Assembly: GCA_036399055.1 (NCBI GenBank)
Contig: DASWNX010000044.1
Span: 1-61,566, forward strand
DNA length: 61,566 bases
Direction of reading: 5' to 3'
From: Jatrophihabitans sp.
GTDB taxonomy: Bacteria; Actinomycetota; Actinomycetes; Mycobacteriales; Jatrophihabitantaceae
Part shown: piece by piece, positions 1 through 61,566 of the stretch
How the letters are laid out: each line of letters starts with the position of its first letter
How positions within the stretch are numbered: position 1 is the first letter of the stretch
The notes under the pieces: generated by a model
Database searches by the model: none
What the model was told of the DNA's origin: nothing
The model's input: only the letters and a program-made list of their open reading frames with translations
Made by a program: the position numbers and the translations under genes

Positions 1-1308
<1,308 letters not shown>

Positions 1309-1347
1309 GTCCTGCTCACCTGTACGGGCACTGCTCTACGAACACCG

Positions 1348-1389
1348 CTGGGCGGGTTCGGGTCCTCGGACCCGGGCCCGCCCAGTTCT
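1348..1389 (+). terminator. Intrinsic-type terminator after groL
   Basis: A hairpin with arms CTGGGCGGG / CCCGCCCAG, a 3-nt internal mismatch, then GGGTCC / GGACCC closed by a TC loop starts 40 bases after the groL stop and is followed by a short T-containing run (ttct). It is the expected end of the groL transcript. The lack of a long U-tract is normal in high-GC actinobacteria. Confidence 0.75.
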
Positions 1390-1422
1390 ATGCCCGGCCT
1401 CAGCGCTTGCTCGGCTGGCTCT

Positions 1423-1479
1423 GCGGGTCGGCGGGCCCTCCGCGGGTCGGCGGGCCCTCCGCGGGTCGGCTGGCCCTGC
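1423..1479. repeat. Three tandem 19-bp GC-rich repeats
   Basis: The unit gcgggtcggcgggccctcc occurs at 1423-1441 and 1442-1460 exactly, and at 1461-1479 with two mismatches. It is non-coding as far as I can see and lies between the groL terminator and a second repeat family. Confidence 0.85.
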
Positions 1480-1491
1480 GGTCGGCGTGCG

Positions 1492-1583
1492 CGTCATGCT
1501 CCCTGCGCGTCATGCTCCCTGCGCGTCATGCTCTCCAGTGCGTCATGCTCTGCGGTGGTGATGACCACCGCAGAGCATGACGC
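1492..1583. repeat. CGTCATGCTC repeat array ending in a 20-bp perfect inverted repeat
   Basis: The decamer cgtcatgctc begins at 1492, 1508, 1524 and 1541; the first three copies have a 16-bp period. The last copy is the left arm of a perfect 20-bp inverted repeat: arm 1540-1559, loop gatg 1560-1563, arm 1564-1583. Transcribed from either strand it would form a very stable hairpin. It could be a REP/MITE-like element or a bidirectional terminator between convergent groL and the FAD-oxidoreductase gene. No transposase is nearby. Confidence 0.85.
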
Positions 1584-1650
1584 TTGACGCCGAGGGGCGG
1601 TCCGTCCCTTGACGCCGAGGGCGGTCCGTCCCTTGACGCCGAGGGCAGCG
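1584..1650. repeat. Tandem 24/25-bp repeats (2.7 copies)
   Basis: A unit beginning ttgacgccgagg and ending gtccgtccc covers 1584-1608 (25 bp) and 1609-1632 (24 bp, one G fewer); a third copy starts at 1633 and breaks off near 1650. It directly abuts the 20-bp inverted repeat. The stretch 1309-1689 contains no supportable gene, only these repeat blocks and the groL terminator. Confidence 0.8.
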
Positions 1651-1689
1651 TCCACAGTGGCCAAGCGCATCACATGAGAGCTGCGCGGT

Positions 1690-2949
1690 TCACTGGGCGG
1701 TGAGCTGCCTGCCGATGGCGGCCGCGGCTCGGGCGCCGGAGGCCAGTGCGCCCTGCTGGGACGCCGTGTCGCGGTGATCGCCGGCCACGAACAGGGTGTC
1801 GGACAGCCGCACCGGCTGCCGCACGTTCAAGGGCGGGCGCATCGAGGGCAGCGCCTCGGCGATCGCGTCCACCCGGAGCAGTTCCCACTCTCGGGCGCAG
1901 GTGTCATACATCAGGCCCAACTGGCGCCGGACGTCCCGCTCGGTCGACGCGCCCGGCAACCCGACCATGCTCGCCCCGATCAGCGCCCGGCCGTCCGGCG
2001 AGTACGCGGGGGCCGCGGCCGACAGCACCGCCGCGTTGACCACGGGACCGCGGCGCAGGCCGTCCACGTGCAGCAGCGGCCGGGTGTACGGCGCCTGCGG
2101 GGCCGCGAACCAGAACGTGCTCAAGCTCTGCATCGGCGGGCGAGCCAGACCGGTGAGAGCGGCCGCGCAGGAGGGGCTCGCCGCGACCAGCACCGCCCGT
2201 GCGGTGACGGCGCCGTCCTCGGTCCAGACCCGGCCGCCGTCGACGCCGGTCACCTGGACACCGAAGCGCAACGTGCCGGCCGGCAGCGACCGGGCCAGCT
2301 GGTCAGGCAACCCCTGCATCCCCCAGGCCGGCACCGCAGGCGTCCCCCGGACGAACGTGCGGATGAGCATGGAGACAAAGCGCGCCGAGCTCTGCTGCTC
2401 GTCCTCGCCCAGCACCCCGGCCAGGAACGGTTCGAGCACCGCTGTCCGGACTGCGCCGGTGATCTTGAGCCGGTCCAGGACGGCGCCGTAGGGCTCGTCC
2501 GGCCCGGTGAGCAGCCGGGACGGCCGGCGCAGGGCGCAGGTCAGCGCCCAGGCGACAAACCGTGCCTTCTCCGCCGGTGAGCCCGGGCCGCTCACCGTGC
2601 TGATCAGGTGACGAGGTTGACGCCGGGGGTCGGCCAGCACCGAGTGCCGGCCGCTCATCGCCACCCGGACACCGGCCTCGAAGCGCTCCAAGGAGAGCTG
2701 GTCGAGGTCAAGCACGCCATCGCGGGCCAGCCGGAGCAGCCGCGGGTAGGCGGGGTTCATCAGCTGGAAGCCTCGGTCGAGCCGGAAGCCGTCCACCAGG
2801 TCGGTGACAATCCGGCCGCCGGGCCGCTCGGCCGCCTCCAGCAGCAGCACCCGCCAGCCCGCCCGGGTCAGCTCGTGGGCGGCTGAGAGCCCTGCCAGCC
2901 CGGCGCCTACGACGACGACGTCGGCATCGCCCGCATGCTGGGCGCGCAT
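1690..2949 (-). CDS. FAD-dependent amine oxidase/phytoene dehydrogenase-like oxidoreductase
   Basis: A 419-residue cytoplasmic flavoprotein of the NAD(P)/FAD-binding amine-oxidase superfamily; its substrate cannot be told. The N-terminal dinucleotide fold has GAGLAG at residues 15-20 followed by the ligand strand ending in LLEAAERPGGRI. The C-terminal FAD-closing motif is LFVAGDHRDTASQQGAL. No signal peptide is present. It starts three bases after the thyA stop on the same strand, so it is probably cotranscribed with thyA. Similar proteins are often labelled protoporphyrinogen-oxidase-like, but no haem genes are near, so that name would be unsupported. Confidence 0.88.
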   Translation of the reverse strand: MRAQHAGDADVVVVGAGLAGLSAAHELTRAGWRVLLLEAAERPGGRIVTDLVDGFRLDRGFQLMNPAYPRLLRLARDGVLDLDQLSLERFEAGVRVAMSGRHSVLADPRRQPRHLISTVSGPGSPAEKARFVAWALTCALRRPSRLLTGPDEPYGAVLDRLKITGAVRTAVLEPFLAGVLGEDEQQSSARFVSMLIRTFVRGTPAVPAWGMQGLPDQLARSLPAGTLRFGVQVTGVDGGRVWTEDGAVTARAVLVAASPSCAAALTGLARPPMQSLSTFWFAAPQAPYTRPLLHVDGLRRGPVVNAAVLSAAAPAYSPDGRALIGASMVGLPGASTERDVRRQLGLMYDTCAREWELLRVDAIAEALPSMRPPLNVRQPVRLSDTLFVAGDHRDTASQQGALASGARAAAAIGRQLTAQ

Positions 2950-2952
2950 TTC

Positions 2953-3747
2953 CTAGACCGCGATCGGCGCTTTGATCGCCGGGTGGGGGTCATAGCCGTC
3001 CAGCTGCACGTCGGCTATCTCGAACTCGCTCAGCTGACGGCGTGCCGGGTTGAGCCGCAGGGTGGGCAACTGCCGGGGCTCGCGGCTCAACTGCAGTTCG
3101 GCCTGCTCGACGTGGTTGAGGTAGAGATGGGCGTCGCCGAAGGTGTGCACGAACTCGCCAGGCTGAAGATCGGTCACCTGGGCGACGAAGTGGGTCAGCA
3201 GCGCGTAAGAGGCGATGTTGAACGGCACGCCGAGAAAGACGTCGGCCGAGCGCTGGTAGAGCTGGCAGGACAGCCGGCCCTCGGCGACGTAGAACTGGAA
3301 CATCGTGTGGCACGGCGGCAACGCCATCTGATCGACCTCGGCGACGTTCCAGGCGCTGACGATGTGCCGCCGGGAGTCGGGGTTGGTGCGGATCGAGTGC
3401 ACCACGTTGGCGATCTGGTCGATCTGACGGCCGTCCGGCGCCGGCCAGGACCGCCACTGGTGCCCGTAGACGGGCCCCAACTCGCCGTCGGGGCCGGCCC
3501 ACTCGTCCCAGATGCTGATGCCGTGCTGCTGCAGCCACCGCACGTTGGTGGAGCCTCGCAGGAACCAGATCAGCTCTCCGACCACCGATTTCATGTGCAG
3601 CTTCTTGGTCGTCACCGCAGGGAAGCCGTCAGCGAGGTCGAAGCGCAGCTGATGGCCGAACACGCTCAGGGTGCCGGTGCCGGTGCGGTCGTCCTTGCGC
3701 ACGCCCTTGTGCAGGACTGTGTCGAGGAGATCCAGATACTGCCGCAC
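2953..3747 (-). CDS. thyA: Thymidylate synthase ThyA
   Basis: Converts dUMP to dTMP using methylene-tetrahydrofolate in the cytoplasm. Starting at the GTG at 3745-3747 gives VRQYLDLL and exactly 264 residues, the canonical ThyA length. The frame stays open much further upstream, but those residues are unlike ThyA and overlap the divergent DUF2505 gene, so the longer start is rejected. The folate/dUMP loop [11 protein letters not shown] is at 21-31, the catalytic cysteine is C146 in LPPCHTMF, and the protein ends in the conserved [14 protein letters not shown]. dfrA, its common partner, does not follow; an FAD oxidoreductase gene does. Confidence 0.97.
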
Positions 3748-3819
3748 ACCGGCAACGGTAGCAGTGCCCAAGCGGACCCCCTGGACGCGTCGAGGCGCGT
3801 CATCGGCGATGATGCGGCT

Positions 3820-4317
3820 ATGAGATTGCGTGTGGAGACCTCTGCGCCCGCCACTGTCGAGCAGGCCTTCGCGAGCCGGGTCGAGCAGAGCGTCCGGGAG
3901 CAGGCCTGCCGTGAGTCCGGCGCGCTGTCCTACGACGTGCTGATCGAGCCGGCGTCCGACGGCGGCGCCCGGGTCCAGGTGCAGCGGGTGATGGCGCCGC
4001 AGGTTCCCGACTACATGCGCAAGTTCGTCGGCGAGAGCATCGCGATCGGCCAGGTCGAGCAGTGGAGCCCCCCGGGGCCGACCGGCGTCCGGACCGCGGT
4101 GGTCACAGTCACGGTCAAGGGCCAACCTGCCAGCATGAGTGGGTCGATCACGCTCTCACCCACGCCGGACGGCTCGACCGAACTGGTCACCGGTGAGGTC
4201 AAGGTCGCGATCCCGCTGCTGGGCCGCAAGATCGAGCCCGAGATCGTGAAGGTGATCGAAGCCGCGCTGCGCATCGAACAGCGGGTGGCCCAGGACTGGG
4301 TGCGCCAGAACCGCTGA
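3820..4317 (+). CDS. DUF2505 domain-containing protein
   Basis: A 165-residue protein matching the actinobacterial DUF2505 family, whose fold is thought to resemble SRPBCC/START-type lipid-binding domains; the biochemical role is unknown. It begins with [17 protein letters not shown], a typical beta-strand-then-helix opening, and has no signal peptide or membrane segment. The ATG at 3820 fits the family's usual start; the frame is open far upstream only because of antisense thyA. It is divergent from thyA with about 70 bases between the starts. Confidence 0.85.
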
Positions 4318-4420
4318 GGCGCCCCCGGGGTCCGGCCCGGTCCGGCGGCGCCGAGCGGGATGATCGTGCGTTGCGGACAAGACGGCGCGGACTGAGCGAT
4401 AGTGTCACTGTTCAACGCCA

Positions 4421-4437
4421 GGATAGCGAGGCTATCC
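4421..4437. promoter_or_regulatory. Palindromic operator candidate before the MerR gene
   Basis: A perfect 7-3-7 inverted repeat, ggatagc-gag-gctatcc, lies 23 bases before the MerR-family GTG start. MerR regulators bind such dyads between -35 and -10 of their own promoters, so autoregulation is likely, but the promoter hexamers themselves are weak and not assigned. Confidence 0.5.
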
Positions 4438-4459
4438 GATCTTTCTAAGGGGCGACCCG

Positions 4460-5284
4460 GTGCGGATTTCGGAGCTGGCCAAGCAGAGCGGCCTGCCGGT
4501 CGCGACGATCAAGTTCTACCTGCGCGAAGGTCTGCTGCCCTCTGGGGCGCCGATCTCGCGGACCCAGGCCGAGTACAGCGACTCGCACCTGGAAAGGCTC
4601 CGGCTGATCAGGGCGTTGCGTGACATAGCCGATCTGCCCGTCGCGACGGTCGGCACGGTGCTGGCTGCCGTCGATGACGACGCGCTCCCGCTGCTGGACC
4701 TGCTGGGTGTCACCCAGACGGCGGTCGCCGGCTCGAAGGGTTCGGCCTCGGCCACCGAGGCGGGCGTGGAGCTGGCCAGCCGGCTGCTGGCGGACCTGGG
4801 CTGGACGCTCACCGAGGACTCGCCGCTGGTCGACTCGCTGGCCCGGGTGCTCGACGTGCTGCGGGGGGAGGGGGAGCCGGTGGATGCCGAGAGCCTCAAG
4901 CCGTGGGCCGACGCGGCCAGGGCCGTCGCCGAGGTCGAGATGGATCACATCCCGGTCGAGGCCCCGCGTGCCGAGGCGGCCCACACCGTCGCCGTCGGCA
5001 CGGTGATCTACGGCGAGCTGCTGGCCCAGCTGCGCCTGGCGGCGCAGGAGGCGGTCAGCCTGGCTCGGTTCGGAGCCGAGACGCTGCCCGGACAGGCCCA
5101 CCCCGTGAAGGCGGCGCCGGCTGCGACAAAGCCGGGAGCCACCAAGCCGGGCGCCACCAAGCCAGGCGCCACCAAGTCAGGAGCCACCAAGCCGGCTGCC
5201 GTGAAGGCGGCTGCTGCGAAGGCGCCGGCGGCAGAGGGGGGACTCAGTCGCCGCGCAGCCGCGCAGCCGCGTTCTCGGGGGTGA
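4460..5284 (+). CDS. MerR-family transcriptional regulator with lysine/alanine-rich tail
   Basis: A 274-residue DNA-binding protein. The N-terminal winged helix-turn-helix is classic MerR (MRISELAKQSGLPVATIKFY, residues 1-20, then LREGLLPSGAPISRTQAEYS). The central part is helical and carries no recognised ligand cysteines. From about residue 215 the chain becomes low-complexity, with repeated GATKP units and KAAAAKAPAA-type runs like a histone H1 or HupB tail, which should bind DNA non-specifically. The GTG start at 4460 has aagggg about 7 bases upstream. The tail-coding 3' end overlaps the convergent galT 3' end by 41 bp. The inducer is unknown. Confidence 0.88.
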   Translation: MRISELAKQSGLPVATIKFYLREGLLPSGAPISRTQAEYSDSHLERLRLIRALRDIADLPVATVGTVLAAVDDDALPLLDLLGVTQTAVAGSKGSASATEAGVELASRLLADLGWTLTEDSPLVDSLARVLDVLRGEGEPVDAESLKPWADAARAVAEVEMDHIPVEAPRAEAAHTVAVGTVIYGELLAQLRLAAQEAVSLARFGAETLPGQAHPVKAAPAATKPGATKPGATKPGATKSGATKPAAVKAAAAKAPAAEGGLSRRAAAQPRSRG

Positions 5285-6323
5285 TGTCGTTGATCCACAC
5301 CGCGGCCCCGGACTCTGAGCCGGCCAGGTACTTCAGCTTTCCCGCGGCCCGGCGGATGGTGAAGACCTCGGCGCCCAGATGCCAGCTGTCGGCGAACTGC
5401 CGGACCGGCGCCTGGTGCCAGCCTGCGATGTAGGGCGTCGGGGTGTCGAACAGCCGATCGAAGCGCTGCAGCAGGTCCAGGTAGCTGCTGGCCAGGTCGT
5501 CCCGCTCGTCCTCGGTCAGCTCAGGCAGGCTCCCGACATGACGGTTGGCGATCAGCCTGGCCTCGTAGGGCCAGCGGGCCGCGAACGGCACCAGCGCCGT
5601 CCAGTGCTCGCTGCGGCTGATGACGCGCTCACCGGCGGCCACCTCGCGCCGTAGCAGCTCGCAGCGCAGGCACTGGCCGTGCTCCTGCTGGTGGCTGGCG
5701 GCGGTCTGGGCCGCGCGCAGCATCCGCGGCGGCACGAACGGGTAGCCATAGATCTGGCCGTGCGGGTGCGACAGCGTCACACCGATCTCCTCGCCCCGGT
5801 TCTCGAAGCAGAAGACGTAGCGCACCTCGGGCAGCCGGCTGAGCTCGGCAGTCCGGTCGGCCAGCGCGTCGATCACCGTCCGGGCGTGCTGCTGGCTCAG
5901 CTGGGCGAAGGAGGTGTTGTGGTCGCTGGTGAAGCACACCACCTCGCAGCGGCCGGCGCCCGGGCCCGACCGGAACGGAAACTCCTCGACGGCGGCGAAG
6001 ACGTCGGCGGCTTCGAGGGCAAGGGAGGGAAACCGGTTCTCGAACACCGCCACGTCGTAGTCGGCGGCCGGGATCTCGGTGGCCTTGCCCTCTGTGCTCG
6101 GGCACAGCGGGCACAGGCTCACCGGTGGCTTGTAGGTGCGCGACTGCCGGTGCCCGGCGATGACGACCCACTCGCTGAACAGCGGGTCCCAGCGGACCTG
6201 GGAGGAGGTGGCGGTCTCGGGCAGCTCGCGGGTGTCCGGCGCCGACCGGTCGGCCCCCGGCCCGAGGTCGTAGTAGAACAGGTCCCGGCCGTCGGCCAGG
6301 CTGTGCTGCTGCCGGTGGGTCAT
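5244..6323 (-). CDS. galT: Galactose-1-phosphate uridylyltransferase
   Basis: Leloir-pathway enzyme that exchanges UMP between UDP-glucose and galactose-1-phosphate. The 359-residue protein has the zinc pair C71-x2-C74 (LCPLCP) and the active-site HPHGQ at 186-190, with H188 as the expected uridylylated nucleophile. It is the second gene of a two-gene operon: its ATG overlaps the stop of the upstream DeoR regulator as ATGA. galK and galE are not in the window, so the pathway must be completed elsewhere. The 3' end overlaps the MerR gene tail-to-tail by 41 bp. Confidence 0.96.
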   Translation of the reverse strand: MTHRQQHSLADGRDLFYYDLGPGADRSAPDTRELPETATSSQVRWDPLFSEWVVIAGHRQSRTYKPPVSLCPLCPSTEGKATEIPAADYDVAVFENRFPSLALEAADVFAAVEEFPFRSGPGAGRCEVVCFTSDHNTSFAQLSQQHARTVIDALADRTAELSRLPEVRYVFCFENRGEEIGVTLSHPHGQIYGYPFVPPRMLRAAQTAASHQQEHGQCLRCELLRREVAAGERVISRSEHWTALVPFAARWPYEARLIANRHVGSLPELTEDERDDLASSYLDLLQRFDRLFDTPTPYIAGWHQAPVRQFADSWHLGAEVFTIRRAAGKLKYLAGSESGAAVWINDITPENAAARLRGD

Positions 6324-7111
6324 GATCTGCAGCCTTCCGCGAGGGCGGGCACGATGACGAGTTCGCCGACGGCGCCCTGCAACACGGCACGGGCCTCATC
6401 GGGCAGTCCGTCGTCGGTTATCAGTATGTCGGCGGCCGACAGCGGGCCGAAGCCGGCCAGCCCGACGGTCTGCCACTTGGACGAGTCGGCCAGCATGATC
6501 ACCACCTGGGCGCGGTCCATCAGCGCCCGGTTGGTCCCCGCCTCGGCCAGGTCAGGGGTGGTGTAGCCGGCGACGGGGTCCATGCCGTGCACGCCGAGGA
6601 ATAGCTGGCCAAAGTGCAGCGATCCGATGGTGGCGTCGGCCACCGGCCCGACCAGCGCCCCGCGCGGGGTGCGGATGCCGCCGGTGAGGATCACGGTCTG
6701 CTTGTCGGCATCGGAGGAGCACACGGCGTCGGCCACCGCGGTGGAGTTGGTCACCACCGTCAGCCCCGGGATCGAGGCGAGGTGCCGGCCCATCAAGGAG
6801 GTGGTGGCGCCGGCGGACAGCGCGACCGCGGCGCCGGGCGTGATCATCCGGGCGGCCTGGGCGGCGATCGCCTGCTTGGCGGGCTGCGCGGAGGTGGGCG
6901 TGACCTCCAAGCCTGGCTCCTCGGTGACGTGACTGCCGAGCACCGCGCCGCCGTGCACCTTCTGGATGGCGCCCTCGGCCGACAGCTGATCGAGGTCACG
7001 GCGGACCGTCATGTCTGACACCCCGAGCAGGACGGTCAGCTCGGAGACCCGCACCCCGCCGGCCCGCCGGACCTCGTCGAGGATCCGGGCCTGCCGTTGG
7101 CGAGCGAGCAT
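6320..7111 (-). CDS. DeoR-family transcriptional regulator of galT
   Basis: A 263-residue DeoR/GlpR-type repressor. The N-terminal helix-turn-helix reads RQARILDEVRRAGGVRVSEL and continues through SDMTVRRDLDQL and KVHGGAV. The C-terminal sugar-phosphate sensor domain contains VVTNSTAVADAV and LTGG. I chose the ATG at 7109-7111 because aggacg sits six bases before it and MLARQRQARIL matches family starts; an upstream in-frame start would add about 21 residues. It overlaps galT by four bases and has an operator-like dyad in its promoter, so I infer that a galactose-pathway phosphosugar relieves repression of its own operon. Confidence 0.93.
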   Translation of the reverse strand: MLARQRQARILDEVRRAGGVRVSELTVLLGVSDMTVRRDLDQLSAEGAIQKVHGGAVLGSHVTEEPGLEVTPTSAQPAKQAIAAQAARMITPGAAVALSAGATTSLMGRHLASIPGLTVVTNSTAVADAVCSSDADKQTVILTGGIRTPRGALVGPVADATIGSLHFGQLFLGVHGMDPVAGYTTPDLAEAGTNRALMDRAQVVIMLADSSKWQTVGLAGFGPLSAADILITDDGLPDEARAVLQGAVGELVIVPALAEGCRS

Positions 7112-7163
7112 CGTTACCGTCCTGGGGTGCCGACGTTGCATGGCGCTGGATCGCATGGGCTCA

Positions 7164-7194
7164 GTTAGAATCAAAAGAATCTAACATAAGTCAA
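7164..7194 (-). promoter_or_regulatory. deoR-galT promoter with overlapping operator dyad
   Basis: On the minus strand TTGACT (7194-7189) is followed 17-18 bases later by TTCTAA/TCTAAC as a -35/-10 pair. The arms gttaga and tctaac (7164-7169 and 7180-7185), with partly symmetric A/T-rich sequence between, span the spacer and -10 region. A DeoR protein bound here would block RNA polymerase. Sites inferred by eye. Confidence 0.55.
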
Positions 7195-7323
7195 CAAGAT
7201 CACTCAGGTAGCGTGTGTTCACCTAGGTCACAGTCTAGGACAAGTCGGACGTCTAGAGCAGACCCAATCTTCTCCGGACGCAAGGCCTCGCCGGATCGCA
7301 CCGAAGCCGGCTGCGCCAGCCGC

Positions 7324-7419
7324 TCAGTCATCCTCTACGGGAAACTCCGGCAGCCGGCGGCCCACCAGGTCGTCGGCGTCGATGATGGTGTAGGCGTAAC
7401 CCTGCTTAGCTATAAACCG
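7324..7419 (-). pseudogene. Displaced 3' remnant of the XPB helicase gene
   Basis: The minus strand reads RFIAKQGYAYTIIDADDLV and then GRRLPEFPVEDD before a TGA at 7326-7324. The first part matches the C-terminus of the intact XPB gene 2.6 kb away (RFLAEQGYAYTIIDADDLV, then stop). The second part is a tail that the intact gene now lacks. I therefore read this as the original chromosomal 3' end, separated from its gene when the island between 7370 and 9957 inserted. A TAG (7422-7420), which is also the stop codon of the dGTPase-like gene, lies immediately before it in the same frame. Confidence 0.8.
7363..7406. repeat. Left att-like direct repeat (XPB 3'-end sequence)
   Basis: Copy A of a direct repeat whose copy B is 9952-9995. 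The core 7369-7398 is identical to 9958-9987 over 30 bases (gtcgtcggcgtcgatgatgg and onward). The 44-bp span has two mismatches, and a further matching aaccgct follows after a diverged patch. The repeats bound the A+T-richer island. Confidence 0.85.
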
Positions 7420-8409
7420 CTAGACCGCCGCCGGTACAGGCAGTCTTTGGAACATCTTTCCAGTCTTTCCGGCTGATAGGAAAGCGGTGATATCGAGCCT
7501 ACAAGGTGAAAAGTTGACAGCGGAAAGCGCTTCAGTGTCTGACATGGTCATAAGGTGCCGTAGGCCTCGCGGGTCCTTGCGGAGTTTTAAACTTGCTGCC
7601 ACTGCGGCGAGCACTTGGATTGCGTCTACTCCTTGCGCTCGAACTGCCGGGTGTTGATAAATTGTGGCCCAGTTGGACTGCCGTAGAGTGCCAAGCAACG
7701 AACATGCGTCTTTTTCGATTGAAATTACTCCAGTCCGACCTGATGCCCGTACAATGCTATTTATAAGTAGACCTTTCGTTTGGTTAGACTGTTCGGCAGA
7801 CGAGGCATTTATTGGGATTAGACCCGCTGTGGCTGCGTCGTGCAAGTCATCGAACAGGTATGCGATCCTGTCTGCCCAACTGACGACCTCACCCTCCGCA
7901 GTCTGCGGTGCGTTGGCATCCCACGGATGGTTTCTAACTCCGTCTAGAAGCTGTGGAGACAGGTCGACCATCCAATGGTCTAGGGCATCGGCTCCCCACG
8001 AGGCGTGGCCAGCACCAATCCTGCGCTCCTGCAAGAACCGCTCTCCTAAATGAGCGAAGGGCGCGTGCCCGCAGTCATGAGACAGTGCGATACTCTCTGC
8101 CAAGGCAACGTTCAAGCCCAGTTCGGCCGATAGCAGCCCAGCGATTCGAGCGACTTCCACCGAATGTGTCAGACGTTTACTCAATCCAGGCGTAGTCGAG
8201 TAAAACACTTGTGAAACATCACTCAAGCGGCTCAGATGCGGACCTTCGCCTATCAACTCTCGCTCACGGGCAAAGCGCTCCTTCTCGGCGCTACTCCAGT
8301 CTTGCCTATCAATCCGCGCGGTGGGGGCGAGGCTGAAGTGGGCGACACGCGTGCCATACGGGCCGGCAAACCCGAAGGAAGTGTCCAACCAGGAGCGCTT
8401 AAACCCCAT
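7420..8409 (-). CDS. HD-domain dGTP triphosphohydrolase-like protein
   Basis: A 329-residue metal-dependent nucleotide phosphohydrolase of the HD superfamily closest to dGTPases. Metal/active-site residues are in order: H82 (KRLTHSVEVARIAG), H111-D112 in HDCGHAPFAHLGE, H161 (RNHPW) and D180 in GEVVSWADRIAYLFDDL, which corresponds to the family's VVDLADDIAY motif. It is shorter than E. coli Dgt (about 505 residues) but complete around the HD core. Such enzymes convert dNTPs to nucleosides plus triphosphate, and some protect against phage by draining dNTPs. Its ATG overlaps the stop of the NrdR-like gene by 11 bases, so translation is coupled. The stop codon lies within the att-like XPB remnant. 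Base composition is unlike the backbone. Confidence 0.88.
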   Translation of the reverse strand: MGFKRSWLDTSFGFAGPYGTRVAHFSLAPTARIDRQDWSSAEKERFARERELIGEGPHLSRLSDVSQVFYSTTPGLSKRLTHSVEVARIAGLLSAELGLNVALAESIALSHDCGHAPFAHLGERFLQERRIGAGHASWGADALDHWMVDLSPQLLDGVRNHPWDANAPQTAEGEVVSWADRIAYLFDDLHDAATAGLIPINASSAEQSNQTKGLLINSIVRASGRTGVISIEKDACSLLGTLRQSNWATIYQHPAVRAQGVDAIQVLAAVAASLKLRKDPRGLRHLMTMSDTEALSAVNFSPCRLDITAFLSAGKTGKMFQRLPVPAAV

Positions 8410-9400
8410 CAGGATGAACCTCTTCTGCTATCGCCTTGCCTGTTGCGAGGAAGGGTGTCAGATCGATCAACGGTGACTCGTACTCAATCAGGCTGCGCAC
8501 TTCGTCAAGAAATGCATTCTCGGACCTGTGGCCTTTTGCCTTAGCGGCGAAGCGTAGATAGCCGAGTGGGCAGACGCTCCTTAGGATGAGAAGAGCGGCA
8601 GAGGACAACTGGCTGGAAGTGACTATGGCCTGCCCTTTGACGGTAGACAACACATATGCGCTGAGCGCGCCGCTTAACTCCCCGTTTGTGAGGGTGGGAC
8701 TGTTAGGAACGGCCACCTTCAGCCGCCGGGTCGCCGTGCTGAAACCTATCCAAAGCTTGGCAAGGGTGAAGTCTTCGCCGAAGCCAGGATTCCGGTTAAT
8801 CTTCGGCTTTTTAATTACCCACTGAGGGCGTTCCTCAACTCTAAGGTGACTGCGGTGAATATGAAATTTTTCCTCGGCCCATTTCAGGAATTCCTCAGCA
8901 GTCAGTGAGTCATTCCTGCTACTTTGAAACGTTGTCGCGTAGCGAAGCGCAGCAATTCCGTGTGTTGTTCGGAGCTCATCGATGACTGCTTTACCGATAG
9001 CTTCAGTATCCACGGCGACATGCTTCTCGAGATCAAGCCGGCGCATTACGTTGTATGCCACGGCTGCTGCCTCCCGTTCAGTCAAGTCATCCGCACCCGC
9101 AAGCATGATGCTGTGCTCCAGCGCGAACTTCCGGTTAAACGGCTCCTCAACTCCATTCCGACGTCTAACTAGGTAATCGAAATCTGTTGCTTCTTCTTTC
9201 GTGCCAAACTTATGGCCGTTGTTGCACTGCCGCTCTCGGATAATCTCCGTAGCCCCGCCCTTGGTGCGTATCACCTCGCAGGAAGCTCCGCACTTTGGAC
9301 ATTTGTACAGCGATTCTTTGGCCTTGGGGTTCTTTACACTGCTTGACACCTCGGCCTCGACATCATTCGACACGTTAAGCCTTTCCCGGTGGTCCACCAT
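8399..9400 (-). CDS. NrdR-like zinc-ribbon protein with two ATP-cone-like domains
   Basis: A 333-residue protein with an NrdR layout plus an extension. The zinc ribbon uses C34-x2-C37 and C59-x3-H63 (RERQCNNGHKFGTKEE, aligned to the NrdR RRRRCxxCxxRFTTxE block). The first ATP-cone (about 78-158) runs from VRRRNGVEEPFNRKFALEH to ELRTTHGIAALRYATTFQ. Residues about 194-290 repeat the pattern (WVIKKPKIN, FTLAKLWIGFSTA, then LRSVCPLGYLRFAAKAKG), which I read as a second, diverged ATP-cone. NrdR senses ATP/dATP and represses ribonucleotide reductase genes. Here the protein is coupled to a dGTPase, suggesting a nucleotide-sensing regulator. The ATG at 9400 gives the longest form but has no clear ribosome site; a GTG at 9373 preceded by gggaaagg is an equally good start. 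Confidence 0.85.
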   Translation of the reverse strand: MVDHRERLNVSNDVEAEVSSSVKNPKAKESLYKCPKCGASCEVIRTKGGATEIIRERQCNNGHKFGTKEEATDFDYLVRRRNGVEEPFNRKFALEHSIMLAGADDLTEREAAAVAYNVMRRLDLEKHVAVDTEAIGKAVIDELRTTHGIAALRYATTFQSSRNDSLTAEEFLKWAEEKFHIHRSHLRVEERPQWVIKKPKINRNPGFGEDFTLAKLWIGFSTATRRLKVAVPNSPTLTNGELSGALSAYVLSTVKGQAIVTSSQLSSAALLILRSVCPLGYLRFAAKAKGHRSENAFLDEVRSLIEYESPLIDLTPFLATGKAIAEEVHPDGV

Positions 9401-9430
9401 GGCGAGAGGAGGGACGCGATGCTGAGGGTG

Positions 9431-9479
9431 AGCCCCCTGCGGCCCGAGCCAGCTGGCAATGGCCCGAGCCGCGGGGGCT
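9431..9479. promoter_or_regulatory. Strong hairpin in the leader of the NrdR-like gene
   Basis: agccccctgcggc (9431-9443) pairs with gccgcgggggct (9468-9479), with one bulged base. The loop contains a repeat of ggcccgagcc. It lies between the small ORF stop (9483) and the NrdR-like start, with no U-tract. It could be an attenuator or an RNA-stability element. Confidence 0.55.
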
Positions 9480-9482
9480 GCC

Positions 9483-9581
9483 CTACGGCCTCTGACCCAG
9501 GGCTAGCTCGATGTGGATGGATCTGCCGCTGCAGATGACCATCGTGATCAAGATGAGCGCGTACACGTAGGCGTTGCTCAT
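9483..9581 (-). CDS. Possible 32-residue small membrane peptide
   Basis: MSNAYVYALILITMVICSGR followed by SIHIELALGQRP: a single strongly hydrophobic helix (residues 5-18) and a short polar tail. The ATG at 9581 has a strong purine-rich site (ggaggggaggcaagggc) just upstream, which is the main support. It could be a leader peptide, a small toxin-like membrane protein or a spurious ORF. The frame extends upstream to 9824, but that extension shows no recognisable domain. It lies in the island, upstream of the NrdR-like/dGTPase pair and separated from it by a stable hairpin. Confidence 0.45.
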   Translation of the reverse strand: MSNAYVYALILITMVICSGRSIHIELALGQRP

Positions 9582-9948
9582 GCCCTTGCCTCCCCTCCAC
9601 GGTGAGAAGTGAGGGGCGGCGTCTGCTTCTGGCTGCCGGCTTGCGGCAGGCCCAGTAACCTGATAGTTTTCTCTCGTCTTCCAAGACGGTAGATCTATCA
9701 ACGCCGTCCCGATGGACGGACCTCCGACCTCAACGATCACTAGTCGTTGGGGTCTTTGGTGTTTCTGACGGTATACGAAGAGGCCTGAATGCGCTACATA
9801 TTCGACCGGCGGCTCTTGCCTCACATCTGCCAGATGTACGGCTGGAGTGGCCTGTCTGGCTCAGCGGAGCGCCATTTGGCAAATTCGAACGTGCAATAAC
9901 GTCACTTGAGTTACTTGACCGATAGGTCGCGATATTGTGTGATGCAGG
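9582..9948. other. XPB-proximal end of the island, no firm gene
   Basis: About 370 bases without a supported gene. It presumably holds the promoter of the minus-strand small ORF/NrdR-like/dGTPase unit. The minus strand near 9931-9940 reads ACACAATATC, nine bases of which match one arm of the NrdR-box consensus (acaCwAtATaTwGtgt). Nearby is tcaagt-aac-tcaagt, a short direct repeat. No tRNA, integrase fragment or terminator is recognisable. Confidence 0.4.
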
Positions 9949-11589
9949 TCACACCAAGTCGTCGGCGTCGATGATGGTGTAGGCGTAGCCCTGCTCGGCC
10001 AGGAACCGCTGCCGGTGCGCGGCGTAGTCGGCGTCCAGGCTGTCGCGGCTGACGACGGTGTAGAAGTGCGCCTGCCTGCCGTCGTGCTTGGGCCGCAGCA
10101 CCCGTCCCAGCCGCTGGGCCTCCTCCTGGCGCGAGCCGAAGGTGCCCGAGATCTGGACCGCCACCGCCGCCTCGGGCAGGTCGATCGAGAAGTTGGCCAC
10201 CTTGCTGACCACCAGCACCCGGGTCTCGCCCGAGCGGAAGGAGTCATAGAGCCGCTCGCGCTCCCGGTTGGGAGTCGAGCCCTGGATGATCGGGATGTCG
10301 CCCAGATGCTCGGAGATCTCCTCCAACTGGTCGAGGTAGGCGCCGATCACCAGCACCTGGTCGTTCGGGTGCTGGTCGACGATCGCCTTGATCACCGGCA
10401 GCTTGGTGCGCGCGGTGGCCGCCAGCTTGTACTTGTCCTCGGGCTCGGCGGTGGCGTAGGCCATCCGCTCGGCGTCGGTCAGGGTCACCCGGACCTCGGA
10501 GCAGTCCGCCGGGGCGATCCAGCCCTGGTTCTCGATGTCCTTCCAGGGCGCGTCGTAGCGCTTGGGCCCGATCAGGGAGAACACGTCGCCCTCCCGGCCG
10601 TCCTCGCGCACCAGCGTCGCGGTCAGCCCCAGCCGCCGGCGCGACTGCAGGTCCGCGGTCAGGCGGAAGATCGGCGCCGGCAGCAGGTGCACCTCGTCAT
10701 AGACCACCAGCCCCCAGTCCCGGGAGTCGAACAGCTCTAGGTGCCGGTACTCGCCCTTACGCCGGGTCGTCATGATCTGGTACGTGGCGATGGTGACCGG
10801 CCGGATCTCCTTCTTCTCGCCGGAGTACTCGCCGATCTCCTCCTCGGTCAACGAGGTGCGGGCCAGCAACTCCCTCTTCCACTGCCGTCCGGAGACGGTG
10901 TTGGTGACCAGGATCAGGGTGGTCGCCTTGGCCTGGGCCATCGCCGCCGCGCCGACCAGGGTCTTGCCGGCGCCGCAGGGCAGCACCACCACGCCCGAGC
11001 CGCCGGCCCAGAAGGAGTCCACCGCCTGCTGCTGGTAGGGCCGCAGCGTCCAGTCGGCGTTGTCCAGCTCGATCGGGTGCGCCTCGCCGTCGACGTAACC
11101 GGCCAGGTCCTCGGCCGGCCAGCCGACCTTGAGCAGCGCCTGCTTGAGCCGGCCACGCTCGGACGGGTGCACCAGCACGGTGTCGGAGTCGATCCGCTCG
11201 CCCAGCATCGGGGCGATCTTCTTCTGCCGCAGCACCTCCTCCAGCACCGCGCGGTCCAGGCTGATCAGCACCAGGCCGTGCACCGGGTGCTTGGCCAGCT
11301 GCAGCCGGCCGTAGCGGTCCATGGTGTCGGCGACGTCGACCAGCAGCGCGTGCGGCACCGTGTAGCGGGAGAAGCGGACCAGGGCGTCGACGACCTGCTC
11401 GGCGTCGTGGCCGGCGGCGCGCGCGTTCCACAGCCCCAGCGGCGTCAGCCGGTAGGTGTGCACGTGCTCGGGAGAGCGCTCCAGCTCGGCGAACGGCGCG
11501 ATGGCCGCGCGGGCCTCTCCGGCCATCGGATGGTCGACCTCGAGCAGCAACGTCTTGTCGGATTGGACGATCAGGGGTCCGTCGGTCAC
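9949..11589 (-). CDS. XPB-type (ERCC3-like) DNA repair helicase
   Basis: A 546-residue superfamily-2 3'-5' DNA helicase of the bacterial XPB group. The N-terminal damage-recognition-like domain precedes Walker A PCGAGKT (204-210) and the DEVH box at 298-301, then GLTATLVRED and the C-terminal helicase domain with QEEAQRLGRVLRP. The GTG at 11587-11589 (VTDGPLIVQSDKTLLLE) has gaggag nine bases upstream; a longer open frame upstream lacks family similarity. It lies downstream of the helicase-associated protein gene, as in Mycobacterium (Rv0862c-Rv0861c). Its C-terminus now ends DADDLV, with the extra GRRLPEFPVEDD tail stranded beyond the inserted island. Confidence 0.95.
   Translation of the reverse strand: MTDGPLIVQSDKTLLLEVDHPMAGEARAAIAPFAELERSPEHVHTYRLTPLGLWNARAAGHDAEQVVDALVRFSRYTVPHALLVDVADTMDRYGRLQLAKHPVHGLVLISLDRAVLEEVLRQKKIAPMLGERIDSDTVLVHPSERGRLKQALLKVGWPAEDLAGYVDGEAHPIELDNADWTLRPYQQQAVDSFWAGGSGVVVLPCGAGKTLVGAAAMAQAKATTLILVTNTVSGRQWKRELLARTSLTEEEIGEYSGEKKEIRPVTIATYQIMTTRRKGEYRHLELFDSRDWGLVVYDEVHLLPAPIFRLTADLQSRRRLGLTATLVREDGREGDVFSLIGPKRYDAPWKDIENQGWIAPADCSEVRVTLTDAERMAYATAEPEDKYKLAATARTKLPVIKAIVDQHPNDQVLVIGAYLDQLEEISEHLGDIPIIQGSTPNRERERLYDSFRSGETRVLVVSKVANFSIDLPEAAVAVQISGTFGSRQEEAQRLGRVLRPKHDGRQAHFYTVVSRDSLDADYAAHRQRFLAEQGYAYTIIDADDLV
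9952..9995. repeat. Right att-like direct repeat, inside the XPB gene 3' end
   Basis: Copy B of the repeat at 7363-7406. It encodes the last residues of the functional helicase (GYAYTIIDADDLV) and its stop codon. Identity is perfect over 9958-9987. Confidence 0.85.
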
Positions 11590-11746
11590 CCGGGTGTGCT
11601 CCTCAAAGCTGGCTGGACTGCGGGGTTGGATGGTGGTTCGGGACTGGCGGTGTGGCGGCCAAGTGCTCCATTGTGCCAAGGATTTCGGACTTGGCGATGT
11701 TCCCGCCACACGCCGGCGGCTGGCTGGCTTCGCTGCCACCGCCGGC

Positions 11747-14155
11747 TTACTCCTCCAGCAGGCTGACCGTGGTGATCCGCTGCAGCGGGTAGCTGCGCAA
11801 GCGGTCGTCTGCGGGGTCGTAGCCGCGCAGCATGCCACCGCCCACCGAGATCGGCAGCATGGTCCGCTGCGACAGGGTGCCGGTGTCATCGACATAGCCG
11901 ATCGCGATCGTCAGCTCCTCCCGCACGGCGGTGCGAAGCAGCTCCAGGATCGAGGCCGACGTCACTCCCGGAATCTGTTGGGCGACCCGGCTGGTGGAGT
12001 TCGTGACGGCCACGGCCAACCGCTCGCTGGCCCGCAGCCGGTTCACCACCTCGACCAGCTGGCTCTCACCGAGCGTGCTGGTCCGGCTCCGCGACATCCG
12101 GGAGTGCTGGCGGCCCGGCACCCGCGGCGCGTCAGCGGCGAAGCTGAGCACCGCCCCGTCAGCGGACTCGGCGGCCGGCGCGAAGCCTGCGCGGCGCAAC
12201 CGGTCCAGCACGCTGGAGATCGCCGCCGAGCAGATCAGCACGGTCGGGGCGATCCGGACCAGGCCCAAGGAGTCCAGCCCGGGTTCGGCCAGCACCCGGC
12301 TCAGCAGCGACTCGTCGTCACAGCGCAGGTAGCTGGCGGCGGCGCCGGTCCGCAGCCGGCCGTGCTGGGTGGCCACGTCGTTGATCAGGTAATGCAGGGC
12401 TTGGGGGACCGGGGTGCGGGAGCGGTCGGCGAAGAACTGCTGCAGGTCCGAACCGGTGCGCCCGGCGTCCAGGGCCCGCCGCAGGCTCACCGGCCCGACC
12501 CGGTACACCGACGCGCCGCCGGTGGACTCCAGATCGGCCACCAGGTTCAGCTCACGCTGCAAGTCCGGCGCCGGCGGCCCGGGGACGACGGCGGTCAGGT
12601 CCGGTTGCAGCAGGAACTCCTCGACCGCCTCGGGCAACGCCGCGGTCAGGGCATTGGCCGCGTTGGCCTCGGCCTGCGCCGCTCCGGTCTCAGCGCCGTC
12701 CAGCAGCGCCCGGGTGTAACCGGTGATCGCCCCGTAGCCGGTCAGGCCCAGGGTGGCGGCCTCTGCGAGCATGCCGGCGGCGCTGCGGCGGCTGGCCGAG
12801 GCCCGCCGAGGCGCCTGCCAGCTGAGCCGGGCCAGCACCTGCTCGTCCGAGCCCGGCGCCAGGCCGGGGGCCAGCTCGGCGAGCAGGCTCAGCAGCTGGC
12901 GCCGCAACGCCGGGGCGCTGTGCCGCTCCAGGTCCGCCGACAGCGCCGCGATGGTCTTGTCCCGCTCGTCGCGGGCGCCGACCAGGCTGGGTAACCGGGT
13001 CATCGACAACCAGGCTGTCGCCAGCTGCACCCAGCGCTCGGCAGTGCCCCGCCGCAGCCAGCTGTCGAACTCGGTGGTCGGCAGGTAGGCCGGGTCGGCG
13101 TTGGTCGAGCTGGCCAGCAACCCGGCCTCGAACGCGACCTCGATCAGCAGCGCGGTGACCGGCTCACCGGTGTCCAGGGCCCGGCTGAGCCGGCGTAGCT
13201 CACGCACCCCGAGGCCGCCGGCGCGCAGCAGCCCGGGCGGATCGGCGGCGAGTTGGTTGAGCAGCAGCTCGACCAGCCGGACGGTCTCCAGCACCTGGGT
13301 GCAACCGCCGCCGTCGATCACCGGGGCGCCGCGCTCGAGCGCCTGGATCTCGGGGGGCCGCGGCGTCACCTCGCCGGCCGGCTGCGAGCGCAGGGCAAGC
13401 CCGATCTCGCGGGGCAGCTCGACGGTGTGGTTGTCGATCGGCACGAGCAGGCCCCGCTCGACCAGGCCGCGGGCCGGGTTGTCGGTCTCGGCGCTCAGCT
13501 GCCGGCCGGTCAGCGCGTTGCGCAGCGCGCCGATCGGCGGGCCGGCCGAGAGCCGCTCCAGGATCGAGCGCTCGGCAGGCGAGCACTGGGCCAGCAGCTC
13601 ATCGAGCTGGTGTGCCACCGCCGTCGCGGCCGAGTTGCCGGAGCGGGGCTGAGTCGCCGGCGGCAAACCCAGCCGGCGCAGCAGCGGAGCGAGCGCGATG
13701 TCGTTGACCGCGGCGTACAGGTCAGCCGCCTTGCGGCCCAGGCCGGCCGGATACGGTCCGAGCACCTCGCGGACGGTGCCGACCGGGTGCAGCCGGTCAG
13801 TGGCGCCCCAGACCAGCGCCCACTCCTGCAGCCGGGCCACCGCCGCTGCGACGTCGGCGGCCAGCTCAGGCGCGAACCAGGCCCGCACCGTGCTCAACGA
13901 GGCGTCCGGACCCGCGCAGACCAGCACTTCAAGGGTCCGCAGGGTGAAGGCGTCCACGCCGTCCAGGGCGCGCGAGATGGACGTCCGGACGCTGGCCCGG
14001 CTGGCCAGCGTGCTCAGGTCCACCGGCGCAGGCAGGGCGAGGTCGGGACGACGGCGCAGCAGCGTCACCAGCTGCGCGTCGGTCCAGCTCCGCAGCCACT
14101 CGGTCAGTGACTGCGCCGCGCCGGAGCGCGCGGAAGCCTGCGGTTGCGCGGTCAC
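11747..14155 (-). CDS. Helicase-associated protein (Helicase_C_3-type), XPB partner
   Basis: An 802-residue cytoplasmic protein matching the family annotated as helicase-associated or helicase C-terminal (XPB/Ssl2-like), the Rv0862c type. It has no Walker A motif, so it is not itself an ATPase. It is largely helical with repeated winged-helix-like segments: early SLTEWLRSWTDAQLVTLLRR, and late SILELLRTAVREELTIAIGY followed by RYDP/ITTVSLLE-like WYL-type strands. It sits directly upstream of the XPB gene on the same strand with a 157-bp gap, and probably acts with the helicase in DNA repair; this is inferred from conserved neighbourhood. Confidence 0.88.
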   Translation of the reverse strand: MTAQPQASARSGAAQSLTEWLRSWTDAQLVTLLRRRPDLALPAPVDLSTLASRASVRTSISRALDGVDAFTLRTLEVLVCAGPDASLSTVRAWFAPELAADVAAAVARLQEWALVWGATDRLHPVGTVREVLGPYPAGLGRKAADLYAAVNDIALAPLLRRLGLPPATQPRSGNSAATAVAHQLDELLAQCSPAERSILERLSAGPPIGALRNALTGRQLSAETDNPARGLVERGLLVPIDNHTVELPREIGLALRSQPAGEVTPRPPEIQALERGAPVIDGGGCTQVLETVRLVELLLNQLAADPPGLLRAGGLGVRELRRLSRALDTGEPVTALLIEVAFEAGLLASSTNADPAYLPTTEFDSWLRRGTAERWVQLATAWLSMTRLPSLVGARDERDKTIAALSADLERHSAPALRRQLLSLLAELAPGLAPGSDEQVLARLSWQAPRRASASRRSAAGMLAEAATLGLTGYGAITGYTRALLDGAETGAAQAEANAANALTAALPEAVEEFLLQPDLTAVVPGPPAPDLQRELNLVADLESTGGASVYRVGPVSLRRALDAGRTGSDLQQFFADRSRTPVPQALHYLINDVATQHGRLRTGAAASYLRCDDESLLSRVLAEPGLDSLGLVRIAPTVLICSAAISSVLDRLRRAGFAPAAESADGAVLSFAADAPRVPGRQHSRMSRSRTSTLGESQLVEVVNRLRASERLAVAVTNSTSRVAQQIPGVTSASILELLRTAVREELTIAIGYVDDTGTLSQRTMLPISVGGGMLRGYDPADDRLRSYPLQRITTVSLLEE

Positions 14156-14171
14156 TCCAGCTTGACGAGGC

Positions 14172-14384
14172 TCAGCGGCCGGCGAGGTGGGGCCGGTTGT
14201 CGGGGCCGGGGTGGCGGTAGTAGAGCTGCTCGACGGGCAGCGGGAAGGTCAGGTCGTCGCCGAACGGGCTCTGTGAGCCGGCCTTGTCTGAGAGGAGCTC
14301 GTTCACCGGGTGTTCTGGGTAGGCGTCGTCCCAGGTGTGCTGGGGCTGGTTGTACGGCTGTCTCTGCGGCGTGGTGTCTGCCAT
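14172..14384 (-). CDS. Small hypothetical protein, hydrophilic
   Basis: Seventy residues from the ATG at 14382-14384 (MADTTPQRQPYNQPQHTWDD), with gaggg eight bases upstream; a GTG three codons earlier is also possible. It is rich in P, Q, D and H, has no signal peptide or membrane helix, and looks intrinsically disordered. It lies 16 bases upstream of the helicase-associated gene on the same strand, so it may be its leader gene. I do not recognise a family. Confidence 0.6.
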   Translation of the reverse strand: MADTTPQRQPYNQPQHTWDDAYPEHPVNELLSDKAGSQSPFGDDLTFPLPVEQLYYRHPGPDNRPHLAGR

Positions 14385-14503
14385 GTGCGTCACCCTCTGC
14401 GTGTGCTCGCGCTGCCTGTGGTCGGTTCGGCCTGTCCAGAGCTGCCGCGGACCGGCGCCGCTCCGGCCAGAGACCGAATGATCAGTGTGCCATGTGACCT
14501 AGG

Positions 14504-15229
14504 GTGGACGCCGTGGCGGCTGCGAACTCGCGGGTGGTGGCGGTCAACCTCGCCCATGTCATCGACACGCCACCGGTGCGCCCGGGAACGCGGCCCAACA
14601 AGAAGCCCGCCAAGACCGGCATCGACAAGCGCCCGGTGGTGCATCCGGTGATGGTCGGCCGGCTGGGGCTGGCCGGCGACACGATCTGTGACACCCGCAA
14701 CCATGGCGGCCTCGATCAGGCGGTGTACGCCTACGCCATCGAGGACACCGAGTGGTGGCAGCGGGAGCTGGCCGGTGAGCTGAGCCTGCAGTTGGGCCCC
14801 GGCTCGCTGGGCGAGAACCTGACGCTGCGCGGCGTGGAGGTCACCAACGCGGTGATCGGCGAGCGCTGGCAGGTGGGCGGGGCCATCTTGCAGGTGACGG
14901 CGCCCCGGATGCCGTGCTCCACCTTCGCCAGCTACTGGGACGTCGACCGGCTCGTCAAGCGGTTCACCCGGTCGGGCCGGGTCGGGGCCTACCTGCGGGT
15001 GCTGGCCGAGGGCGAGGTCGCCGCCGGGGACGAGGTGCTGGTGCTGGACCGGCCGGCGCACGGGCTGACCCTGGCGCAGACCCTGCGGGCCCTGACCGGA
15101 GACCGCAGCCTGGCCCCGAAGCTGCTGAGCGCCCCGGAGCTGCCCGAGGACGTGCACCGGTCGGCTCGCAAGTGGCTCGCCGCCGCCGAGCGCGCCGCCG
15201 AGCGCGCCGCCGAGCGCACCGGTCGGTGA
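14504..15229 (+). CDS. MOSC domain-containing protein
   Basis: A 241-residue YiiM-like protein with a MOSC (molybdenum cofactor sulfurase C-terminal) beta-barrel. Signature segments are GDTICDTRNHGGLDQAVYAY, the GSLGENLTL block, and APRMPCSTF with the conserved cysteine. A helical 3-alpha tail ends in Ala/Glu-Arg repeats (AAERAAERAAERTGR). Members move sulfur or detoxify N-hydroxylated bases using Moco; the substrate here is unknown. The GTG at 14504 is used; a second GTG three codons on is possible. Confidence 0.92.
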   Translation: MDAVAAANSRVVAVNLAHVIDTPPVRPGTRPNKKPAKTGIDKRPVVHPVMVGRLGLAGDTICDTRNHGGLDQAVYAYAIEDTEWWQRELAGELSLQLGPGSLGENLTLRGVEVTNAVIGERWQVGGAILQVTAPRMPCSTFASYWDVDRLVKRFTRSGRVGAYLRVLAEGEVAAGDEVLVLDRPAHGLTLAQTLRALTGDRSLAPKLLSAPELPEDVHRSARKWLAAAERAAERAAERTGR

Positions 15230-15255
15230 GCGCCGGCCGCTGAGCGTCGGCAGTC

Positions 15256-15501
15256 TCAGCCGACGTGCTGGTCGACCGCCGCCGAGGCGGCTCGCTGGTC
15301 GGCTCGGCCGGCCCGGACCGCCCCGATCAGCGCCAGCGTCAGCCCGATCGGCGCCAGCAGGCAGCCGGCGTTGAGCCAGAGCGGCCGGTTGCCCTGGCCC
15401 AGGAAGAACGGCAGCACGGTGACCGCTGTGAACACCAGCCCGACCGCGAACAGGGCGAGGCCCAACCGGGTCAAGCCTGGGCGGCGAGCGGCTGCTGGCA
15501 T
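15256..15501 (-). CDS. Small two-helix membrane protein
   Basis: Eighty-one residues from the ATG at 15499-15501 (MPAAARRPGLTRLGLALFAV). Two hydrophobic segments, about residues 11-34 and 41-65, are joined by a short GNRPLW loop, and the C-terminus is charged. Function unknown. The frame is open to 15567, but those residues are polar and less convincing as a start. Confidence 0.65.
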   Translation of the reverse strand: MPAAARRPGLTRLGLALFAVGLVFTAVTVLPFFLGQGNRPLWLNAGCLLAPIGLTLALIGAVRAGRADQRAASAAVDQHVG

Positions 15502-15666
15502 GCCTTCCAGTATCTCCGGTGCGGCCGGCTGCGGGCGCGCGATAGCCTGTGACCTTGACGCCCGCACGACGTGTGGGCGTCATCGTGTGCACTGAGACAA
15601 TCTGGTGCTGGCAGTCTGGTACCAACAGGTGATTCAGTCTTGACAGAAGTAATGGGGTGTTCAGTC

Positions 15667-16050
15667 ATGCCGTCCGGCAAGGTTAAGTGGTTTGACGCCG
15701 AAAAGGGCTTCGGTTTTCTTGCCGATGACGAGGGCGCCGACGTGTTCGTGCACAAGGACGCCCTCCCGGCCGGGGTTCCCGAGCTCAAGCCCGGGCAACG
15801 GGTCGAGTTCGGCATCGTGCAGGGCCGTAAGGGCAACCAGGCGTTGCAGGTCCGGCTGCTCGAGCCGATGCCGTCGGTGGTCAAGGCCACCCGGCGCCCC
15901 GCCGATGAGATGACGCCGATCGTCGAGGACCTGATCAAGCTGCTGGACAAGGTGGGCAACTCCCTGCGTCGGGGGCACTACCCCGACCGGGCCGAGGGCA
16001 AGAAGGTCGCCACCCTGCTGCGGGCGGTGGCCGACAACCTGGAGAGCTGA
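15667..16050 (+). CDS. Cold-shock domain protein, CspB-like
   Basis: A 127-residue nucleic-acid chaperone. The N-terminal cold-shock OB fold has RNP1 KGFGFL and RNP2 VFVHKDAL (start MPSGKVKWFDAEKGFGF). It is followed by a roughly 60-residue C-terminal extension with VEDLIKLLDKVGNSLRRGHY, characteristic of the longer actinobacterial CspB (Rv0871-like) rather than the 67-residue CspA. The ATG at 15667 has ggggtg about 8 bases upstream; an in-frame ATG five codons earlier cannot be excluded. A perfect 13-bp hairpin terminator follows. Confidence 0.93.
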   Translation: MPSGKVKWFDAEKGFGFLADDEGADVFVHKDALPAGVPELKPGQRVEFGIVQGRKGNQALQVRLLEPMPSVVKATRRPADEMTPIVEDLIKLLDKVGNSLRRGHYPDRAEGKKVATLLRAVADNLES

Positions 16051-16065
16051 GCGGTCTTGCACGTG

Positions 16066-16097
16066 ACGGGCCCCGGCAGGTGACTGCCGGGGCCCGT
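16066..16097 (+). terminator. Terminator after the cold-shock gene
   Basis: Perfect 13-bp stem acgggccccggca / tgccggggcccgt around a ggtgac loop, 16 bases after the stop codon. It could serve both this gene and the convergent secreted-protein gene. Confidence 0.8.
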
Positions 16098-16148
16098 TCG
16101 CGCGTCCGGACGTGGGAGGCGGTGCTGCCCCCGGCTCGGCAGCCGGTC

Positions 16149-17504
16149 CTAGCGTGCGACGGTGAAGGTGTAGCTGGTCGTACAGGTGCCGGGTGAGCCG
16201 TCGGCGTTGATCGCCTGAACTGTCAGGGTCTGCTGACCGGCGCGGGTCGGCGCCCACTGCACACTGGCGCTGCCGAACTCGTCTGTGGCGGCCACCGTCC
16301 TGGTCTGGCCATTCGGGAAGCGGTAGCTGAACCCGGCCGGCGGCCCGCTCTCGGAGAAGGGCGGCTGGAAGGCGAACTCGCTGGTCACGCCGATGCCGCC
16401 GACGGGTTGGCCGTAGTCGGTGTACACGTCGGAATAGACGGAGACTTGCGGATTCAGGTTGAGGTACACGTTGGCCTCGCTGGACCGGAACCCGTCGGCG
16501 CCGGTGCTGGAGACCACGATGAACGCGGGCTCCCGGTTCTCCTTGATCGACACCTGCGCCGTGCCGTCGGCAGCGGCCGGGACGGTGACGGCAGCGCCCT
16601 GGTCGAAGGAGTAGGTGTAGGAGCTGACCGGGCCGAGTCCTGGACGTGGCGAGAAGACCAGCTTGGCGACGCTGCCGCAGATCGGGTTGCTGACCGCCTG
16701 GGTGACGGTCGGGGCCGAGTACGGCATGAAGACCTGGTACAGCACGTTCGAGGACGTGTTGCCCGCGACGTCCAGGGCGTCCACCACCAAGGTCAGAGGA
16801 CCGTGACCGACCGGATTGAGCGTGACGGAGGCGGTGCCGCCGGGACTGGTGACCCGCACCGTGCCGGGCTGGCTGAGGAAGTCCGGACACACCAGTTGGG
16901 CGCCGAAGGAGCAGCCGAGCACTCCCAGATAACCCCAGCTGTACCGGAAGCCGGCCGTGTCCACATCGCCGCCGGCGTCGAAGGTGAACTGCGCGAGCTG
17001 GCCGAGCGGGGCCGCGCCCTGGCCGGACGGCGGGTAGTTGGCGGAGCTGACCGACGGCGCCGCCGGCGCGGTGTGGTCATAGCTGAAGGTGCAGACCTGG
17101 GACCAGGGTGAGGTTCCGTTGCCGGTGGTGAGCTGCACCCGCCAGGCGTAGCTGCCGCCGTCGATGAGCACGCCGGCAGGCACTTGGGGTCTGGCCAGCT
17201 CGCCCGAGTCCGTCCTCGATGTGGTGATGCTCGTCGCGGCCGCCGGATCATCGACCGGCCAGATGGTGAAGGTGTAGTTGTAGCCGGAGTACGAGTAGGT
17301 GTCGTCCGTCCCTGCCGCCTCGAGGTAGGTGGCCCAGTAGCCCAGCGTCACCGGCGGGGTGGTCGCCGAGCACGGCCTGCCGCCGTTGGTCAGGCTGGCG
17401 TTGTCGATCGTGGGCCCGGTCGCGGCCTGGGCCGTGCCCAGCGGCGCCAGGGCGGCGAGCACGCAGCTCGCGACCAGGGCATAGAAAAGCTTCGGCACTC
17501 GCAT
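16149..17504 (-). CDS. Secreted protein with Ig/fibronectin-like repeats
   Basis: A 451-residue exported protein of unknown function. From the ATG at 17502-17504, with ggggg about eight bases upstream, the signal peptide is MRVPKLFYALVASCVLAALA, with cleavage expected after TAQA (about residue 27). The mature chain is Ser/Thr/Gly/Pro-rich and beta-strand-like, with Ig-like pieces such as LTLVVDALDVAGNTSS and QQTLTVQAINADGSPGTCTT, and a few cysteines that could form disulfides. There is no catalytic motif, LPXTG anchor or transmembrane tail, so it is probably released or loosely cell-wall bound. Confidence 0.82.
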   Translation of the reverse strand: MRVPKLFYALVASCVLAALAPLGTAQAATGPTIDNASLTNGGRPCSATTPPVTLGYWATYLEAAGTDDTYSYSGYNYTFTIWPVDDPAAATSITTSRTDSGELARPQVPAGVLIDGGSYAWRVQLTTGNGTSPWSQVCTFSYDHTAPAAPSVSSANYPPSGQGAAPLGQLAQFTFDAGGDVDTAGFRYSWGYLGVLGCSFGAQLVCPDFLSQPGTVRVTSPGGTASVTLNPVGHGPLTLVVDALDVAGNTSSNVLYQVFMPYSAPTVTQAVSNPICGSVAKLVFSPRPGLGPVSSYTYSFDQGAAVTVPAAADGTAQVSIKENREPAFIVVSSTGADGFRSSEANVYLNLNPQVSVYSDVYTDYGQPVGGIGVTSEFAFQPPFSESGPPAGFSYRFPNGQTRTVAATDEFGSASVQWAPTRAGQQTLTVQAINADGSPGTCTTSYTFTVAR

Positions 17505-17641
17505 GGTGTGTCCCCCGTGGTGATTGCGGTTGTTTAGGTAACGCATCTACAAAGAAGCCACAGAATGGGGGCTACGTCCCTAATGCGCAAGCACCGGGTC
17601 CTCCGGCCGGCCAGCCCGAAACGGGCCGGGCGGGTGGGTCG

Positions 17642-18454
17642 CTAGCGCAGCGGGCCGAAGGCGGGCACCAGCCCGGCCTGGCGCGCCCGGCCGAGGAGCA
17701 CCTCGATGGCCTCGTAGCCCTCCTCGCCGAGGTCCCGGCTGAAGGCGTTGACGTAGAGCTCGATGTGCTGGCGCTGCACGTCGGGGTCCATCTCGTCGGC
17801 GTGCGCGGCCACGTACTGCGCCGAGGCCTGCGGATGGGCGAAGGCGTAGTCCACCGAGGCCCGCAGCGCCTCGGTCAGCGCCGCGGCGTCGAGCTCGCGA
17901 CGGGCCAGGATGGCGCCGAGTGGAATCGGGCGCCCGGTGCTCTGCTCCCACCACTGCCCCAGGTCGGCCAGCGCCCGCAAGCCGTAGCGCGGGTAGGTGA
18001 AGCGAGCCTCGTGGATCACCAGGCCGGCGTCGAAGCGGCCGTCGCGCACCCCGGGCATGATCTCGGCGAACGGCGTCACCTCGATGGAGGCCGGCGACTG
18101 CCCGGCCGCCCACAGCCGCATCAGCAGGTAGGCGGTGGTGCGCTCGCCCGGCACCGCCACTCGCGCCCCGTCGAGGTTCGTCCGGCCGTCGGCGGTGAGC
18201 ACCAGCGGGCCGCAACCCCGGCCCAGCGCGCCGCCGCACGGCAGCAGCCGGTAGCGCTCGAGCAGCCAGGGCAGCGCGGCGTAAGAGACCTTGACGACGT
18301 CGAAGCGGCCCTGCTCGGCGGCGGTGTTGGTGACGTCGACGTCGGCGAAGGTGACCTCGGTGGCCGGGGCGCCGGCGATCAGCCCGTGCGTCCAGGCGTG
18401 AAAGATGAAGGTGTCGTTCGGGCAGGGCGAGAACGCCAGCTTCAGGGCGGTCAT
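17642..18454 (-). CDS. mqnD: 1,4-dihydroxy-6-naphthoate synthase MqnD
   Basis: Futalosine-pathway enzyme converting cyclic dehypoxanthine futalosine to 1,4-dihydroxy-6-naphthoate on the way to menaquinone. The 270-residue protein begins LKLAFSPCPNDTFIFHAW, the family's diagnostic N-terminus, and has a periplasmic-binding-protein-like fold without a signal peptide. Internal motifs include VSYAALPWLL and GRGCGPLV. The ATG at 18454 overlaps the mqnB stop by four bases (ATGA), so translation is coupled. mqnA, mqnC and mqnE are not in the window. Confidence 0.95.
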   Translation of the reverse strand: MTALKLAFSPCPNDTFIFHAWTHGLIAGAPATEVTFADVDVTNTAAEQGRFDVVKVSYAALPWLLERYRLLPCGGALGRGCGPLVLTADGRTNLDGARVAVPGERTTAYLLMRLWAAGQSPASIEVTPFAEIMPGVRDGRFDAGLVIHEARFTYPRYGLRALADLGQWWEQSTGRPIPLGAILARRELDAAALTEALRASVDYAFAHPQASAQYVAAHADEMDPDVQRQHIELYVNAFSRDLGEEGYEAIEVLLGRARQAGLVPAFGPLR

Positions 18455-19197
18455 CGGCCGGCGCCCGGCGCTGGCTCGTCGTCGGCGGCCCGGACGCCCA
18501 GCGGCGTGGCGAGCAGTTGGCCGAAGGCGGCGCTCAGCGCGGCCAGCGCGTCGGGAATTCGCCAGGCCTCGCGGTCCCGCGGGCCGACCGGGTTGGCGAT
18601 GGCGCGCAGTTCGGCGAAGGGCACCCCGGCCTGGCCGGCCGCCAGGCACACGCCGACGCCTTCCATCGCCTCGGCGACCGCGTCGGGATGGCGGGCCAGC
18701 AGCTGATCGGCGCGCTGCTGGCTGCCGGTCACCGTCGAGACGCTCAGCACCGCGCCGGTGACCGCGCCGGTCCGGCGGCTCAGCTCAGCGGCCAAGGCCT
18801 CATCGACCGGGTACCGCACCGCGCCCCAGCCCAGCTCGGCCATCGACACGAAGCCATCGCCGGTCTCGGCGCCGAGGTCGGCGTGCACCACAGCGTCGGC
18901 GATCACCACCGCCCCCACCTCGACGGGCGCGAAGCCGCCGCCGATGCCGGCCGACAGCGCCAGGTCATAGTGCTGGCGCAGCAGGCAGCCGCTGCCGACC
19001 GCCGCGGCCACCGGCCCGACACCCACGCAGGCGACGTCGAGCAGGCCGGCGCCGGTGAGCGCGCGGTGCACCCGCACACCCTGCACGGCGCCGACGGCCG
19101 GCCGCCCGGCAAGCCCGGCCAGCACGGCGTCGCGCTCGGCCTCGACCGCGGTCACCACCAGGATCCTGACCGAGGCGATCCTGGTCGAGGCGCTCAT
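18451..19197 (-). CDS. mqnB: Futalosine hydrolase MqnB
   Basis: Releases hypoxanthine from futalosine to give dehypoxanthine futalosine in menaquinone synthesis; it belongs to the PNP/MTAN nucleosidase fold. The 248-residue protein shows VVTAVEAERDAVL near the N-terminus, the glycine-rich LALSAGIGGGF phosphate/base loop, and AEAMEGVGVCLAA with the catalytic Met-Glu pair. The start is the ATG at 19195-19197, which shares one base with the upstream stop; a GTG one codon earlier would give a GTGA overlap. It is followed immediately by mqnD. Confidence 0.94.
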   Translation of the reverse strand: MSASTRIASVRILVVTAVEAERDAVLAGLAGRPAVGAVQGVRVHRALTGAGLLDVACVGVGPVAAAVGSGCLLRQHYDLALSAGIGGGFAPVEVGAVVIADAVVHADLGAETGDGFVSMAELGWGAVRYPVDEALAAELSRRTGAVTGAVLSVSTVTGSQQRADQLLARHPDAVAEAMEGVGVCLAAGQAGVPFAELRAIANPVGPRDREAWRIPDALAALSAAFGQLLATPLGVRAADDEPAPGAGR

Positions 19198-19664
19198 CAC
19201 TGCCGAAGCTGGACGCCGACCAGCCAGGTGGTGAGCTGGTTGGTCGGCCGCAGGGAGGTGACCTGCAGGTAGTAGCTGCCCTCGGTGGCCGCGGGCACCC
19301 GCAACCGGACGGTGTGCCGGCCCTTGATCGGCTGAGAGGCCGCCCCCGGGGTGCTCAGCGCGGTGTTGGTCTTGCCGTCGGAGGTGAACGCCGCCACGAT
19401 CCAGCCGGCGTCGGCCAGCTCCTTGGGCACGTCCAGCAGTATCTGCGAGCCGCCGGTCGCCGGCACCTGGGGCACCCGGCTCTGGACCGGCTGGCAGCTG
19501 CCTAGCACCGTGCAGGCCGGCTGAGCCTGCACGATCTTGGAACGGTTGTCGCTGAGCACCGTGATGCTCGGCTGCGGCTCGGAGCAGCCGGCCAGCACCG
19601 ACGCCGTAGCGGCCAGGCCCAGTCCGGCGGCCAGCGCGCGGGGGCGAAGACGGGGCACGCTCAC
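19197..19664 (-). CDS. Lipoprotein, DUF2771-like
   Basis: A 155-residue membrane-anchored lipoprotein of unknown function. The signal peptide ends in the lipobox LAGC (about residues 24-27), and the mature part is a beta-rich domain ending LTTWLVGVQLRQ. It occupies the place of Rv0875c next to the MFS gene in mycobacteria, and I assign DUF2771 from that context and the general look. Its GTG start overlaps the MFS stop (GTGA) and its stop overlaps the mqnB start. Confidence 0.75.
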   Translation of the reverse strand: MSVPRLRPRALAAGLGLAATASVLAGCSEPQPSITVLSDNRSKIVQAQPACTVLGSCQPVQSRVPQVPATGGSQILLDVPKELADAGWIVAAFTSDGKTNTALSTPGAASQPIKGRHTVRLRVPAATEGSYYLQVTSLRPTNQLTTWLVGVQLRQ

Positions 19665-21349
19665 TCGGCGAGATTACCTTCAGCGCCCAGGGGAGCTTGC
19701 GGTGGCGTGGACCGGTGCGCTCGCAGCGCCCGCTCGTGCAGCGCCATGGTGACCGCGACGGACACCAGCACGCCGGCCATCACTATGAAGCCGAGCCGGC
19801 CGTTGCCGGCAGGCAGCAGCAGCGCGATCGTCGCTCCCAGCACCCAGGCCAGCTGCAGGAAGGTCTCCGAACGCCCGAACGCCGAGGACCGCAGCGATTC
19901 GGCCACGTCACGCTGGATGATCGCGTCCAGCGAGAGCTTGGACAGCGCGTTGGCCACCGCGCTGACCAGCACCGCGGCAATCGCCAGCGGAAAGCTGAAC
20001 AGCGCCGCGGTGACCACGCAGCCGAGGGCGGCGGCGCAGGTGCACACCAGGATGATCAGGTCCGGACGGGCCATGCGCAGCCGGGTGCCGATGCCGGTGC
20101 CGAGGAAGTTGCCGACCCCGCTGGCCGCTCCCAGCGCGCCCAGGCTGGCCACCGCCTGCCAGCCGTGTGACACCGACTCGATGTAGAAGACCAGGAACAT
20201 GGTCAGGAAGCCGGCCAGCCAGCGCAGGGTCGACTCGCCCTGCAGCGCCACGATCACCGGTGGGGCGAAACCGCGGCGGGTCCACTCCACCAGCCGGCCC
20301 ACCAGCCCGTGCGGCCGGCGCCGGCTGGCCCGGGCAGCGCGCAGGTCGCCCTTCACCCGCAGGCTGGCCGGCAGCGCGTCGACGATCTTGGGCAGCCGCA
20401 ACGCCGAGACGCCGGTCACCGTGAAGGCCGTGGCGGTGATCCACAGGCCGAGCGGGTAGGAGCCGGTGACCTTGATGGCCACGCCGACCAGCCCGCCGCC
20501 CAGCAGCGCGGCGGCCAGCCCGAAGATCGACAGCCGGGCGTTGGCCTCGACCAGTGTCAGGTTGGCAGGCACCAGCCGGGGCGCGGCTGAGGATCTGATC
20601 ACCGCGTAGGCCTTGGACAGCACCAGCGAGCCCAGCGCGGCCGGAAACAGCAGCAGCAGGTCGGTGAAGTGCATCGCCATCACGATCGCCAGCACCGCCC
20701 GGCCCAGCGCGGTGCCGGCCATCACCAGGCGCCGGCCGTGCTGCACTCGGTCCAGAGCGGGGCCGATCACCGGCGCCACGATCGCGAACGGGGCCATCGT
20801 CATCAGCAGGTAGAGCAGCACGTTGCCGCGCTGGGCCTCCGACGGCGCGGAGAAGAAGACCGTGCCGGCCAGCGCGACGGTCACCATCGCGTCGGAGGCG
20901 TAGGACATCACCTGGTTCCAGATGAGCGCGGTCAGGCCCGATTCGCGGGCGCCGTCGGCTTCGCTGGCCGAGCGCACTTTGTGGGCGAGCAGCCGGGAGA
21001 GGTAGCTGCTGCGCGAGAGCACCGCCCGGGTGACCGTCACATTGCCGGTGCTCACCGGCCGGACCGACGCCCGTGGCGTGGTGCGGCCTGCCTCTGCCCC
21101 GAGCCGGCTGGACACCCTGGACCGGCCCGAGACTCGGGGCCGTCCGGGCACCCGGGGGCCAGACACCCGAGGCCCGCCCGGGGCGTTGCCAGCGGGCGTC
21201 GCGCCGCCGGAGACGGCCTGATCGCCCTCACGGGGCGAGCCCGACTCATGCGACGAAGTGGACTGGGAGACGGCGTCGGAGTAGGTCGGGGCGGAATAGC
21301 CGTCCGCGCCCGGCTGCCCGGCCCAGGGTGAACCGTCTCCGACCGTCAC
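19661..21349 (-). CDS. MFS transporter (Rv0876c-like)
   Basis: A 562-residue major-facilitator membrane protein with about 12 predicted helices, beginning after a long disordered, Pro/Ser/Gly-rich N-terminus (about 125 residues). Hydrophobic stretches include VLLYLLMTMAPFAIVAPVIG and FLTMFLVFYIESV. The substrate is unknown. The GTG at 21347-21349 with agga eight bases upstream fits. It heads a four-gene operon with overlapping starts and stops (MFS, lipoprotein, mqnB, mqnD) and is divergent from the DUF3027 gene, an arrangement I recall from Rv0876c-Rv0877. Confidence 0.87.
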   Translation of the reverse strand: MTVGDGSPWAGQPGADGYSAPTYSDAVSQSTSSHESGSPREGDQAVSGGATPAGNAPGGPRVSGPRVPGRPRVSGRSRVSSRLGAEAGRTTPRASVRPVSTGNVTVTRAVLSRSSYLSRLLAHKVRSASEADGARESGLTALIWNQVMSYASDAMVTVALAGTVFFSAPSEAQRGNVLLYLLMTMAPFAIVAPVIGPALDRVQHGRRLVMAGTALGRAVLAIVMAMHFTDLLLLFPAALGSLVLSKAYAVIRSSAAPRLVPANLTLVEANARLSIFGLAAALLGGGLVGVAIKVTGSYPLGLWITATAFTVTGVSALRLPKIVDALPASLRVKGDLRAARASRRRPHGLVGRLVEWTRRGFAPPVIVALQGESTLRWLAGFLTMFLVFYIESVSHGWQAVASLGALGAASGVGNFLGTGIGTRLRMARPDLIILVCTCAAALGCVVTAALFSFPLAIAAVLVSAVANALSKLSLDAIIQRDVAESLRSSAFGRSETFLQLAWVLGATIALLLPAGNGRLGFIVMAGVLVSVAVTMALHERALRAHRSTPPQAPLGAEGNLAE

Positions 21350-21424
21350 GGTCCCATCCTGCCCCACCGCGCCGGTCGGTGCCCCGGCAATGCGCTCACC
21401 GGGCCGCGGTGGTGCGACAATGCA

Positions 21425-22411
21425 GTGGTGACCGCTCCGAGCTCGTCGACTCAACCTCAGACCGTCGACGCCGCCACCGCCGCGGCGGTGGAACTGGCGA
21501 GGGCTGCCGCCGTCGACATGGCCGGCGCCGATGTCGGTGAGCACCTCGGTGTGCAGCCCGAAGGCGAGCTGGCCGTCACCCACGCCTTCGCCGCCTCGCT
21601 GCCCGGCTACGTCGGCTGGTTCTGGGCCGTCACCGTGGTGCGGGCGCCGAACGCGGACCCGACGGTCGCCGAGGTGGTGCTGCTGCCGGGTGAGCACTCG
21701 CTGCGCGCGCCGGAGTGGGTGCCGTGGAGCCAGCGGGTGCAACCGGGTGACCTCAGCCCCGGCGACCTGCTGCCGACCGCTCCTGATGACCCCCGGCTGG
21801 CGCCGGCCTACCTGCTCTCTGACGACCCTCAGGTCGAGCAGGTGGCCTTCGAGCTGGGCCTGGGCCGGGTCCGGGTGCTGTCCCGGCTGGGCCGCCTGGA
21901 GGCCGCCGAGCGCTGGTTCGCCAGCTCGCACGGACCGGACAGCCCGATGGCCAAGCAGGCGCCCGCCAACTGCGGCACCTGCGGCTTCTTCCTGCCGCTG
22001 GCCGGTTCGCTGCAGGCCGGCTTCGGGGTGTGCGGCAACGAGGTCGTCGAGGCCGACGGGCACGTGGTGTCGGTCGAGTACGGCTGCGGGGCGCACTCAG
22101 AAGTGGTGCTGGAGCCGGTGGCCGACGAGTCGGGCGAGGTCTTCGAGGACGAGCTGATCGACCTGCTGCCCCGTGACACCGGGGACGTCGAGGACTCCGA
22201 CGCCGAGCCGGCCACGGCAGAGGCAGACGCCGAGCCGGCCGAGGCAGAGGTAGACCCCGAGCCGGCCACGGCAGAGGCAGACACCGAGCCGGCCGAGGCA
22301 GAGGCCGAGGCAGACACCGAGGCAGACACCGAGGCAGACACCGAGGCAGAGGCTCAGCCAGTGGCCAGCCGGGAAGCCGATGGGGAAGCCACCACTGTCC
22401 GGCCCCTCTGA
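21425..22411 (+). CDS. DUF3027 domain-containing protein with acidic repeat tail
   Basis: A 328-residue cytoplasmic protein. The DUF3027 core (about 1-235) contains GYVGWFWAVTVVRAP, EVVLLPGEHSL and a cysteine set, C-x2-C (NCGTCGFFLPL), FGVCGN and YGCGAHSE, that looks able to hold zinc. The last 90 residues are an acidic, low-complexity tail of EADTE/EPAEAE repeats encoded by tandem 12-bp units near 22310-22350. It is an Rv0877 relative of unknown function, divergent from the MFS gene. The acidic tail is probably variable in length between strains. Confidence 0.88.
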   Translation: MVTAPSSSTQPQTVDAATAAAVELARAAAVDMAGADVGEHLGVQPEGELAVTHAFAASLPGYVGWFWAVTVVRAPNADPTVAEVVLLPGEHSLRAPEWVPWSQRVQPGDLSPGDLLPTAPDDPRLAPAYLLSDDPQVEQVAFELGLGRVRVLSRLGRLEAAERWFASSHGPDSPMAKQAPANCGTCGFFLPLAGSLQAGFGVCGNEVVEADGHVVSVEYGCGAHSEVVLEPVADESGEVFEDELIDLLPRDTGDVEDSDAEPATAEADAEPAEAEVDPEPATAEADTEPAEAEAEADTEADTEADTEAEAQPVASREADGEATTVRPL

Positions 22412-22430
22412 CTTCCAGGCACAACGGCCG

Positions 22431-22796
22431 GTGCGAGCAGCGAGCGCTGGCACGCCGGAGGACCGAGCACGGCGTTGCGCGCTCAGCCTGCCGGGGGCTG
22501 TCGAGCAGGATCATCACGGTATTCCGTCGTTCAGGGTGGGCAAGAAGATCTTCGCCACGCTGCCGACACCGCAGTCGCTGCGGGTGTTCGTCGATGAAGA
22601 ATCGATACAGTCAGCGGTTCAGCGACATCCTGACTGTTGCGAGCCGGTTCGCTGGGGAGCCAAGGTCCTCGGCGTCGCATTCGATCTCGACGTCGCCGGT
22701 CACGAGCTGGTCGAGGAGTACCTGACGCAGGCGTGGGCCAGCCGCGCGACGCCTCGATTGCTGGCGCAGTTGGACTCCCGCACGCATTCCAGCTAG
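22431..22796 (+). CDS. MmcQ/YjbR family protein
   Basis: A 121-residue protein of the MmcQ/YjbR (CyaY-like fold, possibly DNA-binding) family: LPGAVEQDHHGIPSFRVGKK, IFATLP, then LVEEYLTQAWASRATPRLLA. I use the GTG at 22431, 20 bases beyond the DUF3027 stop; an earlier in-frame ATG at 22380 would overlap DUF3027 by 32 bp and add unconserved residues. Function in actinobacteria is unknown. Confidence 0.8.
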   Translation: MRAASAGTPEDRARRCALSLPGAVEQDHHGIPSFRVGKKIFATLPTPQSLRVFVDEESIQSAVQRHPDCCEPVRWGAKVLGVAFDLDVAGHELVEEYLTQAWASRATPRLLAQLDSRTHSS

Positions 22797-22830
22797 CGCG
22801 CGCCTGACCAAGCGTGGGCGGGGCGGCTTG

Positions 22831-24891
22831 TCAGCCGAGCCAGCCGCTGAGCTCGGCGAGCAGGGCTGTGTCGACGTCGAGGCGGTTCCCGTCGAGGGAT
22901 TCGACGACGGCGGCGCCGCGGATGCTGGACAGGCTGAGCACCAGCCGGGCGTCGCGGACCTCGCTGAGCAGGACCGGCCCGAGCAGGACCGGCCAGCCGC
23001 GGTCCAGGGCGGCGTCCAACAGCCGTCGCCGGGTGATCCCGGGCAGGACGTTCTCCGCTAGCACCGGCGTCCGCAGCACGCCGTCCCGGCAGATCACCGC
23101 CAGGTTGCTGCGGCTGGTCTCCAGCGCCAGCTCGGCCCCGTCCGGGCCCGGCTCGGTGAACAGCGGCCAGCTGCCGGCTCGTTCCAGCCCGGTGAGCCAT
23201 TCGCGGTCGGCCCACTTGTGCCGCCAGTTGCCGCTGCGCCCGGCGTGGCAGTGCAGCGCCACGCCGGCGCCTGCCTCCGGGGCCGGCGCCACGTCGATCT
23301 CGGGGTGGCGCAGCCCCGGCCCGAAGCGCAGCCGCACCCGCCGCCGGCCTGCGCCGCCGGCCACCGCCTGGTGCAGCTGCCGGGGCAGCTCGGCGGGCAG
23401 CCTGATGCGGTAGAGCTCCAGGCAGGACGACTGCAGCCGGGCCAGGTGATCGGCCAGCGCCACGATCCGGCCGTCCACCGCGAGCATGGTCTCGATGACC
23501 CCGTCCTCGGCTCGCACCACCGCCGGCGCCGGCAGCGGCCGGTCGCCGTCCACCGTCGCGCCGCCGAGAGCCAGCAGCGGCGCCGCCTTGACCAGGCACT
23601 CCTGCCATTCCTGCATCGGCGCCGAGTCAGCGGTGATCCCGCCGCCGACGCCTAGCTCTATCCGGTCGCCGGAGATCTCGAACGTCCTGATGGCGACGTT
23701 GAACTCGGCCCGGCCCGGCCGGCCGGCAGCGGGCTGGGCCGGAAGCGGGCTCAGGTAGCCGATCGCGCCGGTGAACACCCCGCGCCCGGCGCCTTCGAGG
23801 TCCTCGATCAGCTGCTGCGCGCGGATCTTCGGCGCTCCGGTGACCGAACCGGGCGGAAAGCAGGCGCTCAGCAGGTCGGAGTCGGTGGCGTCGGGGCTCA
23901 GCCGGCCGGTCACCTCCGAGACCAGATGCCAGACGCCTGGCCCGGGCCGCACGCTGAGCAACGTCGGGGTGTCGACGCTGCCGGGCAGGCACACCCTGGA
24001 CAGGTCGTTGCGCATCAGGTCCACGATCATGACGTTCTCGGCACGGTCCTTGGCCGAGTGCGCCAGATCTCGTGCCATCAGCTGATCGGCGTCAGCAGCC
24101 GTTCCGAGCCGGCGCCGGGTGCCCTTGATGGGCGCGGTGCGCACCTGATCGCCCTCCCGGCGCAGGAACAGCTCCGGTGAGAAGCTCACCACGGTGCGGG
24201 CCGGTGTCTGCACAAACGCGGCGTAGTCCGGCGCCAACCGGTCCAGGCCGGTCGCGAACAGCTCGACCGGCGAACCGGTCAGCCGTCCCTCGAAGCGGGC
24301 GCAGACGTTGGCCTGGTAGAGCTGCCCGGCCCGGATCGCGGCGATCGCCTGCTCCACCGCGGCCAGGTGCCGTTGGCGCGGGGTGCTGGTGAGGCCGCTG
24401 ATCACCGGTGGCTGCAGAACCGGCGGCGTCGCGGTGTCGCCGATCCGCTCGATAACGGCGGCCTGCTCGTCCAGGCCTCGGGCAGGGCCGTCGGCGATCG
24501 ACTCCAGCCACCAGTCACCGTCGGAGTCGCGGCGCAGCACCTGCTCGAAGAGACCGAACCAGGATGGGCCGTCGTAGCTCCACCAGCCGAACCAGCCGCC
24601 TCCGACCGCGTCCGGCGCGGCGCCGGTCAGCTCGTCGGCCCCCCGGCCGCCGACCTCGCCGAACCCGCCGACCCCGCCGAACTCTCCGACCTTGCCGAGC
24701 AGTCGGGGGTCGGTGACCGTCCGGACGGGGTTCCAGCAGATCAGTGGCGCCTGCCCGGCCCAGCGTCCGGCCAGGCAGACCAGCACGCTGGTGTCCAGCT
24801 CACCGGCGCGGGCCAGTGTCCTGAGCAGGTCCCCGGGCCTGGCCCGCAGCCGGAGCCGGTGTCGGACCAGTTCAGCCAAGCCGGCCTTCAC
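22831..24891 (-). CDS. PabB-PabC fusion: aminodeoxychorismate synthase I / ADC lyase
   Basis: A 686-residue bifunctional folate-pathway enzyme. The N-terminal two thirds is the chorismate-binding PabB domain with PIKGTRRR, DLMRNDLSRVC, SVTGAPKIRAQQLIEDLEG and VGGGITADSAPMQEW. The C-terminal 200 residues are a PabC-like class IV aminotransferase lyase domain with VDGRIVALADHLARL and LAENVLPGITRRRLLD. It would make 4-amino-4-deoxychorismate and cleave it to p-aminobenzoate. The glutaminase PabA is not fused or adjacent. The frame runs open to 25014 through antisense DUF2530; the GTG at 24889-24891 is taken as start and overlaps the DUF2530 3' end by 20 bp. Confidence 0.92.
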   Translation of the reverse strand: MKAGLAELVRHRLRLRARPGDLLRTLARAGELDTSVLVCLAGRWAGQAPLICWNPVRTVTDPRLLGKVGEFGGVGGFGEVGGRGADELTGAAPDAVGGGWFGWWSYDGPSWFGLFEQVLRRDSDGDWWLESIADGPARGLDEQAAVIERIGDTATPPVLQPPVISGLTSTPRQRHLAAVEQAIAAIRAGQLYQANVCARFEGRLTGSPVELFATGLDRLAPDYAAFVQTPARTVVSFSPELFLRREGDQVRTAPIKGTRRRLGTAADADQLMARDLAHSAKDRAENVMIVDLMRNDLSRVCLPGSVDTPTLLSVRPGPGVWHLVSEVTGRLSPDATDSDLLSACFPPGSVTGAPKIRAQQLIEDLEGAGRGVFTGAIGYLSPLPAQPAAGRPGRAEFNVAIRTFEISGDRIELGVGGGITADSAPMQEWQECLVKAAPLLALGGATVDGDRPLPAPAVVRAEDGVIETMLAVDGRIVALADHLARLQSSCLELYRIRLPAELPRQLHQAVAGGAGRRRVRLRFGPGLRHPEIDVAPAPEAGAGVALHCHAGRSGNWRHKWADREWLTGLERAGSWPLFTEPGPDGAELALETSRSNLAVICRDGVLRTPVLAENVLPGITRRRLLDAALDRGWPVLLGPVLLSEVRDARLVLSLSSIRGAAVVESLDGNRLDVDTALLAELSGWLG

Positions 24892-25147
24892 CGGTGTGCT
24901 TGCGGACCAGCGGCAAGGCCAGCAGGCCGAGCACCGTTCCCGCCAGCGCCGTCCACAGCCAGACCCGGTGGTCGTGCTCGCCCAGCCAGGACCAGAACGG
25001 CAGCAGGACGACAAAGGCCAGGCCGAACGCGGCGGTGCCGGCCAGCACCACCCGGCGGGCGTTGACGCTCAGCATCTGGACGTCATTCGGGCCGTCGGGG
25101 GTGGACGCAGGGGCAGTCGGGGGTCCGGGCTTGCCAGTCCTGCTCAC
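24872..25147 (-). CDS. DUF2530 two-helix membrane protein
   Basis: A 91-residue protein with a proline-rich N-terminus and two membrane helices (about residues 32-49 and 58-76), ending VRKHTGEGRLG, as in the actinobacterial DUF2530 family. Function unknown. The GTG at 25145-25147 is the likely start; the frame is open further upstream but would enter the divergent permease gene. It is cotranscribed with, and overlaps, the pabBC fusion gene. Confidence 0.8.
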   Translation of the reverse strand: MSRTGKPGPPTAPASTPDGPNDVQMLSVNARRVVLAGTAAFGLAFVVLLPFWSWLGEHDHRVWLWTALAGTVLGLLALPLVRKHTGEGRLG

Positions 25148-25226
25148 AATTGGGCAGGCTACGCCACCGACCCCCGTCGCGGACCGCCGAGCATTCGCCG
25201 CGACCGAGCCTGACACCTGGAGCAGC

Positions 25227-26705
25227 ATGTCGACTGAGACCGCATCGAGCAGCACCCGGCCGCGCACCGGCCTGGACCGCTATTTCTCCATCACCGAGCG
25301 GGGCTCGACGGTCTCCCGCGAGGTCCGCGGCGGCCTGGTGACCTTCGTGACGATGGTCTACATCGTGGTGCTGAACCCGCTGATCATCGGCACGGTCAAG
25401 GACGTCGACGGCAACTACCTCGGCGGCGGCCAGGCGCCGGCCCTGGCCGCGGTGGCCGCGGTGACCGCGCTGGTCGCCTGCGTGCTGACGATCGCGATGG
25501 GGTTGATCGGGCGCTACCCCTTCGCGCTGGCCACCGGCCTCGGGCTCAACGCCTTCGTCGCCTTCCAGGTGGCGACCCAGATGTCGTGGCCGGCCGCGAT
25601 GGGCATGGTGGTGATCGAGGGCCTGGTGATCACGGTGCTGGTGCTGACCGGCTTCCGGGTCGCGGTCTTCCGGGCCATCCCGCCTCAGCTCAAGAGCGCC
25701 ATCGCCGTCGGGATCGGGCTGTTCATCGCGCTGATCGGGCTGGTCGACGCCGGTTTCGTCCGGCGCGGGGCGGGCACCCCGGTCGAGATCGGCATCGGCG
25801 GGCACCTCAACGGCTGGCCGACGCTGGTCTTCGTGATCGGCGTGCTGGTGACCGCCGTGCTGATGGCCCGCAACGTCCGCGGCGCGATCCTGATCGGCAT
25901 CGTGGTCTGCACCGTGCTGGCCGTGATCGTCGAGGCGGTCGGCGACATCGGCTCGCAGACCGACGCCACCGGCAAGGTGGTCAACCCCAAGGGCTGGGCG
26001 CTGAACGTGCCGTCCTTCGAGGGCAAGGACTTCGGCCCGCCGGACCTGGGCCTGCTCGGGCAGTTCTCGCTCGGCGCCGGGTTCTCCGCGGTCGGGATCG
26101 TCGCAGCCGTCGTGATCGTGTTCGCCCTGGTGCTGAGCGACTTCTTCGACGTGATGGGCACCACCATCGGGCTGGCGCAGGAGGCCGAGCTGCTCGACGA
26201 GGACGGCCAGTTGCCCAACCTTCAGCCGGTGCTGCTGGTGGACGGCCTCGCCGCGGTCGCCGGTGGCGCCGCTGGGGCGTCCTCGGCCACCACCTACATC
26301 GAGTCGGCCGCCGGCATCGGCGACGGCGCCCGGACCGGCCTTGCCTCGGTGGTCACCGGACTGCTCTTCGGAATAACGGTGTTCCTCTCGCCGCTGGCGC
26401 AGTTCGTGCCGTCCGAGGCGGCCGCGCCGGCGCTGGTGGTGGTCGGCGTGCTGATGATGCGCCAGGTGCGCAACATCGACTTCCACAGCATCGAGCTGGC
26501 GGTGCCGGCCTTTCTCACCATCGTGCTGATGCCGTTCACCTACTCGATCGTCAACGGGGTGGGCGTCGGTTTCGTCAGCTACGTGGTGTTGCAGGCAGCC
26601 GTCGGCAAGGCCCGGGTGGTGCACCCGTTGATGTGGGGAGTGGCGGTCTTCTTCGCGATCTACTTCGCGCTCGAGCCGCTCAAGACGCTGTTCGGGATCA
26701 GCTGA
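25227..26705 (+). CDS. NCS2-family purine permease (AzgA-like)
   Basis: A 492-residue inner-membrane nucleobase transporter, most like hypoxanthine/guanine/adenine permeases of the AzgA/GhxP group. The N-terminus TGLDRYFSITERGSTVSREV, the helix with ATGLGLNAFVAFQ, and the DFFDVMGTTIGLAQEA block with conserved acidic residue are diagnostic, and 12-14 hydrophobic helices follow. The ATG at 25227 has ggag six bases upstream; the open frame to 24894 is antisense DUF2530. Divergent from DUF2530-pabBC. Confidence 0.94.
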   Translation: MSTETASSSTRPRTGLDRYFSITERGSTVSREVRGGLVTFVTMVYIVVLNPLIIGTVKDVDGNYLGGGQAPALAAVAAVTALVACVLTIAMGLIGRYPFALATGLGLNAFVAFQVATQMSWPAAMGMVVIEGLVITVLVLTGFRVAVFRAIPPQLKSAIAVGIGLFIALIGLVDAGFVRRGAGTPVEIGIGGHLNGWPTLVFVIGVLVTAVLMARNVRGAILIGIVVCTVLAVIVEAVGDIGSQTDATGKVVNPKGWALNVPSFEGKDFGPPDLGLLGQFSLGAGFSAVGIVAAVVIVFALVLSDFFDVMGTTIGLAQEAELLDEDGQLPNLQPVLLVDGLAAVAGGAAGASSATTYIESAAGIGDGARTGLASVVTGLLFGITVFLSPLAQFVPSEAAAPALVVVGVLMMRQVRNIDFHSIELAVPAFLTIVLMPFTYSIVNGVGVGFVSYVVLQAAVGKARVVHPLMWGVAVFFAIYFALEPLKTLFGIS

Positions 26706-26767
26706 GCGTCGACCAGCTAAGCGTCGATCTGCTGAGCGAGCAGGCGCGGTGGCCCCGGAGTTCTTCG

Positions 26768-26780
26768 TTAGCTAGGCTAA
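26768..26780. promoter_or_regulatory. Dyad before the MarR gene
   Basis: Perfect 5-3-5 inverted repeat ttagc-tag-gctaa ending five bases before the MarR ATG. It is a plausible autoregulatory operator in an unusually A/T-rich patch; short, so chance is possible. Confidence 0.4.
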
Positions 26781-26785
26781 AAAAG

Positions 26786-27220
26786 ATGAGTCACATGCCG
26801 CCGGATCACGCTGAACTGGCCTCCGCGCTGCGGCTCTCGCTGTTGCGCGCCGCCCGCCGGCTGCGTTCGCAGCGGGTCGACATGGCCGCGACGCTGTCGC
26901 AACTCTCGGCGCTGGACACCGTCGGCAAATGCGGTCCGCTGAGCGCCGGTGAGATCGCGATGGTGGAGCGCGTGCAACCGCCGTCGATGACCAAGATCCT
27001 GGCCGCGCTGGAGCAGTCCGGTTGGATCGAGCGGTCCAGCCACCCCGAGGACCGCCGGCAGTCGATCATCGCGATCACCCCGGCGGGCCTGGAACTACTG
27101 GCCGAGGAGACCCGCGCCCGGGACGAGTGGCTGGCCAAGCGCCTGGTCGAGTTCTCGGCCGAGGACCTGCGCAAGCTAGGTGAGGCGGTCGAAGTCCTGG
27201 ACAGGATCGGCTCGGAGTGA
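26786..27220 (+). CDS. MarR-family transcriptional regulator
   Basis: A 144-residue winged-helix repressor. It has LSAGEIAMVERVQPPSMTKI (recognition region), LAALEQSGWIERSSHPEDRR (the wing DxRR motif) and a C-terminal dimer helix. The ATG at 26786 begins MSHMPPDHAEL. It is the first gene of a three-gene operon: the downstream MFS GTG overlaps its stop (GTGA). Rv0880 in Mycobacterium occupies the same relative place. It probably controls the MFS efflux gene behind it. Confidence 0.93.
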   Translation: MSHMPPDHAELASALRLSLLRAARRLRSQRVDMAATLSQLSALDTVGKCGPLSAGEIAMVERVQPPSMTKILAALEQSGWIERSSHPEDRRQSIIAITPAGLELLAEETRARDEWLAKRLVEFSAEDLRKLGEAVEVLDRIGSE

Positions 27221-28605
27221 GCGCGGCGCGAATTCCAGGCGCCGACGCCGACGAGCCGGGCGCCGAGGTGGGCCTGGCGCCGGTGAGCCCGTCGCCGGCC
27301 GCTCCAACTCCGGCGGGTGTGGCCGAGCCCGCCCCGGTGAGCCGAGGCCGCTGGCCGAGCCCGCTCCGCTCGCTGGCGGTCCGCAACTACCGGCTGTACT
27401 TCTCCGGCCAGCTGATCTCGCTCACCGGCACCTGGGCGCAGCGGGTGGCGCAGGACTGGCTGGTGCTGGAATTGACCGATTCGGGCGCCGCGTTGGGGAT
27501 CGTCACCGCCCTGCAGTTCGCCCCCGCCCTGTTGCTCTCGCTCTACGGGGGAGCGCTGGCAGATCGGGGCGACAAGCGCAAGCTGATGCTGGCGACCCAA
27601 ACCGGCATGGGGCTCACCGCGCTGGCGCTGGGGCTGCTCGATGTCAGCGGCGTGGTCACACTCTGGCAGGTCTTCGCGCTGGCCGCGTTGCTCGGGGTGT
27701 TCTCAGCGCTCGACACCCCGATCCGGCAGTCTTTCGTGGTGGAGATGGTCGGCCCTGCCGACCTGCCGAACGCGGTGGCGCTGAACTCCATGAACTTCAA
27801 TCTGGCCAGGATCATCGGCCCGGCGGTCGCCGGGCTGGTGATCACCGCCTTCGGCACCGGCTGGGCGTTTTTGGGCAACGCGGTGTCCAGCGTCGCGGTG
27901 CTGGGCGGGTTGGTGTTGATGCGCGCGGCGGAGTTGATCCCCAGCGACCCGGTGCGGCGACAGCCTGGGCAGTACCGAGCGGCGATCCGCTACGTGCGCA
28001 CCCGATCAGACCTGGTCCTGCCGATGCTGCTGATGTTCATAGTCGGCACCTTCGGCATGAACTTCCAGATCAGCATCGCCCTGTTCGCCAAGCAGGTCTT
28101 TCATCGCGGCGCCGACTCATTCGGGCTGCTGTCGACGATGCTGGCAGTCGGGGCCACGCTCGGGGCGCTGGCCTCGACCACCCGCCGACACCGGCCGACC
28201 CGGCTGTTCCTGGTCGGCGCCGCGCTGGCCTTCAGCCTGACCGAGGTGCTGGCGGCGGTGATGCCGAGCTTCGAGCTGTTGGCCCTCGCGCTGGTCCCGG
28301 CCGGTTTTGCCATGATCACCCTTGCCCAATCGGCCAACGCCACGGTGCAGCTGGGGGTGGAGCCGACCATGCGCGGCCGGGTGATGGGCCTCTACATCCT
28401 GTGTTTCATGGGAGGAACCCCGATCGGCGCGCCGATCGTCGGCTGGGTCGCGGAGCTGTTCGGCCCGCGCTGGGGAATGCTCGGCGGCGGCCTGATCTGC
28501 CTGGTCGCCACGCTCGTGGTGGCCGGCTACCTGTCCCGGCACCGCCACGTCGGCTCGAGTCAGGTGATGGATCGGCTGCTGGCGCCGCATCCGTTCCTCG
28601 GGTGA
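27217..28605 (+). CDS. MFS transporter (EntS/MFS_3-like)
   Basis: A 462-residue major-facilitator exporter with a 50-residue Pro/Ala-rich cytoplasmic leader, then NYRLYFSGQLISLTGTWAQR, the MFS_3 hallmark, about 12 helices and the loop motif ADRGDKRKLM. The C-terminus RLLAPHPFLG is cytoplasmic. The GTG start overlaps the MarR stop, and its own stop overlaps the methyltransferase start. Coupling to a MarR repressor suggests export of a toxic compound or metabolite; the substrate is unknown. Confidence 0.92.
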   Translation: MSAARIPGADADEPGAEVGLAPVSPSPAAPTPAGVAEPAPVSRGRWPSPLRSLAVRNYRLYFSGQLISLTGTWAQRVAQDWLVLELTDSGAALGIVTALQFAPALLLSLYGGALADRGDKRKLMLATQTGMGLTALALGLLDVSGVVTLWQVFALAALLGVFSALDTPIRQSFVVEMVGPADLPNAVALNSMNFNLARIIGPAVAGLVITAFGTGWAFLGNAVSSVAVLGGLVLMRAAELIPSDPVRRQPGQYRAAIRYVRTRSDLVLPMLLMFIVGTFGMNFQISIALFAKQVFHRGADSFGLLSTMLAVGATLGALASTTRRHRPTRLFLVGAALAFSLTEVLAAVMPSFELLALALVPAGFAMITLAQSANATVQLGVEPTMRGRVMGLYILCFMGGTPIGAPIVGWVAELFGPRWGMLGGGLICLVATLVVAGYLSRHRHVGSSQVMDRLLAPHPFLG

Positions 28606-29405
28606 ACGGCTCCAGCGGGCGCCACGTGCTGATCACCGACGCCGCCGACCCCCGGGTGGCGGACTTTCGCGATCTGATGCAGGCCGACTCCTCGCCGCAA
28701 CGCCGCGGCGTGGTGATCGCCGAAGGCGTCAACGTGGTGCAGCGGCTGGCTCGCTCGGACTACCGGATCCGCGCCGTGGTCGGCGTGCCGGCCAAGCTGG
28801 AGGCGCTGGCGCCGGTGCTGGCCGGCCTCGACGTCGCCGTCTACGAGCTCGACAAGTGGACGCTGTCGGACGTGGTCGGCTTCCGGGTGACCCGGGGCGT
28901 GCTGGCCGCGGCCGACCGGCCCCCGCCCGTGGCCGCCGAGTCGCTGATCGCCGCCGGCAACCGGTTCGTGGTGCTGGAGTCGATCAACGACTACGAGAAC
29001 CTCGGGTCGGTCTTTCGCAACTGCGCCGCCTTCGGCGTGGACGCGGTGCTGCTGGACCCGCGCTGCGCCGACCCGCTGTACCGGCGCAGCGTCCGGGTCT
29101 CGATGGGACACGTCTTCGGGGTCGGCTTCGCGGTGCTCGACGAGCCGTGGCCGGCCTCGCTGCGGCTGTTGCGAGCCGCCGGGGTGCGGCTGCTGGCGAT
29201 GACGCCGCGCCCGGCGGCCGCCTCGCTGGCCAGGCTGGAGCGCCCGGACCGCTGGGCGCTGCTGTTGGGCGCCGAGGGCCCGGGGTTGTCGGAGGCCGCG
29301 CTGGCCGACGCCGACGAGTGGGTGCGGATTCCGATGGCCGACGGGGTCGACTCTCTCAACGTCGCGACGGCCGGCGCGGTCGCGCTGGCCCACCTGACCG
29401 GCTGA
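28602..29405 (+). CDS. TrmH/SpoU-family RNA 2'-O-methyltransferase
   Basis: A 267-residue SPOUT methyltransferase using S-adenosylmethionine to methylate ribose of rRNA or tRNA. The SpoU motifs are present: motif 1 INDYENLGSVFRNCAAFG, motif 2 WALLLGAEGPGLS and motif 3 RIPMADGVDSLNVATAGAVA, which form the trefoil knot. An N-terminal RNA-binding L30e-like part (VVIAEGVNVVQRLA) precedes it. The GTG at 28602 overlaps the MFS stop by four bases. The same neighbour order as Rv0880-Rv0881 supports orthology; the target nucleotide is not predictable. Confidence 0.94.
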   Translation: MNGSSGRHVLITDAADPRVADFRDLMQADSSPQRRGVVIAEGVNVVQRLARSDYRIRAVVGVPAKLEALAPVLAGLDVAVYELDKWTLSDVVGFRVTRGVLAAADRPPPVAAESLIAAGNRFVVLESINDYENLGSVFRNCAAFGVDAVLLDPRCADPLYRRSVRVSMGHVFGVGFAVLDEPWPASLRLLRAAGVRLLAMTPRPAAASLARLERPDRWALLLGAEGPGLSEAALADADEWVRIPMADGVDSLNVATAGAVALAHLTG

Positions 29406-29469
29406 GCCGCTGTCCTCGACTGCCGGATCGGCGCCGCCCCGCCCTGAAGGCCTCGGCTGAGGTGAGATC

Positions 29470-29506
29470 GCCGGGTGTTGACACCCGGCAAGCAGCCGAG
29501 TACGGG
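29470..29506 (+). promoter_or_regulatory. Candidate ggt promoter with 9-bp palindrome
   Basis: A perfect TTGACA (29478-29483) is followed after 17 bases by TACGGG, a plausible actinobacterial -35/-10 pair. The -35 sits within the inverted repeat gccgggtgt-tg-acacccggc (29470-29489), so a regulator could occlude it. Start of ggt is 36 bases beyond. Confidence 0.5.
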
Positions 29507-29541
29507 TAGTGGGGCCTATTGCTCTCTCTGGGGGTCCTGAA

Positions 29542-31374
29542 GTGAATTCTCGTCTGCTCACCGCATCCGTGGCGGTCTCCGCCTTGACCGCCACGGCACT
29601 GGTCTCCACCGGCTCTTCGGCGATCGCCAAATCGTCCAAGCCCAGCTACGCCAAGATGCCGGTGGCCACCGGCAGCGGCGGGGCGGTCGCCTCGGCCGAG
29701 TTCAACGCCAGCAGGGCCGGAATCGAGATCCTGAAGTCCGGCGGCAACGCCGTCGACGCCGCGGTCGCGGTGGCCAGCACGCTCGGGGTGACCCAGCCGT
29801 TCGTGGCCGGCCCTGGCGGCGGCGGATTTATGATGATCTACCTGGCCAAGACCAAGCAGGTCATCACCATCGACGGCCGCGAGACCTGCCCGGCGGCCTG
29901 CACCCCGAACCTGTTCATCGACCCGAGCACCGGCAAGCCGTACCCCTTCCAAGACGCCCGCATCTCGGGGCTGTCGGTCGGCGTGCCGGGCATGGTCGCC
30001 ACCTGGGCCAAGGCGGTCGAGGACTACGGCAACAAGAGCCTGCGCGCCAACCTCAAGCCCGCCATCGAGATCGCCAAGCGCGGCTTCCCGGTCACCGCGG
30101 ACTTCAACCAGCAGGAGCAGAAGGCGCTGACCGCTCTGCAGGCTTTCACCAGCAGCCGCAAGCTGTTCCTCACCCCCGAGGGCCAGCCGCTGCCGGTCGG
30201 CTCCAGGTTCCGCAACCCGGACCTGGCCCGCACCTACCAGCGGCTGGCCAGCCACGGCCCGGACTACTTCTACGAGGGCAAGCTGGCTGAGGAGATCGCC
30301 CGCACGGTGCAGCGTCCGCCGGTCCACCCCGGCACGCCCGTCACCGTCCGCCCGGGCATCATGACCGAGCGGGACATCGAGAACTACGTGGCCAAGCTGC
30401 GCACGCCGACCCACGTGACCTACCGGGGCCTGGACGTCTACGGCATGGCGCCGCCGTCCAGCGGCGGCCTGACCACCGGCGAGGCGCTGAACATCCTCAG
30501 CCGCTGGGACCTGTCGGCCGAGCCGCGCGCGCGGGCGCTGTTCCACTACCTGGAGGCGTCCCGGCTGGCCTTCGCCGACCGCAACGCCTACATCGGCGAC
30601 GCCGACTACGAGCCCGTTCCGCAGGCCGGCCTGCTGGACCCGGCGTTCGCCGCCACCCGCAGCTGCCTGGTGGGCGAGACCGCGCTGACCTCGCCGGTCG
30701 CGCCGGGCAAGCCGTTCCCGCCCTACACCGGCTGCTCGGCTCCGACCGCCGCGCAGCACCCGGTGCACGAGGGCACCCAGACCAACCACCTGGTGACCGC
30801 CGACAAGTGGGGCAACGTCGTCAGCTACACCAACACCATCGAGCAGCTGGCCGGCAGCGGCATCACCGTGCCGGGCCGCGGCTTCCTGCTGAACAACGAG
30901 ATGACCGACTTCGACTTCGCCCCGTCGGCGCCCGGTGTGTATGACCCGAACCTGCCCGCGCCGGGCAAGCGGCCGCGCTCGAGCATGAACCCGACCATCG
31001 TGCTCAAGGACGGCGCGCCGTACTTCACCGTCGGCTCGCCGGGCGGCGCGACCATCATCACCACGGTGCTGCAGATCCTGATCAACCGGATCGACTTCGG
31101 GATGAGCCTGCCGGCCGCGATCGCCGCGCCGCGGGCCAGCCAGCGCAACGGCGCGCTGACCGACGCCGAGCCGGCCTTCTTGAACACCCCGGAGGCGGCC
31201 GCGCTGACCGCGCAGTACGGCGAGCAGTTCCGGCAGCAGACCGGGCCGGTGCTGCCGCGCGACAACTACATCGGCAACGCCACCGGCATCGAGTTCCTGC
31301 CGGGCAACCGCTTCCAGGCCGCGGCCGAGCCGGTCCGGCTCGGTGGCGGGAGCGCGCTGGTGGTCAAGCCGTAG
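29542..31374 (+). CDS. ggt: Gamma-glutamyltransferase, secreted
   Basis: Cleaves and transfers the gamma-glutamyl group of glutathione or related thiols outside the membrane, after autocatalytic splitting into two subunits. The GTG at 29542 gives a signal peptide (VNSRLLTASVAVSALTATAL) and a 610-residue product. The predicted catalytic N-terminal threonine of the small subunit is T414 in GTQTNHLVTADKWGN, aligned to the TTHYSVVD motif of E. coli. The oxyanion/loop segments GPGGGGFMM and SSMNPTIV are present. A long upstream open start is less likely because it would bury the signal. Followed by a 12-bp-stem terminator. Confidence 0.94.
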   Translation: MNSRLLTASVAVSALTATALVSTGSSAIAKSSKPSYAKMPVATGSGGAVASAEFNASRAGIEILKSGGNAVDAAVAVASTLGVTQPFVAGPGGGGFMMIYLAKTKQVITIDGRETCPAACTPNLFIDPSTGKPYPFQDARISGLSVGVPGMVATWAKAVEDYGNKSLRANLKPAIEIAKRGFPVTADFNQQEQKALTALQAFTSSRKLFLTPEGQPLPVGSRFRNPDLARTYQRLASHGPDYFYEGKLAEEIARTVQRPPVHPGTPVTVRPGIMTERDIENYVAKLRTPTHVTYRGLDVYGMAPPSSGGLTTGEALNILSRWDLSAEPRARALFHYLEASRLAFADRNAYIGDADYEPVPQAGLLDPAFAATRSCLVGETALTSPVAPGKPFPPYTGCSAPTAAQHPVHEGTQTNHLVTADKWGNVVSYTNTIEQLAGSGITVPGRGFLLNNEMTDFDFAPSAPGVYDPNLPAPGKRPRSSMNPTIVLKDGAPYFTVGSPGGATIITTVLQILINRIDFGMSLPAAIAAPRASQRNGALTDAEPAFLNTPEAAALTAQYGEQFRQQTGPVLPRDNYIGNATGIEFLPGNRFQAAAEPVRLGGGSALVVKP

Positions 31375-31386
31375 GCGTGAGCTGGG

Positions 31387-31416
31387 CCGGCCGGTCGAGT
31401 CTTCGACCGGCCGGTT
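31387..31416 (+). terminator. Terminator after ggt
   Basis: Perfect 12-bp stem ccggccggtcga / tcgaccggccgg with a gtct loop, 13 bases after the ggt stop, then tt. It may also end the convergent toxin-antitoxin transcript. Confidence 0.75.
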
Positions 31417-31441
31417 CGCCGCGTCGGCCGACGCGCTCGGC

Positions 31442-31747
31442 TCAGCCGAGGTAGAGCTGGAAGGCGTCGCTGATCGCCCTGGCCAGAGCTGGCTCCTGGT
31501 CGTCGAAGAGCAGGCCGATGGTGGCTCCGACTGCCTCCCGGCGAACAGTGGTGATGTTGTCGCAGCTCACCACGCTGTCGTGGTCGAGGCCGTTGCGGGC
31601 ACCGACCGGCACCTCGCTGGTGAGGCCGCGAATCGTGCTGGTGATCGGCGCGACGCTCACCCAGGTGAGCAGGTGCAGTGCCGATGCTCGGGTCAGGATG
31701 AGCGCGGGTCGTGGCTTGTCCAGGGTCACCAGGGCGATGGCGCGCAT
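31442..31747 (-). CDS. MazF/PemK-type toxin
   Basis: A 101-residue endoribonuclease toxin of the PemK/MazF family. It has the beta-barrel landmarks LVTLDKPRPALILTR, VAPITSTIRGLTSEVPVG and DSVVSCDNITTVRR; the conserved Arg in KPRPAL and the Ser/Thr in PITST are active-site or substrate residues in the family. It starts directly after the antitoxin stop (TGA then ATG), on the same strand. It would cut mRNA when the antitoxin is degraded, for example by a Lon-type protease; lon lies next door on the opposite strand. Confidence 0.9.
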   Translation of the reverse strand: MRAIALVTLDKPRPALILTRASALHLLTWVSVAPITSTIRGLTSEVPVGARNGLDHDSVVSCDNITTVRREAVGATIGLLFDDQEPALARAISDAFQLYLG

Positions 31748-31987
31748 TCAGTCGAGCGTGGGGTGCGGCAGGTCCAGCAGCACCTCCAGATCCGGATAAA
31801 CCACATCGGCCTGGCGGGCCAGCCGGAGCAGGTTCTCCTCCTCGCCGCGGTACCGCTGAGCGCGTTCGAGGAAGGCGATGCCGCGTCGAACCGCGTCGGC
31901 GCGGCTGGCAGCGCGGCCTTCGGCCACTTCGCGGTCCAGCGCGGCGAGTTCTTGCTCGTGCAGCCGGATCGCGATCTGGGTGGTCAC
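31748..31987 (-). CDS. Ribbon-helix-helix antitoxin
   Basis: A 79-residue CopG/MazE-like antitoxin. The N-terminal ribbon-helix-helix runs MTTQIAIRLHEQELAALDRE then GRAASRADAVRRGIAFLE, giving dimeric DNA binding, and the flexible acidic C-terminus (YPDLEVLLDLPHPTLD) would bind the toxin. It precedes the toxin gene with no intergenic base, the usual order for antitoxin excess and autoregulation. Confidence 0.85.
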   Translation of the reverse strand: MTTQIAIRLHEQELAALDREVAEGRAASRADAVRRGIAFLERAQRYRGEEENLLRLARQADVVYPDLEVLLDLPHPTLD

Positions 31988-32109
31988 CGCACCAGCTTAC
32001 CCGCGATGCATACCACTTGGGATGCGCATCCGGCGCGCTGCGCCGCAGCGCCCATCCAGTGGTCAGCGGGTGATCTCTGTCAGCGAACGCCGCAGAGAAA
32101 CAAACCCCC

Positions 32110-32140
32110 TTGACCGGTAGTTGAGTGAGAGTGACTCAAC
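32110..32140 (+). promoter_or_regulatory. lon promoter with HAIR-like HspR operator
   Basis: GTTGAGT-N7-ACTCAAC (32120-32140) is a perfect dyad with the same spacing as the HAIR element CTTGAGT-N7-ACTCAAG bound by the heat-shock repressor HspR, differing only in the outer base pair. TTGACC (32110-32115) just before it can serve as -35, so the dyad covers the spacer and -10. lon starts at 32162. This predicts heat induction together with dnaK and clpB. Confidence 0.75.
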
Positions 32141-32161
32141 TTTCTAGTGGGGATGGAACAC

Positions 32162-34555
<2,394 letters not shown>

Positions 34556-34719
34556 TCCCAATCTTTATCGGCTCCGCTTTGCCACGTGCGTTGCAAGCCG
34601 TATTGATCGGTGCCTGCTCGGAGGATGTAGCTAAACCCGACGGAGGACGCCACTCCCGCCCGGAAGGCTATCGTGTACATCGCCGGGATGTATGGGTGGA
34701 AGTAAGGCGATGCGAAACA

Positions 34720-37700
34720 ATGGCTGTAACAGAGGCAGAGTCGGTCTTAGAACCGTTCACACACAACAGTGTGGTCGCAGCAGCCGTTGCTGTCTTGGCC
34801 GTCACTGGGGCGGTAGGAGCACTCCTCAGTGGAGTGTCCTGGTTGAAACCGGTCGTTCGCTTCGCGCTGGAGCAGTTTGCCCGACTGTATGGCCCCGACC
34901 GTCGTCGCGCTATCGCAAGACGGCGAAGTTTTCTGGAAAGCTTGGACGGCCGATTGACCCGTATGAACGCGGACGAATCTTGGGCTGACAAGCGTTACGC
35001 TGAACTTGAGGCTGAAGTTGAAGCCGTAGGTGCGCGTTTGGGCCGCGGGCCGCTGGCTCGCTTGTTTGGCTCGGACGACAGCCGAAGGCGCGAGGGAAAT
35101 TTAACAACAGCATTGATGGCAAGTAAACATCGGCTACTGCTACTACAAGGCGATCCGGGCTCGGGGAAGAGCGTTGCGCTTAGGCACGTAGCAGGTCGGT
35201 TGACGAACGCAGCCCGGAAGACACGGCGGAATCATGTGGTTATTCCGCTTTATATCAGCCTTAAACAATTCAGGCCAGGTCAAGACGATGTCACGGGTAC
35301 TGACATCCGAAATTTCATCCTCGAGACTATGTCTTCCGCCCTAGATGACCAACGGCAAGTGAAGTACTTCAAGGAGCACTTCGACGAGGGACTTGAGAAG
35401 GGTCTGTGGCTTTTTCTCTTCGACAGCTTTGATGAGATACCAGAAATTCTCAGCGCCGTGGAGGTTGACGCCACAGTGCGACGTTACGCTCAGGCAATAG
35501 AGCAGTTCATGAATGGCGTTAGCCCCTGTCGAGGAATGTTAGCCTCCCGCGAATACAGGGGACCGCAAGAGCTGGCCTGGCCGAAATTTTGGATCGTACC
35601 TTTGTCGGAACGTCGGCGAACTGCCTTCATTAAGAAGGCGGCTCTTGATGTTGTCGCGGAAAGGATTCTGTTCAATGAATTACCGAATGCAACGACCAGT
35701 ATTAGAGCTCTCTCCGATAATCCGCTAGTGTTGGGCCTGTTGTGCGAATATGTTGAAAATGAACGGCACTTCCCTGAGACCTCGCATAGTGTCTTTGAAT
35801 CACATGTCGTACGCTCATTCGGAGAAGATGGCGCTGAGATTCTCGCACGGTTTCAAATGGACGCTGTTGAAATCCGCGATATCGCGGAGAAGGTAGCCTT
35901 CTGCATGGCAGCGGAACCTGGCTTGGGGCTCAGTGCGACTGAGCCTAAATTGCTGGCAGGCCTGAGAAAGCAGGGGTTCATAGTTACTCAGAGCAGTCTG
36001 ATGATGGCAATGGGGGCCTTACGATTTGTTAGGCTAGCCCGTACCGAGGATCGGTTTTCGCCACTCGATCCCACTACGCTTACCTTTTCCCACCGACGAT
36101 TCCAGGAATACTTCGCTACTTGTCTAGTGTTGCGGGAACCTCAGCGGGTGTCCGAACAGGATCTTCTGCTAGACGGCAGATGGCGTGAGACTGCGGTAAC
36201 CGTATTGCAGATGCAGCCGGCTGACAAGACCGATGCTTTGCTCGCAGAGGCTGATCGCTTCCTAAGGCAAGTTTCGGCGTTACCGCCTGATACCGCACTC
36301 TCTGACGCTAAAAACACTCACCCATTCATCTGGCCGCGTGGCGCACTGCACGTTTTAGGCCTGCTCGATGCAGGCTGGAACGGCCGTGTTGCGCCTACCA
36401 GGCATCAAGTGAAGGACCGGAGTGGGCAACTGCTTAAAGACGCAGCCACGCGCGGCCTTATCATCGACTTGAAGTGGGCGATCGATACGGCGGGGGCCGC
36501 CCCGGAGAAAACCCTTTTGTTCTTGTTGCGACGCGCCTCACAAAGCGGCAGTGGGTGGCTTCGGGAGTCTGCGTTCCGTCAGCTTGGTCGCCTCAAACCG
36601 CTACCCGCGGACCTCGCGCGCGAGATTCGCCTAGGCCTCCTAACTTATGCAGTAGGTGGCCGCTTACGCCGGGACTCCCTAGCTGTCAATGCTCAGCTAA
36701 AACGAGTTGACGGTGCCAAGGACTTCTTGTCTAGCAAGCGACTGCTGGTCGCAGTGCCATTTGTGGACTTCGCAATTCATCTCGTGGTACTTGCGTTTGG
36801 CGCTGTTCTAGCTTCAAGTGTCTCTAGCTTCGCTGGCGTCCTGTTTATAGGATTGATTTCGCATGCCTCTCTATATGTTCTGAGAGCTACGACGTTTTTC
36901 GCCTGGTCCGCTGATCAAATGAAGTTCCCAGTGATGGCAAGTATCCGCTCCTTGGCTCCAGGCGTAAGACGTATTGGTAACGATGAAAGCGTAAGTGCCA
37001 AATTTGTTGCTATAGACAGCATATTAGTAGCTTACTTTGCCTTCGCGTTGCGCTTCATATTTGTGCCGCTGAGTGTAAGTGAGGCGCATAGAATGCAGGC
37101 AACCTTAAGTGCGGTCGGTTTATTTTTAGTGACCTGGTCATTGTCTGCTCTACTCTGTGTGCGCATCGCCTCCGTTTCGTCAATGGTCTGGGTTGTGCCG
37201 CAAATTGTCTTGCTTTACCGAGCAATTCTATCCCTGCCCAGCCTTGTACGTTTCCTCATGAATCGCGGTGTTCGCAATCTTGCCTCCTGGCTATTGGGGA
37301 CAGTTTTGGCCGTAGTCGCGGTGTCGCTCCTATTGATAGTAGGAATACGCTTCCAAGATAGTCCCGTCGTCAGCTTGGTGCTTACTATCGCAGTAGGACT
37401 TGGCGCAGTTTTGTTTCTCGTAGGCCTTATGGTTGCTGTAACTCTACGAATTCGGGACAGACTGTACCTCAGCCGCTGGGAAAGGCGGAATACTCCTGTA
37501 CGGTCAGCAAATGATGTGATCGCGCACCTTAGGGCGATAAGAACAGAATATGGTACTAGGCGGTACGTGCGGAGCCTACGGATGAACCGAAGGCTTGATA
37601 AGTCCTACGAAGGGCCGACCGCGGCATTGGCAGATTTTCTGGCCGCAGTGGAAGCATCTAATACCGCAAAATCTGATGACCGTGAGCACATGAAGAGGGA

Positions 37701-37866
37701 CAAGGAGGAGGAGCGTTGGCCTATTTTCCGAACTGCCGAGTTCCGGGATTGGTCGGCCCAAGAGCCAGCGGTCTTCAAAAGGAAGATGTCAGGAGCTTCT
37801 GCGGTGCTGATTGACGAGATAGCCAAGACGCTTGAACAGGTTCGTTGGACTGGTGAAGCAGCGTGA
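34720..37866 (+). CDS. NACHT-domain NTPase with multi-pass membrane C-terminus
   Basis: About 1048 residues from the ATG at 34720; an earlier start up to 34579 is possible. An N-terminal membrane helix (about 15-37) and a coiled, charged linker precede the NACHT ATPase: Walker A GDPGSGKS at 144-151 and Walker B with the acidic NACHT signature DSFDE at 235-239, then helical domains (about 340-660) with TFSHRRFQEYFATCLVL, a typical winged-helix end of NACHT modules. About residues 670-910 hold six to eight hydrophobic helices, followed by a basic cytoplasmic tail. Bacterial NACHT proteins of this kind act as NLR-like anti-phage sensors. Its A+T-rich codon use contrasts sharply with lon and the ABC genes on either side, indicating transfer. 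No partner gene is evident. Confidence 0.85.
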   Translation: MAVTEAESVLEPFTHNSVVAAAVAVLAVTGAVGALLSGVSWLKPVVRFALEQFARLYGPDRRRAIARRRSFLESLDGRLTRMNADESWADKRYAELEAEVEAVGARLGRGPLARLFGSDDSRRREGNLTTALMASKHRLLLLQGDPGSGKSVALRHVAGRLTNAARKTRRNHVVIPLYISLKQFRPGQDDVTGTDIRNFILETMSSALDDQRQVKYFKEHFDEGLEKGLWLFLFDSFDEIPEILSAVEVDATVRRYAQAIEQFMNGVSPCRGMLASREYRGPQELAWPKFWIVPLSERRRTAFIKKAALDVVAERILFNELPNATTSIRALSDNPLVLGLLCEYVENERHFPETSHSVFESHVVRSFGEDGAEILARFQMDAVEIRDIAEKVAFCMAAEPGLGLSATEPKLLAGLRKQGFIVTQSSLMMAMGALRFVRLARTEDRFSPLDPTTLTFSHRRFQEYFATCLVLREPQRVSEQDLLLDGRWRETAVTVLQMQPADKTDALLAEADRFLRQVSALPPDTALSDAKNTHPFIWPRGALHVLGLLDAGWNGRVAPTRHQVKDRSGQLLKDAATRGLIIDLKWAIDTAGAAPEKTLLFLLRRASQSGSGWLRESAFRQLGRLKPLPADLAREIRLGLLTYAVGGRLRRDSLAVNAQLKRVDGAKDFLSSKRLLVAVPFVDFAIHLVVLAFGAVLASSVSSFAGVLFIGLISHASLYVLRATTFFAWSADQMKFPVMASIRSLAPGVRRIGNDESVSAKFVAIDSILVAYFAFALRFIFVPLSVSEAHRMQATLSAVGLFLVTWSLSALLCVRIASVSSMVWVVPQIVLLYRAILSLPSLVRFLMNRGVRNLASWLLGTVLAVVAVSLLLIVGIRFQDSPVVSLVLTIAVGLGAVLFLVGLMVAVTLRIRDRLYLSRWERRNTPVRSANDVIAHLRAIRTEYGTRRYVRSLRMNRRLDKSYEGPTAALADFLAAVEASNTAKSDDREHMKRDKEEERWPIFRTAEFRDWSAQEPAVFKRKMSGASAVLIDEIAKTLEQVRWTGEAA

Positions 37867-37909
37867 GCACTAGTTAGTGGCCCACTCTGTGCGACCACTG
37901 AAGCCGGTG

Positions 37910-39802
37910 CTAGACCAGCGAGTCGAGCCAGGCGGTGTGCAACGCGGCGTACCGGCCGTCCACGGTGGCGATCAGGTCGGCCGGGGCGCCGTCCTCGACG
38001 ACCCGGCCGGCGTCGAGCACCAGCACCCGGTCCGCGATCGCCACGGTCGAGAGCCGGTGGGCGATGATCAGGGCGGTGCGCCCACGCAGCACGGTGCGCA
38101 GCGCCCGCTGCACCGCCCGCTCGGTCGGGATGTCGAGGCTGGAGGTGGCCTCGTCCAGGATCAGCACCGCCGGGTCGGCCAGGAACGCCCGGGCGAAGGC
38201 GATCAGCTGCCGCTGGCCGGCCGACAGCCGGCCGCCGCGCTTGCGGACGTCGGTGTCATAACCGGCCGGCAGTCGCTGGATGAACTCATCGGCGCCGACC
38301 GCCCGGGCCGCCTGCTCGATCTCGGCCCGCGACGCCGAGGGCCGGCCGAAGGCGATGTTGTCGGCCACCGATCCGGAGAACAGAAAGCCGTCCTGGGTGA
38401 TCATGACGACCGCGGTGTGCAGGTCGTGGTCTGACAGCTGGTCCAGCGCGACGCCGTCCAGGCGCACCTGGCCCTCGGTGGGGTCATAGAACCGGCTGAT
38501 CAGCTTGGCGATGGTGGTCTTGCCCGCGCCGGTGGCGCCGACCAGCGCCACGGTCTGGCCGCTGTCGATGCGCAGGTCGAGCTCGTGCAGCACGGTGCGC
38601 GGATGCTCGGCCTTCGGGTCGTAGCTGAACTCCACCGAGTCGAAGCAGACCTCGCCGGCCGTCGGATGCGGCAGCGGCGTCGGGTTCGCCGGCTCGGGCA
38701 CCGCCGGCTCCTCGGCCAGCACCAGAGCCAGCTTCTCCATCGCGGCGGTCGCTGACTGCAGCGAGTTGTAGAAGATCGCGACGTCTTCCATCGGACCGTA
38801 GAACTCTCGCAGGTACAGCAGGAACGCCGTCAGCACGCCGAGCGCCAGGCCCCCTTGCGCGACCCGGTAACCGCCGGCGAAAAGCACCGTCACGGTCGCG
38901 ACATTGCCGATCAGGGTCACGCCGGGGATGAAGACCGCGTGCAGGTTGAACACCTTGCGGTTGGCGTCACGGTAGTCGGCGTTCAAGGCCTCGAAGATCG
39001 CGTCGTTGCGAGGCTCGCGCCGGAACGCCTGCACCGCGCGGATGCCGTTGAAGGTCTCGACGAACTGCACGATCAGCAGCGCCACGCTCTCGCGGGTCCG
39101 GCGGAAGGCCACCGTCGAGTGCGCGGAGAACCACCGGAACAGCAGCAGCAGCGGGATCATCGCGGTCAGGGCGATCAGGGCCAGCCACGGATCGAGCACG
39201 AGCATCACCACCGAGATCACCACGATGTTGAGCAGCGCGAGCAGCAAGCCGTCCAGGCTGGAGTCCAGCAGCTCGCGCAAGGTGTCGATGTCAGAGGTGA
39301 GCCGGCTGATCACCCGACCCGAGGTGAACCGCTCGTGCCAGGAGACGCTCAACCGCTGGGTGTGGTCGAAGACCCGGCGGCGCAGGTCGAACAGGACCGC
39401 CTGACCGACCACGGCGGTGCGGCGTAGGAACACCCACTGCAGCACGCCGGCGGTGGTCGCGGCCGTCACCAGCGCCACCGTCAGCTGTGTCAGGGTGCGG
39501 TAGTTCCCGTCCAGGGCGTCGGGCAGGCCGTGGTCGATCGCCATCCCGATCAGCCACGGCGCCGCCATCGTGGTGATGACCTGACCGACCACCAGGATCA
39601 GCAGGATGATGATCTGGCGCCGGTAGGGCCGGATCAGCTCGAGCAGCAGCCGCCGGGCCTCCGGGTCAAGACGCGGTCGGCCCTCGGCGATCACGGCCTG
39701 CTCGTCCTCGGGCTCCTTGCGGTCGTACTGGCCGCGCCACTGCGTGACCGGCACCGGCGCCAGTTGCTCCGCGCCCGGCTCGCCAGGCGGCTGGGCGCTC
39801 AT
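37910..39802 (-). CDS. ABC exporter half-transporter, catalytic partner
   Basis: A 630-residue half-transporter with six membrane helices (about 60-340) fused to an ATPase domain: Walker A GATGAGKT, Walker B VLILDEATSSLD with the catalytic Glu, and H-loop IIAHRLSTV. Its signature is LSAGQ rather than LSGGQ. Together with the upstream gene it would form a heterodimer of the TM287/288 or LmrCD type with one catalytic site built from this Walker set. Its ATG overlaps the upstream gene stop by four bases. The cargo (drug or lipid) is unknown. Confidence 0.94.
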   Translation of the reverse strand: MSAQPPGEPGAEQLAPVPVTQWRGQYDRKEPEDEQAVIAEGRPRLDPEARRLLLELIRPYRRQIIILLILVVGQVITTMAAPWLIGMAIDHGLPDALDGNYRTLTQLTVALVTAATTAGVLQWVFLRRTAVVGQAVLFDLRRRVFDHTQRLSVSWHERFTSGRVISRLTSDIDTLRELLDSSLDGLLLALLNIVVISVVMLVLDPWLALIALTAMIPLLLLFRWFSAHSTVAFRRTRESVALLIVQFVETFNGIRAVQAFRREPRNDAIFEALNADYRDANRKVFNLHAVFIPGVTLIGNVATVTVLFAGGYRVAQGGLALGVLTAFLLYLREFYGPMEDVAIFYNSLQSATAAMEKLALVLAEEPAVPEPANPTPLPHPTAGEVCFDSVEFSYDPKAEHPRTVLHELDLRIDSGQTVALVGATGAGKTTIAKLISRFYDPTEGQVRLDGVALDQLSDHDLHTAVVMITQDGFLFSGSVADNIAFGRPSASRAEIEQAARAVGADEFIQRLPAGYDTDVRKRGGRLSAGQRQLIAFARAFLADPAVLILDEATSSLDIPTERAVQRALRTVLRGRTALIIAHRLSTVAIADRVLVLDAGRVVEDGAPADLIATVDGRYAALHTAWLDSLV

Positions 39803-41646
39803 ACCCGCACCTGCTGAACGTCGTCGGGCAGGTCGTGGGGCAGGTCGTCGCGCAGCTCGCGGTCGCCGTCCTGGGAGAGCAGGCCGCGGTAGGCCGGGTT
39901 GGTGGCCATCAGCTCGCTGTGGGTGCCGACGGCGATGATCCGGCCGCCGTCGAGCAGCGCGACCCGGTCAGCGAGCAGCACGGTCGAGGCGCGGTGGGCC
40001 ACCAGCAGCGCGGTGGTCGCGCCCAGCACCCGGCGCAGCGCCTTCTCGACCTGGGCCTCGGTGTGCACGTCCAACGCCGACAGCGGGTCGTCGAGCACCA
40101 GCACCCGGGGCCGGCCGAGCACTGCCCGGGCCAGCGCCAGCCGTTGCCGCTGGCCGCCCGACAGTGACAGGCCCTGCTCGCCCACCCGGGTCTCAAGGCC
40201 GTAGGGCAGCTCGTGGACGAAGCCGGCCTGGGCGATCTCGATCGCCTCGGCGATCTCGTCGTCAGTGGCCTCGGGGCGTCCGAGGCTGAGGTTCTCGCGC
40301 ACGCTGGCCGAGAACAGGGTGGCCTCTTCGAAGGCGGTGCTGACCGTGCGGCGCAGCTCCTCCAGCCGCAGCTGGCTGACCGGCACGCCGTCGATGAGCA
40401 CCGCGCCGCCGGTGACGTCCTGCAGCCGGGAGACCAGCGAGGTGAGCACGGTCTTGCCCGAGCCGGTGGGACCGACCAAGGCCATCGTCTCGCCAGGGGC
40501 GATGTCGAGGTCCAACTCGTGCAGGGTGTCGCTGGCAGCGCCGGGAAAGCGGAAGCAGACCTTGTCGAACCGCAGCCGGGCCGGCCGGCTCCACGGCCCG
40601 CTGAGGTGCGCCGGCGCCGGCGGGTCGGTGATGTCGCTGGCGCTGTCGAGGACCTCGAACAGCCGCGCGGTCGCCGCGACCGTCTCTTCGGTGCCGGCGA
40701 TCAGCCAGCCCATGGCCATCAGCGGCCAGTTCAACCGCAGCTGCAGGGTGATGAACGCGACCAGGTCGCCTTGGCTCAGGGAGCCGTGCCCGACCGCCAG
40801 CACCCCGAAGCAGGTGACGCCGGCCAGCACCACCTGCGGGTAGGCGCCGATGAGCGACCACAGCGTGGCCAGCGTCCGGTTCTTTCCCAGCTCGGCCTCG
40901 CGCAACCGGCTGGCGTCGCCGGTGAAGTTGCGCAGCAGCTGGCCGCGACGGCCGAAGGACTTGACCACCCGGATTCCCAGCACCGACTCCTCGACGCCGG
41001 TGGCCAGGTCGCCGGTCAGGTCCTGCGCCCGCCGGGCCTCGATGTTGTAGCGCCGCTCGTAGTGCCGCGTGACCACGGCCAGCGGCAGCATCGCCACGCA
41101 GATCGCCAGCCCCAGCAGCAGGTGCAGCTTGATCATCATCGCCAGCACGACCACGATCACGACCAGGTTGGCGACCACGAAGACGGCCATGAAGCCGACG
41201 AACCGGCGCAGCATGCTCAGGTCGCTGGTCACCCGGGACAGCAGTTGGCCCGAGGGCCACCGGTCGTGAAAGCTGACCGGCAACCGCTGCAGATGCTGGT
41301 ACAGGTCACGCCGCAGATCGGTCTCGATAGCCAGCGACGAGACGTTCATCGCCCAGCGCCGGACTCCGAAGAGCAGCGCCTCGAGCACCCCGAACAGCAG
41401 CGCCAGGCCGATCAGCGGGTACATGCCGGACGGGTCCTGGCGGGCGATCGGGCCGTCGATCAGCGCGGCGGTGATGATCGGGAGCACCGACTGGACGACC
41501 ATCGCCAGGCTGGCGATCACCAGCATGAAGATCAGGTAACCGCGGTAGGGACGAAGCCAGGGCCACAGTCGCAGCAGCCCGCGCATCGAAGCGTGCGAGC
41601 CGGCCTCCAGGCCGGTCGCTGATGCTTCGTCCGCCCCGTATGCCAC
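39799..41646 (-). CDS. ABC exporter half-transporter, degenerate-site partner
   Basis: A 615-residue half-transporter, first gene of the pair. It has six membrane helices (from YLIFMLVIASLAMVVQSVLP) and an ATPase domain with Walker A GPTGSGKT, a canonical LSLSGGQRQR signature and Walker B VLVLDDPLSALD, where the catalytic Glu is replaced by Asp. Combined with the LSAGQ signature of the partner, this marks one ATP site as degenerate, the usual asymmetry of heterodimeric exporters. It starts at the ATG at 41646. Confidence 0.94.
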   Translation of the reverse strand: MAYGADEASATGLEAGSHASMRGLLRLWPWLRPYRGYLIFMLVIASLAMVVQSVLPIITAALIDGPIARQDPSGMYPLIGLALLFGVLEALLFGVRRWAMNVSSLAIETDLRRDLYQHLQRLPVSFHDRWPSGQLLSRVTSDLSMLRRFVGFMAVFVVANLVVIVVVLAMMIKLHLLLGLAICVAMLPLAVVTRHYERRYNIEARRAQDLTGDLATGVEESVLGIRVVKSFGRRGQLLRNFTGDASRLREAELGKNRTLATLWSLIGAYPQVVLAGVTCFGVLAVGHGSLSQGDLVAFITLQLRLNWPLMAMGWLIAGTEETVAATARLFEVLDSASDITDPPAPAHLSGPWSRPARLRFDKVCFRFPGAASDTLHELDLDIAPGETMALVGPTGSGKTVLTSLVSRLQDVTGGAVLIDGVPVSQLRLEELRRTVSTAFEEATLFSASVRENLSLGRPEATDDEIAEAIEIAQAGFVHELPYGLETRVGEQGLSLSGGQRQRLALARAVLGRPRVLVLDDPLSALDVHTEAQVEKALRRVLGATTALLVAHRASTVLLADRVALLDGGRIIAVGTHSELMATNPAYRGLLSQDGDRELRDDLPHDLPDDVQQVRV

Positions 41647-41727
41647 GGTGACTCACCCTACGACGGCGCCCCGACAACGAGCCAATTGTTTTAGGCCCTC
41701 CAGCCGGCCGCCGGACGCTGGTCCGCA

Positions 41728-41789
41728 GCCGCTCGGCGGGCTGCTGAGCCGAGTCGCTCAGCCGGGGCCGCTCGGCGGGCTGCTGAGCC
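41728..41789. repeat. Two direct copies of a 23-bp intergenic repeat
   Basis: gccgctcggcgggctgctga and the next three bases (gcc) occur at 41728-41750 and again at 41767-41789, with further degenerate gccgctca pieces up to the sepH stop. Non-coding; lies between sepH and the ABC exporter genes. Confidence 0.7.
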
Positions 41790-41826
41790 CGGCGCCGCTC
41801 AGCTGGGGCCGCTCAATCGGCGCCGT

Positions 41827-43197
41827 TCAGTCGGACTTGTTGCGGACCCCGAGCAGGATGTCGTCCCAGGACGGCATCCGCGGCTTCTCGCCCGCTCGCC
41901 GGCCGCGCTTGCTCTGCGAGTCGCCACCCGTCCGGGTGCTGACCAGGTCGTCGCTGCCGCTGGGGGCCTCGGGCGCGGGAATCGCCGTGGCGGTGCCGGC
42001 CGGACGGGACTTCGCCGAAGCGGGCTTGGCCGGGGCAGGCCGGGCTGGGCCGGCGCCCGCTGGGCCGGTGTCGGCCGGCTCGAACAGGGCTTCGGCTGAG
42101 ACGAAGTTCGGCTGATCGAGATCTGCCGGGTCCGCGTCGGAGCCCTTCCGTCCGGCCGGGTCCAGCCCCGTCAGCTTCTGATCGGCGGCCGCGGGCTCGG
42201 TGAGCTCCGGTTGCGCCCGAGTGAGCGCCTCTGCGCTGGCGCTCTCGCGTGTCTCGGCGGCCGGGCGCTGGCCGCGGGGGCGGGTCGGGGTGCTCATCGA
42301 GGCGGCGCCGGCTTCAAACGGCAGCGGCGGCTCGTGCCAGGGCTGCTGCTCGAAGGCGTCCTGGTCGAACAGCTCGTCCTCGGCCTGGACCGGAACCGGA
42401 CGGGTGTGCGCCTTCTGCCGGCGCGAGGGCGGCCGGACTGCCGCGCCGGTCTCCTGCTGGCGCGGCGCGTCGGCCCGGGTGGGATTCGGCACGGCGGTCA
42501 GCCGGGGTGGGGCGGAGTCCCAGTCCGGCGACCACTCGGCGCCGGACTCGTCGGCGACCGGCTTGGGCGCGGGGGGCGGCGGCAGCAGCGCCTGCACCGG
42601 CCGGTCCGAGAGCAGGTCGGCAGCGATGTCGTCCAGCGCCGAGACCGTGCGGTTGAGCAGCGAGAACGAGAACTTCGCCAGCACGTCGCGCTCGTGCGAG
42701 CTGAACGCCGAGGTGACCGTCCAGCCACCGTCCTCGCGCCGGTAGGCGTCCCAGCGCACGGACGTGGGGTCGACGCCATGCCGCGCGAGCCGGCTGTCGA
42801 GCAACTCGCCGAAGGGCACCAGCAGCCCGTCGCCGCCGCGCCTGGCCCGCGCGCGGCGGGCCTCGTCGGTGACCCGGACCCGCTCCTGCAGGACCGGGAA
42901 GGCGAAGCGCATCACTCGCTCCAGCGGGATGCCGGCCTCGTCGGCGACTGCCTGGGCGCTCTCGCCGGCTCGCACCCGCACCTGGATCTCACGGGGAGTC
43001 GGCACAGGTCCGCTGCTTTCTGCCGGCGTCGGTTCCGGCGTGTCGGTCTGCTGATCGGGTTGGGCGGTGGCCAGGGCGCGCAGCCGGTCATCCAGTGACA
43101 GCGTGAAGCGCTCACCCTCAGGACTGCCGGTTTCGACCGCTTCCACGATCAGGGACGTGCCGTCCTCATCGGGACCGACCAGACGCAGCAATCGCAT
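41827..43197 (-). CDS. sepH: Cell-division regulator SepH (DUF3071)
   Basis: Actinobacterial protein that helps FtsZ assemble at the division site. The 456-residue product starts MRLLRLVGPDEDGTSLIVEA, diagnostic for SepH. The helix-turn-helix segment is PREIQVRVRAGESAQAVADE then GIPLERVMRFAFPVLQ, and WDAYRREDGGWTVTSAF follows. The last half is disordered and Pro/Ala-rich, ending MPSWDDILLGVRNKSD, the conserved C-terminal motif. The ATG at 43195-43197 is chosen; the upstream open frame is unconserved. It corresponds to Rv0883c and keeps its place beside serC. Confidence 0.93.
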   Translation of the reverse strand: MRLLRLVGPDEDGTSLIVEAVETGSPEGERFTLSLDDRLRALATAQPDQQTDTPEPTPAESSGPVPTPREIQVRVRAGESAQAVADEAGIPLERVMRFAFPVLQERVRVTDEARRARARRGGDGLLVPFGELLDSRLARHGVDPTSVRWDAYRREDGGWTVTSAFSSHERDVLAKFSFSLLNRTVSALDDIAADLLSDRPVQALLPPPPAPKPVADESGAEWSPDWDSAPPRLTAVPNPTRADAPRQQETGAAVRPPSRRQKAHTRPVPVQAEDELFDQDAFEQQPWHEPPLPFEAGAASMSTPTRPRGQRPAAETRESASAEALTRAQPELTEPAAADQKLTGLDPAGRKGSDADPADLDQPNFVSAEALFEPADTGPAGAGPARPAPAKPASAKSRPAGTATAIPAPEAPSGSDDLVSTRTGGDSQSKRGRRAGEKPRMPSWDDILLGVRNKSD

Positions 43198-43281
43198 GCA
43201 CGCGACGATACGGCGACCGGCCTGAGAACGTGACTGTCCACGCCGTGCCGGCGGCGAAGATGCGCCCAGCTCAGCCCGCAC

Positions 43282-44418
43282 TCAGCCGAGCCTGGGCGCC
43301 AGCCAGTCGATGCAGGACGTCAGGGCCGAGATGTCGTCGGGGTCCACGGCCGGGTACATGCCGATTCGCAGCTGGTTGCCCCCCAGGCCGCGGTAGGGCT
43401 CGGTGTCGACGATGCCGTTGGCGCGCAGCGCCTTGGACAGCCGGCCGGCCGGCACCTCGGAGGCGAAGTCGATGACGCCCACCACCGAGCTGCGCACCGC
43501 CGGGTCGGCGACGAACGGGCTGGCGAAGGCGGAGTCGGCGGCCCAGGAGTACAGCCGGGCGGCGGAGGAGGCGCTGCGGGCGGTGGTGTAGGCCAGCCCG
43601 CCGCGCTCCAGCATGTCCTCGATCTGGTGTGCCAGCAGCCACAGGGTGGCGATCGCGGGAGTGTTGTAGGTCTGGTCCTTGGCGCTGTTGTCGATGGCGG
43701 TCACCAGGTCCAGCGACGGCGGGATCCAGCGCCCGGACGCTGCCAGCTCAGCAGCCCGTTCCAGCGCCGCGGGGGAGAAGAAGGCGATCCACAACCCGCC
43801 GTCGCCGGCGAAGCCCTTCTGCGGGGCGAAGTAGTAGACGTCGCTCTGGCTCAGGTCTACCGGCAGGCCGGCCGCTGCCGAGGTCGCGTCCACCAGGTGC
43901 AGGGCCGTCGGGTCCGCGCCGGCGACCCGACGCACGTCGAGCATCACCCCGGTCGAGGTCTCGTTCTGCGGCCAGGCGTAGGTGTCGATCCCCGCCTCGC
44001 ACTCCGGGTAGGCCGCCGAGCCGGGTTGGGCCGAGCGGATGCTCGGCTCGGCCAGGAACGGCGCGCCGCGGGTGACGTCGGCGAACTTGGCCGAGAACGC
44101 GCCGATGGTGACGTGCTGGCTTCGCTGCCGGACGAGGGAGAAGGCGGCCGCGTCCCAGAAGGCGGTCGAGCCGCCGTTGCCCAGCACCACCTGGTAGCCG
44201 GGCGGCAGCCGGAACAGGGTGCTCAGGCCGAACCGGATGCGGCCGATCAGCGACTTCACCGGCGGCTGCCGGTGGGAGGTGCCCAGCACCCGACCGGCTC
44301 GCTCGCCGAAGCGGCGCAGGGTGTCGGCGGGGACCTTGGACGGCCCGGAGCCGAACCGGCCATCGGAGGGGAGCAGCTCGGCGGGGATCACCGGATAAGG
44401 CTGGGGCGGCTGGCTCAC
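43282..44418 (-). CDS. serC: Phosphoserine aminotransferase
   Basis: PLP enzyme making 3-phosphoserine from 3-phosphohydroxypyruvate in serine synthesis. The 378-residue protein is of the actinobacterial type: RFGSGPSKVP near the start, LGTSHRQPPVK, VLGNGGSTAFWDAA, and the PLP-binding lysine K201 in YYFAPQKGFAGDGG. It ends LAPRLG. It lies upstream of sepH on the same strand, as Rv0884c does next to Rv0883c. The upstream region has short GGTC-rich tandem repeats. Confidence 0.95.
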   Translation of the reverse strand: MSQPPQPYPVIPAELLPSDGRFGSGPSKVPADTLRRFGERAGRVLGTSHRQPPVKSLIGRIRFGLSTLFRLPPGYQVVLGNGGSTAFWDAAAFSLVRQRSQHVTIGAFSAKFADVTRGAPFLAEPSIRSAQPGSAAYPECEAGIDTYAWPQNETSTGVMLDVRRVAGADPTALHLVDATSAAAGLPVDLSQSDVYYFAPQKGFAGDGGLWIAFFSPAALERAAELAASGRWIPPSLDLVTAIDNSAKDQTYNTPAIATLWLLAHQIEDMLERGGLAYTTARSASSAARLYSWAADSAFASPFVADPAVRSSVVGVIDFASEVPAGRLSKALRANGIVDTEPYRGLGGNQLRIGMYPAVDPDDISALTSCIDWLAPRLG

Positions 44419-44460
44419 CCGGCCAGTATCCCAGCAGCGTGCCTGACGTGCGGGTGCGCG

Positions 44461-44546
44461 CCGGTCGGTCTAGCTGGTCCGGTCGGTCTGGTCTGGTCCG
44501 GTCTGGTCTGGCTGGTCCGGGCTGGTCTGGCTGGTCCGGGCCGGTC
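44461..44546. repeat. Tandem CTGGTCC/GTCTGG repeats upstream of serC
   Basis: Short overlapping units of ctggtccgg and gtctggtctgg; a 19-bp unit gctggtctggctggtccgg is nearly perfect in two successive copies around 44501-44539. The block sits between divergent serC and the SnoaL-like gene, where both promoters should be. Likely slippage-prone. Confidence 0.65.
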
Positions 44547-44669
44547 CCGCAACACCGAAGGTGCGCCCTGACGCCCGCCGGTGCGACGGTCGTGGCGATG
44601 GTCCGTCCGCTCAACTCGTCCATTCAAGAGTCCGCTGAACCGATCGCTCAACCGAAAGCGAGAACGCCC

Positions 44670-45104
44670 ATGACCACGACCACCTCGGTCCCTTCCGCCG
44701 CTGGACCTTCCGCCGCCGACATGGCCGCCATCGCCGCGGTCCCCGCGCGCATGGTCGCGGCCTGGGCCGCGCATGACGCCGATGCCTTCGCCGAGCTCTT
44801 CACCGAAGACGGCACGTTGATCCTGCCGGGCGTCTACAAGAAGGGCCACGACGAGATCCGGGACTTCATGGCCGCGCAGTTCGACGGCGCCTACAAGGGC
44901 AGCACGGTCACCGGCTCGCCCATCGAGATCAAGCCGCTGCGCGCGGGCGCCGTGGCGGTGATCACCCAGGGCGGCGTGATGCCGGCCGGCGAGACCGAGG
45001 TGCCTGACGAAGCGGCCATCAGGGCGTCCTGGATCCTGGTCAAGCGGGGTCGCAAGTGGCTGCTCGCGGTCTACCAGAACTGCCCGCGCGACCCGGCCGC
45101 CTGA
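44670..45104 (+). CDS. SgcJ/EcaC-family SnoaL/DUF4440-like protein
   Basis: A 144-residue cystatin/NTF2-like alpha+beta cone protein: PARMVAAWAAHDADAFAELF, TEDGTLILPG and GHDEIRDFMAAQFDG are the hallmark of SgcJ/EcaC oxidoreductase-like or DUF4440 proteins. The substrate and activity are unknown and no biosynthetic cluster is around. The ATG at 44670 is used; the open frame upstream passes through the tandem repeats and is not credible. 45105-45324 downstream shows nothing I can name. Confidence 0.85.
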   Translation: MTTTTSVPSAAGPSAADMAAIAAVPARMVAAWAAHDADAFAELFTEDGTLILPGVYKKGHDEIRDFMAAQFDGAYKGSTVTGSPIEIKPLRAGAVAVITQGGVMPAGETEVPDEAAIRASWILVKRGRKWLLAVYQNCPRDPAA

Positions 45105-45324
45105 GTGCGGTCAATTCACCGGAGCCGACGAGTCCGGCGACGTGCCGTCGACCTCGTCGTGGCCGCGGACCAAGCCGACGAGCTCGACCGGGGGGCCTCA
45201 GCACACCTCGCTTCTTGACCGATGAACCACGGCCGGCGGTAGCCCGTCACCCAGTCCGAGTTAGGTCGCCATCCACGTGAAGCGCGCGGCGTGGGCTAGC
45301 GGCGACCAAGCGCAGTTCGCGACT

Positions 45325-46941
45325 TCAGAAGAGGCCGCCTTGAGCCGCCGAGTGTGACAACTCACCCTCCGCCGCGGTCATGCCGTCGACCGGCTTCGGC
45401 CGCGACCCGCCTCGCCGGGCCTTGGAGGCCGGGACCGGGTTCGCCCAGGCGAGCCGCCGGTCTGCGTACGCACTCGACAGCGCTTCGGGGTCAAGCTTGA
45501 TCCCTTGCGCCGCTGCCAGCCTCAAAGCGTCTTCGAGTACGGCTTCGTCTACGGCCAGGTCAGCTATCGCGGCCAGATCGAGGCGCTGCAGCAGTCTCTT
45601 AGTGATTGGTCTCTTGGAATCCCAGAAAGCCAATGCGCCGATGGTTGCCTGGGCAGGCTTTGAACGAAGCAGTGAAGCGACAAGGCTTGCTTCCTCTGCC
45701 GAGTCGAAAGACAGGAAATAGCACGTGTCATCAAAGACCACCGGGCGGCCATCTGCCGTGGGGCAGACGAGCCGGAATTCAGCTTGCTTGTGAAGTCCTG
45801 AGACTGCGACTTTGAATGGCGAGAAACTATACGGTCCAATCCCAAAGACGCAGAAGCGTGATCGTGACCGGTAGATCGACGACTGGCGCTTGTCAAGCTT
45901 ATCGCCGAACCGGGTCAAGTACGCCCAGAGCTTAGGCGCCTTGGTCTCAAGCTCCGCCGTATTCTCTGCGAGGCTGCGCATCGGGACGACCATGTATTTC
46001 GTGGGCTTGAGCCGGTCCCGGAAGACGTCGGTGCATTTCAACAGCGGATAAAGATAGTCCGACTCGATATGCACAGGCTGCCCCGACTTCTGTCTGGGGC
46101 CTGAGTCATCGACCAGCTCCATGACCTCGGTGGCGTCATGCTTGATTCCCTGGCGCCACTCTAAGGGACTCTTTCCGTCCACGGCGCCATACCGCCGGTA
46201 TGCCTCGACGTCCGAGACGAACTTGCCACCCACCACTCCGAAAGTCGAACTTGGCAGCTGCGCGTCTAGCGCGTCATACACATCGCACACATAATTCGCA
46301 GCGCCGACTCGCAGGGTGACCGTGAAAAGGCATGCGTCGACCATGGCGCCGAACCACTTTTTGGCATCAATTCTTCTGATCGTCGCAGACTCCAATGGGA
46401 GTCCAGTCTGGCTTGAGAACTCCAGGACATTTCTTGCGACCTGTGTCTTGCAAAGCAGTGCGATCGTGGGTTCTTGGGACTGAAGCTCCCGCAGGAGTTT
46501 GATCCAGATGTACTCGGCGATGTCGAAGTTCGACGCGCCGGTCAACGCCTCCAAGCCTACGAGTCGCTTGAGGTTCTCCTTGACAGGGAGGTTGGCCGAC
46601 TCAAGGACCGCGAGGTTCGCGATCGTGACCCAGGGCGGGTTGCCGACGACGAGCAGGGGACCGTCTTCAGCCCACGGCAGCTCAGACGCCAGATCGATCC
46701 CGAATATGTCCCGGTGGATGACGGTTGCCTTCCGGCCCGCCTCCCTGGCGTGCTCTTCCTGGAGTTCGACGCCGATTGCCTCGGCGTCTGACAGCAGCTC
46801 GTGGGCCACCTCCAGAAAGGAGCCCGTCCCACAGGTGGGCTCGAGCACGCGTTTCCACGGGCCCCGGTCAACGACTGATTCCACACACATGCGAGCAAGC
46901 TTGATCGGTGTCTGGAAATCACCGAACTCATCGTTGGGCAC
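45325..46941 (-). CDS. Type II N6-adenine DNA methyltransferase
   Basis: A 538-residue gamma-class adenine methyltransferase. The SAM-binding motif I is LEPTCGTGSF (33-42) and catalytic motif IV is VVGNPPW (98-104). The N-terminal DFQTPIKLARMCVESV is typical of Eco57I/TaqI-like enzymes, and the 300-residue C-terminal part is a probable target-recognition domain. It protects host DNA from the endonuclease encoded immediately upstream, whose 3' end overlaps its start by 14 bp. Base composition is less GC-biased than neighbours. Recognition sequence unknown. Confidence 0.9.
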   Translation of the reverse strand: MPNDEFGDFQTPIKLARMCVESVVDRGPWKRVLEPTCGTGSFLEVAHELLSDAEAIGVELQEEHAREAGRKATVIHRDIFGIDLASELPWAEDGPLLVVGNPPWVTIANLAVLESANLPVKENLKRLVGLEALTGASNFDIAEYIWIKLLRELQSQEPTIALLCKTQVARNVLEFSSQTGLPLESATIRRIDAKKWFGAMVDACLFTVTLRVGAANYVCDVYDALDAQLPSSTFGVVGGKFVSDVEAYRRYGAVDGKSPLEWRQGIKHDATEVMELVDDSGPRQKSGQPVHIESDYLYPLLKCTDVFRDRLKPTKYMVVPMRSLAENTAELETKAPKLWAYLTRFGDKLDKRQSSIYRSRSRFCVFGIGPYSFSPFKVAVSGLHKQAEFRLVCPTADGRPVVFDDTCYFLSFDSAEEASLVASLLRSKPAQATIGALAFWDSKRPITKRLLQRLDLAAIADLAVDEAVLEDALRLAAAQGIKLDPEALSSAYADRRLAWANPVPASKARRGGSRPKPVDGMTAAEGELSHSAAQGGLF

Positions 46942-47605
46942 GAAGATCTACCACCCCATCCATGCCGCCGGTGAGCGCGGCGCGAATCGCATGGCCGTAT
47001 TGCAACCGCCATTGAAGTGCATTTGAGATGGTGAGCTGTCCCAGTGCTGGAGGCTCCAGCAGTATCCGTTCGGCCAACGTGCGCCGCGAGTCGGGGTCGA
47101 GTGGCAAATTCCTGTCCTGCAGGTATGCGTCGACGTCGTCCACGCCTCCGTCAGCCTCGAGTATTTGCTTGAGGCCCCGCGTCAGCGTGTAGTCGGCAGT
47201 CAATGCTCGATCTATCAAAATTGCATGGAGTATGTCAAGCTGCGCGGCTTGACCCACTGGGTCGTCAGCCTTCTCGTAGACGAAAACGAGCAGCCCATAC
47301 CCTAGCCCATAGACCTTTTGAGTAGCGTCCCGAAAAGGGCTAGAGCTTTGGGGTTGCTTGATCGACGTGACCTTCAGGTCAATGTCCAGGCTCGGGATGT
47401 CAATTCCCTTGGCGGAGTTGCCCTTGTCGAACTCGTAAGTCAACGCTAAGTGCGCGATAAACGCATGCTCGACATACGTTCCAACCGCTTTTCCATCAGT
47501 CACACCGTAGAGTGCGGGAATAGCGGTCATGGATAGCTTCGCGGTATACGTCGCCACCTCGATCTTTAGTGCGTCAAGCGATAGCTGAGGTAGGCGAGTA
47601 ATCAT
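46928..47605 (-). CDS. Restriction endonuclease, PD-(D/E)xK-like
   Basis: A 225-residue protein assigned as the cognate restriction enzyme by position and by a plausible PD-(D/E)xK core: GIDIPSLDIDLKVTS, with D69 and the D76-x-K78 pair. No other recognisable domain. The ATG at 47603-47605 (MITRLPQLSLDALKIEVATY) overlaps the TGA of an HNH remnant frame upstream. It is translationally coupled to the methyltransferase by a 14-bp overlap, with endonuclease first. A longer open start exists but enters the remnant. A distant type II REase family is likely; exact family not identified. Confidence 0.78.
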   Translation of the reverse strand: MITRLPQLSLDALKIEVATYTAKLSMTAIPALYGVTDGKAVGTYVEHAFIAHLALTYEFDKGNSAKGIDIPSLDIDLKVTSIKQPQSSSPFRDATQKVYGLGYGLLVFVYEKADDPVGQAAQLDILHAILIDRALTADYTLTRGLKQILEADGGVDDVDAYLQDRNLPLDPDSRRTLAERILLEPPALGQLTISNALQWRLQYGHAIRAALTGGMDGVVDLRAQR

Positions 47606-47880
47606 GCCGCCATCGTAGATGAGGCTGCCTCGGACTCGCCGAGTCGCCACCCTGTTCGCCACAGCTCATTAAACTTCTGACTCGGCCCGGTCCGGATCGT
47701 CACACCAGGCCTGTTTATGACTGGCGGGTTGTCCAGGTCGGTCTTTTCGCCGTCAACCCAGGCGGTGATGTGATGGCGTCGGCGCCACTTGGGTGGCTTG
47801 TCGCATCCGGAGAAGGTGCAGCCGCCGTCTTCGGCGATCAGGACGAGGTCTGGCTTCGGGCCGCGATCTGCCCCTTGGCC
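47602..47880 (-). pseudogene. Remnant of a DUF222/13E12-type HNH endonuclease gene
   Basis: On the minus strand an open frame without a start codon reads EDGGCTFSGCDKPPKW, RRRHHITAWVDGEKTDLDN (47728-47832), unmistakably the C-terminal HNH block of actinobacterial DUF222 proteins (DGGCxFPGCxxPxxxCxxHHI). The Cys expected after PPKW is replaced, and the following LCxxHH half is missing: after DLDN the frame runs into unrelated residues and stops at 47602-47604, overlapping the restriction gene ATG. Most of the ancestral gene is gone, so the restriction-modification pair probably inserted into or replaced it. Confidence 0.8.
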
Positions 47881-47901
47881 TCATGCGGCCAATGCCGCCG
47901 A

Positions 47902-49212
47902 TCAGCTGCCGAGCACCCGGCGAAGGTAGTCGTTGCTGAACCGGCGCTCGGGATCGTAGGTGTCGCGCACCGCCAGGAACTCCTCGAACAGCGGGTAGGA
48001 CGGCGCCAGGTCTTCGGCCGTGCGGTAATGCAGCTTGCCCCAGTGCGGCCGTCCGCCGGCCTCGCGGGCGATGGCCTCGACAGCGGCGAAGTACTGATCA
48101 TGCGAACGCCGGTGGTACTGGTGAACCGCGACCCAGCACGTCTCGCGGCCGAAGGCCGGTGACAACGGGATGTTGTCCGCGGCCGTCAGCCGGACCTCGA
48201 CCGGAAAGGCGATCTGCTCGCCCGAGCGCTGCAGCCAGTCATCGATCTCGTCCAGGACATGCGCCACCGACGCCCGTGGCACCGCGTACTCCATCTGGCG
48301 GAACACCACCCGGCGTGAGCTTGTGACGACCCGGTAGGCCCGATCGGTGTAGCTGCGCTCAGGAAGTGCCCGGGTGGCCATCCGGTTCACCTTGCCGGTC
48401 ACGCCCGGCCAGGCTGTGGACAGCCGGTTCATCGCACTGAACACGCTGCCGAGGACCTTGTCGTCGTACCAGCCGCGCACCGGGCTCAACGGTTGCAGCG
48501 GGGCGTCCGGGGGCAGCCGGGTCTGCACCTTGGTCAGCACGCGGCGGGTGTGCGGAAACCACAGGAACTCAAAGTGGTCTCGCAGTTCCAGCCTGGCGAG
48601 CACCTCGAGCAGGTCCTCGTAGTCGGCCGGGGCCTCGAACGAATGCAGGACGAAGGCAGGCTCGCATTGCAGGGTCACCGCGGTGATGATGCCCAGGGCG
48701 CCGAGGCTTACCCGAGCGGCGGCGAACAGCTCCGGATGCTGCTTGACCGAGCAATTCAGCAGCTGCCCGTCGGCGGTGACCAGCTGCAGGCCGCGCACCT
48801 GGCTGCCCAAGCCGCCGTAACGCCGACCGGTGCCGTGGGTGCCGGTGGCGATCGCGCCGGCGATGGTGGCGGCGTCGAGATTGCCCAGGCAACTCAGCGA
48901 CAGGCCGAGCTCCCACAGCGCGTGATTGAGCTCGTGCAGCGTGGTTCCGGCAGCGACTGTCACCAGCCCGGTCCGCTGGTCGGCGGAGAGGATGCCGGTC
49001 AGCCGGGACAGGTCGAGCATCACGCCGCGAGTGACCGCGATGTCGTTGGAGCTGTACCCGGCCCCGACGGCCTTCACCGACAGGTTCTCCTGGGCGGCGC
49101 GGCTCACCGCCTCCACCACCTCTTCCGGCGAGGACGGGTGCTGGATGCGGGCCGGCGTCACCGAATAGGTGCCTGCCCAGTTCTGCCAGCTGACCGAACC
49201 CTGTCTGACCAT
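47902..49212 (-). CDS. FAD-dependent D-arabinono-1,4-lactone oxidase-like protein
   Basis: A 436-residue oxidoreductase of the L-gulonolactone/D-arabinono-lactone oxidase (ALO) family. The N-terminal VAO-type FAD domain contains AVGAGYSSNDIA and the flavin-contact ATGTHGTGRRYGG. The C-terminal ALO domain ends with GRPHWGKLHY (the HWGK active-site motif) and YDPERRFSNDYLRRVL. It oxidises aldonolactones with oxygen or another acceptor; the real substrate is unknown. The ATG at 49210-49212 (MVRQGSVSWQNWAG) is chosen over an upstream one. No signal peptide. Confidence 0.92.
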   Translation of the reverse strand: MVRQGSVSWQNWAGTYSVTPARIQHPSSPEEVVEAVSRAAQENLSVKAVGAGYSSNDIAVTRGVMLDLSRLTGILSADQRTGLVTVAAGTTLHELNHALWELGLSLSCLGNLDAATIAGAIATGTHGTGRRYGGLGSQVRGLQLVTADGQLLNCSVKQHPELFAAARVSLGALGIITAVTLQCEPAFVLHSFEAPADYEDLLEVLARLELRDHFEFLWFPHTRRVLTKVQTRLPPDAPLQPLSPVRGWYDDKVLGSVFSAMNRLSTAWPGVTGKVNRMATRALPERSYTDRAYRVVTSSRRVVFRQMEYAVPRASVAHVLDEIDDWLQRSGEQIAFPVEVRLTAADNIPLSPAFGRETCWVAVHQYHRRSHDQYFAAVEAIAREAGGRPHWGKLHYRTAEDLAPSYPLFEEFLAVRDTYDPERRFSNDYLRRVLGS

Positions 49213-49313
49213 GATGACGGGGACTATAAGACCCCCCACGTGGTCAGGCACGCCGAATTGGGCTCCCAGGTGTGCGGCTTCACACTAAGTGGCAACCGCC
49301 GGGAATGCGCGGT

Positions 49314-50420
49314 TTAAGAATGGGCGATGTTGTCCCAGCCCTCGACGTCCTTCGGGCTGCGCGGATCGGGGCCGATGTAGCGAGCAGACGGCCGGACCAG
49401 CCGTCCGGTCTTCTTCTGCTCCATGATGTGCGCGCACCAGCCGGCGGTCCGGGCGCAGCTGAACAGCGCCGGCATCATGTGCGGCGGCACCTCGGCGAAG
49501 TCCAGCGTCACCGCCGCCCAGAACTCGACGTTGGTCTCGATGGGGTGGTCGGGCCGGCGCTCGCGGAGCTCGGTCAGCGCGGCCTGCTCCAGCGCCACCG
49601 CGGCCTCGTAGCGAGGGGCGTTGAGCTCGCGACAGGTGCGTCGCAGCACCCTGGCGCGCGGGTCCTCGGCGCGGTACACCCGGTGACCGAAGCCCATCAA
49701 CCGTTCCTTGCGGTCGAGGATGTCGCGAACCACCTTGGCTGCGTCGCCGGTGCGCTCGACCTCCTGGATCATCGGCAGCACCCGGGCCGGCGCGCCGCCG
49801 TGCAGCGGGCCCGACATCGCGCCGATGGCGCCCGAGATGGCGGCGGCGACGTCGGCGCCGGTCGAGGCGATCACGCGGGCGGTGAAGGTCGAGGCGTTCA
49901 TGCCGTGCTCGGCGGCCGAGACGAAGTAGGCGTCCACGGCGTCGACGTGGCGGGGGTCGGGCTCGCCGCGCCAGCGCGTCATGAACCGCTCGACGATGGT
50001 GCGGGACTGGTCGATGCGCGACTGCGGAACCGCTGGCGCGCCGACGCCGCGGGCGGACTGCGCCACGTAGGACAGCGCCATCACCGAGGCCCGGGCGGCC
50101 TGCTCGCGGGCCTCGTCGTCGCTGATGTCCAGCAACGGCCGGTAGCCCCAGATGGGCGAGAGCATCGCCAGCGCCGCCTGGACGTCGACCCGGACGTCAC
50201 CGGTGTGCACCGGGATGGGGAACGGCTCGGCCGGCGGCAGGCCGGGTCCGAACTTGCCGTCCACGAGCAACGCCCAGACATTGCCGAACGTGACGTGGCC
50301 CACGAGATCTTCGATGTCGACGCCGCGGTACCGCAGCGCTCCGCCGTCCTTGTCGGGTTCGGCGATCTGGGTTTCGAACGCGATGACACCCTCAAGGCCG
50401 GGGCTGAAATCGTCTGACAT
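49314..50420 (-). CDS. citA: Citrate synthase 2
   Basis: Condenses acetyl-CoA and oxaloacetate at entry of the TCA cycle. The 368-residue protein matches the shorter second citrate synthase of actinobacteria (Rv0889c-like). It has the active-site His segment SGPLHGGAPARV, the second His in FGHRVYRAEDPRA, and the Asp in ETNVEFWAAVTLDFAEV. The ATG at 50418-50420 (MSDDFSPGLEGVIAFETQIA) is used; the upstream open frame is unconserved. Divergent from pdxH. Confidence 0.94.
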   Translation of the reverse strand: MSDDFSPGLEGVIAFETQIAEPDKDGGALRYRGVDIEDLVGHVTFGNVWALLVDGKFGPGLPPAEPFPIPVHTGDVRVDVQAALAMLSPIWGYRPLLDISDDEAREQAARASVMALSYVAQSARGVGAPAVPQSRIDQSRTIVERFMTRWRGEPDPRHVDAVDAYFVSAAEHGMNASTFTARVIASTGADVAAAISGAIGAMSGPLHGGAPARVLPMIQEVERTGDAAKVVRDILDRKERLMGFGHRVYRAEDPRARVLRRTCRELNAPRYEAAVALEQAALTELRERRPDHPIETNVEFWAAVTLDFAEVPPHMMPALFSCARTAGWCAHIMEQKKTGRLVRPSARYIGPDPRSPKDVEGWDNIAHS

Positions 50421-50597
50421 GCAACTGACTCCGATCGCTTGGTCAGTTCGCCGGCCGCCTGGCGGAGCCGGCGCGGAAGGCTCGCTGAGTTGTGGGCGCG
50501 ATGGCGAGGCGCCCGACGACTCCATTGTTACCTATTGACCCCGACCCCGGGTCACGCGGCTTCGCCGGGCCGTTGGCAGGTGAGGAAGAATGGCCGG

Positions 50598-51302
50598 GTG
50601 ACCGCCTCCGGGACCGACGCCGATCCGTTGGCCGGGCTGGCCAGCACCCGTCGCTCCTACCGCGCCGGTGAGCTGAGCGAGGCCCTGCTGGCGCCGACCT
50701 GGCTGGAGCAGTTGCGGACCTGGTTCGCCCAGGCGATCACCGACGACCGGATCGACGAGCCCAACGCCATGCAGGTGGCGACCGTCGACGAGGCCGGCCG
50801 GCCGGACCTGCGGACCGTGCTGGCGCGTGGCTTCGACGCCGCCGGCGTGGTCTTCTACACCAACTACCACTCCGCCAAGGGCCGCCAGCTCGCCGCGAAC
50901 CCGGTGGCCGCCGCGCTGTTCTCGTGGCTGCCGCTGGAGCGTCAGGTGCGCCTGCGCGGGCCGGTGGCCAAGGTCGACCCCGCCGAGACCGCCCGGTACT
51001 TCGCCTCCCGGCCGCGCGGAGCGCAGTTGGCGGCCTGGGCTTCGCCACAGTCGGAGCCGCTGCCGAGCCGGGCCGAGCTGGAGCGGCGGCTGGCCGAAGT
51101 CACCGAGCGCTTCGGCGACGGCGAGATCGCCCCGCCGCCACACTGGGGCGGCTACCGCATCACCGTGACCGAGGCCGAGTTCTGGCAGGGCAGGGAGTTC
51201 CGGTTGCACGACCGGCTGCGTTACCGGCTGGTGGAGGGCGAGGCGCCCGCAGGCCCGGCACGTCCCGGCGGACAGTGGCTGATCGAGCGGCTCGGCCCGT
51301 GA
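50598..51302 (+). CDS. pdxH: Pyridoxamine 5'-phosphate oxidase
   Basis: FMN-dependent enzyme making pyridoxal phosphate from PNP/PMP. The 234-residue protein has the family N-terminal RRSYRAGELSEALL, the FMN-site VFYTNYHSAKGRQLAANP, RQVRLRGPVAKV and the C-terminal HWGGYRITVTEAEFWQG and HDRLRYR motifs. The GTG at 50598 is chosen, preceded by gaggaaga about 10 bases upstream. Divergent from citA. PLP links it functionally to serC, but not in an operon. Confidence 0.95.
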   Translation: MTASGTDADPLAGLASTRRSYRAGELSEALLAPTWLEQLRTWFAQAITDDRIDEPNAMQVATVDEAGRPDLRTVLARGFDAAGVVFYTNYHSAKGRQLAANPVAAALFSWLPLERQVRLRGPVAKVDPAETARYFASRPRGAQLAAWASPQSEPLPSRAELERRLAEVTERFGDGEIAPPPHWGGYRITVTEAEFWQGREFRLHDRLRYRLVEGEAPAGPARPGGQWLIERLGP

Positions 51303-51333
51303 CCCGGTCACGACGCGCGACCGGGTACGGCCT

Positions 51334-51367
51334 GTGACCCGGTACGACGCGTGACCCGGTACGACGC
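51334..51367. repeat. Two exact tandem 17-bp copies before the MFS gene
   Basis: gtgacccggtacgacgc occurs at 51334-51350 and 51351-51367, with degenerate copies back to about 51298. The MFS GTG start (51368) begins a third, diverged copy (gtgagccaggacgaccg). The repeats continue into the coding region as 18-bp units encoding ATQDDS. Confidence 0.7.
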
Positions 51368-52747
51368 GTGAGCCAGGACGACCGAGCTACCCAGGACGAC
51401 AGCGCTACCCAGGACGACAGCGCTACTCAGGACGGCGGCGCGCCGCGCCCGGCCGAAGCGGTGGTCGAGGCCGAGCCCGAGGCCGGGGTCGGCTGGCTGC
51501 GGCACCACGCCATCGACACCGCGCCGCTGAGGATCGCGGCGTTCCGGCGTCAGGTGATGGGTCAGGGCACCTCGTTCATCGGGGCGATGCTGACCGCGGT
51601 GGCCGTTCCGGTGCAGGTCTACCAGCTGTCGCACTCGTCCCTGCAGGTCGGCCTGGTGGGGTTGGTCGGGCTGGTTCCGCTGGTGGTCTTCGGCCTGTAC
51701 GGCGGGGCGATCGCCGACGTCATCGACCGGCGCACGCTGCTGCTGATCAGCTCGCTGGGCACGTGGGCCTGCACCGTCGGGCTGCTGCTGCAGACCCTGG
51801 CCGGCCTGCGGAGCGTGCCGTTGATCCTGGCCCTGGTCGCCGTCCAGTCCGGCTTCTTCGCCGTCGCCTCGTCGGCGCGCGGCGCGATCATCCCCAGGAT
51901 CGTGCCGGTCGAGCTGGTGCCCGCGGCCAACACCCTGACGTTCACGGTGGGCAACGTCGGCCAGGTGATCGGCCCGCTGATCGCCGGGGTGCTGATCACC
52001 CGGCAACACGGCTTCGCCTACGCCTACGCCGTCGACGCCGGGCTGTTCACCCTGGCCATGTACGCAGCGCTTCGCCTGCCGCGTATCCCGCCGGACGGCC
52101 AGTCCCCACGAGCCGGGCTGCGCTCGGTGCTGGACGGGTTGTTGTTCATCGGCAGCCGTCCGGTGCTGTTGATGTCCTTCGTGGTCGACATCGTGGCGAT
52201 GGTGTTCGCGATGCCCCGGGCCTTGTACCCGCAGGTGGCCGATGACCGCTGGCACGGCCAGGTCGGCCCGCTGTACGCCGCGATCGCGATCGGCTCGGTG
52301 CTGGCGGGGCTGTCCGGAGGCTGGATCGGCCGGGTCCGCCGCCAGGGGGTGAGCCTGACCGGGGCGATCGTGGTGTGGGGACTGGCCGTGGCGGTGGCCG
52401 GCCTTGCCCACCAGCTCTGGCTCGCGGTGCTGCTGCTGGCGGTGGCCGGCGCGGCCGACCTGATCAGCGCGGTGTACCGCCAGACCATGCTGCAGACCTA
52501 CGCCCCCGACGCGATGCGCGGGCGGATGCAGGGCGTCTTCGTGGTGGTGGTGGCCGGCGGGCCGCGGCTGGGGGACCTGCGGGCCGGCGCGACCGCGTCG
52601 CTGACCTCGGTGACGGTGTCCTGGGTCGGCGGGGGTTTGCTGTGCGCCGGCGGGGTGCTGATCGCGGCTCGGGCCGTCCGGTCGTTCTGGCAGTACGACG
52701 CCCGCCAGCCACCGGTCGAGCCGGACTCGTTAGCGTCGAAGGCATGA
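51368..52747 (+). CDS. MFS transporter (EntS/MFS_3-like)
   Basis: A 459-residue major-facilitator exporter. The first 45 residues are a disordered, acidic leader with tandem ATQDDS repeats arising from 18-bp DNA repeats. Then come the MFS_3-like RRQVMGQGTSFIGAMLTAVA, the loop IADVIDRRTLLL and about 12 helices, with a conserved MRGRMQGVFVVVVAGGPRLG. The GTG at 51368 is the only reasonable start. Its TGA overlaps the ATG of the aldose epimerase gene, so the two are cotranscribed; the partner hints at sugar export but does not prove it. Confidence 0.9.
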   Translation: MSQDDRATQDDSATQDDSATQDGGAPRPAEAVVEAEPEAGVGWLRHHAIDTAPLRIAAFRRQVMGQGTSFIGAMLTAVAVPVQVYQLSHSSLQVGLVGLVGLVPLVVFGLYGGAIADVIDRRTLLLISSLGTWACTVGLLLQTLAGLRSVPLILALVAVQSGFFAVASSARGAIIPRIVPVELVPAANTLTFTVGNVGQVIGPLIAGVLITRQHGFAYAYAVDAGLFTLAMYAALRLPRIPPDGQSPRAGLRSVLDGLLFIGSRPVLLMSFVVDIVAMVFAMPRALYPQVADDRWHGQVGPLYAAIAIGSVLAGLSGGWIGRVRRQGVSLTGAIVVWGLAVAVAGLAHQLWLAVLLLAVAGAADLISAVYRQTMLQTYAPDAMRGRMQGVFVVVVAGGPRLGDLRAGATASLTSVTVSWVGGGLLCAGGVLIAARAVRSFWQYDARQPPVEPDSLASKA

Positions 52748-53628
52748 GCTTTGACGGCAGGCGTTATGAGATCGCGGCGGGCGGTTACCGCGCGGTGCTG
52801 GCCGAGGTCGGGGCATGCCTGGCGGGGCTGTGGCACGACGGCTCACCGGTCACCGTCCAGAGCCCGCCGGACGCGCTGCCGCCCAAGTCGACCGGCGCGG
52901 TGCTGCTGCCGTGGCCGAACCGGATCGCCGGCGGCCGCTACCGCTTCGACGGCGTGGACTACCAGCTGCCGCTCACCGAGCCGGCGCGGCTCAATGCCAG
53001 CCATGGCCTGGTGAAGTGGGTCCGGTGGAGCGCGATCAGCCACGACGGCTCGTCGGTGACGTTGGCCCACGACCTGGCGCCTCAGACCGGTTACCCGTTC
53101 GAGCTGCGCCTGGAGATCAGCTACCGCCTCGACGCCGACACCGGACTGCTGGTGAGCACCGCGGTCACCAACACCGGCCGCTCGGCCGCGCCGTTCGGAG
53201 CCGGCTTCCACCCCTACCTCGACCTGGCCGACCACGAGCTCGACACCGCCGAGCTGTTGGTGCCGGCCGGGGCGGTGCTCGAAGCCGATGAGCGCCAGAT
53301 CCCGATCGGGCGCCGCCCGGTCGAGGGCACCCCGTTCGACCTCCGGACGATCCGGCCGATCGGCGACCTGCGCCTGGACCACGGCTTCGCCGAGCTCACC
53401 GGCTCGGCGGCGTTGCTGCGCACCGAGCGGCGCGCTGTCCAGATCCGCTGGGACGCCGCCTACCAGTACCTGCAGGTGTTCACGCCGCCGTTCATCACGC
53501 CCGGGCGCAACGCGGTGGCGATCGAGCCGATGAGCTGCCCGGCCAACGCCTTCAACTCCGGCCAGGGCCTGATCAGGCTGGAGCCGGGCCAGCAGTGGGC
53601 CGGCAGCTGGGGCGTCGGCCTGGTCTGA
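52744..53628 (+). CDS. Aldose 1-epimerase family protein
   Basis: Interconverts alpha and beta anomers of aldoses (mutarotase). The 294-residue beta-sandwich protein has the two catalytic histidines H87 (NASHGLVKW) and H156 (GAGFHPYLDL), and the late RNAVAIEPMSCPANAFNS block carrying the acidic catalytic residue. The ATG at 52744 overlaps the MFS stop (ATGA). It could serve galactose use with galT, but that is elsewhere in the window. Confidence 0.92.
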   Translation: MSFDGRRYEIAAGGYRAVLAEVGACLAGLWHDGSPVTVQSPPDALPPKSTGAVLLPWPNRIAGGRYRFDGVDYQLPLTEPARLNASHGLVKWVRWSAISHDGSSVTLAHDLAPQTGYPFELRLEISYRLDADTGLLVSTAVTNTGRSAAPFGAGFHPYLDLADHELDTAELLVPAGAVLEADERQIPIGRRPVEGTPFDLRTIRPIGDLRLDHGFAELTGSAALLRTERRAVQIRWDAAYQYLQVFTPPFITPGRNAVAIEPMSCPANAFNSGQGLIRLEPGQQWAGSWGVGLV

Positions 53629-53634
53629 TCCGGC

Positions 53635-54228
53635 TCAGCGGGACTGCAGCGCGTCCAGCGCGACTGCCATCGCCGCCGCCACGCGGCCGTCGACCCGACC
53701 ACCCGGGACGGTGACCTCGTACCGGTCCCGCAGCGAGCGCTTGCGCACCGAGGAGAGGACGACGCTGCCCTGCGCGTCGGTGAAGTCGAAGTGGAAGAGG
53801 AACGGCGACGGCAGGTCGCCGACGAAGGGCAGGGACTCCCACAGGCGCCGGGCGATGGCGACGCCCTGGTTGCGCTCGGTCCCGCTGGCCACGCCTGCCG
53901 CCGAGGTGAGCTCCCACGAAGACCGCAGCAGGGACTTGGCGAACTCCTTACGGAAGCTGCCGATCGGCTGACCTCCGGCGTCCAGCACGTCGTACGTGGC
54001 GGCCAGGTCGATCCGCTTGCGCGCCTTGAAGCTGAACACCGGCACCGAGCGCTGCTCGTCGGCGTAGAACGTGACCTGCTCCTTGAACGCCATCCGCTTC
54101 TGCTGCGCGACGGCCAGCACCTCGCCCTCGGAGCCGTCCGGCAGGGCGGCACGGATCTCGTAGCGGTTCACCATCATGGTGATCTTCTGCTTGACGAAGA
54201 AGTGGTCGACGTTCGCGAGATTGTTCAT
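53635..54228 (-). CDS. LURP-one-related (tubby-like) protein
   Basis: A 197-residue cytoplasmic protein with the LURP1/tubby-C-like beta-barrel signature: NHFFVKQKITMMVNRYEI-like start (DHFFVKQKITMMVNRYEI), FSFKARKRIDLAATYDVLDA, GGQPIGSFRKEFAKSLLRSS. Bacterial members are of unknown function; the fold can bind phospholipids or nucleotides. The ATG at 54228 (MNNLANVD) is clear. It converges tail-to-tail with the aldose epimerase gene, 6 bases apart. Confidence 0.88.
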   Translation of the reverse strand: MNNLANVDHFFVKQKITMMVNRYEIRAALPDGSEGEVLAVAQQKRMAFKEQVTFYADEQRSVPVFSFKARKRIDLAATYDVLDAGGQPIGSFRKEFAKSLLRSSWELTSAAGVASGTERNQGVAIARRLWESLPFVGDLPSPFLFHFDFTDAQGSVVLSSVRKRSLRDRYEVTVPGGRVDGRVAAAMAVALDALQSR

Positions 54229-54454
54229 GGTTGCTCCGACGTCTGGGTCAGGGGTTGGGTTCCCCGGAGTCTTCCACGGAGTCGAGGGTCAGGGGCTCAA
54301 CGGTGGACAGCGGCAGCGGCTCCACCTCGGACCGTCGCTCTCGGTGACAGTTCGTCCCGCTCCGTCGGCGTTGGCCCCGATTCGTTGACATGGGCAGTTT
54401 CTGCCAGCAGGATCACGTGTTAATTGATTGTTAGATGGACTGAAGGGCTTCGTC

Positions 54455-56098
54455 ATGGCGAGATCGTCGATCGGAAACCTGGTACGGCGACTGGCCGCGG
54501 AGCACCGTGCCGCCGATGAGCTCGGGGTGACACCGCAGGCCATCCAGACGATGGGCCCGGACAAGGTAGGGCTGGAACTAAGCCGCCGTCAGCTGCTCGG
54601 TGGCGCTGTCGCCGCGGCCGGCGTGGTGGCGCTAGGGCAGGTTCCGCTCGCCCAGCGCGCGGGCGCCGCGGGCGCCCCGCGGATCGCCGTGATCGGCGCG
54701 GGGATCAGCGGCCTGGCGGCCGCGCTGAGAATGCAGGACTCCGGATTGGCCTGCACGGTCTACGAGGCCAACACCCGGCTCGGCGGCCGGATCTACTCCG
54801 ACACTGCCAACTGGGCGTCGGGGCAGGTGTCGGAGTGGGGTGGCGAGATGATCGACACCGGCCACAAGGCAGTCCAGGCGCTCGCCCGGCGGTTCAACCT
54901 GACGCTGGACGACCTCGTCCAGGCCGAGCCCCAACAAGCCGAGCAGACCTTCTACTTCTTCGGGCAGTACTACCTGTACAGCCAGGCAAGCTCGGACTTC
55001 CAGGTCGTGCACCAGAACATCCAGAACGACATGAAGACCTTCACCTGGCCGGTCACCTGGAACAACCCGCAGCCCGGCGGTGGCACCACGCTGTCAAACA
55101 TGAGCGCCTACGACTGGATCGAGAGCCGGGTGCCGGGCGGGCATTCCTCGCCGATGGGCGCTCTGCTCGACGTGGCCTACAACGAGGAGTACGGCGGCCA
55201 GACCACCGACCAGACCGCGCTCAACATCCTCGGCCTGCTGGCCTACCAGCCCAGCCCGGGCAATTTCAGCATCTTCGGCCTCTCCGACGAGCGCTACCAC
55301 ATCCGTGGCGGCAACGACCAGTTGCCGAAGGCGATGGCGGCCGCGCTGCCCAAGGGCTCGGTCAATCTCAACTGGAAGCTCACCGCGCTCGCCGCGAACC
55401 CCAACGGCACCCAGACGTTGACCTTCACGGCCAACGGCAGGACCCAGACGGTGACGGCCGACCACACCATCCTGGCGGTGCCGCTGGGCGTGCTGAAGCG
55501 ACTCGACTTCACCAGGGCGGGCTTCGACACCCGCAAGAAGGGCCAGATCGCCAACATGCGGATGGGCCATGACTGCAAGTTGCACCTGCAGTTCGGCGCC
55601 CGGGTGTGGAACAGTCCCGGCGCCTGGCCCGGCATCTCCTCGGGGGAGTCCTACAGCGACACCGGCACCATGAACACCTGGGAGGCGACGCGTGCCCAGG
55701 CCGGCGCCGAAGGGATCCTGGTGGACTACACCGGTGGCGACATCGCCGCGGCGCTCAACCCGTCGATGCCGTTCAGCAACCAGGCCAACCCCTACGTGGT
55801 GACCTCGGCGAGGAAGTTCCTGAGCGAGATCGAGCCGGTCTTTCCCGGGCTGGGAACCAAGTGGAACGGCCGGGCGACCCTGGCGGCCTGGCACGTCAAC
55901 CCGTACTCCTACGGCGCCTACTCCTACTACCCGACCGGCTACTGCCAGAACTACGCCGGCTACGAGGCGGTGCGGCAGGGCAACGTGCACTTCGCCGGTG
56001 AGCACTGCTCGATCGATTACCAGGGCTACATGGAAGGCGGCGCCCTCGAGGGCCAGCGCGCCGGCGCCGAGGTGCTGGGCGACTACGGCCTGAGATAG
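54455..56098 (+). CDS. Exported FAD-dependent flavin monoamine oxidase
   Basis: A 547-residue amine oxidase, probably acting on polyamines or amino acids outside the membrane. The N-terminus carries a twin-arginine signal (SRRQLLGGAVAAAGVVAL, R44-R45) after an unusually long 43-residue lead. The FAD site is VIGAGISGLAAALRM (80 onward), with EANTRLGGRIYS; the C-terminal flavin/active-site block is GNVHFAGEHCSIDYQGYMEG. The ATG at 54455 (MARSSIGNLV) has gaaggg about eight bases upstream. It converges with a potABCD-type polyamine transporter operon, supporting a polyamine substrate. Confidence 0.9.
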   Translation: MARSSIGNLVRRLAAEHRAADELGVTPQAIQTMGPDKVGLELSRRQLLGGAVAAAGVVALGQVPLAQRAGAAGAPRIAVIGAGISGLAAALRMQDSGLACTVYEANTRLGGRIYSDTANWASGQVSEWGGEMIDTGHKAVQALARRFNLTLDDLVQAEPQQAEQTFYFFGQYYLYSQASSDFQVVHQNIQNDMKTFTWPVTWNNPQPGGGTTLSNMSAYDWIESRVPGGHSSPMGALLDVAYNEEYGGQTTDQTALNILGLLAYQPSPGNFSIFGLSDERYHIRGGNDQLPKAMAAALPKGSVNLNWKLTALAANPNGTQTLTFTANGRTQTVTADHTILAVPLGVLKRLDFTRAGFDTRKKGQIANMRMGHDCKLHLQFGARVWNSPGAWPGISSGESYSDTGTMNTWEATRAQAGAEGILVDYTGGDIAAALNPSMPFSNQANPYVVTSARKFLSEIEPVFPGLGTKWNGRATLAAWHVNPYSYGAYSYYPTGYCQNYAGYEAVRQGNVHFAGEHCSIDYQGYMEGGALEGQRAGAEVLGDYGLR

Positions 56099-56109
56099 CG
56101 GGCCTCGCT

Positions 56110-56922
56110 CTAGAACCGACTGGACGCCGCGTCGTCCCCGAGCCGCTGCGCCAACCACACCGGCAGCACGGCGAAGCCGATGAGCACGGCGGCGACGACG
56201 TTGACCACCGGCGCCTGATTGGGCCGGAACAAGTTGCCGAAGATCCACAGCGGCAGCGTCTGGACCGCGGGGCCTGAGGTGAAGGTGGTGACGACGACCT
56301 CGTCGAAGCTGAGGCCGAACGCCAGCAGCGCACCGGCCAGCAGCGCGCCCCGCAACGAGGGAAACGTGACCAGCCGGAAGGTCTGCCAGCCGGTGGCGCC
56401 GAGGTCAGCTGAAGCCTCCTCGAGCGACCCGCTCATCCGTCGCAGCCGGGCCTGGACGTTGTTGTAGACCACGACGATGCAGAAGGTCGCATGGCCGATG
56501 ATCACCGTGGTCAGGCCGAAGCCGATTCCCAGCGGATCCAGCACGTTGGTGAACGCCGCGTTGAGCGCCAGGCCTGTGACGATGCCCGGCAGCGCGATCG
56601 GCAGCACCACCAGGAAGCTGATCGTGGAACGGCCGAAGAAGTCGAAGCGCTGCACCGCGAACGCCGCCATCGTGCCGAGCACCAGTGCCACCGCCGTCGC
56701 GCCCAGGCCGGCCCGGACCGAGTTGCCGAGCGCGTGCAGGGCTCCCTCGCTGTGCGCCGCCGCGCTCCACCACTTCAGGGTGAGACCGGTGGGCGGGAAG
56801 GAGAAGGTCCGCGAGGAGTTGAAGGCGTTGAGCACGATCAGGATCAGCGGGACGTAGAGAAAGGCCAGTCCCAGAAAAGTGAGCGCCGCAAGCGCGCGGC
56901 GCACCCGGTTCGACAGGTGCAT
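56110..56922 (-). CDS. potC: Polyamine-type ABC transporter permease PotC-like
   Basis: A 270-residue membrane subunit with six helices and the binding-protein-dependent transport EAA loop SLEEASADLGATGWQTFRLV. The conserved early RALAALTFLGLAFLYVPLI is typical of PotC/YdcV. Its ATG overlaps the PotB stop by one base, so it is the last gene of the operon; gene order is potA-potD-potB-potC. Specificity for spermidine, putrescine or a related cationic compound is inferred. Confidence 0.9.
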   Translation of the reverse strand: MHLSNRVRRALAALTFLGLAFLYVPLILIVLNAFNSSRTFSFPPTGLTLKWWSAAAHSEGALHALGNSVRAGLGATAVALVLGTMAAFAVQRFDFFGRSTISFLVVLPIALPGIVTGLALNAAFTNVLDPLGIGFGLTTVIIGHATFCIVVVYNNVQARLRRMSGSLEEASADLGATGWQTFRLVTFPSLRGALLAGALLAFGLSFDEVVVTTFTSGPAVQTLPLWIFGNLFRPNQAPVVNVVAAVLIGFAVLPVWLAQRLGDDAASSRF

Positions 56923-57812
56923 CAGACGTTCTCCAGGGCGCCGGTCCGGCGCATCAGCAGCAGGTACACGACGATCGCGACCAGGGGCACGGTGGACAGC
57001 GCAGCGGCCAGTGGCTGGTTGTTGGCCGTGACCAGCTGGCCGTAGATCACGTTCGCCAGCAACTGGGTCTTGCCCCCGACGATGCCGACCGCGATGTAGT
57101 CGCCCAGGGTGAGGGAGAACGTGAAGATGGAGCCCGCCGCGAGGGCCGGGAAGACCATCGGGATTATGACCGAGCGCAGGGTGCGCCCGGCGCCGGCGCC
57201 GAGGTCAGCGCTGGCTTCGAACAGTGATCGCGGCACCCGCTCGAAACCGGCGAAGACCGGGATCACCATGTAGGGCAGCCAGAGATAGGCCAGCGTGATG
57301 ACGGTGGCCGTGAGGCCGTAGCCCGGGGTGTGGCCACCGGTCAGCCAGCTCACCGGGCCGTTGGGCGCCAGCAGGCTGCGCCAGGCGTAGGCCTTGACCA
57401 GGTAGCTCGCCCACAGCGGAGTCAGCACGGCTACCAGCAACGCCTTGCGCAGCCGTGGGCCTGCCAGCTTGCTCATGTAGAAGGCCATGGGAAAGGCGAT
57501 GAGGCCGTCGATGAGCGTGACGAGGAGCGCGACCATGACAGTCCGCAGCGTCACGCTCCGGTACAGGGACTGGGTGTAGACCTCACGCAGGTTGTCGATG
57601 CTGTAGGTCTGGGTGATGTTGCCGGTGAAGAAGTCGGTGCTCCACAGCGCGGACAGCAGCAGCACGGCGATCGAGCCGAAGTAGGCCAGGACGAGCCACA
57701 GCATCGGGGCGCCGAGCAGCATCGCCAGCCTGGTCTTGCGCTTGGTCGCGAAGAAGGCTGACACCGCTCCCCGCCGGTCATGCGGTGCGGGCATGACCGG
57801 CGGGCGCGACAT
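56922..57812 (-). CDS. potB: Polyamine-type ABC transporter permease PotB-like
   Basis: A 296-residue membrane subunit: an N-terminal helix with AMLLGAPMLWLVLAYFGS, and five more helices. The EAA loop is SLFEASADLGAGAGRTLRSV, and the end is LLLMRRTGALENV. The ATG at 57810-57812 is chosen because it overlaps the potD stop by one base (TGATG); a longer in-frame start would add about 26 residues. The PotB/PotC pair forms the channel. Confidence 0.9.
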   Translation of the reverse strand: MSRPPVMPAPHDRRGAVSAFFATKRKTRLAMLLGAPMLWLVLAYFGSIAVLLLSALWSTDFFTGNITQTYSIDNLREVYTQSLYRSVTLRTVMVALLVTLIDGLIAFPMAFYMSKLAGPRLRKALLVAVLTPLWASYLVKAYAWRSLLAPNGPVSWLTGGHTPGYGLTATVITLAYLWLPYMVIPVFAGFERVPRSLFEASADLGAGAGRTLRSVIIPMVFPALAAGSIFTFSLTLGDYIAVGIVGGKTQLLANVIYGQLVTANNQPLAAALSTVPLVAIVVYLLLMRRTGALENV

Positions 57813-59020
57813 CAGCTCTTGATCTGCTGCCACTTGTCCACCCATTGCGCGTAGTCGGTGCAGTCGTCCTTTCCGCTGTTGTCGACGCACTGCTTCTGTG
57901 GGGTGGTCCAGTAGTGGATCTTCGCCGCGTACGCCGCGTCGAGGGCGTGGTAGGTGTCGCAGAACGCCTTGTCACTGGTGTGCTGGCAGGCCAGCGTCTG
58001 GGCCGGCGCCTCACCGAAGTACTCCGCGACCTCGGCGTTGGCCTGCGGCGAGACGATGTAGTTCATCCACTGGTACATGCAGTTGGGGTGCTTGGCCTTC
58101 GAGGAGATCATCCAGGTGTCAGACCAACCGGTGGCGCCCTCCTTCGGCAGCACGGTCTGAACCTTGGTCTTGCCATCGGCGTTGATGGTGTTCGCGATCA
58201 CCTGCCAGGTGGTTCCCACCACCGAGGTGCCGGACTCGAAGGCCTGCACCTCCTTGGTGTAGTCGGCCCAGTACTCGCCGACGTTGGCCTTCTGCTGCTT
58301 CAGCAAGGTCACGGCCGCATCCAGCTGGGCAGAGGTCAGCGCGTAGGGATCCTTGATGCCGAGCGAGGGCTGGGTGGCCATCAGGTACAGCGCCGCGTCG
58401 GCGATGTAGATGGGGGAGTCATAGGCGGTCACCTTGCCCTGGTACTTGCCCGAGTCGCCGAAGACAGCGGCCCAGGAGTCCAGCGCGCCGGTCACCTTGG
58501 TCGGGTTCCACATCAGCAGGTTGGCGCCCCAGCCGTGCGGGATTCCGTACATCTGGCCACCGACGGAGTTCCAGTTGCCGTTCTTGAGGAAGCTGGAGAC
58601 GGTCGCGTAGTTGGACACCAGCGAGGTGTTCACCGGCGCCGCGTCACCGCCGTAGATCAGCCGCAGGGTGGCGTCACCGGAAGCCGAAACCCCGTCGTAC
58701 TGGCCGGTCTTCATCAGCTGCACCATCTCATCGGAGGTGTTGCCGACCTTGGCGTTGACCTTGCAGCCGGTCTGCTTCTCAAACGGGTGCACCCAGTCGA
58801 CCTTGGGATCGTTGGCCCCGTTCTCGGCGTACCCGGCCCAGACGACGATGTTGAGCGTGCCTTCGCCGTCGCCGACCGAGGTCGCCATCGGGACTTTGGG
58901 AGGCTCCTGGCCCTTGGCGCCCGGGCTCGCGGTCTTGCTAGAACCGCCGCAGGCCGCCAGGACCGCGCCAGCGGCCAGCACGGCAAGATATCTCCGGCTG
59001 TTTCGGATCAAGCTTGTCAT
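57812..59020 (-). CDS. potD: Polyamine-type ABC transporter substrate-binding lipoprotein PotD-like
   Basis: A 402-residue extracellular solute-binding lipoprotein; lipobox LAAC at about residues 21-24 after a short basic signal (MTSLIRNSRRYLAVLAAGAV). Key parts: NIVVWAGYAENG, FEKQTGCKVNAKVGNTSDEM, YGIPHGWGANLLMWNP, and GATGWSDTWMIS. It has several cysteines in the C-terminal third (LACQHTSDKAFCDTY, KQCVDNSGKDDCTDY), more than E. coli PotD, suggesting disulfides. It follows potA after about 50 bases. Confidence 0.9.
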   Translation of the reverse strand: MTSLIRNSRRYLAVLAAGAVLAACGGSSKTASPGAKGQEPPKVPMATSVGDGEGTLNIVVWAGYAENGANDPKVDWVHPFEKQTGCKVNAKVGNTSDEMVQLMKTGQYDGVSASGDATLRLIYGGDAAPVNTSLVSNYATVSSFLKNGNWNSVGGQMYGIPHGWGANLLMWNPTKVTGALDSWAAVFGDSGKYQGKVTAYDSPIYIADAALYLMATQPSLGIKDPYALTSAQLDAAVTLLKQQKANVGEYWADYTKEVQAFESGTSVVGTTWQVIANTINADGKTKVQTVLPKEGATGWSDTWMISSKAKHPNCMYQWMNYIVSPQANAEVAEYFGEAPAQTLACQHTSDKAFCDTYHALDAAYAAKIHYWTTPQKQCVDNSGKDDCTDYAQWVDKWQQIKS

Positions 59021-59071
59021 CGATGTTCCTCTCCTCGGTGTGCGCGGCCCGCTTGGCCAAGCCGGCAGGCA

Positions 59072-60148
59072 TCAGGGTTCGATCACGCTCACCGCGGCGC
59101 GGTCCCAGCACAGCACCACGGGATCGCCGCGGTGCACGTCCACCGCCGGCTCGGCGCTGTTGAGGACGACCGCGGCAAGGGTGAGACCGTGCGCCGCGTC
59201 CACCACGATCCGGGTCTCAGCTCCGGCGTAGACGACCTCTCGTACCCTCGCCTGGACCACCACGTCATTCGCTGCGGTCGGACTGCCCTGACGCAGCACC
59301 CTGATCCTCTCGGGCCGGATCGAGCAGGTGCCGCCGTGGCCGAGCAGCGCCTGCGCCGCCTCGCCGCGCACCAGGTTGGAGGTTCCGACGAATTCGGCGA
59401 CGAACGGCGTGGCCGGTGACTGGTACACCTGCTGAGCGCTGCCCAACTGCTCGATCCGCCCGTCCCGGAAGACCGCCAGCCGGTCGCACAAGGTGAGTGC
59501 CTCGTCCTGGTCATGGGTGACGAAGACGAAGGTGATGCCGACCTCGCGCTGGATCGCCTTCAGCTCCAGCTGCATCTGCTCGCGCAACTTCAGGTCCAGA
59601 GCGCCCAGCGGCTCGTCCAGCAACAGCACCCGGGGCCGGTTCACCAGAGCACGGGCCAGCGCGACCCGCTGGCGCTGGCCGCCGGAGAGCTGGTGGGGCT
59701 GCCGAGCGCCCAAGCCCGTCAGCTGCACCATCTCCAGCGCCTGGCCGACCCGCTTGAGCCGCTCGGCCTTGGGCACTCGATGCACCCGCAGGCCGTAGCC
59801 GACGTTCTGCTCCACGCTCATGTGCGGAAAGAGCGCGTAATCCTGGAAGACTGTGTTGACGTCGCGGCGAAAGGGCGGCAGCCGGGTCGCGTCGACGCCG
59901 CCCAGGACGATGGTTCCGGCCGTCGGGGTCTCGAACCCGGCGATCATGCGCAGCACGGTCGTCTTACCCGACCCCGACGGGCCGAGCATCGCGAAGAACT
60001 CGCCGTCGGCGATGTCGAGGTCCAGGTCGTTCACGGCCACGACCGATCCGAAGGTCTTGCGTAGTCCGCGCAGCCGGATCGCCGGCTCGGCGTCGGAGGA
60101 GTCGGGCGCCGTCGCCGAGGTGTCAGCGGAGAGGAGCCCACCAGCCAT
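59072..60148 (-). CDS. potA: Polyamine-type ABC transporter ATP-binding protein PotA-like
   Basis: A 358-residue ATPase driving uptake: Walker A GPSGSGKT, signature LSGGQRQRVALARAL, Walker B LLLDEPLGALD, H-loop VFVTHDQDEAL, and a C-terminal TOBE regulatory domain. I use the ATG at 60146-60148 (MAGGLLSADTSATAP), preceded by ggagg eight bases upstream, rather than the GTG nine codons earlier. First gene of the operon; a 7-bp-stem dyad lies upstream. Confidence 0.93.
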   Translation of the reverse strand: MAGGLLSADTSATAPDSSDAEPAIRLRGLRKTFGSVVAVNDLDLDIADGEFFAMLGPSGSGKTTVLRMIAGFETPTAGTIVLGGVDATRLPPFRRDVNTVFQDYALFPHMSVEQNVGYGLRVHRVPKAERLKRVGQALEMVQLTGLGARQPHQLSGGQRQRVALARALVNRPRVLLLDEPLGALDLKLREQMQLELKAIQREVGITFVFVTHDQDEALTLCDRLAVFRDGRIEQLGSAQQVYQSPATPFVAEFVGTSNLVRGEAAQALLGHGGTCSIRPERIRVLRQGSPTAANDVVVQARVREVVYAGAETRIVVDAAHGLTLAAVVLNSAEPAVDVHRGDPVVLCWDRAAVSVIEP

Positions 60149-60219
60149 CTTGGCGACCTCCGCACATGTGATCACGGCATTTGTCCCGCGGTGGCCTCAG
60201 GATGGTTGAGCCGGACCCC

Positions 60220-60237
60220 CGGGTCAAGCGACCCGGC
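60220..60237. promoter_or_regulatory. Inverted repeat upstream of potA
   Basis: Perfect ccgggtc-aagc-gacccgg dyad, about 70 bases before potA and 150 before the divergent secreted gene. It could be an operator for one or both genes, or the rest of a small hairpin. No hexamers fixed. Confidence 0.35.
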
Positions 60238-60389
60238 CGTGCGCATCGCAGTCAGGGGCGCGGGCTGGGCCGGCGAGTGTGGCAGCGGGGTGCTTGAGAA
60301 GTAGCCCGTTCAGCGGGGTTGCGCTGCGCACTCTAGGGTGCGACATGGTGCCGGTATTCGGGTACTTCGCCCCCTTGCGGAGGTTCTGT

Positions 60390-61566
60390 CATGCAGCAGG
60401 CTCGAATGCGGTTGTCCCGACGGGTTGCCACCCTGGGGGTGGCGGTGCTGACCGGCGCGGGCGCGCTGACCGCGGCCCCGCCGATCGGTGTGGCTCCGGC
60501 GCACGCGGCCGCCTCCTACCGGGTGCTCTTCGACGCCAGCCACGGTGAGACCGCCGGCAACGCCGACTGGATCGTCTCCACCGCCCAGCCCGATCCGCTG
60601 GCGCAGAACCCGAGCCCGACGTCGGAGACCTCGTGGACAGGGGCCATCTCGGCCTGGGGGGTGGCGCTGCAGAAGACCGGCCGGTACTCGATCAAGACCC
60701 TGCCCGTCGGCGGCCGGATCAGCTACGGCGACACCGCCAACGCCCAGGATCTGGCCAATTTCAACACCTTCGTGCTGCCCGAGCCGAACGTGGTGCTCAG
60801 CGCGGGTGAGAAGACCGCGATCATGACTTTCGTGCAGCGCGGCGGCGGGCTGCTGATGGTCTCTGACCACACCGCCAGCGACCGGAACAATGACGGCTGG
60901 GACTCGCCGAGGATCCTCAATGACCTGATGTCGAACAACTCGGTGGACTCCACCGACCCCTTCGGCTTTTCGATCGACCTGCTCAACATCGGCTCCGAGA
61001 ACCCGAACGTGATCGGCTCGGCGGCCGGCTCGGACCCGATCATCCGCGGGCCGTTCGGGACTGTGACCGGAACCATCATCCGCAACGGCACCACCGCCAC
61101 CCTCAAGCCCGCCGACAACGCCGGCGTCCGGGGAGAGATCTTTCGGACCGGGCACTCGGCCTCGGGGACCACCGGGGCCGCGGTGGCGACCTCGACCTTC
61201 GGAACCGGCCGGGTGATGTTCTGGGGTGACTCGTCCCCGGTCGACGACGGGACCGGCCAGTCCGGAAACACCCTGTTCAACGGCTGGGGCGATCCGGCCG
61301 CAACGAACGCGGCGATCGCGCTGAACGGCACCGAGTGGCTGTCGGGCGGCAGCGGCGTGGGCGGCGGCTGCTCCAGCCCCGGACAGAAGCTGGGCAACCC
61401 CGGCTTTGAGACCGGCACGGCCGCGCCCTGGTCGGCCTCGGCCGGAGTCATCGACAGCTCCACCGGCCAGCCGGCGCGCACCGGGTCGTGGAAGGCGTGG
61501 ATGAACGGCTACGGCGCCACCCACACCGACACCGTGTCCCAGTCGGTGACCATCCCGGCCGGCTGC
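60390..61566 (+). CDS. Secreted protein with ThuA-like/DUF4350-like region and carbohydrate-binding C-terminal module (truncated by window end)
   Basis: The frame runs open from the ATG at 60390 to the last base without a stop, at least 392 residues. A ribosome site gcggagg lies nine bases upstream. The signal peptide (MQQARMRLSRRVATLGVAVL, then an Ala-rich end APAHAA) precedes a globular region beginning SYRVLFDASHGETAGNADW and containing QRGGGLLMVSDHTASDRNND, reminiscent of glutamine-amidotransferase-like hydrolases. After a Gly/Ser linker a module starting LGNPGFETGTAAPWSASAGV and GYGATHTDTVSQSVTIPAG resembles the carbohydrate-binding modules attached to secreted actinobacterial proteases. 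Activity not identified; the C-terminus is beyond the window. Confidence 0.8.

Follow-up and report, generated by a model that had tools for sequence, protein, structure and literature searches.

A small acquired island in a Jatrophihabitans genome carries two overlapping genes, of which the first encodes a protein with an NrdR-like zinc ribbon and two ATP-cones (P1) and the second a divergent HD hydrolase of the dGTPase family (P2). We tentatively read this unit as an anti-phage dNTPase gated by the nucleotide pool. All positions refer to the forward strand of the window, i.e., the whole stretch of 61,566 nt from Jatrophihabitans sp. (contig DASWNX010000044.1) that was analysed.

Results

The two genes occupy a low-GC island of about 2.5 kb (7423..9952) at the 3' end of an XPB-helicase gene and are its only ORFs of at least 150 aa. 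Here, the GC content drops from mostly 0.67–0.77 to 0.53–0.61 between about 7000 and 10000, and GC3 amounts to 0.60 in P1 and 0.56 in P2 compared with 0.90–0.94 in the XPB, DeoR and GalT genes. The island is flanked by the copies of an imperfect direct repeat of 59 bp, which are identical at 52 of 59 positions: the right copy (9953..10011) forms the 3' terminus of the XPB helicase gene, and the left copy (7364..7422) resembles this gene end and includes the stop codon of P2. Direct repeats at the 3' end of a gene are a usual sign of site-specific integration into gene ends. Two genomes of the same genus (G395 and G397) lack the island, and there the XPB gene and the DeoR/GalT side lie within about 80 and 300 bp of each other. 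Composition, repeat and comparison with these relatives together mark the island as foreign and acquired. A tyrosine recombinase (PF00589) was found neither in the island nor on its contig; six matches lie on other contigs. Among five neighbouring genes checked, four match the XPB helicase, a DeoR/GlpR-type regulator, GalT and thymidylate synthase, and the fifth gave no match. The genome has an NrdR-like gene of its own and a further dGTPase-like gene at other sites, so that the P1–P2 pair is accessory.

P1 is the upstream gene (333 aa; 8399..9400, minus strand), delimited by its ORF and profile matches. The NrdR layout proposed for this protein in the initial annotation was borne out: a zinc ribbon (residues 33–70; 9191..9304, minus strand) with the ligands C34-x2-C37 and C59-x3-H63 is followed by a first ATP-cone (residues 77–161; 8918..9172, minus strand), which was recognised by Pfam, a cone HMM and the cone alignment. 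The Pfam ATP-cone model covers residues 77–155 with 28.7 bits, above its cut-off of 25.8, and the Pfam model Zn_ribbon_NrdR matches below threshold (13.9 vs. 27.2 bits). The NrdR equivalog TIGR00244 reaches 43.6 bits, far from its cut-off of 124.65. The start of P1 is uncertain because no ribosome-binding site precedes its ATG and its relatives start at the ribbon.

The second ATP-cone (residues 195–304; 8489..8818, minus strand), likewise claimed at the outset, is backed by the cone HMM, a structure-profile match and the cone alignment. With the HMM, which was made from 14 canonical NrdR cones of the genomes compared here, the C-terminal half of P1 scored 15.2 bits, compared with 5.0 bits for the best of its 300 shuffles; the C-terminal halves of seven P1 relatives reached 31.4–52.3 bits, and the shuffle maximum over all eight twin-cone proteins (2400 shuffles) was 9.1 bits. 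Scored cone by cone with the same HMM, the first cone of P1 (32.5 bits) exceeds the second (12.4 bits) and is the best-scoring first cone among the eight proteins, and in all seven relatives the second cone outscores the first or is the only one detected. When solved NrdR chains were compared with a four-member family profile, their ribbon aligned to its start and their cone to its C-terminal segment; compared with P1 alone, they aligned only to residues 33–180, i.e., the ribbon and the first cone. The Pfam ATP-cone model matches all eight family members and the NrdR ribbon seven of them (E up to 0.1). An AlphaFold model of P1 based on a four-row alignment returned the expected secondary structure, namely ribbon strands followed by two four-helix groups, but confidence in the fold is low (mean pLDDT 49.2), so that the model is consistent with a ribbon and two cones and goes no further. 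Profile scores and alignments nevertheless identify the second segment of P1 as a genuine ATP-cone. A common C-terminal tail of P1 and P2 was considered and rejected, as its alignment score of 42 was reached by 91 of 1000 whole-protein shuffles; none of 1000 tail-only shuffles reached it, in a test picked after the match had been noticed.

According to the published account of Streptomyces coelicolor NrdR (PMC9110341), the inner ATP is contacted by K50, R51 and E56 and the outer nucleotide by K62, Y128 flips between the ATP and dATP states, and DNA is bound by D15, R17 and an RRRR motif. The host's own NrdR-like gene retains all of these residues. At NrdR positions 48, 50, 51, 56 and 58 of the cone alignment, the first cone of P1 carries V, R, R, E and F, and it keeps the inner-site residues; the equivalents of Lys62 and Tyr128 are both Phe. 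The second cone has E, F and K at positions 56, 58 and 62 and Ala288 in place of Tyr128; its hairpin is ambiguous, the cone alignment giving R and N at positions 50 and 51 and the family alignment V195 and K197 at 48 and 50. From these residues, nucleotide binding by the cones of P1 appears plausible. Y128 is absent from all 15 of the 16 twin-cone-family cones that can be read at this position, the remaining cone being cut short. Since it is missing from the P1 cones, any switch between ATP and dATP would have to differ from that of NrdR.

The zinc ribbon departs from NrdR as well. An alignment mapped by eye places Arg45 at D15, Lys47 at R17 and I-R-E-R at the RRRR motif, and the exchange of D15 and R17 makes binding of P1 to NrdR boxes unlikely. 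No NrdR-box-like site was found in the window at 3 mismatches to the consensus. In summary, P1 has in common with NrdR (TIGR00244; PDB 7p37, 9fxk and others) the N-terminal zinc ribbon, the following ATP-cone and NrdR-type inner-site residues. It differs by the second cone, by the loss of the sensor tyrosine from both cones, by the three exchanges just described and by the final ribbon ligand, a His after a three-residue gap (Cys-x3-His) where NrdR has a Cys after two residues. Moreover, it is far longer than the 140–220 aa given for NrdR in the same source (PMC9110341). By curated cut-off and DNA-reading residues, P1 thus falls outside NrdR.

Upstream of P1, between it and the island edge, a putative leader ORF of 32 aa preceded by a GGAGG-type site (9483..9581, minus strand) and, between this ORF and P1, a strong predicted RNA hairpin of about -41 kcal/mol (9432..9478, minus strand) are possibly regulatory. 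A 200-nt fold of this region has a z-score of -3.48, with none of 200 shuffles equally stable. The leader gave no Rfam match, and homologues of the leader ORF were found neither in plasmids nor in 10 relatives. Near the pair, no sigma-70-like promoter was detected, where chance predicts 1.2; a single terminator-like site lies on the plus strand, compared with a chance expectation of 2.5.

P2 (329 aa; 7420..8409, minus strand), supported by its ORF, Pfam HD and dGTPase models, begins within P1, 11 bp from the end of that gene, and an AGAGG precedes its ATG by about 9 nt. The overlap of 11 bases reported in the initial annotation is thus present on the minus strand at 8399..8409, with the regulator gene first. 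The H...HD...H...D residues described there were recovered too: the HD domain (residues 79–184; 7858..8175, minus strand), assigned by Pfam (53.9 vs. a cut-off of 22) and alignment, contains H82, H111-D112, H115, H120-E123 and D180. The best curated models for P2 are dGTPases, all of which score below their cut-offs: the best reaches 105.2 of 393 bits, TIGR01353 69.1 of 152.35, and the anti-phage dGTPase model NF041026 50.4 of 400 bits. The PADLOC dGTPase model gives 88.5 bits, its best stretch covering only residues 33–128.

Identity to the best-scoring chromosomal relatives amounts to 35–40% over about 150–250 residues. P2 and seven relatives share the invariant residues R61, Q67-V68, R79, H82, H111-D112, H115, H120, E123, D180, Y184 and D188, and the metal ligands (H82, H111-D112, D180) and the HE dyad (H120, E123) are intact. 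The N-terminal RDRDRI-x-H of most relatives reads RERELI-x-E in P2, the KTQV of all seven aligned relatives reads VSQV, and the C-terminal part is divergent. With the dGTPase family (PRK01286 group; PDB 2dqb, which is the best solved relative of P2) the protein therefore shares the HD domain, metal ligands, HE dyad and Gln67-Val68. Unlike this family, it has a degenerate RDRDRI-x-H segment and does not stand beside dnaG; a dnaG-like neighbour, recognised by motif, occurs at 17 of 45 stretches with HD relatives (16 of 40 distinct places). Models and residues place P2 in the dGTPase family as a divergent member, which probably destroys dNTPs. Its AlphaFold model (four-row alignment) is weak as well (pLDDT 44.7), and with two weak models an interface between P1 and P2 cannot be judged. 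In viral data, P2 matches an unnamed PHROGs family over residues 45–127, phage records yielded 14 dGTPase-like matches to P2, and a search of viral contigs with the hydrolase alignment yielded nine dGTPase-like loci.

Twin-cone relatives of P1 occur on a Paenarthrobacter conjugative plasmid, on Rhodococcus plasmids and on a Cryobacterium plasmid, the plasmid records with relatives numbering seven, and further in genome G750 of the same phylum and in Cellulomonas, Rhodococcus and Modestobacter genomes. Seven relatives are 23–31% identical to P1. Several copies are incomplete: a stop interrupts the second cone of the Modestobacter copy and an in-frame stop the first cone of the Cryobacterium copy, and one Rhodococcus plasmid retains only the C-terminal part. 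Judged by these alignments, P1 is a member of a rare twin-cone NrdR-like family of actinobacterial plasmids and chromosomes. It may not have been described before: in the titles and abstract starts of the open-access papers listed, we recognised no account of such a family on plasmids and islands of actinobacteria. A viral origin of the twin-cone protein was rejected: four scans of viral contigs with twin-cone queries gave no twin-cone relative, and PHROGs contained no twin-cone family. The twin-cone queries retrieved two short ribbon-only ORFs from viral contigs, P1 matched none of the phage records, and the Paenarthrobacter relative gave one weak match to them (E 0.03).

Restriction or other defence-type genes lie near four of the 10 other twin-cone loci whose neighbourhoods were inspected, a count without background control; the family search of neighbours omitted Modestobacter. 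In G750, the neighbours encode a type II methyltransferase, a GmrSD/HNH protein, an HNH endonuclease, a NERD protein and a HerA-type ATPase. On one Rhodococcus plasmid, the copy is situated downstream of an HsdM-S-R set; the Rhodococcus fragment is found downstream of helicase-related, DUF1156 and DUF499 genes, and another Rhodococcus copy adjoins a gene whose large product gives a NACHT match slightly below cut-off and other AAA matches. The remaining six loci have no clear defence neighbour and are surrounded by genes for conjugation, mobilisation or transposases, by metabolic genes or by genes without assignment; one of them also has a gene for a HicB antitoxin. The proximity to defence genes is suggestive, but defence genes are common on elements of this kind in any case, and the count has no background to set it against.

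Recurrence of the pair in other genomes, which the initial annotation had proposed as a check, was looked for in several genome sets that overlap one another. P1 matched 15 of 394 class genomes at E 1e-8 and gave 9 matches among 397 order genomes at 1e-7, in both cases over its full length only in its own genome; eight genomes of the same genus were among the order genomes lacking such a match. The twin-cone alignment found two of 396 phylum genomes, its own and G750. With the family profile, 45 of 306 class genomes matched, one of them (the own genome) in full and the other 44 only at family-model positions from 212 on, i.e., in the second cone. Among the 61 relatives and the 364 class genomes searched with P2, no match came near its own score. 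A contig scan of 84,980 species revealed no second pair and confirmed four loci from 10 stretches, one of them (L075) a canonical NrdR; as the scan used a single short pattern, this absence is a weak negative. An HD gene was found beside none of the 10 other twin-cone loci within the stretches examined, with the Rhodococcus plasmid record GA1 left out. Conversely, none of the 45 HD-relative stretches (40 distinct places; flanks from below 1.5 kb to several kb) contained a cone gene above noise, the best cone scores being E 0.014 and 0.057. No second copy of the pair was thus detected, with the broadest scan being weak. Because twin-cone relatives occur without an HD gene, P1 does not need P2.

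Discussion

This locus is read most economically as a dNTP hydrolase under the control of a nucleotide-sensing regulator. P1 and P2 would represent a single, horizontally acquired two-gene unit, in which P2 acts as a dNTP triphosphohydrolase effector able to empty one or more dNTP pools. P1 would be the nucleotide-sensing partner, both ATP-cones binding adenine nucleotides, be it ATP, dATP or some related signal. Depending on the pool, P1 could then restrain P2 or not, through direct contact or through repression of the common operon, and a shift of the dNTP pool during phage replication would release P2 and block DNA synthesis. The proposal of the initial annotation that the regulator senses the dNTP pool and controls the hydrolase thus stands in part: it is favoured by the anatomy of the pair and by the precedent of Clover, whereas no second copy of the pair was found in the genomes searched, relatives of P1 occur without a hydrolase and binding of P1 to NrdR boxes is unlikely. 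The foreign island with its direct repeat, the accessory nature of the pair and the defence-type genes near four of 10 other twin-cone loci also speak for a pool-gated defence unit. Further points against it are that P2 departs from most of its relatives in the RDRDRI-x-H segment, that no sigma-70-like promoter was detected, that the recognisable genes among the five neighbours checked are those of XPB, the DeoR/GlpR-type regulator, GalT and thymidylate synthase, and that six of the 10 other loci have no clear defence neighbour.

Clover is an anti-phage system of the dGTPase CloA and the nucleotidyltransferase CloB; dTTP is described to activate CloA, a CloB-derived signal to restrain it, and a mutation of the CloB active site to result in sick cells (PMC12265719). 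According to the same paper, it was unexplained before Clover how dNTPase defence enzymes are silenced until infection (PMC12265719). P1–P2 resembles Clover in having two genes, in the HD and HE motifs of its dGTPase-family effector and, if our reading of P1 is correct, in a nucleotide-linked partner. However, the Clover partner is a Pol-beta nucleotidyltransferase and P1 a zinc-ribbon/ATP-cone protein, which matched none of the nucleotidyltransferase models tried. P2 is also much shorter, with 329 aa compared with a CloA in which a mutated residue is numbered 452 (PMC12265719). Counterparts in P2 of CloA H69, H117-D118, H126-E129, D242 and Q53 were assigned by motif spacing and not by alignment with CloA (PMC12265719). 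Judged by partner type and protein length, the pair is distinct from Clover, and the comparison tentatively suggests a Clover-like logic with an unrelated regulator. Apart from Clover, Tal et al. reportedly described a single-gene anti-phage dGTPase in 2022; it resembles P2 in being a dGTPase-family effector, to which an overlapping sensor gene is added here. In the open-access library searched, no paper joined the ATP-cone with a dGTPase. One paper, on the Caulobacter cell cycle by its abstract start, combined NrdR with dGTPase, and one, on crAss-like phages by its abstract start, combined ATP-cone with "defense system".

An unlikely alternative is a toxin-antitoxin-like or fitness module of a mobile element, in which P2 would deplete dNTPs as a toxin and P1 would act as its antitoxin or autorepressor, to the benefit of element maintenance or dNTP homeostasis and not of phage defence as such. 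Overlapping genes with the regulator first, the small foreign island, the seven plasmid records with P1 relatives and, in Clover, the sickness of regulator active-site mutants (PMC12265719) would all fit such a module. Yet the plasmid relatives of P1 have no HD gene in the stretches examined, so that the two-gene module itself is not what spreads. Furthermore, the island has no other ORF of at least 150 aa and hence lacks genes for replication or transfer to which addiction would be of use.

Somewhat less probable still, P1 could be an independent mobile-element regulator, e.g., one that alters host nucleotide metabolism or defence-gene expression, with P2 adjacent by chance and no mechanism common to the two. 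The absence of an HD gene from 10 of 10 other twin-cone loci and of a cone gene above noise from the 45 HD-relative stretches (40 places) argues for this, as does the occurrence of P1 relatives as solo genes in varied contexts. A chance neighbourhood would, however, have to accommodate an 11-bp overlap that suggests coupled translation, an island in which P1 and P2 are the sole ORFs of at least 150 aa, and a first cone of P1 that scores best of eight, as if under a different constraint. That P2 is instead a decayed dGTPase without hydrolase activity, a nucleotide-binding sensor or a relic that depletes no pool, would explain its altered RDRDRI-x-H and KTQV segments and divergent C-terminal part, but is improbable given an intact ORF and the complete set of metal ligands and HE dyad, which would be unexpected in a relic.

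Returning to a P1 that senses the pool and gates P2, the pair, seen once so far, may represent a novel mode of control for an anti-phage enzyme. It is conceivable, if rather doubtful, that a twin ATP-cone protein related to NrdR and freed from NrdR boxes has become a direct nucleotide-state switch for a dNTP-destroying immunity enzyme, and that the family consists of mobile twin-cone sensors with various effectors. The ATP-cone is known for the control of dNTP synthesis, and we know of no previous role in dNTP breakdown. If the proposed reading is true, the ATP-cone would gain such a role, the first to our knowledge, and as a second and unrelated regulator it would indicate that dNTPases have come under nucleotide-pool sensing on more than one occasion.

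Genomic context and leader of the twin-cone gene

The small element carrying P1 (twin-cone NrdR-like protein) and P2 (dGTPase-family HD protein) looks to have integrated at the 3' end of an XPB helicase gene (window positions 7364–7422 and 9953–10011, the two direct repeat copies), where no tyrosine recombinase accompanies it, and the P2 stop codon is located inside the left copy (7364–7422). A thymidylate synthase gene a few kb away (2956–4125, minus strand) lies outside the island, since its stretch is also present in the same-genus relative G395.

The P1 leader (9401–9600, minus strand; z-score of the predicted fold –3.48) contains a 32-aa ORF with a GGAGG-type site (9483–9581, minus strand) and, 3' of it, a strong hairpin predicted by RNA folding (9432–9478, minus strand). 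The ribosome-binding region of this ORF is predicted to pair with the stretch immediately 5' of the P1 start, and the leader may act as a riboregulator or attenuator.

Loci in other genomes and viral contigs

Two viral contigs each encode a 64-aa protein (L046, 5046–5240; L047, 4995–5189) consisting entirely of an NrdR-like zinc ribbon that ends in Cys-x3-His as in P1, and too short for an ATP-cone.

On the chromosome of G750, from the same phylum, a solo twin-cone NrdR-like gene neighbours methyltransferase, GmrSD/HNH, HNH, NERD and HerA-type genes (L060, 1614–15001). In a Rhodococcus genome, a twin-cone gene adjoins one for a 964-aa protein (L073, 7497–10391, minus strand) that has NACHT/AAA matches, the NACHT match being slightly below cut-off, and is a possible STAND-type defence protein.
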